Positions 1-39,440 of a stretch of 39,440 bases of DNA are shown here, in pieces. Position 1 is the stretch's first letter; each line of letters starts with the position of its first letter. A program made the position numbers and the translations under genes. The notes beneath the pieces were generated by a model that was not told the origin of the DNA, did no database searches, and saw only the letters and a list, made by a program, of their open reading frames with translations. Source of the stretch: an uncultured Oscillospiraceae bacterium (lineage in GTDB: Bacteria > Bacillota > Clostridia > Oscillospirales > Oscillospiraceae); NCBI GenBank assembly GCA_947628805.1, contig CANRBG010000012.1, positions 1 through 39,440 of the forward strand, in the 5' to 3' direction.

Positions 1-126
1 TTGGTCTCGTCAACTCAACCTTAACACAGGCTATCCCTATTCGCTATCTTTTTCTTCTCCTGTCACTCATCATTGTATATCCTACATGAGTGGGAAGTTC
101 CCGGCCGGCCGGTACGGCGTTTGGGC

Positions 127-155
127 TTGACAAGGGGTCGATGCGTCTATAAAAT
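127..155 (+). promoter_or_regulatory. Promoter of proS
   Basis: A perfect -35 hexamer TTGACA (127-132) and a -10 hexamer TAAAAT (150-155) are separated by 17 bp. Transcription would start near 162, leaving a leader of about 30 nt before the ATG at 192. That is too short for a T-box, so proS shows no visible tRNA-dependent attenuation. Bases 1-126 hold no gene or structure that I can recognise. Confidence 0.8.
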
Positions 156-191
156 AGATAAGCTAGTTTTTATACGAGAGAGGTCACGGTC

Positions 192-1622
192 ATGGCAAAA
201 AATAACCAGGTGACGCAGATCACCTCCATGGATCAGGACTTCGCCCAGTGGTACACCGACGTGTGCACCAAGGCGGAGCTGGTGGATTATTCCGGCGTGA
301 AGGGCCTTTTTATCCTGCGGCCTTACGGCTACGCCATTTGGGAGAATATCATGGGCTTCCTGGATAAAAAATTCAAGGAGACCGGCCACCAAAACGTGTC
401 CATGCCCATGCTGATCCCCGAGAGCCTGCTGCAGCGGGAAAAGGACCACGTGGAGGGCTTCGCCCCCGAGTGCGCCTGGGTCACCATGGGCGGAAGCGAG
501 CAGCTGCCCGAGCGGCTGTGCGTCCGGCCCACCAGCGAGACGCTTTTTTGCGACCACTGGAAGAATGTGCTCCACTCCTGGCGCGATCTGCCCATGCTCT
601 ATAACCAGTGGTGCAGCGTCATGCGCTGGGAAAAGACCACCCGGCCCTTCCTGCGGGGCCGCGAGTTCCTCTGGCAAGAGGGCCACACCCTCCACGCCAC
701 CGAGGCCGAGGCCCGGGAAGAGACATTGCGGATGCTGGAGATCTACGCCGACTGCTGCGAAAATTACCTGGCCATGCCTGTGATCCGGGGCAACAAGACC
801 GAAAAGGAAAAGTTCGCCGGGGCGGTCAACACCTATACAATCGAGTGCATGATGCACGACCACAAGGCCCTCCAATCCGGCACCAGCCACTACTTCGGAG
901 ACGGCTTTGCCCGGGCCTTTGACATCACGTTCCAGGACAAGAACAATCAGGCCTCCTACCCCCACCAGACCAGCTGGGGTCTGTCCACCCGGACCATCGG
1001 CGGGCTCATCATGACCCACGGCGATGACCGGGGACTGGTGCTGCCCCCCCGGGTGGCACCCATCCAGGTGATCGTGCTGCCTATCGCCGCCCATAAGCCC
1101 GGCGTCACCGAGGCCGCCGAGAAGATCGTGGACCGGCTCAAAGCCGCCGGCATCCGGGCCAAGGGCGATTTCTCCGACAACAGCCCCGGCTGGAAGTACT
1201 CCGAGTACGAGATGAAGGGCGTGCCCCTGCGCTTGGAGGTGGGTCCCCGGGATCTGGAAAATGACCAGGCCGTGGCCGTCCGGCGGGATACCCTGGAAAA
1301 GGTGTTCCTGCCCCTGGCGGAGCTGGAGAGCTCCGTCCCCGCCCTGTTGGAGACCGTACAGCAGGCCCTGTTCGACAGGGCCAAGGCCAACTTGGACAGC
1401 CATATCTGGCCCGCCTCTACCGTGGAGGAGGTCAAGGCCAAGGCCATGGACGGCTTCGTCAAGACCATGTGGTGCGGCGATACCGCCTGCGAGGAGAAGA
1501 TGAAGGAGCTGGCCGGGGTGTCCAGCCGGTGCATCCCCTTTGATCAGGAAGATCTGGGAGATGTGTGCCCCTGCTGCGGGCGGCCCGCCAAGAAGATGGT
1601 CATCTGGGGCGTGGCGTACTGA
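192..1622 (+). CDS. proS: Prolyl-tRNA synthetase, archaeal/eukaryal-type
   Basis: This cytoplasmic class II synthetase charges tRNA-Pro with proline. At 476 residues it is the short form without the INS editing domain of the long bacterial type. Visible motifs are the TSE loop (RPTSE, about 112-116), motif 2 (RWEKTTRPFLRGREF, about 145-159) and motif 3 (GLSTRTIGGLIMTHGDDRGL, about 263-282). The C-terminal domain carries a Cys set (C428, C433, C447, C459, C461, C462) typical of the zinc-binding tail, and the chain ends in Tyr as in this subtype. The ATG at 192 follows a GAGAGG ribosome site. It is a single gene with its own promoter; the next gene downstream belongs to a phage cassette behind a terminator. 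Confidence 0.97.
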   Translation: MAKNNQVTQITSMDQDFAQWYTDVCTKAELVDYSGVKGLFILRPYGYAIWENIMGFLDKKFKETGHQNVSMPMLIPESLLQREKDHVEGFAPECAWVTMGGSEQLPERLCVRPTSETLFCDHWKNVLHSWRDLPMLYNQWCSVMRWEKTTRPFLRGREFLWQEGHTLHATEAEAREETLRMLEIYADCCENYLAMPVIRGNKTEKEKFAGAVNTYTIECMMHDHKALQSGTSHYFGDGFARAFDITFQDKNNQASYPHQTSWGLSTRTIGGLIMTHGDDRGLVLPPRVAPIQVIVLPIAAHKPGVTEAAEKIVDRLKAAGIRAKGDFSDNSPGWKYSEYEMKGVPLRLEVGPRDLENDQAVAVRRDTLEKVFLPLAELESSVPALLETVQQALFDRAKANLDSHIWPASTVEEVKAKAMDGFVKTMWCGDTACEEKMKELAGVSSRCIPFDQEDLGDVCPCCGRPAKKMVIWGVAY

Positions 1623-1713
1623 GCCATTTTAGATAATTCCGAAAATGATACAAAATGGAGACGATTTTTACCGTTTTCGGTGATAGAATAGGCACAACGA
1701 AAAAAGGAACGAG

Positions 1714-1744
1714 CCCTGGCGGGAGACCGCCAGGGTCCTTTTTT
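1714..1744 (+). terminator. Intrinsic terminator between proS and the phage cassette
   Basis: A perfect 9-bp stem (CCCTGGCGG, 1714-1722, with CCGCCAGGG, 1727-1735) closes a GAGA loop and is followed by TCCTTTTTT. It lies only 27 nt before the terS start, so transcription from proS should be blocked before the late genes. I saw no convincing sigma-A promoter between it and terS. Confidence 0.85.
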
Positions 1745-1770
1745 GCCGTGACGGAGGGGGTGAGCGCAGT

Positions 1771-2115
1771 TTGGACAGAGCGGAAAGGTGGCTGGAGGAC
1801 GAGGGGCTGACGCTGCTGGAGGGCTGGGCCAGGGACGGGCTCACCCGGGAGAAGATCGCCGGGCAGATGGGCATCGGGCTCAGCACCTTTTATAAATGGC
1901 AGAAAAAGTACCCCCAGATCGCCCAGGCCCTGAAAAAGGGCCGGGAGCTGGTGGACTATCAGGTGGAGCAGGCCCTGCTGGACAAGGCTTTGGGCGGGGA
2001 CCTGCGGGCCCAGATGTACTGGCTCAACAACCGGCGCAGCGACAAGTGGCAGGAGCACCCCAAGGAAAAGCCGGACGGCAGCGATGAAGGAGTTACGGTG
2101 ATCGTGGATGTCTGA
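1771..2115 (+). CDS. Phage terminase small subunit
   Basis: The 114-residue product would recognise the packaging site and recruit the large terminase. An N-terminal helix-turn-helix of the invertase/resolvase kind is visible (LTREKIAGQMGIGLSTFYKW, about residues 30-49), followed by a charged helical segment for oligomerisation. The start is TTG at 1771, behind GGAGGGGG at 1753-1760. The 3' end overlaps the large subunit by 8 nt, implying translational coupling. The assignment rests on the HTH architecture, the length and the position directly before the large terminase. Confidence 0.85.
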   Translation: MDRAERWLEDEGLTLLEGWARDGLTREKIAGQMGIGLSTFYKWQKKYPQIAQALKKGRELVDYQVEQALLDKALGGDLRAQMYWLNNRRSDKWQEHPKEKPDGSDEGVTVIVDV

Positions 2116-3346
2116 GGTGCGGCTGTCGGAGCTGCTGGGGCCGGCGTTCCGTGATTTGGCGGGGGACGTGTTCCGCCACGGTCATACCCATTACGACATA
2201 GCCGGGGGGCGGGGGTCGCTGAAGTCTTCCGCTGTCAGCCTGATGGTCCCGGCGCTGCTGCTGCAAAACCCCGACGCCCACGCGCTGGTCCTGCGCAAGG
2301 TGGGCAATACCCTGCGGGACAGCGTGTTCGCCCAGTACCGGTGGGCGCTGGACATGCTGGGGATGGGGAGCATGTGGGAGGAGCGGACGGCGCCCATGGA
2401 GCTCATATTCCGACCCACCGGACAGCGCATCCTGTTTCGGGGCGCGGACGACCCTATGAAGCTCAAATCCATCAAGACCCCGTTCGGCTATATCGCTGTG
2501 ACCCATTTCGAGGAAAAAGATCAGTTCGCCGGCCGGGATGAAATACGCTCCATCCTCCAGTCCACCATGCGGGGCGGGGAACGGTTCTGGAATTTCGAGA
2601 GCTATAACCCGCCGGTCAGCCGGGATCACTGGGCCAACCAAGACGCCGCCCGGGACCGGCCGGACCGGCTGTGCCACAAGAGCACATACCTTGACGCGCC
2701 GCGCCCCTGGCTGGGCGAGGCGTTTTTCGTGGAGGCGGAGCGGCTCAAAGCCGCCGATCCCAGGGCCTATGAGCACGAGTATCTGGGCGTGCCCACCGGC
2801 ACGGGTGGGAACGTGTTCCAGCGGGTGGAGGTGCGGACCATCACCGACGGGGAGGTCCGACGGATGGACCGTATTTTCCAGGGGGTGGACTGGGGCTGGT
2901 ACCCGGATAAGTTCGCCTTCCTGCGGACCGGGTACGAGCCGGCTCAGGAGCGGATATACCTGCTGGATGAATATTATGTTAACCAAACGAGCAACCGGGA
3001 CACGGCCTGGTGGGCGCTGGAACGGGGCTATGGGGATTATCCCATCGTGTGCGACAGCGCCGAGCCCAAGAGCGTGGCCGACTGGCGGGAGATGGGGCTG
3101 CCGGCCCGGGGCGCGGTGAAAGGGCCCGGCAGCGTGGAGTACGGCTTTAAGTGGCTCCAGTCGAGGACCATCGTCATCGACCCGACCCGGACGCCGGGGG
3201 CCTGGCGGGAGATCACGGGATATGAGTATGAGCGCGACGGTCAGGGCCGGGTGGTGAGCGGGTACCCGGATCGGGACGACCACGCCATCAGCGCCCTGCG
3301 CTACGCCTACGAGGCGATGTTTTTGCGCAGAGGTTCCAAAGCATGA
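2108..3346 (+). CDS. Phage terminase large subunit, PBSX/Terminase_3 type
   Basis: This is the ATP-driven motor and nuclease that packages phage DNA into the prohead. The N-terminal ATPase shows a Walker A variant GGRGSLKSS (33-41) and a Walker B/coupling region FEEKDQF (134-140). The C-terminal RNase H-like nuclease shows acidic positions in GVDWGWYPDKF (D261), IVCDSAEP (D316) and YPDRDDH (388-391). At 412 residues it is full length for the family. It overlaps terS by 8 nt and the next frame by 4 nt, so the packaging genes form one translational unit with the portal gene. Confidence 0.95.
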   Translation: MSEVRLSELLGPAFRDLAGDVFRHGHTHYDIAGGRGSLKSSAVSLMVPALLLQNPDAHALVLRKVGNTLRDSVFAQYRWALDMLGMGSMWEERTAPMELIFRPTGQRILFRGADDPMKLKSIKTPFGYIAVTHFEEKDQFAGRDEIRSILQSTMRGGERFWNFESYNPPVSRDHWANQDAARDRPDRLCHKSTYLDAPRPWLGEAFFVEAERLKAADPRAYEHEYLGVPTGTGGNVFQRVEVRTITDGEVRRMDRIFQGVDWGWYPDKFAFLRTGYEPAQERIYLLDEYYVNQTSNRDTAWWALERGYGDYPIVCDSAEPKSVADWREMGLPARGAVKGPGSVEYGFKWLQSRTIVIDPTRTPGAWREITGYEYERDGQGRVVSGYPDRDDHAISALRYAYEAMFLRRGSKA

Positions 3347-3366
3347 TGAAAAGGAGAGAACAGACT

Positions 3367-4701
3367 ATGTTGCTGGCAGACAGAGCGCGGGAGCAGTTCG
3401 GCGTGGAGCGGGCACCCGCCTGGGAGACGGAGAGACTGCTGCGCCGGTGCGCGCAGATCTACCGGGGCCGGCCCGACTGGCTGGACCCGGACCCGGACAA
3501 TACCATTCGGACGGTCGATTTCGCGAAGAGCGTTTGCTCGGAGACGGCCAGGCTCGCCACCCTGGCCGTGGGCGTGGCCATAAGCGGATCGCCCCGGGCG
3601 GTGTGGCTTCAGGAACAGATCGACAGAGCCTATTATTCCCTGCGCCACTGGGTGGAGTACGGCTGCGCCTTTGGCACTGTTATACTCAAGCCCAACGGGG
3701 AGGGGATCGACCTGGTGACGCCGGACCGGTTTTTGATCACCGACTGGGCCGACGGTACGGTCCGGGGCGCGGTGTTCCAGAGCGGCCGGTACGATCCGGA
3801 GCGGGGTAAGTATTATACCCGCCTGGAATATCACCGTTTTTTGGCCGACGGAAGGTACGCCATATCCAACCGGTGCTATGCGGGCAGGACGGCCCAGGAC
3901 CGGGGCAAGGCCGTCCCCATCGAGGCCACGCCCTGGGCGGGGCTGGCCGGGGACGTGATCGCCGAGAACGTGGACCGGCCCCTGTTCGGGGTGCTGCGTA
4001 CGCCCCAGGCTAACCATCTGGAGCCGGACTCGCCTATGGGCATGCCCATCTTTGCCGGGGCGCTGGAGGAGCTGCGGGACCTGGACGTGGCCTACAGCCG
4101 CAACGCGGCGGAGATCTATGACAGCCGCCGTCTGGCCCTGCTGGACGACCGGCTCACCGAGCAGGCCGGCGCGCCTGTGGCCGCCGGCAGGCGGCTGAAG
4201 CTGCCCCGGTTCATCAAAAAGGCCTTCGGCTCCGGCCCGTCGGAGTATTACCAGGAGATCGACCCGGCCCTCCATACCGAGGTCCGGCTGGCGGGCATCA
4301 ACGCCCTGCTGGGCCAGATCGGGTTCAAGTGCGGTTTTTCCAACGGCTACTTCGTCTTTAACCAGCGCAGCGGCATGATGACCGCTACCCAGGTGGAGGC
4401 CGACGACCGGCGGACCGTGCAGCTTATCAAGGATGTGCGGGACAAGCTGGAGACCGCTCTGGACGGGCTCATATACGCCCTGGACCGGTTCGCGGATGCC
4501 TACGAGCTGGCTCCGGCGGGGGCGTATCAGGTCACCTATGACTTTGGAGACATCACCTATAACCGGGAGGAGGACCGGGCCCGGTGGTACGGCTACGTGG
4601 CCGACGGGCGGGTCCCGTTCCGGTATTACCTGACCAGATTCGAGGGCTTCTCCGATCAGGGGGCCGAGGCTCTGGAAAAGGCCGCGACGGATAAACAGTG
4701 A
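3367..4701 (+). CDS. Phage portal protein, SPP1 gp6-like
   Basis: The portal forms the dodecameric DNA channel at the head vertex. The product resembles the SPP1 gp6-like portal group of Firmicute phages, with the typical N-terminal region rich in Tyr/Arg helices and a long C-terminal helical part. I place the start at ATG 3367 because AAGGAG lies 10 nt upstream (444 residues). An upstream in-frame ATG at 3343 overlaps the terminase stop as ATGA and would add 8 residues. A Mu F/SPP1 gp7-type minor head gene, often found next, is absent. The 135 nt to the scaffold gene hold no ORF that I can support. Confidence 0.88.
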   Translation: MLLADRAREQFGVERAPAWETERLLRRCAQIYRGRPDWLDPDPDNTIRTVDFAKSVCSETARLATLAVGVAISGSPRAVWLQEQIDRAYYSLRHWVEYGCAFGTVILKPNGEGIDLVTPDRFLITDWADGTVRGAVFQSGRYDPERGKYYTRLEYHRFLADGRYAISNRCYAGRTAQDRGKAVPIEATPWAGLAGDVIAENVDRPLFGVLRTPQANHLEPDSPMGMPIFAGALEELRDLDVAYSRNAAEIYDSRRLALLDDRLTEQAGAPVAAGRRLKLPRFIKKAFGSGPSEYYQEIDPALHTEVRLAGINALLGQIGFKCGFSNGYFVFNQRSGMMTATQVEADDRRTVQLIKDVRDKLETALDGLIYALDRFADAYELAPAGAYQVTYDFGDITYNREEDRARWYGYVADGRVPFRYYLTRFEGFSDQGAEALEKAATDKQ

Positions 4702-4836
4702 CGTCGGCGGTCAACGGATTTGTTATATCGCCGGCTGCCGGGCGAAACGGGCAGACCCGCGTCGGGGGGCCGCACCCTCCGGGAGCCGGAATGGATGCGG
4801 ACCGGCAAACAGCGTGAGCGGGAGAAAGGAACATAT

Positions 4837-5214
4837 ATGAAACGCGAATTTCTGGAGAGTCTGGACCTGGGAGGCGGCGCGAAGCTGCCCAGGGAGGCGG
4901 TGGAGGCCATCATGGCCGAGCACGGCAAGGCAAAACAGGCGTTGGAGGGACAGATCGGCACGCTTGCCCGCGAGAGGGATGAATGGAAAGGCCGGGCCGA
5001 AAACGCCGAGAGCATCACCAGCAGACTGCCGGAGGGGTTCGACCCGGACGAGTACGCCGCCCGGCAGGCCGCCGGACAGGCGCGTTTCACCGTCAGCATG
5101 GCCGGCGGGGGCGACGGCCGGATGAGCCGGGACGAGATCATGGCTATCCGGGACCGGGGCCTCCGCCGGGCCGCTATCGCGCAAAATCTGGATCTGTTTG
5201 AAAAGGAGAGTTGA
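4837..5214 (+). CDS. Phage scaffolding protein, GP20-like
   Basis: This 125-residue acidic, helical protein sits between portal and capsid, where siphophages encode the internal scaffold. The N-terminus MKREFLESLDLGG and the following heptad-like helix (about residues 20-60) match the style of GP20-family scaffolds. It is shorter than the usual 170-200 residues. The start ATG 4837 is supported by GAGAAAGGA at 4822-4830; the open frame extends upstream without ribosome-site support. The stop is followed almost at once by the capsid start. Confidence 0.8.
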   Translation: MKREFLESLDLGGGAKLPREAVEAIMAEHGKAKQALEGQIGTLARERDEWKGRAENAESITSRLPEGFDPDEYAARQAAGQARFTVSMAGGGDGRMSRDEIMAIRDRGLRRAAIAQNLDLFEKES

Positions 5215-5216
5215 TC

Positions 5217-6080
5217 ATGGCAGACGAAAACATCATCGTGACGGAAGATCTGGCCCGGGTACGGGAGATCGAGTTCGTGAGCGCCTTTGCCGGCTCCATC
5301 ACCAAGCTCATGGAGGCCATCGGCGTCACCCGGAAAGTCCCCAAACAGGCCGGCACGGTCCTGAAAGCCTATAAGGCCACCGGCACCCTGGCCAGCGGCG
5401 ACGTGGCCGAGGGCGAGACCATCCCCCTGAGCCAGTACCGGACCGAGGCCGTGGCTTTCACGGAGATCACCCTGAAGAAGTGGCGCAAGGCCGCCTCCGC
5501 CGAGGCCATCATCGACCGGGGCTATGACCAGGCGGTGGATATGGTCACCGACGAGATGCTCAAGGATGTGCAGAAGAGCGTCCGCAAGGACTTTTTCGAC
5601 TTTCTGGCCACCGGCACCGGTACGGCCAAGGGCGATACCTTCCAGGCTGCCCTGGCCCAGGCTTGGGGCCAGCTGCAGGTGCTGTTCGACGACGACGGCG
5701 TGGCATGCGTGTACTTCATGAATCCCCTGGATGTGGCCGATTACCTGGCCAGCGCCCCCATCACCATCCAGACCGCCTTCGGTCTGAGCTATGTGGACAA
5801 CTTCATGGGTCTGGGCACCGTGATCCTCAACGGCTCCGTGCCCAAGGGGAAGATCTACGCCACCGCCAAGGACAACCTGGTCCTGTACTACATCCCCGTG
5901 GGCGGCGGCGATCTGAACGAGGCCTTTGACTTCACCAGCGACGACACCGGCTACATCGGCATCCACGAGCAGGCCGATTACGCCAACATGACCGCCACTG
6001 ACACGGTGGTGTGCGGCATGCAGATGCTGGCGGAGAAGCTGGACGGCGTGGTAGTGGCCACCATCGGCGCGGGCGCGTGA
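5217..6080 (+). CDS. Major capsid protein, HK97 fold
   Basis: The 287-residue protein would form the icosahedral shell. The region with ASGDVAEGETIPLSQYR (about residues 58-74) corresponds to the E-loop/P-domain transition seen in many HK97-fold capsids of Firmicute phages, and the C-terminal half has the beta-rich A-domain pattern. No separate prohead protease gene or long N-terminal delta domain is present, so assembly probably relies on the scaffold upstream. ATG 5217 follows AAGGAG at 5203-5208. The stop TGA overlaps the next ATG by one base. Confidence 0.9.
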   Translation: MADENIIVTEDLARVREIEFVSAFAGSITKLMEAIGVTRKVPKQAGTVLKAYKATGTLASGDVAEGETIPLSQYRTEAVAFTEITLKKWRKAASAEAIIDRGYDQAVDMVTDEMLKDVQKSVRKDFFDFLATGTGTAKGDTFQAALAQAWGQLQVLFDDDGVACVYFMNPLDVADYLASAPITIQTAFGLSYVDNFMGLGTVILNGSVPKGKIYATAKDNLVLYYIPVGGGDLNEAFDFTSDDTGYIGIHEQADYANMTATDTVVCGMQMLAEKLDGVVVATIGAGA

Positions 6081-6538
6081 TGGACTACGCGGACTACGCC
6101 GCCCTGTACCCGGATGGACCGGGCGAGGGCGAATTCAAGCGGCTGGACTGGCAGGCCGGGCGGATCATGGACCGGGCCACCACCGGCGTGGACGGGGTGC
6201 GCAAGCTGGCCGTGGCGCCGCCCACGGACCCCTACGCCGCCCAAGCTGTGCTCCGCTGCGAGGCCGCGCTGGTGCGGCTGCTGTGGCGGGAAGAGCAGCG
6301 GGCGGGCTGCCTTGCGCGGCCCGACGGCACGGTGGCGTCCAAGGTGGTCACGGCGGTCACCGCCGGCAGCGAGAGCGTCAGCTTCGCCCAGCCCCAGCAG
6401 ACCGAAGACAGTCCGGCGGCCCGGGAGGCCCTGTACGGCGAAACGGTGCGGGAGCATCTGTCCGGCGTAGCCGACGCCAACGGCGTGAGCCTGCTGTATA
6501 TGGGCAGATACCCGGCAGTGGTGAAAGGGCAGGTGTGA
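6080..6538 (+). CDS. Head-tail connector (adaptor) protein
   Basis: The 152-residue product begins MDYADYAALYPDG, a pattern common in gp15/gp6-like adaptors that dock under the portal. It is mainly helical, with Ala- and Arg-rich segments. The start overlaps the capsid stop in TGATG. The assignment rests mostly on position (first gene after the capsid), size and N-terminal style; residue-level evidence is limited. Confidence 0.72.
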   Translation: MDYADYAALYPDGPGEGEFKRLDWQAGRIMDRATTGVDGVRKLAVAPPTDPYAAQAVLRCEAALVRLLWREEQRAGCLARPDGTVASKVVTAVTAGSESVSFAQPQQTEDSPAAREALYGETVREHLSGVADANGVSLLYMGRYPAVVKGQV

Positions 6539-6539
6539 C

Positions 6540-6983
6540 ATGTACGACGACACGGTGACCGTCTTTAACCGGAAGATCACGGAGACCGGCCCGATCTGGT
6601 ATCCCACCGTCATCGAGGGTGTGCAGTTCAGCTGGGACGCGGCGCCGGCTCCCGCCAGCTACGGCTGGAAACGGGACGACCGGGCCGCAGTCCTGGTCCC
6701 CTATGTGCCCATGGAGGGCGCGCCCCTGGTTGCGGGGAAGTTCTACCTGCCGCCGAAGATGTGGCAGAGGGCCGCTCAGCCGGAGCTGTACGTCACCTTC
6801 GCCGGGGGCGAGGATCATGACTTCTTTATTTTGGGCGAATGGATCGATCCCGAGCCGGCGGAAGACAGCCGGTGGCCCGGCGGGTTTTACGGCCATCTGT
6901 GCCGGACCCGGGACGGGGTGTTCGCCGTGACCGGCGTGCATAAGTACGGCGCGCTGCCCCATTTTGAGATAACGGGAAGGTGA
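6540..6983 (+). CDS. Head closure / stopper-like protein
   Basis: This 147-residue beta-rich protein follows the adaptor with one intervening base. Its sequence (MYDDTVTVFNRK, then repeated short beta segments) resembles the small Firmicute phage proteins at the head-closure position, possibly the DUF6751 group. Its role would be to close the connector after packaging and receive the tail. The function is inferred from gene order; I cannot see catalytic features. Confidence 0.6.
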   Translation: MYDDTVTVFNRKITETGPIWYPTVIEGVQFSWDAAPAPASYGWKRDDRAAVLVPYVPMEGAPLVAGKFYLPPKMWQRAAQPELYVTFAGGEDHDFFILGEWIDPEPAEDSRWPGGFYGHLCRTRDGVFAVTGVHKYGALPHFEITGR

Positions 6984-6989
6984 ACGGCT

Positions 6990-7457
6990 GTGGAGGGACT
7001 TGCCATAAGGTTCAAGGGCTTTACTCTGCGGGAGAAAAATGTGACGGCGTACCTTTCCATGGACCGGCCTTCCCGGCGGGCCTCGCTGGCCTATGAGGGG
7101 CTGCACAGGCAGATCGCGGACGATATGCTGCCCTACATGCCCGGCCGCACCGGAGGATTCCGGCAGAGGACCAGGGCGGCAAACGAGGCCATGATCGGCT
7201 CCGGCAGGCTCTATGCCGGGGTGGGACCCATGGGCGCGTATCTGTACCGGGGAACGGTCATGGTGGACGCGGCCACGGGCCGGGGACCCGCGGTCATCCC
7301 CGGCGTGGGTCCCCGCTTCCGCCGTGGGGCGGAGCTGGTCCCCGGCTCCCGGCCCCTGCATTACAGCGCCGGCGGGCCCGCCTGGTTCGAGACAGCCAAG
7401 GCGCACCATCTGCAAAGCTGGATCGCCCGGGCGCAGGATACGCTGGACGGCAGGTGA
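6990..7457 (+). CDS. Minor capsid / tail-completion protein (HK97 gp10-like position)
   Basis: The 155-residue basic protein starts with GTG at 6990. It contains a segment LYAGVGPMGAYLYRGTVMVD followed by a Gly/Pro/Arg-rich stretch and ends in an amphipathic helix. Such proteins sit at the head-tail joint and are annotated as minor capsid protein in related prophages. The evidence is order, size and the GAYLYRG-type motif; the exact role is inferred. Confidence 0.65.
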   Translation: MEGLAIRFKGFTLREKNVTAYLSMDRPSRRASLAYEGLHRQIADDMLPYMPGRTGGFRQRTRAANEAMIGSGRLYAGVGPMGAYLYRGTVMVDAATGRGPAVIPGVGPRFRRGAELVPGSRPLHYSAGGPAWFETAKAHHLQSWIARAQDTLDGR

Positions 7458-7461
7458 CGAT

Positions 7462-7968
7462 ATGGACGAGAAAGACAAAAAAGAAAAATACGACCCCGAG
7501 GGTGACCGGGCCCTGACGGAGGCCATCGGCGCGCTGGTGAACGGCTTTCCCGGCCTGGAGGAGGGCCAGCGGATCGCCTTCGCCACCCTGCGAGAGACGG
7601 CCGGCATGGCCATGTTCCCCGGCGGGGGCGCGGTGGTGGAGTCAGAGCGCAGAAGCGTCACCGGCCGGGTCCGGCAGGTGTGCCGGTACCCGTTCGCGGT
7701 GCTGTGCCGGCGGACCGGGATCGGCGAGAGCGACCGGATCCGTGTCAAGGAATGGCTGGACGATCTGGGCCGCTGGCTGGGCCGGCAGAGCGTCACGGTG
7801 AACGGCCAGGTCCATCAACTGGAGGCCTATCCGGAGCTGTCCGGGGGGCGAAGGCTGCTGGATGTGTCCATCCAGGCACCGGCCTACCTCTATGAGCGGG
7901 ACGAGCATCAGACCGAAACATGGGCGGCGGAGCTGGCCGCCCGTTATGAAAACATCTTTTATCAATGA
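7462..7968 (+). CDS. Tail terminator / minor capsid-like protein
   Basis: The 168-residue protein starts at ATG 7462, 4 nt after the previous stop. A charged N-terminus (MDEKDKKEKYDPEGD) precedes an alpha/beta domain containing VCRYPFAVLCRRTG and IRVKEWLDDLGRWLG. Its place just before the major tail protein is that of the tail terminator that caps the finished tail. The assignment is from synteny and general fold appearance. Confidence 0.65.
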   Translation: MDEKDKKEKYDPEGDRALTEAIGALVNGFPGLEEGQRIAFATLRETAGMAMFPGGGAVVESERRSVTGRVRQVCRYPFAVLCRRTGIGESDRIRVKEWLDDLGRWLGRQSVTVNGQVHQLEAYPELSGGRRLLDVSIQAPAYLYERDEHQTETWAAELAARYENIFYQ

Positions 7969-7983
7969 TCGGGAGGTAACTTT

Positions 7984-8490
7984 ATGAAACTGGAACGCGA
8001 GGCTCTGGGCCATTATCTGGATACCAAATTCAACAAGAAGGTGTCCCAGTCGGCGGAGGCCGAATTCGAGATCATCGGCGATGACATCGAGGAGATGAGC
8101 GTGGAGCTCAACTCCGATACCGAGCAGATCAAGAACATCCTGGGCCAGACCAAGACCCGGGACAACGGCTACGCCCCCAGCATGGAGGCCGATCCCTTCT
8201 ACGCCGATCCGGACAAGAAGCTCTATCCCAAGCTGCGGGACATCGCCATGAACCGGCTCAAGGGCGACGAGTGCAAGACCCTGATGCTGGAGGTCATCGT
8301 GGAGGATACCAAGGCCGAGACCCATAAGGCCTGGCTGCGAGAGGTCACCGTCAAGCCCCAGAGCTACGGCGGCGGTACCGAGGGCGTCAACATCCCCTTC
8401 ACCGTCAACGAGGACGGCGCCTGCGTGGAGGGCACCGTCACCGCTGAGAGCATGAAGACCGGCAGCCCCGTGTTCACCGCGGCGGCGTGA
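7984..8490 (+). CDS. Major tail protein (tail tube)
   Basis: The 168-residue protein would polymerise into the tail tube. It is acidic and beta-rich, with the repeated polar pattern typical of tube subunits, and it lies two genes before the chaperone pair and tape measure gene, the standard position. A strong ribosome site (GGGAGG) precedes ATG 7984. A stable hairpin without a T-run follows the stop, consistent with high mRNA demand for this subunit. Confidence 0.82.
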   Translation: MKLEREALGHYLDTKFNKKVSQSAEAEFEIIGDDIEEMSVELNSDTEQIKNILGQTKTRDNGYAPSMEADPFYADPDKKLYPKLRDIAMNRLKGDECKTLMLEVIVEDTKAETHKAWLREVTVKPQSYGGGTEGVNIPFTVNEDGACVEGTVTAESMKTGSPVFTAAA

Positions 8491-8503
8491 GGCGTTAAAA
8501 CAG

Positions 8504-8534
8504 CGGGGCCCTGCCCGTAAAAGGCAGGGTCCCG
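8504..8534 (+). other. 12-bp hairpin after the tail tube gene
   Basis: Arms at 8504-8515 and 8523-8534 pair over 12 bp with one G-U, around a CGTAAAA loop. No T-run follows, so it is more likely an mRNA-stabilising or processing hairpin that raises tail-tube message than a full terminator; partial termination is possible. Confidence 0.6.
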
Positions 8535-8561
8535 CGATCTATATTTCAGGAGGCAGAAGAC

Positions 8562-9005
8562 ATGGCTGACGTGATGAAGCTGCGTGTGGAGACCGGCGCG
8601 ATAGAGGTGGAGGTGGAGGACGAGCGGGGCGAGACACTGGGCTCGTTCCGGTTCAATCCCGCCGATTCCAATATCCTCAAACGCTACGGCGCGGTGGTGG
8701 ATTTCTTCAACGCCGTCGCCCTGGACGACAAGGCGTCCGACGAGGAACAGCTGCGGCAGATGAACGAGCTGGCGGACGGTATCGCCGGGCAGTTCGATTA
8801 TCTGCTGGGCTACGATGTGTCGGAGGGGCTGTTTGGCAAGTGCGGGCCCCTGTCCGTAACGAAAAACGGCGACTTCTTCTTTGAACAGGTGCTGGAGGGC
8901 GTGGGCAGGCTCATCGAGCAGGTCACCAAAAAGAGACTGGATAAGAAGCTGGCCAAGATCAAAAAGGCCGCGGCCGCCGCCCCCGGCGTCAAGGCCCAGG
9001 ACTGA
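8562..9005 (+). CDS. Tail assembly chaperone, first member
   Basis: The 147-residue protein lies between tail tube and tape measure, where siphophages encode two overlapping chaperones that wrap the tape measure protein. It ends in a Lys/Ala-rich tail (KKLAKIKKAAAAAPG) that may bind the tape measure. The stop overlaps the next start in TGATG, so the second protein is made by re-initiation rather than the programmed frameshift of lambda G/GT; I saw no long slippery site. AGGAGG precedes ATG 8562. Confidence 0.7.
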   Translation: MADVMKLRVETGAIEVEVEDERGETLGSFRFNPADSNILKRYGAVVDFFNAVALDDKASDEEQLRQMNELADGIAGQFDYLLGYDVSEGLFGKCGPLSVTKNGDFFFEQVLEGVGRLIEQVTKKRLDKKLAKIKKAAAAAPGVKAQD

Positions 9006-9568
9006 TGGACGGGTGGAGCCTGCCCACGGCACTGACCGTGGGCGGCGCGGAAATGCCCATTCGGACGGATTTCCGGGATGTGCTCTACCTGATGGGCATC
9101 TTCGCGGACCCGGACTATGAGCCGGACGAGAAAGCCGCCGTGTGTCTGAGGGTGCTGTTCGTGGACGGGGAGGATATCCCGCCGGAGCATACGGAAGAGG
9201 CGCTGCGGGCGGCGGTGGAGTTTATGGACGGGGGCATCCCGGCCCGATCTGACAGAAAAACGCCCAGGATCGTGGATTGGCGGCAGGACGGGCCTATCAT
9301 CATCCCCGCGGTCAACAAGGTGCTGGGCCGGGAGGTCCGCGCCATGCCCTATCTGCATTGGTGGACGTTTCTGGCCGCTTATATGGAGATCGGCGACAGC
9401 CTCTTTTCCACGGTAGTGGGGCTGCGGCAGAAGCGGGCCAAGGGCCGGAAGCTGGAAAAATACGAGCAGGAGTTTTTGCGCGACAACCGGGCCCTGGTGG
9501 AGCCGCGCAAAAGAGATACTGAAAAAGACAGGGTCCGGCGGGACGAGCTGCGGAAGCTTTTTGTGTGA
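9005..9568 (+). CDS. Tail assembly chaperone, Gp15 family
   Basis: The 187-residue protein resembles the Phage_Gp15 family. It has an N-terminal part with DFRDVLYLMGIFADPDYE, a central RIVDWRQDGPIIIPAVNK and a helical tail beginning MPYLHWWTFLAAYMEIGD, the signature region of the family. Gp15-type proteins pair with the preceding chaperone in tail assembly. It overlaps that gene by one base and ends 13 nt before the tape measure gene. Confidence 0.82.
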   Translation: MDGWSLPTALTVGGAEMPIRTDFRDVLYLMGIFADPDYEPDEKAAVCLRVLFVDGEDIPPEHTEEALRAAVEFMDGGIPARSDRKTPRIVDWRQDGPIIIPAVNKVLGREVRAMPYLHWWTFLAAYMEIGDSLFSTVVGLRQKRAKGRKLEKYEQEFLRDNRALVEPRKRDTEKDRVRRDELRKLFV

Positions 9569-9581
9569 GGAGTGAGCGTCT

Positions 9582-12152
9582 ATGGCGGAAGACGGTTCCG
9601 TTATCATAAAAGTACGATTTGAGACCGGCGACGTGGAGCAGGGCGTGGACGCCATCCAGGCCGGATGCAAAAGAGCGGGAGCCGCTGCGGCCAAGCTGCG
9701 CCGGTCTGCCGCCGGGACCTGGGATCTGCGGCCGGTGCAGAACGCACAGCGGGATATGGCTGGCCTTGCCCGGAACGTCGAAAAGATGGAGAAGGCGGCG
9801 GATCGGAAGGGCCTGGACGATATGGACACAGCCCTGTCCGACATGGCTGGGAGCGCGGAGAAGGCTGGAGCGGGCCTGGACAGTACGGGCGCGGCCCTGG
9901 CCGGGCTCACGGCGGGTATGACGGGAGGCGGCGCGGCAGCGCTGCGCTACGGGCTTGGCATTCAGGCGCTGGCGGCGCTGTTTACGTCTCTGAGCGGTAC
10001 GATCCGGGACGGCATGACGACCCTGGCTATGTATGACGGCGAGACCTCCGCCGCCCTCGGCAGCCTGCGCAGTTCCCTCAGAAGCGTGCAAGGCGCGCTG
10101 GTGACCGCTTTCGCGCCTATCGCTACCGCGGTGGCGCCCTATCTCTCCAGCCTGTGCAACATGCTGGTGACGGCCGCCAACTGTGTGGCCATGTTCTTCG
10201 CCGTGCTGGGCGGGAAGAGCACCTATAGACGGGCGGTGACCGGCGCCAACAGCTACGCCGCCAGCATCTCCGCGGCGGGCTCCGCCGTGAAGATCGCCAC
10301 GGTGCAGACGGATCAGTTCGGCCGGGCGTCGGCTGCGGCAGTGACGGCAGCCGGCAGGGCCGCCACCATCGCGGCGGGCAGTATCTCCAATGTGGGAAAG
10401 GCCGTCAAGGACGCCCGTAATAACCTGTCCGGGCTGGACGAGCTGAATCTCTGGCGGGTGGAGGAGCAAGTCTCACCCGCCGGTGGCGGCGGCGGTTCCG
10501 GCGGCAGCGGCGGAGGCGGGGGCCTGGATATCGGCGACGGAGGCTTCGCCTTCGAGGAGGTCCCCGTCAACGACGCTTTCGCCGAGAAGATCGACTGGCT
10601 CAAAGAGCATTTTGACAGCCTTCTCACCGTGGCTGAGACCATCGGCGCGGCCGTGCTGGCCTGGAAGATCGCAAGAGCCTTCGGAGTGAGGCTCAAAACG
10701 GCCCTGGGCCTGGCTGTGGCTGTGGGCGGCGCGGTGGCGGCGGTGAAAGGCTATCTGGACGGCTGGAAAAACGGAATCGACCTGGAGAACATGCGGCAGA
10801 TGTTCGTGGGTCTGGCGGCGGCCATCGCCGGAGTGACCCTGGCGGCAGGGCCCGTGGCAGGCGCGTTCACGGCCTTGGCCGGGGGCGTGGCTTTGGCGGT
10901 GGAGGCGGCCCGGGAGTGGATCAGGACGGGCAGATTGTCCGACAGCGCGTTGAGGACCCTTCTGGCCGGACTGCTGCTGACAGGCGGTGCGCTCAGTGTG
11001 ATGAGCGGCACGTGGATACCGCTGGCTATAGCGGCTGTCGCCGCGCTGGCCGCGGCTATTGCCGCCCATTGGGACGAGATAAAAAAGCGGACCGGAAAGA
11101 TCTGGAGAACGATAAAGGCAGCCGTACTGGACAACTGGGACGAGATGAAAAAGAACGTGCGCACAAAGGCCCAGGACATCGTGGATACGGCGGCTGGTTC
11201 CTTCGGCGCGGTCCGGGAGCGGATCGAGACGGCGATCCATGCCGCCGGTGAGACGGTGCGGGAGCGGTTTGAGGCGATGCGCTCCTATGCGGCGGAAAAG
11301 CTCAGTCTCGTTCGGGATACGGTCAGCAGGAGCTTTGACGGTATCCGCTCCGCCATATCGGAAAAATGCCAGACAGCGCTGTCGACTGTGGCCGGCGTCT
11401 TTGAGAGTATCCGGTCCTCCATCGCGGAAAAGCTCTCCGGGGCCAAGCAGACCGTGACGAGCGTGTTTTCCGCCATCGCCGGCGGGATCGGCGAGAAGGT
11501 ACAGGAGGCCCTGAACGCGGTGAGAAACGCCGTGAGCGCCATCCGTAACTGCTTCAACTTCTCCTGGAGCCTGCCAAAGCTGAAGCTGCCCCACATTTCT
11601 ATCACCGGTGGTTTTTCCCTGAATCCACCCAGAGTCCCGCACTTTTCCGTCAGCTGGTACGCCAAAGGCGGCATCGTGGACGGAGCCACGCTGATCGGCG
11701 CGGGAGAGGCTGGCCGGGAGGCCATCATCCCCCTGGAACGGCACACCGAGTGGCTGGATGCGGTGGCAAAGCGCCTGGCCGCGCGGCTGGCAACCATGAA
11801 CGCCGGACCGGATCTGGCGGCCACGGCGGATCGGCTGGGCGACCTGGCCGGGTCCATCGACCGGCTGGGCCTTGCCATATCCACCTTCCGCCAGCCGGTG
11901 ATGGCCTCCGGTACCGTGATCCCGCCCAAGGCCGTGTATACGGCCGAGCGGCAGGACGCCGCCCTGGGCGCGTCCGGTCTGCGGCAGCTGCTGGCGGGCC
12001 TGGCTGGGGCTGATGGGAACGCCGGTCCCCGGGCAGGGGCCAGCTATACCTTCGTCGCCCAGCTGGACGGCCGGGAGATCTTCCGCCAGACCATCCGGGA
12101 GGGCAAGCTCAGCCAGACCCAGACCGGACGCAATCCCTTTGAATTGGGGTGA
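9582..12152 (+). CDS. Tape measure protein
   Basis: The 856-residue protein sets tail length and probably helps DNA cross the membrane. The N-terminal 100 residues are helical and polar. Hydrophobic stretches lie at about 197-213, 372-393, 408-442 and 463-500. A glycine-rich linker (about 301-320) separates two helical regions. Residues of about 540-640 contain imperfect repeats of the form AxEKLxxxxxTVxxxFxxIRSxIxEK. The C-terminal region has [12 protein letters not shown] (about 706-717), the motif found near the end of many Firmicute tape measures. By the usual length rule it predicts a tail of roughly 130 nm (inference). Confidence 0.93.
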
Positions 12153-12158
12153 GACGGC

Positions 12159-12545
12159 ATGAACAAGTATCAGGACTATATCAAGATGAACGACGTGGTG
12201 GTCTACCAGCCCGACGAGGGTCTGGGCTACGACTTCGAGACAACTTATACCGAGGACAGCACCCGGGTCCAGAGCGGCGTGATGCACGCCACGCCCATGT
12301 TCACGGCGGAGGCGTTCAGCTACCAGGCCACCTGGGTGCCGGCGGCCCGGATGCGGGAGATATTGCAGATCGTGGCAAAGGGCTCGCCCTTTACGCTGCA
12401 CTACTTCTCGCCCTACTACGGCTGCTGGCGGGATGACCGGTTTTACGTGGCAAAGGGGTCCCTGTCCATCGGCCGGCTGGAGTACCGGGACGAGGTGTTT
12501 GAAAACCTGTCGTTCAATATGGTGGGGGTGAATCCGATCCGATGA
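12159..12545 (+). CDS. Distal-tail-like protein, small
   Basis: The 128-residue protein lies between tape measure and tail-fibre genes, the place of Dit or a Dit substitute. It is beta-rich with many aromatic residues (FTLHYFSPYYGCWRDDRF). It overlaps the next gene by 4 nt (ATGA). It is much shorter than classical Dit proteins and may belong to a DUF group such as DUF6711. Baseplate hub function is inferred from position only. Confidence 0.55.
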   Translation: MNKYQDYIKMNDVVVYQPDEGLGYDFETTYTEDSTRVQSGVMHATPMFTAEAFSYQATWVPAARMREILQIVAKGSPFTLHYFSPYYGCWRDDRFYVAKGSLSIGRLEYRDEVFENLSFNMVGVNPIR

Positions 12546-14698
12546 TAAATGTAAGCAGGGAATTCCGCAAAACCATGCAGCAGCGGACCGACTTCAAGTG
12601 CTACGCGGAGGCGGCGCTGGCGGATGGCCGACGGCTCACCTTGACGGAAGATGACTTCGTCATGAGCGGCAACAGCCTGACGGACGGGGCGGGCGCCAAC
12701 GGCCTGCCTCTGGGGGCGGCCCTGTGCCGGACGGTGAAGCTGGCGCTGATCAATACGGACGGCCGCCTGGATGAGTATGACTTCTACGGGGCCCGTATCC
12801 GGCTGTGGCTCACGTTCCGGTTGGCGGAGACCACAGAGCGGGTGGAGCTTGGCATGTTCACAGTATCGGAGCCGGAGAGGCGGGGCGAGACGGTGACCAT
12901 CACCGCCGGGGACGATATGCTCCTGGCGGACCGGGACTTCGACCCGGGCCAGGGCGGCAGCGTGACGCTGGGGCAGCTTTACATGCGGGTGTGCGAGCAG
13001 TGCGGCCTGCACTACACCACGGCGGTGTTCCCCGGCAGCGACATGACCGTGACGGTCCCGGCGGAAAACTACACCTGCCGGCAGATGCTGGGGTATATCG
13101 CCATGCTGGCGGGAGGCAGCGCCCGGGTGGACCGGCAGGGTGACATCCGGATCCTGGTCTATGACCGGGAGCGGCCGGCGGACCACGATCTGAGCGACTG
13201 GACCCGGCTGGACGTGGACACGGACGACGTGGTGGTGACGGGCCTCAAGATGGCCGGGGAGGACGGCGACATCCTGGAGGGGGCCGCCGGGTACGTGCTC
13301 AGCCTGGAGAATCCCCTGGCGGCGGGCCGGGAGGCGGAGGCTTTGCGGCGTATGGGGGACCGGTTGATCGGCCTGCGGGTGCGGAAATTCTCCGGCGGTC
13401 ACATCGGCTATCCCCTGGCCGAGTGCATGGACACGGTGACGTTCACGGACCGGCGTGGCCGGCGGTACACGTCCGTGATCACCGACGTGACCTTTACCTT
13501 TGGGGGGCTCACCAGCCTTGCCAACAGCGCGGAGGGGGTGATCCGAAACGGCAGCAGGTACATGTCGTCGGAGGCCAGGGCGGAGATCGAGGCCCGGAAA
13601 CTGGTGAGAAAAGAGCGGACCGCCCGGGAGCTGGCGGTGGAGAACCTGGAAAAGCTCCTGGCGGAGTCCAGCGGGATGTACTGCACGGTGGAGAAGCAGC
13701 CGGATGGGTCGTCGGTGATCTACCTGCACGACAAGCCCCGGCGGGAGGATTCCGCCAACTTGGTGAAGATCACGGCCAACGCCGTGGGTATATCCACGGA
13801 CGGGGGAAAGAGCTATCCGTTCGGGTTCACCATCAACGGGGAGATGATCATGGGGATCATCCAGGCGGAGGGTGTGAACGCGGACTGGATCCGGACCGGG
13901 ACCATCGATCTGGAGAAGCTGACCCTGGCGGGGACTCTGGGGGGCATCAAGGAGGGATACGGCTCCACCAAGGACGGAACGACCACCAAAGGGCTGCTTA
14001 TCTGGGGCCCGAACGGCCTGGACAAGAACGGCAACGCCATACCGCCGTATATCCTCCTGACCAACGCGGGCTGGCGCGTGCAGACGGCGGCGGACGCCAA
14101 CTTCAACGTGACCAACAGGACCGCCGAAATGCAGGGAAACATCTCGGCAACCGGCAATATCACCGCTTTGACCGGAAATATCACCGCGGGGGGCGGCAAT
14201 GTATATGTGGGCGGCAATCTCGCGGTGAATTGGACCGCGGAGACGAACCTTATGACTTTCGGCGACGCTTACCGGTCCTATTTCGCGGGCCGCCAGGCGT
14301 ATCTGGGCGGCGATTACACGGGTTATGAGACCTATATCCGGGGCGGGAGTATCTATTCCAGTAAAACTATCCAGGTCAACTCCGACAGGACGCTGAAAAA
14401 GGATGTGGAGCCGCTGACGGCGGCTTATGGCCGTGTGCTGGACCGGATGGAGCCGGTGCGGTACCGCTATAAAACGGAGGCGGAGGACGCGCCGTTCCAT
14501 CTGGGCTATATCGCCCAGGACGTAGAGACCGCACTGGCGGCAGAGGGCATCGGCGGCGCCGCCGTAGTGGGCCGGTATACCGAAGAGGGCGGCGACACCC
14601 GCCTGACACTGGCCTACGAGGAGATGATCGCCATGCTCCATTGCAAGATACGCGGCCTGGAGGCGGAGATAAGGCAGATGAGGGAGGCGTTGAAATGA
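12542..14698 (+). CDS. Tail-associated fibre protein with C-terminal S74 intramolecular chaperone
   Basis: The N-terminal 330 residues look like a tail-hub (gp27/Tal-like) module. They are followed by a charged helix (about 340-380) and a glycine/asparagine-rich repeated fibre region with NITALTGNITAGGGNVYVGG (about 538-557). The last 105 residues form a peptidase S74 chaperone: Ser614 in NSDRTLKKDV with Lys619 five residues on is the expected Ser-Lys dyad, and LGYIAQDVE is the conserved second block. These domains trimerise the fibre and cut themselves off. A final coiled coil (RGLEAEIRQMREALK) is also typical. The protein probably carries host-surface binding. Confidence 0.88.
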   Translation: MINVSREFRKTMQQRTDFKCYAEAALADGRRLTLTEDDFVMSGNSLTDGAGANGLPLGAALCRTVKLALINTDGRLDEYDFYGARIRLWLTFRLAETTERVELGMFTVSEPERRGETVTITAGDDMLLADRDFDPGQGGSVTLGQLYMRVCEQCGLHYTTAVFPGSDMTVTVPAENYTCRQMLGYIAMLAGGSARVDRQGDIRILVYDRERPADHDLSDWTRLDVDTDDVVVTGLKMAGEDGDILEGAAGYVLSLENPLAAGREAEALRRMGDRLIGLRVRKFSGGHIGYPLAECMDTVTFTDRRGRRYTSVITDVTFTFGGLTSLANSAEGVIRNGSRYMSSEARAEIEARKLVRKERTARELAVENLEKLLAESSGMYCTVEKQPDGSSVIYLHDKPRREDSANLVKITANAVGISTDGGKSYPFGFTINGEMIMGIIQAEGVNADWIRTGTIDLEKLTLAGTLGGIKEGYGSTKDGTTTKGLLIWGPNGLDKNGNAIPPYILLTNAGWRVQTAADANFNVTNRTAEMQGNISATGNITALTGNITAGGGNVYVGGNLAVNWTAETNLMTFGDAYRSYFAGRQAYLGGDYTGYETYIRGGSIYSSKTIQVNSDRTLKKDVEPLTAAYGRVLDRMEPVRYRYKTEAEDAPFHLGYIAQDVETALAAEGIGGAAVVGRYTEEGGDTRLTLAYEEMIAMLHCKIRGLEAEIRQMREALK

Positions 14699-14907
14699 GG
14701 AATCAGCGATGCGCCCAGTGCCGTTTCGGCATTCCGATCTATATGGGCGACGGGGACGAGCTCATGACGGCGTGCGTGTATATTCTGCGGACAGGGCATA
14801 AAAGACCCTGCCCAGCCGGAGACGGATGCGCCGTATTTGAGCCCGCCAGACCGGGCGATGGCCCGAGAATGGAAAAAATACTGTTCGGAAAGGAGCAATA
14901 CATATGA
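14695..14907 (+). CDS. Cys-rich small phage protein, unknown function
   Basis: The 70-residue protein starts at ATG 14695, overlapping the fibre stop by 4 nt, behind AGGGAGG at 14681-14687. It overlaps the holin gene by 4 nt. Cysteines at 6, 9, 27, 39 and 45 (CxxC, then single Cys) suggest a metal site. The open frame extends upstream to 14641, but overlap geometry and ribosome site favour 14695. I do not recognise a family. Its setting before the holin would fit a small structural or lysis-timing protein, which is only a guess. Confidence 0.7.
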   Translation: MRNQRCAQCRFGIPIYMGDGDELMTACVYILRTGHKRPCPAGDGCAVFEPARPGDGPRMEKILFGKEQYI

Positions 14908-15332
14908 AAGATACAGTATGCGCCGCTATCGGCGCGGTGGGCGGCGTGTTGAGCGCGGCCTTCGGAGGCTGGGACGGGGCCATCGTGACGCTGGTCCTGT
15001 TCATGGCGGTGGACTATGTGTCCGGCCTGGTGGTAGCGGGGGTGTTCCACGCTTCGGCCAAGTCGGAGGGAGGCGCGCTGGAATCCCGGGCGGGCTTCAA
15101 GGGCCTGTGCCGGAAAGGCATGATACTGCTGTTCGTGCTCATTGCCTGCCGGCTGGATATGCTGCTGGGCTGCCGGTATATCCGGGATGGCGTGATCATC
15201 GGCTTCGCCGCCAACGAGTTGATCTCCATCGTGGAGAACGCCGGCCTTATGGGCCTGCCCCTGCCGGCGGCGGTCAGCGGCGCGGTGGATATCCTCACCA
15301 GCAAGGCAAAGGAGGACCCGGACCATGAGTAA
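14904..15332 (+). CDS. Phage holin, Phage_holin_4_1/TcdE-type
   Basis: The 142-residue protein has hydrophobic segments at about 24-46 (GAIVTLVLFMAVDYVSGLVVAGV), 73-90 (GMILLFVLIACRLDMLLG) and 95-125, and a short charged C-terminus. The MAVDYVSGL motif followed by S-K-G-rich residues and a SRxGFKGLCRK segment is characteristic of this holin family in Clostridia. It would form the membrane lesion that releases the endolysin encoded next. The 3' end overlaps the endolysin gene by 8 nt. Confidence 0.9.
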   Translation: MKDTVCAAIGAVGGVLSAAFGGWDGAIVTLVLFMAVDYVSGLVVAGVFHASAKSEGGALESRAGFKGLCRKGMILLFVLIACRLDMLLGCRYIRDGVIIGFAANELISIVENAGLMGLPLPAAVSGAVDILTSKAKEDPDHE

Positions 15333-16125
15333 CGCATCGCAGGTGGTGTCCATCGCCCTGGCGGAGGTGGGCTACCGGGAAAAGGCTTCCAACGCAAGTC
15401 TCGACCTGGCGAGCGCAAACGCAGGGTCAGGCAACTGGACCAAGTACGCCCGGGATCTGTATAACGCCGGGTACTACAACGGCAACAAAAACGGCTACGC
15501 CTGGTGCGACGTGTTCGTGGATTGGTGCTTCTATAAGGCTTTCGGCAAAACCGAGGGCCAGCTGGTGGAGTGCCAGACCGGGACCCTGGGGGCAGCGTGC
15601 CCCTATTCGGCCAGCTATTACAAGGCGCAGGGCCGGTACGATACCACGCCCCAGGTGGGGGACCAGGTCTTCTTCCAGCAAGGAGGCGCGCTGGTGCACA
15701 CAGGCATCGTGGCGCAGGTCACCGCCAGCCAGATCGTCACGGTGGAGGGCAATACCAGCGACATGGTGGCCCAGCACACCTACAGCAGGTCCAGCTCCTA
15801 CATCGCCGGGTACGGCCATCCCAAGTATACCGAGGCGGCCAGCGCCGTCCCGGCGGAAAAGTACGGCCCGGAACAGACCGTGAAGGTCCATCTGATCCGC
15901 TCCGGCTCCATCGGCGCGGAGGTCAAGACCATTCAGCGCATCTGCTTTGCCCGGGGCTGCCTGGACGACGCCGGACGGCAGATCGATGTGGACGGAGACT
16001 TCGGTCCCGCCACCAAACAGGCGGTCGTCAAGCTGCAAAAGCAGCTTTTCCCCGCCGCTCCCGCCAAGTGGGACGGGGAAGTGGGCGTGGAAACCTGGAC
16101 CGCCGCGCTGACAAAGCTCTGGTGA
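15325..16125 (+). CDS. Endolysin: CHAP peptidase with peptidoglycan-binding domain
   Basis: The 266-residue protein has an N-terminal CHAP-type amidase/peptidase domain. The nucleophile Cys lies in GYAWCDVFVDWCF (about residues 52-64), the His in ALVHTGIV and the polar residue in VEGNTSD. A C-terminal PG_binding_1 domain (about 188-266) shows SGSIGAEVKTIQR, DVDGDFGPATKQAV and GVETWTAAL. No signal peptide is seen, as expected for a holin-dependent lysin. It is the last gene of the cassette and is followed by a strong terminator. Confidence 0.92.
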   Translation: MSNASQVVSIALAEVGYREKASNASLDLASANAGSGNWTKYARDLYNAGYYNGNKNGYAWCDVFVDWCFYKAFGKTEGQLVECQTGTLGAACPYSASYYKAQGRYDTTPQVGDQVFFQQGGALVHTGIVAQVTASQIVTVEGNTSDMVAQHTYSRSSSYIAGYGHPKYTEAASAVPAEKYGPEQTVKVHLIRSGSIGAEVKTIQRICFARGCLDDAGRQIDVDGDFGPATKQAVVKLQKQLFPAAPAKWDGEVGVETWTAALTKLW

Positions 16126-16136
16126 GCGAGGATAGC

Positions 16137-16170
16137 AAAAACACCCTGCCATGGTTGGCAGGGTGTTTTT
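16137..16170. terminator. Bidirectional terminator closing the phage cassette
   Basis: A perfect 15-bp stem (16137-16151 with 16156-16170) with a TGGT loop ends in five T on both strands. It separates the rightward late operon from the leftward foldase gene, so the cassette is bounded by terminators on both sides. Confidence 0.92.
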
Positions 16171-16185
16171 CGTTGTCTGTTGTTC

Positions 16186-17793
16186 TCAGTGGTTCTTGCC
16201 GGCCAGACGCAGGTGAGAGGTGGCGGCCTCATAGCCGGCCATCTGCTCCTCCGACCAGGCGCTGTAGGCGTCGGAGCGCAGAGCGGTGTCCGCCTGCCGG
16301 TGGGCGTAGGTCATATCGTCCTCACCGACAAAGTAGAGCACATGGGTGCCGGTGTAGCTGCCCTCGTAGGAGACGATCTCCGTGTCGCCGGCCTTGCGGC
16401 CGTCGGCGAACAGCCACTGGTCGATGGGCTCCACCATGGTGCCCTTGGCCACGGTCTCATACAGGCCGCCGTTGGTGTTGGAGCCGGTATCGCCGGACCG
16501 CTCGTTGGCAAGCTCCGCGAAGGAGTCCTCCGTGGCGTCGCCGTCCTTCCACTCGTCGTACACGCTCTGGGCCTGGTCCTTGGCGGCCTGGATCTCCTCG
16601 TCGCTGAAGGAGCCGTCGCCGTCCGTGTCCTCGGCGTTGATCAGGATGTGCCGGAAGCTCACGGCGGGGTAGTCGTTGGTATCCCGGCCCAGGAACATGA
16701 CCACATAGGTGGTGGTGTCCGTGTCGATGCAGGTGGCGTCGCCGGGCTGACGGGCCTCGTCCAGCAGCCACTCGCCATAGTTGGCGTTCAGACCGCCGCC
16801 GGCCATGGACTGGACCGTGGGGGTCTCATCCTCCGCCATAGAGGCAAGCTCTTCGGCAAAGGTGTCCTCATCGGTGCCGTCCACCGCGTCGGCCAGGGCC
16901 TGCATATCCACCGCGGGCTTCTCTTCCTCGGCGGGAGCCTCCGTGGCGGCGGGTTCTTCCGTGGCCTCAGCGTCCTCCGGGTCCTCAGTATCCTCAGGGG
17001 CATCCGTGGCCTCGGCGTCGTCCGTCTCAGCGGCCTCTTCCGTGGTCTCGGTGGGCTTGGTCTGGGTGAAGTAGGCGTAATCGATCACGTCCAGCTCGTC
17101 GGCGTGCTCGGCGTAGTAGTCCTCCAGTTCGGCGTCGGTGTACTCATAGCCCTGATAGACGCTGTCGGAATAGGCGGCGGCCAAGTGGGCCTTGTACAGC
17201 TCCTGCTCCACCAGTTCGATGGTCACGCCCTTGCCGTAGTTCAGGTTCAGGTACTGTTGGAGGTTTTCGTAGTTCAGATCCTCCCAGCCGGTGCGGATGG
17301 TCTCCACCTCCGCCTCATAGTCCGCCTGCTGCTCGTCGGTCATGGTGAAGCCGGCGGCATCGGCCTGATCGCACAGCATCTGGATCTGGGTCATGTTGTC
17401 CACAGCGGTGTCCAGGAAAAACTGCCGCCAGGTGGTGCCATCGGCGTATTCCTGATCGCCCAGACTCTCGTTGGGATCGAAGAACATGCCGTAGTTGACG
17501 TACTGGGAGTAGTTGCTGTAGAACGTCATGTAGGCGGCGGAGTAGTAATAGTTCAGCTGGGCCACGGTGTAGTCCTGATCGTTGACGGTGACGGCAGTCA
17601 GGTGCTGGCTGGGCCAGGCGGAGTTATAGATGAAGATAAAGGCGAAGAAGATCACCAGCGCCACCGCCACCACGGTATACGTGATAACGGTCTTGCGATG
17701 CTGGGCCTGCTCCTTGGCCTTGGCGGCGGTACGCTTGTCGGTGCCGGCCGCGATCTGTTCCTTGCGGGTACGCTTGTCCTTTGATGCACTCAT
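16186..17793 (-). CDS. Membrane-anchored parvulin peptidyl-prolyl isomerase (PrsA/SurA-like)
   Basis: The 535-residue protein has a basic cytoplasmic N-terminus, one membrane segment (about 35-56, without a lipobox), a helical SurA_N-like chaperone region (about 65-235), an acidic low-complexity insert (about 247-293, rich in Glu, Asp, Ala, Thr, Pro) and a C-terminal parvulin domain beginning VSFRHILI (about 378). Inside the parvulin domain residues 389-400 form an exact EF-hand-type loop (DTDGDGSFSDEE). It probably folds exported proteins at the outer face of the membrane. It is a single gene with its own promoter. Confidence 0.88.
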   Translation of the reverse strand: MSASKDKRTRKEQIAAGTDKRTAAKAKEQAQHRKTVITYTVVAVALVIFFAFIFIYNSAWPSQHLTAVTVNDQDYTVAQLNYYYSAAYMTFYSNYSQYVNYGMFFDPNESLGDQEYADGTTWRQFFLDTAVDNMTQIQMLCDQADAAGFTMTDEQQADYEAEVETIRTGWEDLNYENLQQYLNLNYGKGVTIELVEQELYKAHLAAAYSDSVYQGYEYTDAELEDYYAEHADELDVIDYAYFTQTKPTETTEEAAETDDAEATDAPEDTEDPEDAEATEEPAATEAPAEEEKPAVDMQALADAVDGTDEDTFAEELASMAEDETPTVQSMAGGGLNANYGEWLLDEARQPGDATCIDTDTTTYVVMFLGRDTNDYPAVSFRHILINAEDTDGDGSFSDEEIQAAKDQAQSVYDEWKDGDATEDSFAELANERSGDTGSNTNGGLYETVAKGTMVEPIDQWLFADGRKAGDTEIVSYEGSYTGTHVLYFVGEDDMTYAHRQADTALRSDAYSAWSEEQMAGYEAATSHLRLAGKNH

Positions 17794-17834
17794 GTGTCCA
17801 CACCTCTTGCGGTAGTTTTCTCGAAGTCCATGAT

Positions 17835-17863
17835 ATTATATTACAAGGTATGTCCCGTTTCAA
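17835..17863 (-). promoter_or_regulatory. Promoter of the parvulin gene
   Basis: Read on the minus strand, TTGAAA (17858-17863) and TATAAT (17835-17840) are 17 bp apart. Transcription would run left into the ATG at 17793, with an AGAGGTG ribosome site. Confidence 0.75.
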
Positions 17864-17923
17864 GTTTTTTCTATGGCCGGCCGGGAATGTTTACAGACCG
17901 GACATAGAATTATGTAAGCTTAG

Positions 17924-17952
17924 TTGCAAAATGGGACGGGTTCCTGTATACT
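17924..17952 (+). promoter_or_regulatory. Promoter of the NYN-OST-HTH gene
   Basis: TTGCAA (17924-17929) and TATACT (17947-17952) are 17 bp apart. Start of transcription near 17959 makes the upstream ATG at 17961 essentially leaderless and leaves GGAGGGG (17963-17969) free to serve ATG 17976. Confidence 0.78.
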
Positions 17953-17975
17953 GTCGGTGAATGGAGGGGATCGAA

Positions 17976-18851
17976 ATGCCCATGACCGACAACGACAAGA
18001 ACCTGCGCCTGGCGGTGCTCATCGACGCGGACAACGCCCCTCGGGACTGCCTGCAGGGCATCATGGAGGAGGTGGCCATCTACGGCACCCCCAACCTGAA
18101 GCGGGCCTACGGGGACTGGTCCAGCCGGAACCTGTCCGGCTGGCGGCAGGCGCTTTTGGAAAACTCCGTCACCCCCATGCAGCAGTTCGCTTACACCAAG
18201 GGCAAGAACTCCACCGACTCGGCCATGATCATCGACGCCATGGACATCCTCTATTCCGGCAACACGGACGGGTTCGTGCTGGTCAGCTCCGACAGCGACT
18301 TCACGGGCCTGGCCCGGCGGCTGCGGGAGGCGGGCCAGTTCGTCATCGGCATTGGCGAGCAGAAGACCCCGGCGCCTCTGATCGCGGCCTGCAATAAATT
18401 CATCTATATCGAGGTCATCCGGGCCCGGGCGGAGAAGACCGTGACCGCCGCCCAGAAGACCCGGGCCAGGAAGACGGAGCCCGCCAAAAAGGCCGAGCCT
18501 GCTAAGAAAGCGGAGTCGGCCAAAAAGGCAGAGCCCGCCAAAAAAGCGGAACCGGAGGCCAAACAGCCGGCGGCCCCGGCCGGGGAGCCCCGGCAGATCC
18601 CGGACAGCATCGTCTGGCTCATTGCGGACTCCATTCTGGACCTGTCCGGGGAGCGGGACGACGACTATGTGCCTCTGGCGGCGGTGGGCAATCTGATCCA
18701 GAAGAAGCGGCCGGACTTCGACAGCCGTAGCTACGGCTATTCCAAGCTGTCCGGCATGGTAAAAGCCATCGACCGGTTCAAGGTGGAGGAACGGCAGGAC
18801 AAGTCAGATTCCCGCAGCAAGATCGTGTATATTAAAGACGAGGAAATGTAA
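17976..18851 (+). CDS. NYN (LabA-like) domain protein with C-terminal OST-HTH/LOTUS domain
   Basis: The 291-residue protein has an N-terminal PIN-like NYN domain with acidic positions in LIDADNAP (D17, D19), NSTDSAMIIDAMD and VSSDSDF, the set expected for a metal-dependent nuclease. A Lys/Ala/Glu/Pro linker made of four 6-residue repeats (EPAKKA type) follows. The C-terminal OST-HTH/LOTUS domain (IPDSIVWLIADSI to KIVYIKD) is a putative RNA-binding fold. This LabA-type pairing is widespread in bacteria and is thought to act on RNA; the target is unknown. ATG 17976 is chosen by spacing from GGAGGGG; ATG 17961 and 17982 are alternatives. Confidence 0.9.
   Translation: MPMTDNDKNLRLAVLIDADNAPRDCLQGIMEEVAIYGTPNLKRAYGDWSSRNLSGWRQALLENSVTPMQQFAYTKGKNSTDSAMIIDAMDILYSGNTDGFVLVSSDSDFTGLARRLREAGQFVIGIGEQKTPAPLIAACNKFIYIEVIRARAEKTVTAAQKTRARKTEPAKKAEPAKKAESAKKAEPAKKAEPEAKQPAAPAGEPRQIPDSIVWLIADSILDLSGERDDDYVPLAAVGNLIQKKRPDFDSRSYGYSKLSGMVKAIDRFKVEERQDKSDSRSKIVYIKDEEM
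18477..18548 (+). repeat. Four 18-bp in-frame tandem repeats
   Basis: Units begin at 18477, 18495, 18513 and 18531 and encode E-(P/S)-A-K-K-A, with a partial fifth unit. They form the linker between the NYN and OST-HTH domains. Since the unit is a multiple of three, copy-number change would alter linker length without breaking the frame. Confidence 0.85.
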
Positions 18852-18854
18852 AAA

Positions 18855-19034
18855 CGTCGTTTGAATGCATCGCATTCAAACGAGAAAGATCGCAGCCCGC
18901 CGCAGCGCAAAGCGCCCCCATCCATCGGATGGGGGCGTTCACGTTTGGGGCTGATAAGAGTTTTTTCCGAGGCACATGTCCCCGGAAAAAACGATCTTAC
19001 TTCATTTGCGCCTGCGGGCGCAAACTCTGCGAGG
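18855..19034 (+). repeat. Multi-hairpin interspersed element, copy 1
   Basis: The element starts 3 nt after the NYN stop codon. In order it holds a palindrome with arms CGTTTGAATGC and complement (18858-18882, loop ATC); a GC-rich hairpin (18913-18937); hairpin A (18960-18992: stem GTTTTTTCCG, 13-nt loop AGGCACATGTCCC); hairpin B (19005-19024: stem TTTGCGCC, loop TGCG); then CTCTGCGAGG. A second copy lies at 37093-37252 on the minus strand with the same order. It runs up to the 3' end of the convergent DUF4179 gene. Confidence 0.8.
18913..18937 (+). terminator. Terminator-like hairpin after the NYN gene
   Basis: Arms 18913-18923 and 18927-18937 form a perfect 11-bp stem with an ATC loop. Only a weak T-rich tract follows, so it may terminate poorly or act as part of the surrounding repeat element. 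Confidence 0.5.
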
Positions 19035-19042
19035 CTTTGGAG

Positions 19043-20299
19043 CTATCTTGTAAAGGTCCGGTCCGGGTGGCTGTTGCCGTGGGAGTCTGCGCCGCCGGTG
19101 GTGTGGACCGCCGTCACGTTCTCCGGCTCCACCAGCCGGTTGAACGCCTCCATGGTCCGCCACATGCCCTCGCACAGCGCCGGGTCCGGGTCGCCGTAGG
19201 AGATGGTGTCGATCTCGCCGTCGCCGTCGGTGTCCTCTTCGATCTCTTTGCCGTACACGCCGAAAGAACCGGGATTGCACAGAGCCCCGAACTGGGTGTT
19301 GTCCACGTCGTCGCCCCGGACCACATATTCGGTCCCGTCGGCATAGTCCAGGCGCAGGCCATGCAGAGCGTCATACCAGTCGTCCAGCACCACGCCCATG
19401 GGGGATACGGAGGCGGTATGGCCGTCCTCGGCGGTGAAGGTCACGGCGGGGACCGGGTCCTCCACGGTGAAGGTCAGGTGCTCCTCCGTCTCGTCGATGG
19501 AGGGCTCGGTGCCCTCCGGCTGGCCGTCGTCGCCGATGATCTCAAGGGGCTCGTCGTAGTTGTAGGTAAACTTTCGCAGGGTCAGGCGAAGCTCGTCTCC
19601 CGGCTCCACGTCCCAGTGGTCCCAGAAGTAGGCGGTCAGGCGTATCTGGGTGTCGGTGGAGGAAGCGCTGTCCAGGTAGGTGTGGGGGAACAGGTACCGC
19701 TCCTCGCCGTCGTCGTTGTACACGGTCACCATGGGCACGCCGCCGTCGCCATAGTAGCCCACTTCCTCGTCCATCTCCATGAGGGCGGGGAATGTCTCGC
19801 CGTAGGCGCCGGACATGTCCGGGAAGCCGTCGGGGTTGGATACGGTGTAGGTCAGGGCGCCGATGCCGTTTTCATCGATCACCATGCTCTCGGCGGTAAA
19901 AGTGACCCCGTCCAGGGTGAAGGACTTGTTCACGTCCGTGACCTGTGCGCCGATCAGGTCCTCGGCGGCCTCCGGGTCCACGGGTACCCGCTCGTAGGCG
20001 GGGACGGTGACCATGCCGCTGTCGGGCTTGGTGTCGTCGGCCACGGTCTCGTAGGCGTCCCGGCTTTCCACACCGGTGTCGCCGAACACCTGCTCGAAAA
20101 AGCCGGTGTGCTCGCCGATGGCGTAGGCGGTGACGGACAGGGCCAGCACGCAGGCCGCCGCGATCAGCGCGGTCAGGGCCCGGCGGCCGGGTCGTTTGTG
20201 GTTTGCAGGATGGTTTGCCATGTTCAATACCTCCGTTACGGTGTCGCCGGAGGCGTGCAGGTGGGAGAAAGTCTCCCGGTAAAGGTCGCGGTCAGTCAT
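19043..20299 (-). CDS. DUF4179-type anti-sigma-like membrane protein
   Basis: The 418-residue protein has a short cytoplasmic N-terminus (residues 1-38), one membrane segment (about 40-62, ALTALIAAACVLALSVTAYAIG) and a large acidic extracytoplasmic part. The DUF4179 style is an Ala-rich membrane helix followed by beta-rich repeats. It starts one base after the ECF sigma stop, so the pair is coupled and the protein probably holds the sigma factor until a surface signal arrives. Residues 356-367 (DTDGDGEIDTIS) resemble an EF-hand/TSP3 calcium loop. The final codons abut the repeat element at 18855-19034. Confidence 0.82.
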   Translation of the reverse strand: MTDRDLYRETFSHLHASGDTVTEVLNMANHPANHKRPGRRALTALIAAACVLALSVTAYAIGEHTGFFEQVFGDTGVESRDAYETVADDTKPDSGMVTVPAYERVPVDPEAAEDLIGAQVTDVNKSFTLDGVTFTAESMVIDENGIGALTYTVSNPDGFPDMSGAYGETFPALMEMDEEVGYYGDGGVPMVTVYNDDGEERYLFPHTYLDSASSTDTQIRLTAYFWDHWDVEPGDELRLTLRKFTYNYDEPLEIIGDDGQPEGTEPSIDETEEHLTFTVEDPVPAVTFTAEDGHTASVSPMGVVLDDWYDALHGLRLDYADGTEYVVRGDDVDNTQFGALCNPGSFGVYGKEIEEDTDGDGEIDTISYGDPDPALCEGMWRTMEAFNRLVEPENVTAVHTTGGADSHGNSHPDRTFTR

Positions 20300-20300
20300 G

Positions 20301-20777
20301 TCATTGCGCCTCCGTCAAGAAATTTTTCAGCTGTGCCCGGGCCCGGGCCATCCGGGTGCGGACAGTGGCCGCCGGGATGTCCAGCAGGCCCGCGATCTCG
20401 TCAGAGGAATAACCCTCGAAGTAGTAGAGGTGTATGACCACCCGGTACTTGGCCGGCAGGGCCATCACCGCCCGGAACAGGTCTTCATGCTCCGGCCCGG
20501 GCAGCTCCAGGGTGCCCATGAACGCCTCCAGCGGTTCCGCCCGCCGCCAGGGCGCGCGAAACAGGCTCTTGCACTCGTTGGCCGTCACTCGGACCAGCCA
20601 GTACCGGATATGCTGTTCCGACCGGAAAGCGGTCTCGTCCGCCTGGTAGAGCTTCAAAAGCACGTTCTGGGTCACGTCCTCCGCGTCGGCGGAACATTTT
20701 AGGTAGCTGTACGCCAGGCGAAACACCATGTCCATGTACCGATGGGCCAGGCGGGTGAAGCGTTCCTCTGTCATCAT
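20301..20777 (-). CDS. ECF RNA polymerase sigma factor
   Basis: The 158-residue protein has region 2 (MDMVFRLAYSYLKCSADAEDVTQNVLLKLY) and region 4 with its helix-turn-helix (FEGYSSDEIAGLLDIPAATVRTRMARARAQLKNFL), the classical SigW/SigM-like layout. The frame is open to 20930, but AAGGAG (plus-strand 20787-20792) fixes the start at 20777, or at the adjacent ATG 20774. It is coupled to a membrane-bound partner encoded next. An ECF-like promoter lies just upstream, suggesting autoregulation. Confidence 0.92.
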   Translation of the reverse strand: MMTEERFTRLAHRYMDMVFRLAYSYLKCSADAEDVTQNVLLKLYQADETAFRSEQHIRYWLVRVTANECKSLFRAPWRRAEPLEAFMGTLELPGPEHEDLFRAVMALPAKYRVVIHLYYFEGYSSDEIAGLLDIPAATVRTRMARARAQLKNFLTEAQ

Positions 20778-20810
20778 TACAAAGTTCTCCTTGAAAGGCC
20801 TTTCGTCATT

Positions 20811-20839
20811 ATAACGGATGTTTCGTGCAAAATGTTTCA
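20811..20839 (-). promoter_or_regulatory. Candidate ECF-sigma promoter of the sigma operon
   Basis: On the minus strand TGAAAC (20834-20839) and CGTTAT (20811-20816) are 17 bp apart, close to the TGAAAC/CGT pattern of SigW/SigM-type promoters in Bacillus. A TATAAT overlaps at 20808-20813, but no sigma-A -35 is properly spaced. The position fits the sigma start at 20777. Confidence 0.5.
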
Positions 20840-20893
20840 TCCGGCAAAAGATTTTTCGGCAAATCTCATGATGTGTTAGCAAGTGTTGGGGGA

Positions 20894-20922
20894 TTGTAAT
20901 TTTCTGGAAGTTGGGATATAAT
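20894..20922 (+). promoter_or_regulatory. Sigma-A promoter of the 34-residue ORF
   Basis: TTGTAA (20894-20899) and a perfect TATAAT (20917-20922) are 17 bp apart. Transcription would start about 64 nt before ATG 20993. It diverges from the sigma operon. Confidence 0.75.
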
Positions 20923-20992
20923 ATACGCACCTGAACACACTGTGCAACTGTGACACATTGTACTATGCCTTTCCCAAAGCGAGGATATCCCC

Positions 20993-21097
20993 ATGAAACT
21001 CGGCAAATTCGTCATCGCGCTGATCGGCGCGGCGTTCCGCCCGGGGGAGGAGTATGTCCATCGCGACGAGCAGACCGGCAAGGCGGCCGTGTACTGA
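20993..21097 (+). CDS. Small protein of 34 residues, unknown
   Basis: The ORF encodes MKLGKFVIALIGAAF followed by a polar C-terminus ending AAVY. It has its own consensus promoter and a GAGG ribosome site 8 nt before the ATG, and is followed by a 17-bp hairpin. The hydrophobic N-terminal third could insert in or lie on the membrane. I do not recognise a family. The framing signals are the reason to believe it is translated; the coding evidence itself is weak because of length. Confidence 0.55.
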   Translation: MKLGKFVIALIGAAFRPGEEYVHRDEQTGKAAVY

Positions 21098-21109
21098 CGA
21101 GGAAGAACG

Positions 21110-21145
21110 TGCGTCCCGTTCCCCCCGGGGGGGGAGCGGGACGCA
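21110..21145. terminator. 17-bp palindromic hairpin after the small ORF
   Basis: Arms 21110-21126 and 21129-21145 pair over 17 bp with one G-U and a GG loop. No T-run follows on the plus strand, so termination may be partial, letting some transcription reach the phosphopantetheinyl transferase gene, for which I see no separate promoter. Confidence 0.6.
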
Positions 21146-21196
21146 TAACAGTCATACAGTCATAATTGTGCGATTTCAAATGGAGCGGTGATCGAA

Positions 21197-21859
21197 ATGA
21201 CGGAGGTATACATTCTCAAGAACGACGCGGCGGCCCTGCCTGAGGAGGAGGCGTCCCGGCTGCTGCCCCGGTGGCGGAGAAGACGGCTGGAACGGCTGCG
21301 TTACGCCCCGGCCCGGGAGGCCAGCCTGGGGGCGGGCCTGCTGTGGCGGTACGTGATGGAGCGCCACGGCATTCACCCGGAGGAGCCGGTCCGGTTCCTG
21401 CAGGCCGGCAAGCCGGTGTTCGCCCAGCGGGACGATCTGCACTTCAGCCTGTCCCACTCCGGCCCCTATGCCATGTGTGCCATCAGCGACCAGGGTGTGG
21501 GCGTAGACATCCAGCAGATCAAGCCCGTCCACATGTCCATCGCCCGCCGGTTCCACTTCAAGGAGCGGGACTGGCTGGCCGAACAGCCCCATGAGGGGCA
21601 AAACCACGCGTTCTTCCGGATCTGGACCCGAAAGGAAGCCTGGGTCAAGGCCGTGAGCCATGACCAGCTCCTGAGTCTGGACGAGGAGGACGTGATCCAC
21701 GGCGCTCCTGGCTGGCAGTTCGGGGAGTATCAGCTGGAGGACGAGTATGTGGCAGCGGTCTGCGCCCGGCAGGGCGAGGACCTGCCCACCCCGGTGATCG
21801 TCCAGCCCGACGACCTGCTGCAGGCCCTGAGCGAGACGGAAGCGACTGTGACGAAATGA
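21197..21859 (+). CDS. Sfp-type 4'-phosphopantetheinyl transferase
   Basis: The enzyme moves the phosphopantetheine arm of CoA to a conserved Ser of carrier proteins. The two family blocks are present: GVGVDIQQI with the magnesium-binding Asp, and FFRIWTRKEAWVKA with the (W/F)xxKEAxxK signature. SLSHSGPYAM upstream is the typical CoA-site segment. At about 220 residues it matches the Sfp/Gsp group. ATG 21197 has a GGAG 11 nt upstream; GTG 21188 is in frame but too close to that site. No PKS/NRPS genes are nearby, so the target could be the fatty-acid carrier protein. Confidence 0.9.
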   Translation: MTEVYILKNDAAALPEEEASRLLPRWRRRRLERLRYAPAREASLGAGLLWRYVMERHGIHPEEPVRFLQAGKPVFAQRDDLHFSLSHSGPYAMCAISDQGVGVDIQQIKPVHMSIARRFHFKERDWLAEQPHEGQNHAFFRIWTRKEAWVKAVSHDQLLSLDEEDVIHGAPGWQFGEYQLEDEYVAAVCARQGEDLPTPVIVQPDDLLQALSETEATVTK

Positions 21860-21881
21860 TGTAAAAGTCGATATGGTATGC

Positions 21882-21910
21882 GGAGCGCGGTCCATTTTGG
21901 ACCGCGCTCC
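21882..21910. terminator. Bidirectional terminator between convergent genes
   Basis: A perfect 12-bp stem (21882-21893 with 21899-21910), loop ATTTT, is followed by a T-rich tract on the plus strand. It serves both the transferase gene and the leftward ABC operon. Confidence 0.85.
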
Positions 21911-21919
21911 TTATTTATT

Positions 21920-22516
21920 TTATTTTGTCCGCACAAAGGTCCCGTCCCGCCAGAGAAAGACCCGTTCCGCCAGCACCCGGGCCACGTGGGGATCGTGGGT
22001 GGTGACCAGCAGGGTCCGGCCGGCGGTGTGGTCCCGCAGCAGGGAGAGGATATCGTCCTGCCGGGCCTCGTCCAGCTCCTTCAAAGGCTCGTCCAGCAGC
22101 AGCAGGTCCCCCTCGTAGGCCAGGGCCCGGGCCAGGTTCACCCGCTGGGCCATGCCGCCGGAAAGCTGGTGGGGCAGCCGGTCCGCCGCCTCTCGCAAGC
22201 CCACGGCCTCCAGGGCCGCCATGGCCTTTTCCATGGTGGCCGGACCGTCGGACAGCACCGCGTTCACGTTTTGCGCCACGGTGAGCCGGGGCAGCAGCCG
22301 GGGCTCCTGGAAGGCGTAGGCAGGCCGCCTGGCGTGGGAGATCACCTGACCGGAGGTGGGCTTTTTCAGCCCCGCCGCCAGCTGCAAAAGGGAGGTCTTG
22401 CCGCAGCCGGAGGGGCCCATCAGGGCCACCCGCCCGCCGGGGGGCACCTGCAGCGTCACGTCCCGCAGCACGGTCCGGTCCCCGTAGGCTAGAAAGACCT
22501 TTTCAAAGCGGATCAC
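21920..22516 (-). CDS. ABC transporter ATP-binding protein (nitrate/sulfonate/taurine family)
   Basis: The 198-residue ATPase shows Walker A GPSGCGKT (34-41), Q-loop Gln70, signature LSGGMAQ (118-124), Walker B with DEP (142-144) and the switch His in TTHD. It is shorter than typical SsuB/TauB ATPases because the region after the switch His is brief. It overlaps the permease gene by 4 nt and energises the importer formed with the permease and lipoprotein encoded upstream in the same operon. Confidence 0.93.
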   Translation of the reverse strand: MIRFEKVFLAYGDRTVLRDVTLQVPPGGRVALMGPSGCGKTSLLQLAAGLKKPTSGQVISHARRPAYAFQEPRLLPRLTVAQNVNAVLSDGPATMEKAMAALEAVGLREAADRLPHQLSGGMAQRVNLARALAYEGDLLLLDEPLKELDEARQDDILSLLRDHTAGRTLLVTTHDPHVARVLAERVFLWRDGTFVRTK

Positions 22517-23280
22517 GGCTTGTCACCTCCCCGCGTATACCGCCGCCGGGCCCGGTTGACGGCGGTGGTCAGCAGCTTTTCGATGGCCAGCGAGCACAGC
22601 ACCACCACCACGGTCCAGGCGAACAGATCCGCCGTCTCCAGATAGAGCTTGGACTCAAAAAGCCGCCGGCCGATGGACCGCTGGGGCACGGTCAGCACCT
22701 CCGCAGCCACCCCGGACTTCCAGGCCACCCCGAAGCTGGTCCGGCAGGCGGCCAGAAAATAGGGGGCCACCTCCGGGATATATACCCGCCGCATGGTCCG
22801 CCAGCGGGAGAAGCGGTAGAGCTGGGCCAATTCCAAAAGCGACGGGTCCGTCTGCCGGATGCCCGTCGCCACGTTCTGCCACACGATGGGCAGCACCATC
22901 AAAAACACGATCACGCCGGGCAGCACGTCCCGTCCTACCCAGATCAGAGCCAGCAGTATGAAGCTGGCCACCGGCACGGACCGGACCGCGGTCAGCACAG
23001 GGGACAGGGCCGCCTGCAAAAACCGGGACTGGCAGGTGGCCGCCGCCAGCAGCACCCCCGCCAGGATGGCCGCCAGGGTCCCGCACACGATACGGGTCAA
23101 ACTGGCCGCCGTGACGCGCCAGAAGTCTCCGGTGCCCATCAGACGCAAAAGGCGCTCCAGCACCAGCCAGGGGCCGGGGAGCAGCAGCTCCCGGTCCACC
23201 AGCCGCGCCAAAAGCGCCCATACGCCCAGCCAGAAGGCCAGGATGAGCATTCCCTTCCACGCGGTCTTCCAGCGGTCCAT
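22513..23280 (-). CDS. ABC transporter permease (SsuC/TauC-like)
   Basis: The 255-residue integral membrane protein belongs to the binding-protein-dependent permease family, with about six membrane helices. The EAA-type cytoplasmic loop that contacts the ATPase is seen around LELAQLYRFSRWRTMRRVYIP (about 151-171), and AWKSGVAAEVLTVPQ follows, as in nitrate/sulfonate permeases. It is encoded between the lipoprotein (4-nt gap) and the ATPase. Confidence 0.92.
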   Translation of the reverse strand: MDRWKTAWKGMLILAFWLGVWALLARLVDRELLLPGPWLVLERLLRLMGTGDFWRVTAASLTRIVCGTLAAILAGVLLAAATCQSRFLQAALSPVLTAVRSVPVASFILLALIWVGRDVLPGVIVFLMVLPIVWQNVATGIRQTDPSLLELAQLYRFSRWRTMRRVYIPEVAPYFLAACRTSFGVAWKSGVAAEVLTVPQRSIGRRLFESKLYLETADLFAWTVVVVLCSLAIEKLLTTAVNRARRRYTRGGDKP

Positions 23281-23284
23281 GATC

Positions 23285-24259
23285 TTATTTCCCTATATAA
23301 TAGAAGTCGTCCTCCGGCAGGGCCCCGCCCACGGATTCCGGGGCCACGTCCAGGAGAGTCTGCAAAAACCGCTCCATATCCTGGCGCATGTCCTCCCCGG
23401 TGATGAAGCACACGTTGCAGCGGGGGATGGCCTTTTCCGCCACCGCCGCGTTGGAGAAAACGCCGGTCTGCTCGATGAGTCTGGCGGCCTCCGTCGGTTC
23501 CTGGGTCAGGTAGTCGATGGAGGGGCCGTACTCGGCCAGGAAGGCCTCCACGGCGTCGGGATACTTCTCCGTGAAATCCGTTCGGGCCACCACGCAGCCC
23601 TGGACCGGCGGACTGTCCGGGAACACGTCCGTCCACTGCTCCGTCAGATCCAGCGCTACGGCCAGATCCTCGTTGGCGGCGCAGGCGATGGTCACCATGG
23701 GCTCCGGCAGCACGGCGATGTCCACCTCCCCGGCGGCCAGGGCCGTGCGCAGGTCGGCGGGCTGGGCGTAGGAGTCGTCCAGCGTCACGTCCACCCCAGC
23801 CGCGCCGCACAGGGCCTTCATCTGGTAAAGGGGATTCTGGGCCGGCACGTACACGGTCATGCCCGAAAGGTCCTCCAGGCTATCCACGGCGACGGCCTTG
23901 GCGTTCGCCACCACGTACAGCACCCCCAGGGTGTTCAGAGCCAGCAGCCGGACGCCCCCCTGGGACTTGTTATAAAGGGTGGCGGCGGCGTTGGTGGGCA
24001 GGGCGGCAATGTCGCAGTCCCCGTTCACCAGCGCGGCGGTGACGGCGGTGGCGTCCGATTCCACGGAAAAGGCATAGTCCAGGGCGGTATCGCCCGTCTC
24101 CGCGTCCGCCATCAGCTTGGCCATGCCGAAGCCGGTGGTGCCGTTCAGGACCATCACGTTCACAGGTCCGTCCGTTTTGACCTCGCTGGCGGCAAAGCCG
24201 CAGGCCCCCAGGCCCAGCGACAGCGTCAGGGCCAGCAGCGCCGCGATGATTCGTTTCAT
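23285..24259 (-). CDS. ABC transporter substrate-binding lipoprotein (NMT1/THI5-like)
   Basis: The 324-residue protein begins with a lipoprotein signal (MKRIIAALLALTLSLGLGAC, lipobox LGAC with Cys20) and continues with a two-lobed periplasmic-binding fold of the nitrate/sulfonate/thiamine-precursor type. The start is ATG 24259, behind GGAG; the open frame upstream lacks support. The ligand cannot be read from the sequence. Co-transcription with a TM1266-family gene hints at a link to hydrogenase or metal physiology (inference). Confidence 0.88.
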   Translation of the reverse strand: MKRIIAALLALTLSLGLGACGFAASEVKTDGPVNVMVLNGTTGFGMAKLMADAETGDTALDYAFSVESDATAVTAALVNGDCDIAALPTNAAATLYNKSQGGVRLLALNTLGVLYVVANAKAVAVDSLEDLSGMTVYVPAQNPLYQMKALCGAAGVDVTLDDSYAQPADLRTALAAGEVDIAVLPEPMVTIACAANEDLAVALDLTEQWTDVFPDSPPVQGCVVARTDFTEKYPDAVEAFLAEYGPSIDYLTQEPTEAARLIEQTGVFSNAAVAEKAIPRCNVCFITGEDMRQDMERFLQTLLDVAPESVGGALPEDDFYYIGK

Positions 24260-24287
24260 ATAGAGTTCAGCTCCGTTTTCTGCGGTC

Positions 24288-24548
24288 TTACGACCGGGTG
24301 ATGACATGGGAGTAGGCGGTCTTCACATTCACGCCCGGCAGCGCGCCGATCTCGCCGGCCATGGTGTTGATCACGTCCTGGGGCGCGTCCATGGCGATGG
24401 CAATGACGTTGATGTCCCGTTCCCGGTAAGGTATACCCATCCGCCCCAGGATATAGCCGGAATAGCGGTGCAAAATGGCGTTGAGCTGTTCCGTGCTGTC
24501 CAGATTCTCCACGATGATGCCGATCACGGCCACGCGCGTTACCATCAT
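24288..24548 (-). CDS. TM1266-family small protein (iron-only hydrogenase system putative regulator)
   Basis: The 86-residue protein has a ferredoxin-like ACT/NikR-C type pattern: an N-terminal beta strand TRVAVIGIIVEN, the segment HRYSGYILGRMGIPY, and VNVIAIAMDAP-type strands (here INVIAIAMDAPQDVINTMAGEIG). This matches the TM1266 family, usually encoded near [FeFe]-hydrogenase maturation genes. No hydrogenase gene is in the window. It is the first gene of the importer operon, 28 nt before the lipoprotein gene, behind GGGAGG. Confidence 0.82.
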   Translation of the reverse strand: MMVTRVAVIGIIVENLDSTEQLNAILHRYSGYILGRMGIPYRERDINVIAIAMDAPQDVINTMAGEIGALPGVNVKTAYSHVITRS

Positions 24549-24672
24549 AATAGCCCGTATCCTCCCTCATAACAGTAAATAAACCGCGCCGAAAGACGCG
24601 GTCAGAACAAGCGGAACGGTCGCCCCGCCTTGCCGTGTCTTTCGCTGTAACTCCCCGTTTTGGCGTCAGCCA
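24549..24672 (-). promoter_or_regulatory. Attenuator-like 5' leader of the TM1266-ABC operon
   Basis: The leader of about 125 nt, read on the minus strand, contains a terminator hairpin (24583-24588 with 24597-24602, 6-bp GC-rich stem) followed by a T-rich stretch (24571-24583). An upstream segment (24637-24644) is perfectly complementary over 8 nt to 24590-24597, which covers the loop and one arm of that hairpin, so it can act as an antiterminator. This is the layout of a riboswitch or protein-controlled attenuator. I could not match the aptamer region to a known class. Confidence 0.6.
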
Positions 24673-24679
24673 CATTGTT

Positions 24680-24708
24680 ATTATAAAGCCACTTGGTGCA
24701 GCTTGCAA
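24680..24708 (-). promoter_or_regulatory. Promoter of the TM1266-ABC operon
   Basis: On the minus strand TTGCAA (24703-24708) and a perfect TATAAT (24680-24685) are 17 bp apart, placing the transcript start near 24673, upstream of the attenuator-like leader. Confidence 0.82.
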
Positions 24709-24739
24709 TATATTTTCGCCGGGAGCGCGAAAAAAGTTG

Positions 24740-24768
24740 TTGACAAAATGCATTATTTGCATTATAGT
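24740..24768 (+). promoter_or_regulatory. Promoter of the gntR-DUF5808 operon
   Basis: A perfect TTGACA (24740-24745) and TATAGT (24763-24768) are 17 bp apart. The -10 lies inside an inverted repeat that is likely the operator. It diverges from the TM1266-ABC promoter. Confidence 0.85.
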
Positions 24769-24781
24769 AAGTAATGCAAAT
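24755..24781. promoter_or_regulatory. Operator, 10-bp inverted repeat over the -10
   Basis: Arms ATTTGCATTA (24755-24764) and TAATGCAAAT (24772-24781) are perfect complements, 7 nt apart, spanning the -10 and start site. An overlapping AATGCA/TGCATT pair lies just upstream (24748-24763). This is expected for repression by the GntR protein encoded next. Confidence 0.75.
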
Positions 24782-24802
24782 AAGACAAAGGAGGCGACAG
24801 GT

Positions 24803-25174
24803 ATGCTGCTGAAGCTGGATTTCTGCTCGGACCGGCCCATCTACATGCAGATACGGGACCAGATCGTGCTGGCGGTGGCCCGGGGGGAACTGGTGGCGGG
24901 GGATAAGCTGCCCACCATCCGGGCCCTGGCGGAGGAGTGCGGCGTCAACATGATGACCGTCAGCAAGGCCTACCAGCTTTTGAAGCAGGAGGGGACCATC
25001 ACCACGGACCGGCGCAGCGGCGCGGCGGTGGCCGCCCGGAGCGGGGCGGCCGGACCCACGCGGGAGACGGTGGAGGGCCTGCGGCTCCGTCTGGGGGAGC
25101 TCCGTCTGGCGGGGCTCGATGTGGAGCAGGCCGTGGAATTGTGCCGGAAGCTCTATGAGGAGGGAACGGAATGA
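24803..25174 (+). CDS. GntR-family regulator, YtrA type
   Basis: The 123-residue protein has the N-terminal winged helix of GntR regulators (RPIYMQIRDQIVLAVARGEL, then LPTIRALAEECGVNMMTVSKAY) and only a short helical C-terminal tail, as in the YtrA subfamily. These regulators usually repress their own operon, which here includes the membrane protein overlapping by 4 nt. AAAGGAGG precedes ATG 24803. The palindrome over its promoter is the probable binding site. Confidence 0.92.
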   Translation: MLLKLDFCSDRPIYMQIRDQIVLAVARGELVAGDKLPTIRALAEECGVNMMTVSKAYQLLKQEGTITTDRRSGAAVAARSGAAGPTRETVEGLRLRLGELRLAGLDVEQAVELCRKLYEEGTE

Positions 25175-26517
25175 ACGCGCTGATCACCTGGGGGCTGACC
25201 ATCTGGGTGCCCGTTTTGATGTGTGTGCTGAATGTCAACGAGACGAGATTCAAAAAGAACCTGGCCGTAGGAGTGACCTTCCCCCGGCAGGCCCGGGAGG
25301 ATCCGGCGGTGCTGGGGCTTTTGAAGGGCTTCAAGCGGGAGCAGATCATCCTGTGTCTGGCGCTGGTGGCGGCGGGGATCGCCTGCGTGGCGCTGACCTG
25401 GCCGGAGATCGATTTTCTGGCGTATTTCATATGGATCGACCTGGTGATCGGGGCCCAATTCGTCAGCTACGCCCGCTGGAACAGAAAGCTCAAGGCGCTG
25501 AAAAAGGACCGGGACTGGACCGTGCCCAACCTCCGGGCCGCCAGCGTCACCACGGCGGCCATGCCGGTCAAACGGGTGCGGGGCGTGTGGTTCATCGCGG
25601 CTGCCGTCGGTGCGGCGGTCCCGGCGGCGCTGGACCGGGGGCTGTGGATGATGTATCTGCTGGACGGGGCCATAGCCCTGGGCTGCTGGGCAGGGGCGAA
25701 GTATCTCTACCGCAACCGGGCGGAGACGGTGGACGAAAACGACGCGGTGACGGCGGCCCTGACCCGGGTCCGCCGCCGGGCCTGGGACCGGGTGTGGCTG
25801 CTGTGCGCCTGGACCATGGCGGCCGTCAGCATCGGCGTATGGCTGAGCACAACGCTTCCCCCCGCCGTCGGCGGTGGGGCGATCCTGGTCACCGTGATCC
25901 TGGCCCTGGGGGTGTGCGCTGTGGCGGTGGCGCTGGAGTTTCAGGTCCGGCGGGTACAGGAAAAGCTCACCGCCGGCAGCGGCGAGGGCTTTTACGTGGA
26001 CGAGGACGACAAGTGGCTCTGGGGCCAGTTTTACTACGACCCCAACGACAGCCGCACCATCATCAACGCCCGCACCGGGGTCAACTCCACCGTGAATCTG
26101 GCCCGGCCCGGGGGCAAGGCGTTCATGATCTTCGCCCTGATACTGCTGCTGGGACTGCCTTTCATGGGGCTTTGCTTTGACGCCATGACCGCCCCGCCTC
26201 AGCCCCTGCGGATCGAGGACGGGACCCTGCTGGCGGAGAGCTGGGGCAAGGATTATGAGCTGCCCCTGGAGGATATCGCAGAGGCGGAGCTCGTAGGCGC
26301 CTTGCCGAAAGGCATGGTGCGGGTCATGGGCACCGGGGCAGACGCGCTTTTGAAAGGCAGATTCCGCACCGAATGGGGCGACGCCACCCTGTGCCTGGAC
26401 CCCCGGACCGGGCCCTGGCTGAAGGTGGAGATGACGGACGGGACCATATACCTGCTGGGCGGGGGCGGGGCACCCCAAACGGAGGACGTATACGCCGCCC
26501 TGCAGGGGGCGGAATGA
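25171..26517 (+). CDS. DUF5808-domain membrane protein
   Basis: The 448-residue protein has several membrane segments (about 5-20, 53-72, 77-93, 133-150, 157-172, 208-227, 235-256, 310-330). A DUF5808 block WLWGQFYYDPNDSRTIINAR (about 287-306) lies between the sixth or seventh helix and the last, and a C-terminal soluble part resembles a bacterial PH-like domain (about 345-445). It is coupled to the GntR gene by ATGA. Such GntR-DUF1648/DUF5808 pairs are common in Firmicutes and are thought to sense envelope stress; the actual function is unknown. Confidence 0.82.
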   Translation: MNALITWGLTIWVPVLMCVLNVNETRFKKNLAVGVTFPRQAREDPAVLGLLKGFKREQIILCLALVAAGIACVALTWPEIDFLAYFIWIDLVIGAQFVSYARWNRKLKALKKDRDWTVPNLRAASVTTAAMPVKRVRGVWFIAAAVGAAVPAALDRGLWMMYLLDGAIALGCWAGAKYLYRNRAETVDENDAVTAALTRVRRRAWDRVWLLCAWTMAAVSIGVWLSTTLPPAVGGGAILVTVILALGVCAVAVALEFQVRRVQEKLTAGSGEGFYVDEDDKWLWGQFYYDPNDSRTIINARTGVNSTVNLARPGGKAFMIFALILLLGLPFMGLCFDAMTAPPQPLRIEDGTLLAESWGKDYELPLEDIAEAELVGALPKGMVRVMGTGADALLKGRFRTEWGDATLCLDPRTGPWLKVEMTDGTIYLLGGGGAPQTEDVYAALQGAE

Positions 26518-26546
26518 GCCGAAAATGGCGCGTAAATGCCGAAAGC

Positions 26547-26573
26547 GGGGACGGGCGGCCGTCCCCCTTTTTT
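26547..26573 (+). terminator. Intrinsic terminator after the DUF5808 gene
   Basis: An 8-bp stem (GGGGACGG, 26547-26554, with CCGTCCCC, 26559-26566) closes a GCGG loop and is followed by C and six T. Confidence 0.9.
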
Positions 26574-26611
26574 CTTGCGCCGAATTTGGCGATATCTGCG
26601 GCGTTCCCGCG

Positions 26612-26689
26612 TTGCAATTGCGGAAAAATCTGCTATAATGGACAAGGTTTACCAGGCCGGGCGGCGGTAAATAGGACCGCCGCTGCCGG
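26612..26689 (+). promoter_or_regulatory. Promoter and leader hairpin of the phosphoketolase gene
   Basis: TTGCAA (26612-26617) and TATAAT (26634-26639) are 16 bp apart. The leader holds a strong hairpin, GCGGCGGT (26661-26668) with ACCGCCGC (26676-26683), extended by CCGG/CCGG across a 2-nt bulge. It begins about 11 nt from the predicted 5' end, so it may protect the mRNA. Confidence 0.75.
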
Positions 26690-26716
26690 ACATACTACGT
26701 AACAGAGGTGAAAGCG

Positions 26717-29095
26717 ATGACCTATCACAAGGAATTTGCCGCTACGCCGGAAATGCTCCACACCATGGACATGTACTGGCGCGCGGCCAACTATCTGGCC
26801 GCCGGGCAGCTGTATCTGCTGTCCGATCCCCTGTTGAAGACCCCCCTGACGGAAAAGCACTTCAAGCACAAGATCGTGGGCCACTGGGGCACCGTGCCCG
26901 GCCAGAACTTCATTTACACACACCTCAACCGGGTCATCCGGGCCTATGACCTGAACATGATCTACCTGTCCGGTCCCGGCCACGGGGGCAACGGCATGGT
27001 GGCCCAGGACTGGCTGGACGGCAGCTACACCGAGGTCTATCCCAACATCACCCGGGACGAGGCCGGCATGGAGAAGCTCTTTAAGCAATTCTCCTTCCCC
27101 GGCGGCATCCCCTCCCATGTGGCGCCGGAGACCCCGGGCTCCATCCATGAGGGCGGCGAGCTGGGTTATTCCCTGGCCCACGCCTTTGGTGCAGTCAGCG
27201 ACAACCCCACCCTGATCGCCGCCTGCGTGGTGGGCGACGGCGAGGCGGAGACCGGCCCTCTGGCCACCTGCTGGCACCTGAACAAATTCACCGACCCCCG
27301 CACCGACGGGGCGGTGCTGCCCATCCTGCACCTGAACGGCTACAAGATCGCCAACCCCACCGTCCTGGCCCGTATCCCCAACGACGAGCTGAAAAAGTTC
27401 TTCGAGGGCTGCGGCTGGACCCCCATCTTCGTGGAGGGCAGCGACCCTGAAAAGATGCACCCGGCCATGGCCAAGGCCCTGGACGCCGCCATCCGCTCCA
27501 TCCTGCGCATCCAGGAGAACGCACGCCTCCATGGGGACGGCAGCCGGGTCCACTGGCCCATGATCGTACTGCGCGCCCCCAAGGGCTGGACCGGCCCCAA
27601 GGTGGTGGACGGCCAGCCCATCGAGGGCACGTTCCGGGCCCACCAGGTGCCCATCCCCGCGGATACGGACGAGCACCGGAAGATGATCGAGGAATGGCTC
27701 AAATCCTATCACCCGGAGGAGCTTTTCGACGAAAACGGCACCCCCGTCCAGGCCCTGCTGGACCTGCCCCCCAAGGGCGCCGCCCGCATGGGCGCAAACC
27801 CCAACGCCAACGGCGGTCTGCTTTTGAAAGACCTGCGCCTGCCCGATTTTAGGGACTACGGCGTGGACCTGCCCGCCCCCGGCGCGGTGGAGGCGGAGGA
27901 TATGCGCAAGCTGGGCGAATTCGTCCGGGATATCTACGCCATGAATGAGGAAAGCCGCAACTTCCGGGTCTTCGGCCCGGACGAGACCATGTCTAACCGG
28001 CTGGGCCCCGTGTTCGAGGTCACCGGCCGCGACTGGAACGGCGACGTGCTGGAGGGGGACGAATTCCTCTCCCAGGACGGCCAGGTCATGGACTCGTTCC
28101 TGTCCGAGCACGTGTGCGAGGGCATGCTGGAGGGATATCTGCTCACGGGCCGTCACGGCTTTTTCAACTCCTATGAGGCGTTCATCCGCATCGTGGACAG
28201 CATGGTCAGCCAGCACGCCAAGTGGCTGAAGGTCTGCAACCAGCTGCCCTGGCGGCAGAAGATCGCGTCTTTGAACTATGTGCTGGCCTCCAACGTGTGG
28301 CAGCAGGACCACAACGGCTTCACCCATCAGGACCCGGGCTTCTTGGATCACGTTGCCAACAAGAAGGCGGACGTGGTGCGCCTTTACCTGCCTCCCGACG
28401 CCAACTGCCTGCTGAGCGTGTTCGACCACTGCATCCGCAGCCGCAACTATGTGAACGTGGTGGTGGCCTCCAAGCACCCCCGTCCCCAGTGGCTGACCAT
28501 GGAGCAGGCGGTCAAGCACTGCACCGAGGGCATCGGCATCTGGCAGTGGGCCTCCACGGACGCCTGGTCCGAGCCGGACATCATCATGGCCTGCTGCGGC
28601 GATACGCCCACTTTGGAGACCCTGGCGGCGGTGACCATTTTGCGGGACGCCTTCCCGGAGCTGAAGATCCGGGTCATCAACGTGGTGGACCTGATGCGGT
28701 TGCAATCCGACTCCCAGCACCCCCACGGCCTGCCCGACCGGGATTACGACATGCTCTTCACCGTGGACAAGCCCATCGTGTTCGCCTTCCACGGCTATCC
28801 CAGCCTGATCCACGAATTCACCTACAAGCGCAAGAACAAAAACCTGCACGTGCGGGGCTATATCGAGGAGGGCACCATCACCACGCCTTTCGACATGCGG
28901 GTGCTCAACAACATCGACCGGTACCATCTGGTGCTGACCGCTTTGCAGAACCTGGATTGCCTGGGCAACCGCAGCGCGGCTCTGGCCCAGCAGATGCGGG
29001 ACAAGCTGGTGGAGCACAAGCAGTATATCGCCAAGTACGGCGTGGACCTGCCGGAGGTCTCCCAGTGGAAGTGGACCCCAGCGGCAGAAAAATAA
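26717..29095 (+). CDS. Phosphoketolase (xylulose-5-phosphate/fructose-6-phosphate)
   Basis: This thiamine-diphosphate enzyme splits xylulose 5-phosphate (often also fructose 6-phosphate) with phosphate to acetyl phosphate and a sugar phosphate. At 792 residues it is full length. Visible family blocks are [11 protein letters not shown] (about 55-65), [10 protein letters not shown] (85-94), and the cofactor motif GDGEAETG (173-180) with [22 protein letters not shown] upstream in two pieces. ATG 26717 follows AGAGGTGA; GTG 26708 is within that site. It is a single gene with its own promoter, giving a heterofermentative route to acetate or ethanol. Confidence 0.95.
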
Positions 29096-29101
29096 AAGCC
29101 T

Positions 29102-29156
29102 CTCCTTTGCACAAGGAGGCCATCAATGAAGTAAGGGCGCGGGTCTCCCGCGCCCT
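29102..29156 (+). terminator. Two hairpins between phosphoketolase and prmA
   Basis: The first (CTCCTT 29102-29107, loop TGCAC, AAGGAG 29113-29118) resembles part of the repeat at 33777-33890. The second is a perfect 10-bp stem (29134-29143 with 29147-29156) with a TCT loop and a few T, a plausible terminator. prmA begins 19 nt later, and no separate promoter is evident, so termination may be incomplete. Confidence 0.65.
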
Positions 29157-29174
29157 TTTGAAAGGAAGATCTTT

Positions 29175-30089
29175 TTGGCAAATTGGTTGGAAGTGACCAT
29201 CCCCGCCCACGGGGACCCGGAGGCCCTGTGCCAGCAGCTGACCGATATGGGGCTGGAGGGCTTCGTCATCGAGGACGAGCGGGATTTTAAGAGCTTTCTG
29301 GAAAACAACACCCAGTACTGGGACTTTGTGGACGACAAGCTGGCCCAGTCCCTGTCTGGGGCCAGCCGGGTAAAGCTGTGGCTGGCGGACGACGACACCG
29401 GCCGGGCCATTCTGGCGGAGATGCAGAAAAAGGGCCTGGCCCCGGAAAGCCGCCCGGTGGCGGATTCGGACTGGGAGAACAACTGGCGGGACTACTACAA
29501 ACCCGTGGAGGCCGGGGAGAAGCTGGTGATCGTGCCCCAATGGCATGATTACGCCGGTGACCGGACCCCCGTGCGGCTGGACCCGGGGCTGCTGTTCGGC
29601 ACCGGGGACCACCCCACCACCCGGATGTGCCTGGCGGCGGTAGAGAAATACGCTGGGCCCGGGAAAAAGGTCTTGGACTTGGGCTGCGGCAGCGGCATAC
29701 TGGGCATCGCCGCGGCGGTGCTGGGGGCCGGACCTGTCGTGGCGGCCGACGTGGATGAAAAGGCCCCGGAGGTGGTCCGGGACAACGCCAAATTGAACGG
29801 GGTGGAGGACGCAATTTCCATCCTTGTGGGGGACGTGATCGCCTCGGCCAGCCTGCGGGCCAGGCTGGGCGGGGGCTACGATCTGGTCCTGGCCAACATC
29901 GTGGCGGACGTGATCATCCCCCTAGCTTCCCATGTAAAGGGCTTTCTGGCCCCGGAGGGGGTCTTCGTCTGCTCCGGGATCATCGACGGCCGGCAGGACG
30001 ATGTGAAGGCCGCTCTGGAGGCCGCCGGCCTCCGGATCGAGAACACGGACCACATAGACGAGTGGACCTGCTTTGTGTGTAAGGCATGA
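29175..30089 (+). CDS. prmA: Ribosomal protein L11 methyltransferase
   Basis: The AdoMet-dependent enzyme trimethylates ribosomal protein L11. The 304-residue product shows LDPGLLFGTGDHPTTRMCL (about 135-153), the AdoMet motif VLDLGCGSGILG (166-177), AADVDEKA for the ribose-binding acid, and LANIVADVI (the catalytic N-I/P-like loop). Translation probably begins at TTG 29175, which follows AAAGGAAG by 6 nt and yields the usual MANWLEVTI N-terminus. It overlaps the HAD gene by 4 nt. Confidence 0.93.
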   Translation: MANWLEVTIPAHGDPEALCQQLTDMGLEGFVIEDERDFKSFLENNTQYWDFVDDKLAQSLSGASRVKLWLADDDTGRAILAEMQKKGLAPESRPVADSDWENNWRDYYKPVEAGEKLVIVPQWHDYAGDRTPVRLDPGLLFGTGDHPTTRMCLAAVEKYAGPGKKVLDLGCGSGILGIAAAVLGAGPVVAADVDEKAPEVVRDNAKLNGVEDAISILVGDVIASASLRARLGGGYDLVLANIVADVIIPLASHVKGFLAPEGVFVCSGIIDGRQDDVKAALEAAGLRIENTDHIDEWTCFVCKA

Positions 30090-30694
30090 TAAAAAACATC
30101 ATTTTTGATATGGGCAACGTGCTCATCCGCTTTGACCGGGAGCTGTTCATCCGGCGGCTGGGCCTGCCGGAGGCGGACGGGAAGCTTTTGATGGAGCAGG
30201 TTTTCCTGTCGGTGGAGTGGGTCCAGATGGACTGGGGGGAGCTGACCGATGAGCAGGCGGCGGAGAGCATATGCCGCCGTCTGCCGGCGCGGCTGCACCA
30301 GGCCGCCCGGCGGCTGGTCCTGGCCTGGGAACAGCCCATACTGCCCATGCCGGGCATGGAGGCGCTGATCGGGGAATTGAAGGCGGCGGGCTATGGGATA
30401 TACCTTTTGTCCAACGCCAGCTTCCGCCAGCGGGATTACTGGCCGGACATCCCCGGCGCGGCGCTCTTCGACGGCGGGATCCTGTCCTGTGAGGAGGGCT
30501 GCGTCAAGCCGGAGCGGGCCATCTATGAGGCCCTGTTGACCCGGTACGGCCTGACGGCGGCGGAGTGCTTTTTCGTGGACGACGTGCCCGTCAACGTCCA
30601 GGGCGCCATCCGCTGCGGCATGGCCGGGGCCGTGTTTCTGGGTGACACGGACGCCCTGCGCTTACATATGCGCCAGGTAGGCATCAAAATATAA
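30086..30694 (+). CDS. HAD-superfamily hydrolase, YihX-like
   Basis: The 202-residue protein has motif I FDMGNVL (nucleophile D8, with Gly rather than Asp at +2, as in the GNV subgroup that includes the sugar phosphatase YihX), motif II LLSNAS, motif III Lys in EGCVKPERAIYE, and motif IV FFVDDVPVN. A helical cap lies between motifs I and II. It is translationally coupled to prmA (ATGA). A sugar-phosphate substrate is likely but unproven. Its terminator, starting 2 nt after the stop, is split by an insertion sequence. Confidence 0.9.
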   Translation: MIKNIIFDMGNVLIRFDRELFIRRLGLPEADGKLLMEQVFLSVEWVQMDWGELTDEQAAESICRRLPARLHQAARRLVLAWEQPILPMPGMEALIGELKAAGYGIYLLSNASFRQRDYWPDIPGAALFDGGILSCEEGCVKPERAIYEALLTRYGLTAAECFFVDDVPVNVQGAIRCGMAGAVFLGDTDALRLHMRQVGIKI

Positions 30695-30695
30695 C

Positions 30696-30716
30696 AAGAC
30701 CGGCGCGGACATTATC
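30696..30716 (+). terminator. Left half of the split terminator of the HAD gene, plus target duplication
   Basis: AAGACCGGCGCGG (30696-30708) is one stem arm. ACATTATC (30709-30716) is the original loop and the left 8-bp target duplication of the IS. Joined to 32048-32060 it gives a 13-bp stem with two G-U pairs, followed by T on the plus strand. Confidence 0.82.
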
Positions 30717-30748
30717 TGAAATAGTCAAGAGATAGTAGACACAAAAGT
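30717..30748 (+). repeat. IS left terminal inverted repeat
   Basis: TGAAATAGTC opens the repeat and GATAGTAGACACAAAAGT (30731-30748) is its best conserved part. It is matched by the complement of 32008-32039 with 24 of 32 identities. Confidence 0.8.
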
Positions 30749-30754
30749 ATGAGG

Positions 30755-31624
30755 TTAGGCCACCAGTTCTGTACGAAACAGGACTGGTGGTTTTCCGTTC
30801 AGCTTGCGGACAGGTCGGACGAAGTTGAAATAGTGGACGCATTCGGCCACAACAGCATGCAGATCGTCTCTCTCCCAGAACCGGAAGTGTTTGCGGAGCG
30901 TATCCTTGAATCGTCCCCAGAAACTCTCCATCACCGCATTGTCCCGAGGCACCCCAGCCCTTGACATACTCTGCAGGACGTTGTATTGTGTAAGCAGGTT
31001 GCAATAACCGGCAGATGAGTACTGTACGCCTTGGTCGCTGTGCAAAAGGACTTGGCGCCCGGTACTCTCTGTTCGTTTCAGGAGCCTTTCGGCGGGACGC
31101 ATGACCAGAAGATTGTCAAAGGAGTCGCTCAGTTCCCACTCCAGGACCTCGTTGTTGTACAGGTCCAGGAAGGCAGCGAGATAGTGCCACTTGCCACGGT
31201 ACTTTATGTAGGTGACGTCCGTGACGATTTTCTGCATGGGAGCGTCTGCCTTGAAGTCTCGGTTCAGCAGATTGGGATAGCGGGTGTGTTCCAGGCCGGA
31301 GTATCTGTTTTTAACTCTGCGGCAGTAGCCGTGGATATGCAGTCTTTGCATGGACTTGAATACACTGGGGTCGCTCACCACAAGGCCAAACTGGAGGATG
31401 AGCATATCCCGGATGGAGCGGTAGCCCATCATGGGATGGTGAGCGTGGATGTCGCTCACATAGGCGTCCAGGACCTGCTGGGATTGTTCATAACGGTTGA
31501 GCTTTCCGTCTCGTTGGCGCCATTTGTAATAGCCGCTGCGGGATACGCCGTATATACCGCAAAGCTCCGTTACAGAGTGCTTGTCTGTCTGCCGCTGTAT
31601 CTCGGCATACATCCGTTGGATCAT
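30755..31624 (-). CDS. IS3-family transposase OrfB (integrase core)
   Basis: The 289-residue DDE transposase has the catalytic triad D136 (VTDVTYI), D197 (LHSDQGV) and E233 (NAVMESFWG), spaced D(60)D(35)E as expected for IS3. An N-terminal HTH_21-like region (SVTELCGIYGVSRSGYYKW) precedes the rve core. It overlaps orfA by 4 nt. In IS3 elements the active OrfAB fusion forms by frameshifting at this overlap; here the ATGA arrangement could also allow coupled re-initiation. No frame damage is seen. Confidence 0.95.
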   Translation of the reverse strand: MIQRMYAEIQRQTDKHSVTELCGIYGVSRSGYYKWRQRDGKLNRYEQSQQVLDAYVSDIHAHHPMMGYRSIRDMLILQFGLVVSDPSVFKSMQRLHIHGYCRRVKNRYSGLEHTRYPNLLNRDFKADAPMQKIVTDVTYIKYRGKWHYLAAFLDLYNNEVLEWELSDSFDNLLVMRPAERLLKRTESTGRQVLLHSDQGVQYSSAGYCNLLTQYNVLQSMSRAGVPRDNAVMESFWGRFKDTLRKHFRFWERDDLHAVVAECVHYFNFVRPVRKLNGKPPVLFRTELVA

Positions 31625-31962
31625 TTTCTTCGGGCATCGCCCTCCTTTCGTGCGTTGCGTTGTTTTAAACGGGCTACCTCCGCTTCCTTTACCGCCAGTT
31701 CCCGTTTGAGCAACTCAATTTGATATTGGAGCTGCTCTGTGTAGGTAAGCTCCTTGCGGCGTTCGTAACGAGCCAAGGGATTACCCGGTTTCTTCTTTGG
31801 CTCCAGCCCTGCCTCGCCCTCGGTCTGGTATTTCTTTACCCACTCCGAAACACGCTGGTGCGGTATCTCCGGTTCCCATGCGGAAGCAGACCTGCCCGCC
31901 AGCACCTCTTTCACGATTGCCAGCTTTTCTTCCTTGCTCCGTATCGTATACTTCCTTGTCAT
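31621..31962 (-). CDS. IS3-family transposase OrfA (DNA-binding)
   Basis: The protein of about 113 residues has an N-terminal helix-turn-helix (KLAIVKEVLAGRSAS to HQRVSEWVKKY) and a C-terminal leucine-rich coiled coil (YQIELLKRELAVKEAEVARL) for dimerisation, the usual OrfA layout. ATG 31962 lies 12 nt after AGGAGG; a GTG at 31971 is in frame but too close. It binds the IS ends together with OrfB. Confidence 0.92.
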   Translation of the reverse strand: MTRKYTIRSKEEKLAIVKEVLAGRSASAWEPEIPHQRVSEWVKKYQTEGEAGLEPKKKPGNPLARYERRKELTYTEQLQYQIELLKRELAVKEAEVARLKQRNARKEGDARRK

Positions 31963-31996
31963 GTTTCTCACACCCCTCCTTCATTCTAGCACAAGA

Positions 31997-32030
31997 AGAT
32001 GGTAGGCACTTTCGTGTCTACCATCTTTTT
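31997..32030 (+). terminator. Terminator hairpin inside the right end of the IS
   Basis: Arms 31997-32009 and 32014-32026 pair over 13 bp with one G-U and a TTTC loop, then TTTT. One arm is part of the terminal inverted repeat. On the plus strand it would stop transcription entering or leaving the IS, in effect replacing the host terminator that the insertion split. Confidence 0.7.
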
Positions 32031-32039
32031 ACCACAGCA
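32008..32039 (+). repeat. IS right terminal inverted repeat
   Basis: ACTTTCGTGTCTACCATC (32008-32025) and the outer part ending CAGCA (32035-32039) form the complement of the left end. The right target duplication ACATTATC follows at 32040-32047. Confidence 0.8.
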
Positions 32040-32062
32040 ACATTATCCTGCGTCGGTCTTTT
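32040..32062 (+). terminator. Right half of the split terminator
   Basis: ACATTATC (duplicated loop) is followed by CTGCGTCGGTCTT (32048-32060), the partner of the arm at 30696-30708, and by T residues. The split arms are now 1.3 kb apart, so the structure cannot work in its original form. Confidence 0.82.
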
Positions 32063-32072
32063 GATCTGTTTT

Positions 32073-32981
32073 TCAGTCCACTTCAAACCGGAATGTGCCG
32101 GTGGTCCCCGGCGCGGTGTCGGGGGCATACCGGACGGAGACCGTGTACGTGCCCGGCAGCAGAAACAGTGTGGACCGGGCCCGCAGGTCTTGGCCGCCGC
32201 CCATGGTGTCCAGCACCCTGCCGCTCTTATTGGATACGGTGATCTCCACATTGGCGTCGGCGTCGGCCTCCACATCCAGGGTGTAAAAGTCCGGCAGAGG
32301 CACGCGCATCTCCCAGGTCCAGGGGGGCAGGTCCGGGTCATAGACGTACTCACTGGTGGAGAACGCATCATAGTGGTTCAGGCCGAACACCAGCCCCACT
32401 GCCAGCAGCGCGAACACCACCGCAAAGCACCAGCGCATGCTCTTCCGGGACCTGCCGGCTGTTTCCGGACGGCGGATGCGCCGGGCGCCTATCAGGATCA
32501 CGACGCCCAGCAACAGAGAGGCCAGGGACATGGCGATGTTGACTATGCTGGGGCGGCCCAGGAGAACGAACGAATTCAGCGCCGCGCATATGAGCTCAAC
32601 GGTGCCAAAGACGTACCCCAGACGGCTCCAACGGCCCGCCATATCCTGTACGGACGATTCGTCGGTGTAGATCTCATATTCCGCCGGGGGCAGGGTGGGG
32701 TCATATTTTTTGCGGAAAAAGTGCCAGCCGTTGAAGGTGTCGCTGACGAACTGCCAGCCCTGCTCGGCGAAAGTGTCCCGGTAGCGGGCCGGGTCGTCGA
32801 TATGCTGGTCGTAGTCCAGGGCGTAGCGGTAGCGCACACTCTCGTCCCGGTAAAAGACGCTGTGGAAGCACCCGCCCTTTTCCAACTGCCAGCCCTGGTC
32901 CGACAGGGCGTTCAGGTCCTCTATCTCCCGCCGGTACTCCCAGGCGGGGTACATGGCAAAGCGATGCTTTTTATTCCGCAT
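32073..32981 (-). CDS. DUF2812-domain membrane protein
   Basis: The 302-residue protein starts with a DUF2812 domain (FAMYPAWEYRREIEDLNALS to WHFFRKKYDP, about 8-95), whose repeated W/F-G-W pattern is clear (QGWQLEKGGCFHSVF and QGWQFVSDTFNGWHFF). Three membrane helices follow (about 122-140, 145-165, 183-203), then an extracytoplasmic beta-rich domain (about 215-302). It overlaps the PadR gene upstream by 11 nt. PadR-DUF2812 pairs are frequent in Clostridia; the protein is thought to be an envelope component under PadR control. Confidence 0.85.
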   Translation of the reverse strand: MRNKKHRFAMYPAWEYRREIEDLNALSDQGWQLEKGGCFHSVFYRDESVRYRYALDYDQHIDDPARYRDTFAEQGWQFVSDTFNGWHFFRKKYDPTLPPAEYEIYTDESSVQDMAGRWSRLGYVFGTVELICAALNSFVLLGRPSIVNIAMSLASLLLGVVILIGARRIRRPETAGRSRKSMRWCFAVVFALLAVGLVFGLNHYDAFSTSEYVYDPDLPPWTWEMRVPLPDFYTLDVEADADANVEITVSNKSGRVLDTMGGGQDLRARSTLFLLPGTYTVSVRYAPDTAPGTTGTFRFEVD

Positions 32982-33315
32982 TTTCTTCTCCTCCTTCGTC
33001 TTCCCCTATGATGCTGTCCGCCGCCGCGGACAGCCGCCGCAGCCGGTCGATCTCGCCCAGCAGGACCCGCCTGCCCGCCTCCGTCAGCCGGTACAGCCGC
33101 CGCCGGTCCGCTTCCTGAATAGGACATTCCTCGATCCAGCCCTTTTTCATCATGTTGCCCGTGGCCCCGTACATGGTGCCGGAGCCGATGCGCACATGGC
33201 CCTCCGACAGTTCCAGCGTCTGGCGCATGATGCCGTAGCCGTGGTTGGGTCCCCGGTACAGGCACAGCAATATGTAAAAATAGCTCTCCGTCAGAGGTTC
33301 CGCGCCCTGGCCCAT
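32971..33315 (-). CDS. PadR-family transcriptional regulator
   Basis: The 114-residue protein is a PadR winged helix. It has TESYFYILLCLYRGPNHGYGIMR, then GSGTMYGATGNMMKKGWIEE and RRLYRLTEAGRRVLLGEIDRL, the classical blocks. It is first in the operon with the DUF2812 gene. A pair of 18-nt inverted arms across its promoter is the likely operator, suggesting autorepression relieved by a membrane-active ligand, as in other PadR systems (inference). Confidence 0.93.
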   Translation of the reverse strand: MGQGAEPLTESYFYILLCLYRGPNHGYGIMRQTLELSEGHVRIGSGTMYGATGNMMKKGWIEECPIQEADRRRLYRLTEAGRRVLLGEIDRLRRLSAAADSIIGEDEGGEENAE

Positions 33316-33328
33316 GGTCTCACCGCCT

Positions 33329-33401
33329 TATGTCGTGCATCGATATGTCGTCTTCCGATATATTGTGACTATATCGTAGCACGACATAGTTTTCTTGTCA
33401 A
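33329..33401 (-). promoter_or_regulatory. Promoter and operator of the padR operon
   Basis: On the minus strand TTGACA (33396-33401) and TACGAT (33373-33378) are 17 bp apart. Arms TATGTCGTGCATCGATAT (33329-33346) and the near-complement at 33371-33388 (16 of 18 positions) flank 24 nt. One arm overlaps the -10 and spacer, a good place for PadR repression. Confidence 0.75.
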
Positions 33402-33431
33402 CCCCAGCGGCGAAAAAGTTTATCCCGGTCC

Positions 33432-33480
33432 TTGCAAAGGGCCGGGTCGGGGCGTATAATGATGATTAGAAATAACTAAC
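33432..33480 (+). promoter_or_regulatory. Promoter of the HMA gene with TTAG-N6-CTAAC box
   Basis: TTGCAA (33432-33437) and TATAAT (33455-33460) are 17 bp apart. TTAGAAATAACTAAC (33466-33480) covers the start site. The same box type occurs three times in front of the feo operon, so both are probably repressed by one metal-dependent regulator, DtxR-like by box shape. Confidence 0.7.
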
Positions 33481-33499
33481 TCAAAAGGAGGAGCGGGAC

Positions 33500-33757
33500 A
33501 TGACGAAGGTGCTGACGGTGGAGGGCATGATGTGCGGCATGTGCGAAAGCCACGTGGCGGACGCGCTGCGAAAGGTGCCGGGGGTGGAAAAGGTCTCCGC
33601 CAGCCGGTCGAAAAAGCAGGCCCGGGTGGTGTGCGGGCCGGAGGTGACGGACGCGGCGCTTTTGGCGGCGGTGAACGCCACGGGCTACGAGGCGTCCAAC
33701 GTTCGGGCGGAACCGGACGGGCCCAAAAAGGGTCTGTTTGGTTTTCGGAAAAAGTAA
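33500..33757 (+). CDS. HMA-domain metal-binding protein (copper-chaperone-like)
   Basis: The 85-residue protein is a single heavy-metal-associated domain: MTKVLTVEGMMCGMC with the CxxC metal pair C12 and C15, then VADALRKVPGVEKVSAS and AALLAAVNATGYEA, the ferredoxin-like fold. A short basic tail (KKGLFGFRKK) follows. AAAGGAGG precedes ATG 33500. It looks like a CopZ-type chaperone, but its promoter carries the feo-type box rather than a CopY/CsoR site, so its metal is open. Confidence 0.92.
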   Translation: MTKVLTVEGMMCGMCESHVADALRKVPGVEKVSASRSKKQARVVCGPEVTDAALLAAVNATGYEASNVRAEPDGPKKGLFGFRKK

Positions 33758-33776
33758 AATGAAACGGATCTCCGTT

Positions 33777-33890
33777 GCAATCCCTCAGCCGGCGCTGCGC
33801 GCTGCCAGCTCCCTTTACACAAGGGGGCCTTCCATACTGTGCGGCTTCGCCGCGAAAAACCACGGCCCCCTCTGACGAGGGGGCTGTCGA
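33777..33890 (+). repeat. Multi-hairpin intergenic repeat (CCCTTTACACAAGGG type)
   Basis: Three hairpins stand in line: CCCTT/AAGGG with loop TACAC (33811-33825), GCGGC/GCCGC with loop TTC (33841-33853), and CCCCCTC/GAGGGGG with loop TGAC (33866-33883). The first is closely related to the hairpin at 29102-29118. It fills the space between the HMA gene and the convergent XRE gene and probably terminates both. Similar palindromic units are familiar from Oscillospiraceae genomes (general recollection, not searched). Confidence 0.6.
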
Positions 33891-33898
33891 ATGTTCTG

Positions 33899-34138
33899 TT
33901 ACGGTTCCAGGTTTTCCTCGTCAAAGAGGGGGGAGCGGAAAAATTCCTCCAGCCCGATCCCGAGGCCTTGGCAAAGCTCGTGGAGCACGCGGAGCTTGAC
34001 GGAGTCGTACGCACAGTTGACGATGTTGCCGATGGTGGACTTGGGCACGCCGCTCTGCATATAGAGCTGGTACTGGGTCATGCTTTTCTCCCGCAAAAGC
34101 TCCGTCAGCCGCTGGCTGACCGCCCGGTTGAGCTGCAT
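33899..34138 (-). CDS. Small XRE-family regulator
   Basis: The 79-residue protein is essentially one Cro/C1-type helix-turn-helix (RLTELLREKSMTQYQLYMQSGVPKSTIGNIV) with a short C-terminal tail, LGIGLEEFFRSPLF, typical of the group. It diverges from the 56-residue gene at 34258. An 8-bp inverted repeat between them (34194-34217) is a likely binding site. TATAAT on its own strand is at 34171-34176. Confidence 0.9.
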   Translation of the reverse strand: MQLNRAVSQRLTELLREKSMTQYQLYMQSGVPKSTIGNIVNCAYDSVKLRVLHELCQGLGIGLEEFFRSPLFDEENLEP

Positions 34139-34193
34139 TCCCTCACCGTCCTTGTAACTGTACTATCTTCATTATAGGAACGGACCGGCAAAA

Positions 34194-34237
34194 ATTAGTC
34201 CCTGTAGCTGGACTAATCGGGATATTTGTGGTATGCT
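34194..34237 (+). promoter_or_regulatory. XRE operator and promoter of the 56-residue gene
   Basis: ATTAGTCC (34194-34201) and GGACTAAT (34210-34217) form a perfect inverted repeat with an 8-nt spacer. It overlaps the -35-like TGGACT (34209-34214), which lies 17 bp before TATGCT (34232-34237). Binding here would block rightward transcription. Confidence 0.6.
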
Positions 34238-34257
34238 GTTGTCGGGAGGTGCGAAGC

Positions 34258-34428
34258 ATGGAGAAATATAAGAAGATGTATGCACTGTTGTGCGCGGCAG
34301 CGTCGGAAGCGCTGGACGTCCTGCCGGACGCGCCGGAGAACGACGCAGGCCGGGCGCTCCTGCAAAAGGCGTTGTATGAAGCGGAGGAAATTTACGTCTC
34401 ACAGGCGGACGATAGAAAGGACGGATGA
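34258..34428 (+). CDS. Conserved-looking small protein, 56 residues
   Basis: The product MEKYKKMYALLCAAASEALD continues as an acidic helical chain ending QADDRKDG. It has a GGGAGG ribosome site 7 nt before ATG 34258 and a promoter overlapping the XRE operator. The helical Ala/Glu-rich nature suggests a small helical bundle. I do not recognise a named family, and no function is assigned. Confidence 0.75.
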   Translation: MEKYKKMYALLCAAASEALDVLPDAPENDAGRALLQKALYEAEEIYVSQADDRKDG

Positions 34429-34456
34429 ACGGGAGCGAAGCCCGGTCAGGGCGAGC

Positions 34457-34538
34457 CGCGCGGCATTCCCGCGCGTGAAGTCAAAAGCCGCTGTACGACA
34501 GGCTTTTGACTTCCTGCCGGCGGGATTCACTTCCGCCG
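34457..34538 (+). repeat. Three-hairpin intergenic element
   Basis: After the stop of the 56-residue gene come hairpins CGCGCGG/CCGCGCG (34457-34475), GAAGTCAAAAGCC with its 13-bp complement (34477-34513, 11-nt loop) and CGGCGGGA/TTCCGCCG (34518-34538). The layout, with GC-rich hairpins around an AT-rich palindrome right after a stop codon, recalls the element at 18855-19034, although the sequences differ. Confidence 0.65.
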
Positions 34539-34557
34539 AGCAGTTTATAAATAATAA

Positions 34558-34587
34558 AAAAGAAGCGACCGCAAGGCCGCTTCTTTT
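34558..34587. terminator. Bidirectional terminator for the 56-residue gene and feo operon
   Basis: AAAAGAAGCG (34558-34567) pairs with CGCTTCTTTT (34578-34587). After one mismatch the stem continues with CC/GG around a GCAA loop. A-rich sequence upstream gives a T-run on the minus strand as well. Confidence 0.88.
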
Positions 34588-34655
34588 CTGTACATTGCCC
34601 GCGTTCCGCGGGCGGGGCAAAATGGAGGTATATAAGGAGATGCGAAGTGATGCTC

Positions 34656-34808
34656 TCAGGAGTGGTTGCCGTGCATAGCGCAATGCGAACAGTCGCCGTT
34701 GCAGCCGTCTATGCTCCGGCCCGCCTTTACGTTGCGCACCATGGCCCGGACGGAGAAAAACAGCACCGCCACCACGGGCATGCAGATAACGATATCGATC
34801 AGATGCAT
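34656..34808 (-). CDS. FeoB-associated Cys-rich membrane protein
   Basis: The 50-residue protein starts MHLIDIVICMPVVAVLFFSV (one membrane helix), continues with a basic stretch (RAMVRNVKAGR) and ends in a Cys-rich tail with DGCNGDCSHCAMHG (CxxxCxxC). This is the layout of the FeoB-associated Cys-rich membrane proteins found downstream of feoB in Firmicutes. AAAGGAG lies before ATG 34808. It probably helps iron handling at the FeoB pore. Confidence 0.82.
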   Translation of the reverse strand: MHLIDIVICMPVVAVLFFSVRAMVRNVKAGRSIDGCNGDCSHCAMHGNHS

Positions 34809-34826
34809 GAGCTTGGCTCCTTTCCG

Positions 34827-34913
34827 CTATTTAAAAAAGCCTATGATCGTCCGGACCGCCAGGATCATCAGCCCTGCCACGGCCAGCAATATCACGGCGT
34901 CTACGGCGTTCAT
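34827..34913 (-). CDS. 28-residue membrane peptide downstream of feoB
   Basis: The ORF MNAVDAVILLAVAGLMILAV, then RTIIGFFK, starts in the TGATG overlap with the feoB stop, so it would be translated by coupling. It is a single membrane helix with a basic end and lacks the Cys-rich tail of its neighbour. It may be a helix partner of FeoB. Real expression is likely from context, though length limits certainty. Confidence 0.6.
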   Translation of the reverse strand: MNAVDAVILLAVAGLMILAVRTIIGFFK

Positions 34914-37072
34914 CAGGCGTAAGCCGCCGCTTTCGCCAGCTTCCGGGACGGGTCAGGCCGGAACAGGAAGTACACCAGCACCGCCGCCACGATCAGGGCC
35001 GCTACGGTGCCCGCGCCGAAGGTGAGCTCACCCAGCAGCAGGCCGCCCAGTTGATAGACCATCAGCGTGACGCCGTAGGCGAAGGCGTTCTGGAAGAGCA
35101 GGGTGAAGGCCACCCACTTGCCGGAGTGCTGCTCCCGGGCCATGGCGGATATGGCCGCCAGACACGGGGAGTCCAGCAGGTTGAACACCAGGAAGCTGAA
35201 AGCCGCCAGGTTGGAGCCGTTGAAGAAGGCGGCGAAAGCGGTGTGCATCTCGGAGGCGTATTCCTCGATCTCGCCCAGGCCGGACAGCACCCCCATGGTG
35301 GACACGATGCCCTCCTTGGCCACGAAGCCGGACAGGGAGGAGGCCACAGCCCGCCAGGTGCCGAAGCCCAGGGGCTTGAAGATCCAGGCGATGGCGCCGC
35401 CGATGGAAGCCAGCAGGCAGCTCTCGGTCTCCACCATGCCGAAACGGCCGTTTTCAAACCCGAATGTGGCCAAGAACCACATGACCGCGCAGCAGACGAA
35501 AAGCACCGTCCCCGCCTTTTTCAGGAACGCCCATACCCGCTCCCACACGTGCAGCAGCACCGTCCCAGCAGTGGGCATGTGATAGGCCGGCAGCTCCATC
35601 ACGAAGGGGGCCGGATCGCCGGCGAAGGCCTTGGTCTTTTTCAGAATGATGCAGGCCACGATGACGCAGCCGATGCCCAGAAAGTACATGCAGGGGGCCA
35701 TCCACCAGGCGCCGCCCATCAGGTAGCCGGCGATGGTGGCGATGACCGGCAGCTTGGCCCCGCAGGGAATCCAGGTGTTGGTCATCATGGTCATGCGGCG
35801 GTCCTTCTCGTTCTCGATGGTGCGGGTCGCCATGATGCCGGGCACGCCGCAGCCGGAGGAGATCAAAAAGGGGATGAAGCTCTTGCCGGACAGGCCAAAC
35901 CGGCGGAAGATCCGGTCCATGATGAAGGCCACCCGGGCCATGTAGCCGCAGTCCTCCAGCAGGGACAAAAACAGGAACACCAGGGCCATCTGGGGCGCGA
36001 AGCCGATGGGGGCCGCGATGCCGCCCAGGATGCCGTCTACCACAAGCGACACCACCCAGTCGGACGCGCCGATGTTTGTCAGCAGGGTCTCCGCCCCGCC
36101 CTGGATCCACTGGCCGAAGAGCACGTCGTTGGTCCAGTCGGTGACCACGGTGCCAACGGTGGTCACGGAGATGTAGTACACCAGGAACATGACCGCCACG
36201 AAGATGGGCAGGGCCAGCCACCGGTTGGTGACGATCCGGTCGATCTTGTCGGAGGTGGTGAGCTTGCCCTTGCTTTTGCGGGTGAAGCACCGGTCGATGA
36301 TGGAGGTTATGTAGTCATACCGCTGGGCGGTGATGATGGATTCCGCGTCGTCGTCCATCTCCTGCTCGCAGTCCCGGATATCCTGTTCGATGTGGGCGGC
36401 GTCCGCCGGGTCCAGATGCAGTTGGGCCGACACCTTTTCATCCCGCTCAAAGAGCTTGATGGCGTACCAGCGCTGCTGCTCCGGGGGCAGGTGATGGACG
36501 GCCACCTCCTCGATGTGGGCCAGGGCGTGCTCCACGCAGCCGGCGAACCGGTGCTGGGGCACGGTCTTTCTGCCGCTTTTCGCCAGAGCCACCGCCGCCT
36601 CGGCGGCCGCCTTGACCCCGTCGCCCTTCAGGGCGGAGATCTCCATGACCTGGCAGTCCAGCTCCTTGGCGAGCTGCTTGGCGTTGAGCCGGTCGCCAGA
36701 CTTGTAGACCACGTCCATCATGTTCACGGCCACCAGCACGGGGATGCCCAGCTCCACCAGCTGGGTGGTCAGATACAGGTTCCGTTCCAGGTTGGTGCCG
36801 TCCACGATGTTCAGTATCACGTCGGGCCGCTCCTGGATCAGGTAATTGCGGGCCACCACTTCCTCCAAAGTGTAGGGGGACAGGGAGTAGATGCCGGGCA
36901 GGTCCGTGATGGTCACGTCCTTATGGTCTCGGAGCTTGCCCTCCTTTTTCTCCACGGTGACGCCGGGCCAGTTGCCCACATATTGGTTCGCCCCGGTGAG
37001 GGCGTTGAAAAGAGTCGTCTTGCCGCAGTTGGGATTGCCGGCAAGGGCGATGGTGATATGTTTGTCAGCCAT
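34913..37072 (-). CDS. feoB: Ferrous iron transporter FeoB
   Basis: The 719-residue protein imports Fe(II) across the cytoplasmic membrane. The N-terminal G domain has G1 GNPNCGKT (12-19), G2 GVTVE (37-41), G3 DLPG (57-60) and G4 NMMD (117-120), followed by the helical GDI region. The membrane part contains the two Gate repeats, with the Cys-containing SSGCGVPG and IPCGAKLPV. ATG 37072 is chosen because AAAGGAAAGG precedes it; an in-frame extension to 37150 runs through a repeat element and is unlikely. It is third in an operon after two feoA genes. Confidence 0.97.
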   Translation of the reverse strand: MADKHITIALAGNPNCGKTTLFNALTGANQYVGNWPGVTVEKKEGKLRDHKDVTITDLPGIYSLSPYTLEEVVARNYLIQERPDVILNIVDGTNLERNLYLTTQLVELGIPVLVAVNMMDVVYKSGDRLNAKQLAKELDCQVMEISALKGDGVKAAAEAAVALAKSGRKTVPQHRFAGCVEHALAHIEEVAVHHLPPEQQRWYAIKLFERDEKVSAQLHLDPADAAHIEQDIRDCEQEMDDDAESIITAQRYDYITSIIDRCFTRKSKGKLTTSDKIDRIVTNRWLALPIFVAVMFLVYYISVTTVGTVVTDWTNDVLFGQWIQGGAETLLTNIGASDWVVSLVVDGILGGIAAPIGFAPQMALVFLFLSLLEDCGYMARVAFIMDRIFRRFGLSGKSFIPFLISSGCGVPGIMATRTIENEKDRRMTMMTNTWIPCGAKLPVIATIAGYLMGGAWWMAPCMYFLGIGCVIVACIILKKTKAFAGDPAPFVMELPAYHMPTAGTVLLHVWERVWAFLKKAGTVLFVCCAVMWFLATFGFENGRFGMVETESCLLASIGGAIAWIFKPLGFGTWRAVASSLSGFVAKEGIVSTMGVLSGLGEIEEYASEMHTAFAAFFNGSNLAAFSFLVFNLLDSPCLAAISAMAREQHSGKWVAFTLLFQNAFAYGVTLMVYQLGGLLLGELTFGAGTVAALIVAAVLVYFLFRPDPSRKLAKAAAYA

Positions 37073-37092
37073 ATTATGTACCTTTCCTTTGA

Positions 37093-37252
37093 CCTCGTAG
37101 AGTTCGCGCTCGGGGGCGCGAATAAATTTGGATATGATTTCCGGGGACATGCGCCTCGGAAATCATTCTTTGCGGCTCACGCAGTGTGCGAGCGCAGCGA
37201 GTGCGCGTATGTGAGCCGAAGCCTTCTCGTTTGAATGCGATGCATTCAAACG
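37093..37252 (-). repeat. Multi-hairpin interspersed element, copy 2 (feoA-feoB gap)
   Basis: Read on the minus strand: palindrome CGTTTGAATGC and complement (37228-37252), a hairpin with CGGCTCAC/GTGAGCCG arms (37173-37218), hairpin A (37134-37166: stem ATGATTTCCG, loop AGGCGCATGTCCC), hairpin B (37103-37122: stem TTCGCGC), then CTCTACGAGG. Stem bases differ from copy 1 but still pair. The first palindrome overlaps the feoA stop codon; the element ends about 20 nt before the feoB start. Confidence 0.8.
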
Positions 37253-37464
37253 ACGATGATCATTTCGCTGTCCGCCTTGCGCAGGCTCAGCTCATAGCCC
37301 CGGACGGTGATCTCCACCGGATCCCCCAGGGGGGCCACCCTGCGCACGAAAATGTCCTCGCCCTTGGTGATGCCCATGTCCATGATGCGCCGCTTTACCG
37401 CGCCGGAACCCTCCAGCTTCAGGACCTTCACCGTCTGGCCCACCTTGGCCTCTTTCAAAGTCAT
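37246..37464 (-). CDS. feoA: FeoA-type SH3 protein, second copy
   Basis: The 72-residue protein is an SH3-like FeoA: MTLKEAKVGQTVKVLKLEGS, then AVKRRIMDMGITKGEDIFV and DPVEITVRGYELSLRKADSE, the family blocks. FeoA supports FeoB activity at the inner face of the membrane. AAGGAGG lies before the ATG. Its TGA is contributed by the palindrome of the repeat element. It stands between the first feoA and feoB. Confidence 0.93.
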   Translation of the reverse strand: MTLKEAKVGQTVKVLKLEGSGAVKRRIMDMGITKGEDIFVRRVAPLGDPVEITVRGYELSLRKADSEMIIVV

Positions 37465-37512
37465 GTTTGTCCTCCTTCCAGTTCCTTTCCTTGTTGCAAT
37501 AACAAACCGCCG

Positions 37513-37722
37513 TCAGACGAATATCTTCTTGGCCATCTCCTGACTGATGGCCACCCGGCTGTCCCGGACGCTGACGATCAGATTGCCGCCGATGTCGTTC
37601 ACCACCGTCACGGGACTGCCCACGACAAAGCCCAGATTTTCCAGAAAGCGCCTTGTTTCCGGCTTGCCCCCGATGTGGGTGACGAGACTGCTGTCCCCCT
37701 TGTGCAGCATGGTGAGAAGCAT
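37513..37722 (-). CDS. feoA: FeoA-type SH3 protein, first copy
   Basis: The 69-residue protein has LVTHIGGKPETRRFLENLGFVVGSPVTVV and NLIVSVRDSRVAISQEMAKKI, the FeoA/DtxR-C SH3 pattern. ATG 37722 follows a GGGGGG ribosome site; the open frame reaches 37764 but starts inside regulatory boxes. It is the first gene of the iron operon. Two different FeoA proteins in one operon are common in Clostridia. Confidence 0.93.
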   Translation of the reverse strand: MLLTMLHKGDSSLVTHIGGKPETRRFLENLGFVVGSPVTVVNDIGGNLIVSVRDSRVAISQEMAKKIFV

Positions 37723-37754
37723 GTGGTGATCCCCCCCTGGCCGGCGCACATATA

Positions 37755-37843
37755 TTAGTAGCAACTAACCGTGTGGCCGGATAATAGGCGTTAGTTATCT
37801 CTAACGCCTGATTTATTTTAGTCATAACTAACCGAGATGTCAA
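37755..37843 (-). promoter_or_regulatory. feo promoter with three TTAG-N6-CTAAC boxes
   Basis: On the minus strand TTGACA (37838-37843) and TAAAAT (37815-37820) are 17 bp apart. Boxes TTAGTCATAACTAAC (37818-37832, over the -10 and spacer), TTAGTTATCTCTAAC (37791-37805, in a longer AGGCGTTAG palindrome) and TTAGTAGCAACTAAC (37755-37769, in the leader) share one pattern. This fits repression by an iron-bound DtxR/IdeR-like protein. The rest of the 335-nt gap to 38058 is AT-rich and holds only the next promoter. Confidence 0.75.
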
Positions 37844-37963
37844 CCCCTTTTGCTGATTTTTTCGTTTTTTGTTATCTTTTGCATGGATTTGACAAATTTT
37901 GACCCGGAAAAATGTGCGGACAGCCAAAACTTTTTCGCTTGGAAAAGGGCTTGCCATCCAGCT

Positions 37964-37992
37964 TTGACAAGCGGCGGCGGGTATGGTAATAT
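37964..37992 (+). promoter_or_regulatory. Promoter of the FakA-like small gene
   Basis: TTGACA (37964-37969) and TAATAT (37987-37992) are 17 bp apart, about 65 nt before ATG 38058. Confidence 0.75.
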
Positions 37993-38057
37993 ATGTGCAC
38001 GGATGTCCGCCGATGGCGGATACATAGGTTTGGACACAGAATTAGGAGATATGATAT

Positions 38058-38309
38058 ATGCTGGAATTTCGTTTTGACACGCAGCTGCTCATCGAGGGGC
38101 ACGACCTGGACGAGGACGCCATCCATGATTACATCACGGAGAACATCCCCGGGGACTGCCTGCTGGCGGTGGGCGACGAGGATCTGATCAAGATCCATTT
38201 CCACACCAATGTGCCCTGGAAGGTGCTGGAGTACGCTTCCTCCCTGGGGGACATCTTTGACGTGGTGGTGGAGAACATGGAGCGCCAGGAGAACGGCCTG
38301 CAGGGCTGA
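38058..38309 (+). CDS. Stand-alone FakA/YloV-like C-terminal domain protein
   Basis: The 83-residue protein resembles the segment of fatty-acid kinase FakA (DAK2-fused proteins) with VGDEDLIKIHFHTNVPWKVLEYASSLG and VVVENMERQ; the longer proteins show HVHTNxPGxVLxYALxxG and IENMxxQ. No kinase domain is present in the window. It could be a detached regulatory domain or a relic. It has its own promoter, ribosome site (AGGAGA) and terminator, so it is probably expressed. Confidence 0.72.
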   Translation: MLEFRFDTQLLIEGHDLDEDAIHDYITENIPGDCLLAVGDEDLIKIHFHTNVPWKVLEYASSLGDIFDVVVENMERQENGLQG

Positions 38310-38330
38310 ATATCTCCCAGACGCAAAAGG

Positions 38331-38367
38331 ACCCGCGGCGAACCGTGTGTTCGCCGCGGGTCTTTTT
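38331..38367 (+). terminator. Intrinsic terminator
   Basis: A perfect 13-bp stem (38331-38343 with 38349-38361), loop CGTGT, is followed by CTTTTT. The following 38368-38497 contains no gene or clear structure that I can support. Confidence 0.92.
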
Positions 38368-38497
38368 ATGGTTTATGGCGCGGATACGCCAGAGGAATTG
38401 CAAGATCACCCTCCAAAAGCGGACAGATCTTTATGGGGTGCAAACCGTATTTAGTGGGGGTATTTGATCGTTGGGGAGGGGCAAGCTTACATGACTT

Positions 38498-38830
38498 CTA
38501 TAAATTTGCGTGGAAGGATTCTTTTGCGGCCTCTACAATGTCCTCGATGACACGCACCTGAGGTGTGGTGCATCCGTCAAGAAGCTCCGCGATGTGCGTC
38601 AGTGCCGCGCTCCTTCCCGCCGGGGCCTCGTCATAAAGAAGCTCGTCCGTGCGCACGTCCAGCGCAGCGGCCAACGACGCGAAGATGGGCAGGCTCATCT
38701 TCGTATTGCCTGTCTCAATGTGGCTCATATGGGTAGTGGAAATGCCTACCTGCTCTGCCAGTTTTTCCTGTGACACTCCCCGCGCTTTCCTGATCCTCCG
38801 TATCCTCTGCCCGATCGCATAGTAGTCCAT
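38498..38830 (-). CDS. XRE-family regulator
   Basis: The 110-residue protein has an N-terminal Cro/C1 helix-turn-helix (IRRIRKARGVSQEKLAEQVGIS to HMSHIETGNTKMSLPIFASLAAAL) and a C-terminal helix region ending IEDIVEAAKESFHANL. It diverges from the gene at 38959. AT-rich direct and inverted repeats of GCCTATATA type between them are likely its operators. The start at 38830 has a GGCGG ribosome site. Confidence 0.92.
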   Translation of the reverse strand: MDYYAIGQRIRRIRKARGVSQEKLAEQVGISTTHMSHIETGNTKMSLPIFASLAAALDVRTDELLYDEAPAGRSAALTHIAELLDGCTTPQVRVIEDIVEAAKESFHANL

Positions 38831-38889
38831 CCAATTACCGCCTATATAATTAAATTATACTTGAATTATATGGACTATTATGCTATGAT

Positions 38890-38933
38890 AAAATAAACTA
38901 TATAAGCTAATAACTGCCTATATAGTTTATTTT
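38890..38933. promoter_or_regulatory. 15-bp inverted repeat between divergent XRE and unknown gene
   Basis: AAAATAAACTATATA (38890-38904) and its exact complement (38919-38933) are 14 nt apart. Part of the right arm (GCCTATATAG) recurs as GCCTATATAA near 38838. A possible rightward promoter, TTGAAT (38859-38864) with extended -10 TGCTATGAT (38881-38889), ends right at the left arm. Confidence 0.65.
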
Positions 38934-38958
38934 TATGATCGAGAGTCCGAGGAAAAAG

Positions 38959-39258
38959 ATGAGAAAGTTATGTGTCGTAAGCGGGCGGCGTATGGGCGTC
39001 AGGCGGGTCGGAGGGCCTTTTGAGACGCCGGGATTGGCGCAGGTCCTCTGTGACGGCACCTTGATCGGTTCTCTGCGGGAGAGAGCCGTCGTCACTTTGG
39101 AGATCGACACAGAACGTCATATAATACAGTGCGTAGAGGAGCTGCCAGACAATCCCGGCCGCATTGTAAGCGACGTTGTAAATATCGCGCCTGGGAAAGA
39201 GGACGTCTCTCTGCTGCTGACATGGAGCGAGCAGACACTGTTTTTGTCCCTGTATTGA
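38959..39258 (+). CDS. Protein of unknown function, 99 residues
   Basis: The protein begins MRKLCVVSGRRMGVRRVGGP and continues with beta-rich sequence including LAQVLCDGTLIGSLRERAVVTLEID and SLLLTWSEQTLFLSLY. The DGTLIGSL and VTLEID pieces recall PEGA-like beta domains, but I do not recognise a family. GAGG lies 5 nt before ATG 38959; the frame opens earlier at 38935 without better support. It is probably regulated by the divergent XRE protein. Confidence 0.7.
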   Translation: MRKLCVVSGRRMGVRRVGGPFETPGLAQVLCDGTLIGSLRERAVVTLEIDTERHIIQCVEELPDNPGRIVSDVVNIAPGKEDVSLLLTWSEQTLFLSLY

Positions 39259-39335
39259 TCGGAAGTAGACCCAAAGACACGGGGCGCCGAGGAACACGTA
39301 AAGCCGCCGCTCATCCCAAAGACCCATACCAAACC

Positions 39336-39365
39336 AAAAGCACACCGCAAACGCGGTGTGCTTTT
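39336..39365 (-). terminator. Terminator after tRNA-Tyr, bidirectional
   Basis: AAAAGCACACCGC (39336-39348) pairs perfectly over 13 bp with 39353-39365 around an AAAC loop. It lies 3 nt from the tRNA 3' end on the minus strand and also closes the rightward 99-residue gene. Confidence 0.88.
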
Positions 39366-39368
39366 GCT

Positions 39369-39440
39369 TGGTGGGGGAAGGTGGATTCGAACCACCGAAG
39401 GCATTGCCAGCAGATTTACAGTCTGTCCCCTTTGGCCACT
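39369..39440 (-). tRNA. tRNA-Tyr (GTA), 5' end outside the window
   Basis: On the minus strand the anticodon loop CTGTAAA (39415-39421) gives anticodon GTA at 39417-39419. A long variable arm follows, as expected for class II tRNA-Tyr. The T arm is GGTGG-TTCGAAT-CCACC (39380-39396), and the 3' end is TTCCCCC, A and encoded CCA (ending at 39369). The lowest anticodon-stem pair is A-C; the other four pair. Confidence 0.92.

Follow-up and report, generated by a model that had tools for sequence, protein, structure and literature searches.

The IS3-family element in the window (the whole analysed stretch, 39,440 nucleotides of an uncultured Oscillospiraceae bacterium, contig CANRBG010000012.1) lies at the apex of a terminator-like hairpin, and we highly suspect that the IS3-family transposase picks its sites by shape, the preferred place being the apex of a hairpin-forming palindrome, mostly a terminator-like one at a gene end. 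The hairpin-apex position of the window element is not a coincidence. The support is sequence-based and consists of the apex position itself, targets with almost no bases in common, duplications of 4 to 11 bp centred on the dyad in the closest relatives, and inward-reading, terminator-like hairpins at the element's ends. Structure-guided target choice, as the original prediction had it, is borne out by the wider family, with 28 of 39 copies at a strong apex compared with 8% of random positions, and by a second set of copies with 9 of 15 compared with 2.3%. The target hairpins are putative terminators, as judged from their sequence.

The element and its rebuilt target site

The split hairpin follows a HAD-like hydrolase gene (open reading frame, plus strand, 30086..30694, stop codon 30692-30694). 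On the plus strand, its 5' arm AAGACCGGCGCGG occupies 30696..30708, and the first copy of the target duplication, ACATTATC, which is the entire loop, occupies 30709..30716. The element itself (1,323 bp, minus strand, 30717..32039) has the tips TG...CA and is followed on the plus strand by the second copy of ACATTATC (32040..32047) and by the 3' arm CTGCGTCGGTCTT (32048..32060) with a short T-run behind it. The neighbour beyond, an open reading frame of 302 aa, is convergent (minus strand, 32073..32981). Within the element, two minus-strand reading frames with domain matches were found, namely OrfA (116 aa, helix-turn-helix, 31621..31971, match to HTH_28) and OrfB (289 aa, DDE catalytic domain, 30755..31624, match to rve), and the stop of the former overlaps the start of the latter as ATGA. 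Transposases of the IS3 family are made by programmed frameshifting from OrfA into OrfB.

OrfB matches the NCBIfam model transpos_IS3 with an E-value of 6.5e-73, and it scores 246 bits against NCBIfam NF033516, where the cutoff is 160, which makes it a transposase of the IS3 type. Residues D136, D197, E233 and K240 are invariant in seven aligned sequences, and we take them to be the catalytic residues. Among solved structures, OrfB had no match at E<=0.001. Elements of the IS3 family carry tips of the form 5'-TG...CA-3' as imperfect inverted repeats and are about 1.2-1.5 kb long; the window element agrees with this in length and in its tips, which match each other at 19 of 26 positions. A duplication of about 3-5 bp is also usual for the family, as a common trait and not a strict rule, and the 8 bp found in the window lies outside that size. 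The IS3-family label rests on the transposase.

When the element is excised and one ACATTATC removed, a 13-pair hairpin is rebuilt in which the 8-nt duplication is the whole loop. All 13 pairs of the arms form (11 Watson-Crick and 2 G-U), and the site folds at -22.7 kcal/mol (z -5.7), with none of 200 shuffles folding as well; the T-run at this hairpin is short, with four T. The original prediction of an insertion exactly in a hairpin loop, with the loop as its duplication, thus agrees with the sequence to the base, for both copies of ACATTATC and for both arms. Its remark that 8 bp is long for the family is correct as well, since relatives outside the clade defined below with a duplication of at least 3 bp show 3-5 bp in 32 of 32 cases.

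It had also been proposed to look for an empty site. HAD matches (E<=1e-20) were present in 10 other same-genus genomes of the 34 searched besides the window's own, and in 4 of these 10 relatives (L163, L165, L166 and L168) an uninterrupted strong hairpin begins within about 15 nt past the HAD stop, and the 80-nt folds reach -37 to -41 kcal/mol. The hairpin arms of L168, compared by eye, have most bases in common with those of the window. In two further relatives (L167 and L169), a palindrome lies further downstream, before what by eye is seemingly the same convergent neighbour, and the other 4 of the 10 had no such hairpin in the 110 bases examined past the HAD gene. A similar convergent gene end beyond the hairpin was seen by eye in 6 of the 10 same-genus relatives.

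Insertion sites of the clade and of the wider family

For the closest relatives, we defined a clade as copies with at least 59% OrfB identity, gathered from contig and whole-genome searches, of which 11 unique copies, the own genome's two included, could be scored at both ends; 10 further distinct clade loci, L031 among them, were left out of scoring as an end was missing or degraded. The own genome has only one other near-full-length match to the element, 96% identical, whose 9-bp duplication CCGTCACGG is centred exactly on the apex of a -37.0 kcal/mol hairpin. The insertion point coincides with the hairpin apex in 9 of the 11 scorable copies. Duplications of at least 3 bp were found in L001 (8 bp), L002 (9), L006 (10), L033 (11), L034 (4), L046 (4) and L069 (11), and all seven are at the apex with an offset of 0 to 0.5 nt, at site energies of -16.4 to -37.0 kcal/mol and with a T-run in every copy except L034. 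L023 and L027 are at an apex with no duplication, while by the energy metric described below no hairpin is rebuilt at L032 and L045, and the unscored L031 shows neither duplication nor hairpin by eye. The check that had been suggested, namely to excise other copies and fold their sites, supports the original interpretation: the apex hairpin is rebuilt in 9 of 11 scorable clade copies, but a duplication equal to the loop, as seen in the window, is not the rule. The duplication often includes paired bases flanking the loop, and the rule is that it is centred on the dyad. We also observed a clade copy (L023/L036) from which about 380 bp are missing inside OrfB, with both ends kept, at an apex site and with no duplication.

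The clade was confined to the own genome among 299 genomes drawn from the phylum (E<=1e-60), and in viral contigs the pattern of its left tip had 0 matches. In end calling, TG...CA tips were required, and the ends of L034 were set by hand to the clade tips; a rule permitting TA tips was dropped, as it misplaced the window copy's own ends. The ends of L099 and L137 were mis-set, so that both are counted among the copies with no duplication although a duplication and a hairpin are otherwise visible, in L099 only with the tips re-read by eye.

In the wider family, end calling succeeded for 62 unique IS3-family copies and failed for 63 locus entries, which include repeats of the same place; 39 of the 62 have a duplication of at least 3 bp. 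The energy metric asks for a hairpin of at least 6 pairs, with its apex no more than 4 nt from the duplication centre and E<=-12 kcal/mol; the controls consisted of 1925 positions picked at random in the flanks, 1909 located directly behind stop codons and 452 sites with swapped right flanks. With thresholds that for this first set were picked after inspection of the data, 28 of the 39 copies pass, compared with 8.0% of random positions, 9.6% after stops and 10.0% of swapped flanks, and the remaining 11 of the 39 miss the threshold. When a T-run on either side is also required, the count is 27/39, compared with 0.7%, 1.7% and 9.3%, respectively. A looser metric gave 30/39 against 14.2% at random, 14.5% near stops and 23.2% with swapped flanks, while a strict gapless-stem metric gave 20/39 against 4.9%, 5.4% and 6.4% in the three controls. 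The strict metric passes only 5 of 7 clade copies, and the window's own site fails it. It was dropped and replaced by the energy metric because it missed visible hairpins with a mismatch or a long loop and undercounted T-runs within A/T-paired stems.

The metric was then fixed and applied to a second set, consisting of 45 viral-contig loci retrieved with three transposases of the first set (19 with no call, 2 duplicates and 24 new copies, 15 of these with a duplication). Here, 9 of 15 copies pass, or 8 of 15 when the T-run is added; among the 750 control positions, the corresponding rates are 2.3% and 0.13%. Within one complete genome (G078), L111, L129, L131 and L132 pass, and L130 clearly misses the threshold although its transposase row is identical to that of L129, which is in a hairpin; L128 lies 4 nt from a hairpin apex and shows a 1-bp repeat only, and L133 is uncalled.

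Among named elements and plasmid or phage copies, an apex with E<=-12 was found for plasmid elements of Priestia aryabhattai, P. megaterium and Bacillus subtilis, for an element of Paenibacillus phage Diva, for one IS150 copy and one IS600 copy, and for a Citrobacter freundii plasmid element whose repeat is 1 bp long. No strong apex is present at the sites of the IS3, ISKpn37, ISEcB1 and ISKpn8 copies. Two copies were folded and left unscored: the ISEc52 copy has no hairpin centred on its site and a 1-bp repeat only, and the IS911 copy has a weak interrupted hairpin about 3 nt off centre, the whole site folding at -10.3 kcal/mol. The copy L147 is 100% identical over 1,430 bases to annotated IS1397, and its site rebuilds a 13-pair hairpin with the 4-bp duplication at the apex. 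From its sequence, we take this palindrome to be a REP.

Shape, sequence and known target habits

Aligned by their apices, the 28 passing sites hold only 3.5 bits of sequence information across 28 columns and 26 distinct duplications, but 79-100% pairing from the fourth pair outward; therefore, the feature that the targets share is the fold. Of all 39 copies, 28 have a T-run on the OrfB side and 28 have one on the opposite side, with 21 counted in both groups, so there is no preference of orientation.

It could be argued that insertion is random and that the copies seen are those that survive, since gene ends tolerate insertion and hairpins are common there, which would be selection and not targeting. 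Intergenic insertions should indeed harm less, and hairpins at E<=-12 are somewhat commoner just after stops than at random positions (9.6% vs 8.0%). Tolerance, however, predicts sites anywhere between genes, whereas at 26 of 36 sites the centre of the duplication is no more than 1.5 nt away from the apex of the strongest hairpin in the vicinity, compared with 3.6% of 221 controls (36 of the 39 copies have a strong hairpin near the site, and the 221 control positions likewise have one), and the 28/39 passing the energy metric far exceed the 9.6% just after stops. We consider this explanation highly improbable. The flanking arms could also belong to the element as extended terminal repeats, as they are inverted repeats immediately outside the tips, but they vary between sites while the tips are conserved, and hairpins free of the IS stand at the orthologous place in relatives, so that we give this idea practically no chance.

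A more serious objection is that the transposase reads the bases of normal double-stranded DNA, palindromic or otherwise, and not an extruded structure. Dyad-centred duplications would likewise result if protein and site were both symmetric, and the target specificity of IS1397 and ISKpn1 is ascribed to their transposases in the available part of PMC1525189. The apex-aligned sites, however, share no more than the 3.5 bits stated above, with nearly every duplication distinct, and a fixed duplex spacing predicts otherwise than the 4 to 11 bp seen in one clade; reading of the duplex is thus rather doubtful. Alternatively, hairpins could be hit as single-stranded DNA for other reasons, namely lagging-strand synthesis or transcription at terminators, given that terminators are transcribed and that hairpins form readily on single strands. 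We regard this as unlikely, with the T-runs showing no bias in side and the IS1397 copy lying in a palindrome that is presumably of the REP type.

Regarding our preferred reading, the choice of site by shape, a transposase complex with two-fold symmetry would share its axis with an extruded hairpin or cruciform, and the IS ends would be joined at symmetric but variable positions on the extruded target. Duplications that vary in length around a fixed centre would be easier to explain by joining at an unpaired, flexible apex than by a fixed stagger on duplex DNA.

IS1397 and ISKpn1 are reported to target REP sequences, and ISPsy8 to enter a predicted REP hairpin on its axis of symmetry, duplicating 3 bp (PMC1525189); this source, in its available part, deals with REP sequences, and terminators as targets were not found in that part. 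The comparison with IS1397 that the original prediction drew holds, as L147 is centred on its palindrome and groups with IS150 in the tree. IS1397 of E. coli is like the window element in belonging to the IS3 family and in its apex insertion, but the OrfB identity is only about 36%, and its known target is one repeat family, whereas the window clade is found in unrelated hairpins with duplications up to 11 bp. In the tree described below, as drawn with an uncertain root, IS150 comes out in the same main group as the window clade, and its copy, with a duplication of 3 bp, occupies the apex of an interrupted 17-pair stem, a single copy that does not establish a target habit. The nearest functional parallel in print, as far as the available parts of these sources go, is that of group IIC (bacterial class C) introns, which are mobile and insert at Rho-independent terminators or other inverted repeats (PMC7923331, PMC3522654), recognising the DNA stem-loop by shape and sequence (PMC10190682). 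According to the same partial texts, they differ in being ribozyme retroelements that insert downstream of the stem-loop and mostly not at its apex, while group IIC-attC introns can insert into the attC stem-loop.

In open-access literature (titles and abstract openings, with subscription papers mostly outside this scope), no paper on terminator targeting by the IS3 family was found among the matches listed, and in the available part of a paper on an IS150-like IS3 element of Clostridium (PMC6211511) the word "terminator" occurs in a reference title only. Terminators as targets, together with long, variable, dyad-centred duplications, are apparently new.

In a tree of 46 OrfB proteins, the window clade and L072 form a group at 100/100, while IS3, IS911, ISEc52, ISKpn37, IS600 and L081 come together at 100/99; the midpoint root serves for drawing only. 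The 40 rows outside the IS3/IS911 group, which include IS150, IS1397 and the window clade, are labelled 29 with a hairpin, 4 weak and 7 none, and the IS3/IS911 group has a hairpin in 1 of 6 copies (IS600), the label "none" for IS911 and ISEc52 having been set by hand and not by scoring. The hairpin label clusters on the tree no more strongly than shuffled labels (115/500 as low). Since the label is unclustered, and the root and long branches are uncertain, an ancestral hairpin-apex habit is no more than plausible.

To hypothesize further, and only tentatively, elements on the IS150 side of the family, in Clostridia, Bacilli and Enterobacteria alike, could by default go for hairpin apices, chiefly those of intrinsic terminators, and the REP habit of IS1397 would be a special case of this. 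In the window clade there would then be no fixed cut spacing, and dyad-centred duplications of 0 to 11 bp would record strand joining on an extruded hairpin or cruciform, while the inward end terminators would have evolved to stand in for the terminator that the insertion destroys, so that the element is nearly neutral at any landing site. REP targeting by a few IS previously seemed a curiosity tied to one repeat family; if a preference for shape, with terminators as targets, is common to a large IS group, it would explain spread at low harm, with many safe sites per host. If true, the insertions would be a natural record of hairpins extruded in living cells, and with the elastic dyad-centred duplications of the clade, transposition becomes a way to test whether palindromes form cruciforms in vivo. 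Given its preference for gene ends, such a transposase could also serve as a gentle insertion tool.

Hairpins of the element's own ends and related small elements

The right end was said to carry a terminator hairpin of its own, and this hairpin is real: on the plus strand it folds at -24.7 kcal/mol (z -8.1), while read inward (minus strand, 31996..32027, upstream of OrfA) it has -17.5 kcal/mol. Its inward T-run is weak in the window (TTCTT), and the plus-strand T-run is stronger. A second hairpin, absent from the original prediction, stands at the left end (plus strand, 30759..30791, -23.3 kcal/mol); it also reads inward, is followed by TTTT and overlaps the last OrfB codons. The idea of an own terminator is strengthened because a terminator-like hairpin is thus present at both ends. 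With at least 6 pairs, E<=-7 and a T-run behind as the criterion, an inward hairpin was found at both ends in 11 of 11 scored clade copies, compared with 26 of 258 interior windows, and in 43 copies of all groups it was found at the OrfA end in 18, at the OrfB end in 28 and at both in 15. Compensatory changes were counted at 3 of 16 predicted pairs of the OrfA-end stem (12 rows) and at 5 of 18 of the OrfB-end stem (21 rows), with the structures predicted from the same rows and kinship uncorrected; since codons of OrfB extend into the OrfB-end stem, its conservation is in part that of coding sequence.

Because the host genes converge, a transcript from either side meets an IS hairpin soon after entry. 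The IS hairpins may replace the split terminator and so restore termination, and they would also keep host transcription out of the transposase gene. Wide seeding of genomes with the end hairpin of the IS was considered and rejected, as an exact match to the core pattern occurred in 3 of 110 genomes, the own genome included.

Near positions 1500-1540 of L010, L012, L013, L014 and L017, solitary hairpins resemble the OrfA-end hairpin of the IS, with no IS tips seen by eye, and those of L010 and L013 seem to be placed after a stop codon like an ordinary terminator; such hairpins may be remnants of the IS or terminators that the host has adopted. In L004 (1501-1542), 42 bp match the left tip of the clade and lie beside a reading frame resembling an IS256-type transposase, with an apparent half-terminator on the other side. 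L049 (right) and L062 (left) have no duplication and a small palindrome at the flank edge, and they may have arisen when two copies lying in different hairpins recombined. As a general origin of duplication-less copies, recombination between two copies was set aside, with 13 of 46 flanks ending in a small palindrome compared with 16.4% (p 0.03), which supports it weakly.

Two mini-elements were also seen. One of 54 bp (L015:1494-1547) has a 2-bp repeat and no rebuilt hairpin. The other, of the same make and 55 bp long (L019:1492-1546), consists of two IS-type ends head to head and has a 6-bp duplication, CTCAGG, at the apex of a terminator-like hairpin between two convergent reading frames, which suggests that the ends alone are enough for targeting.
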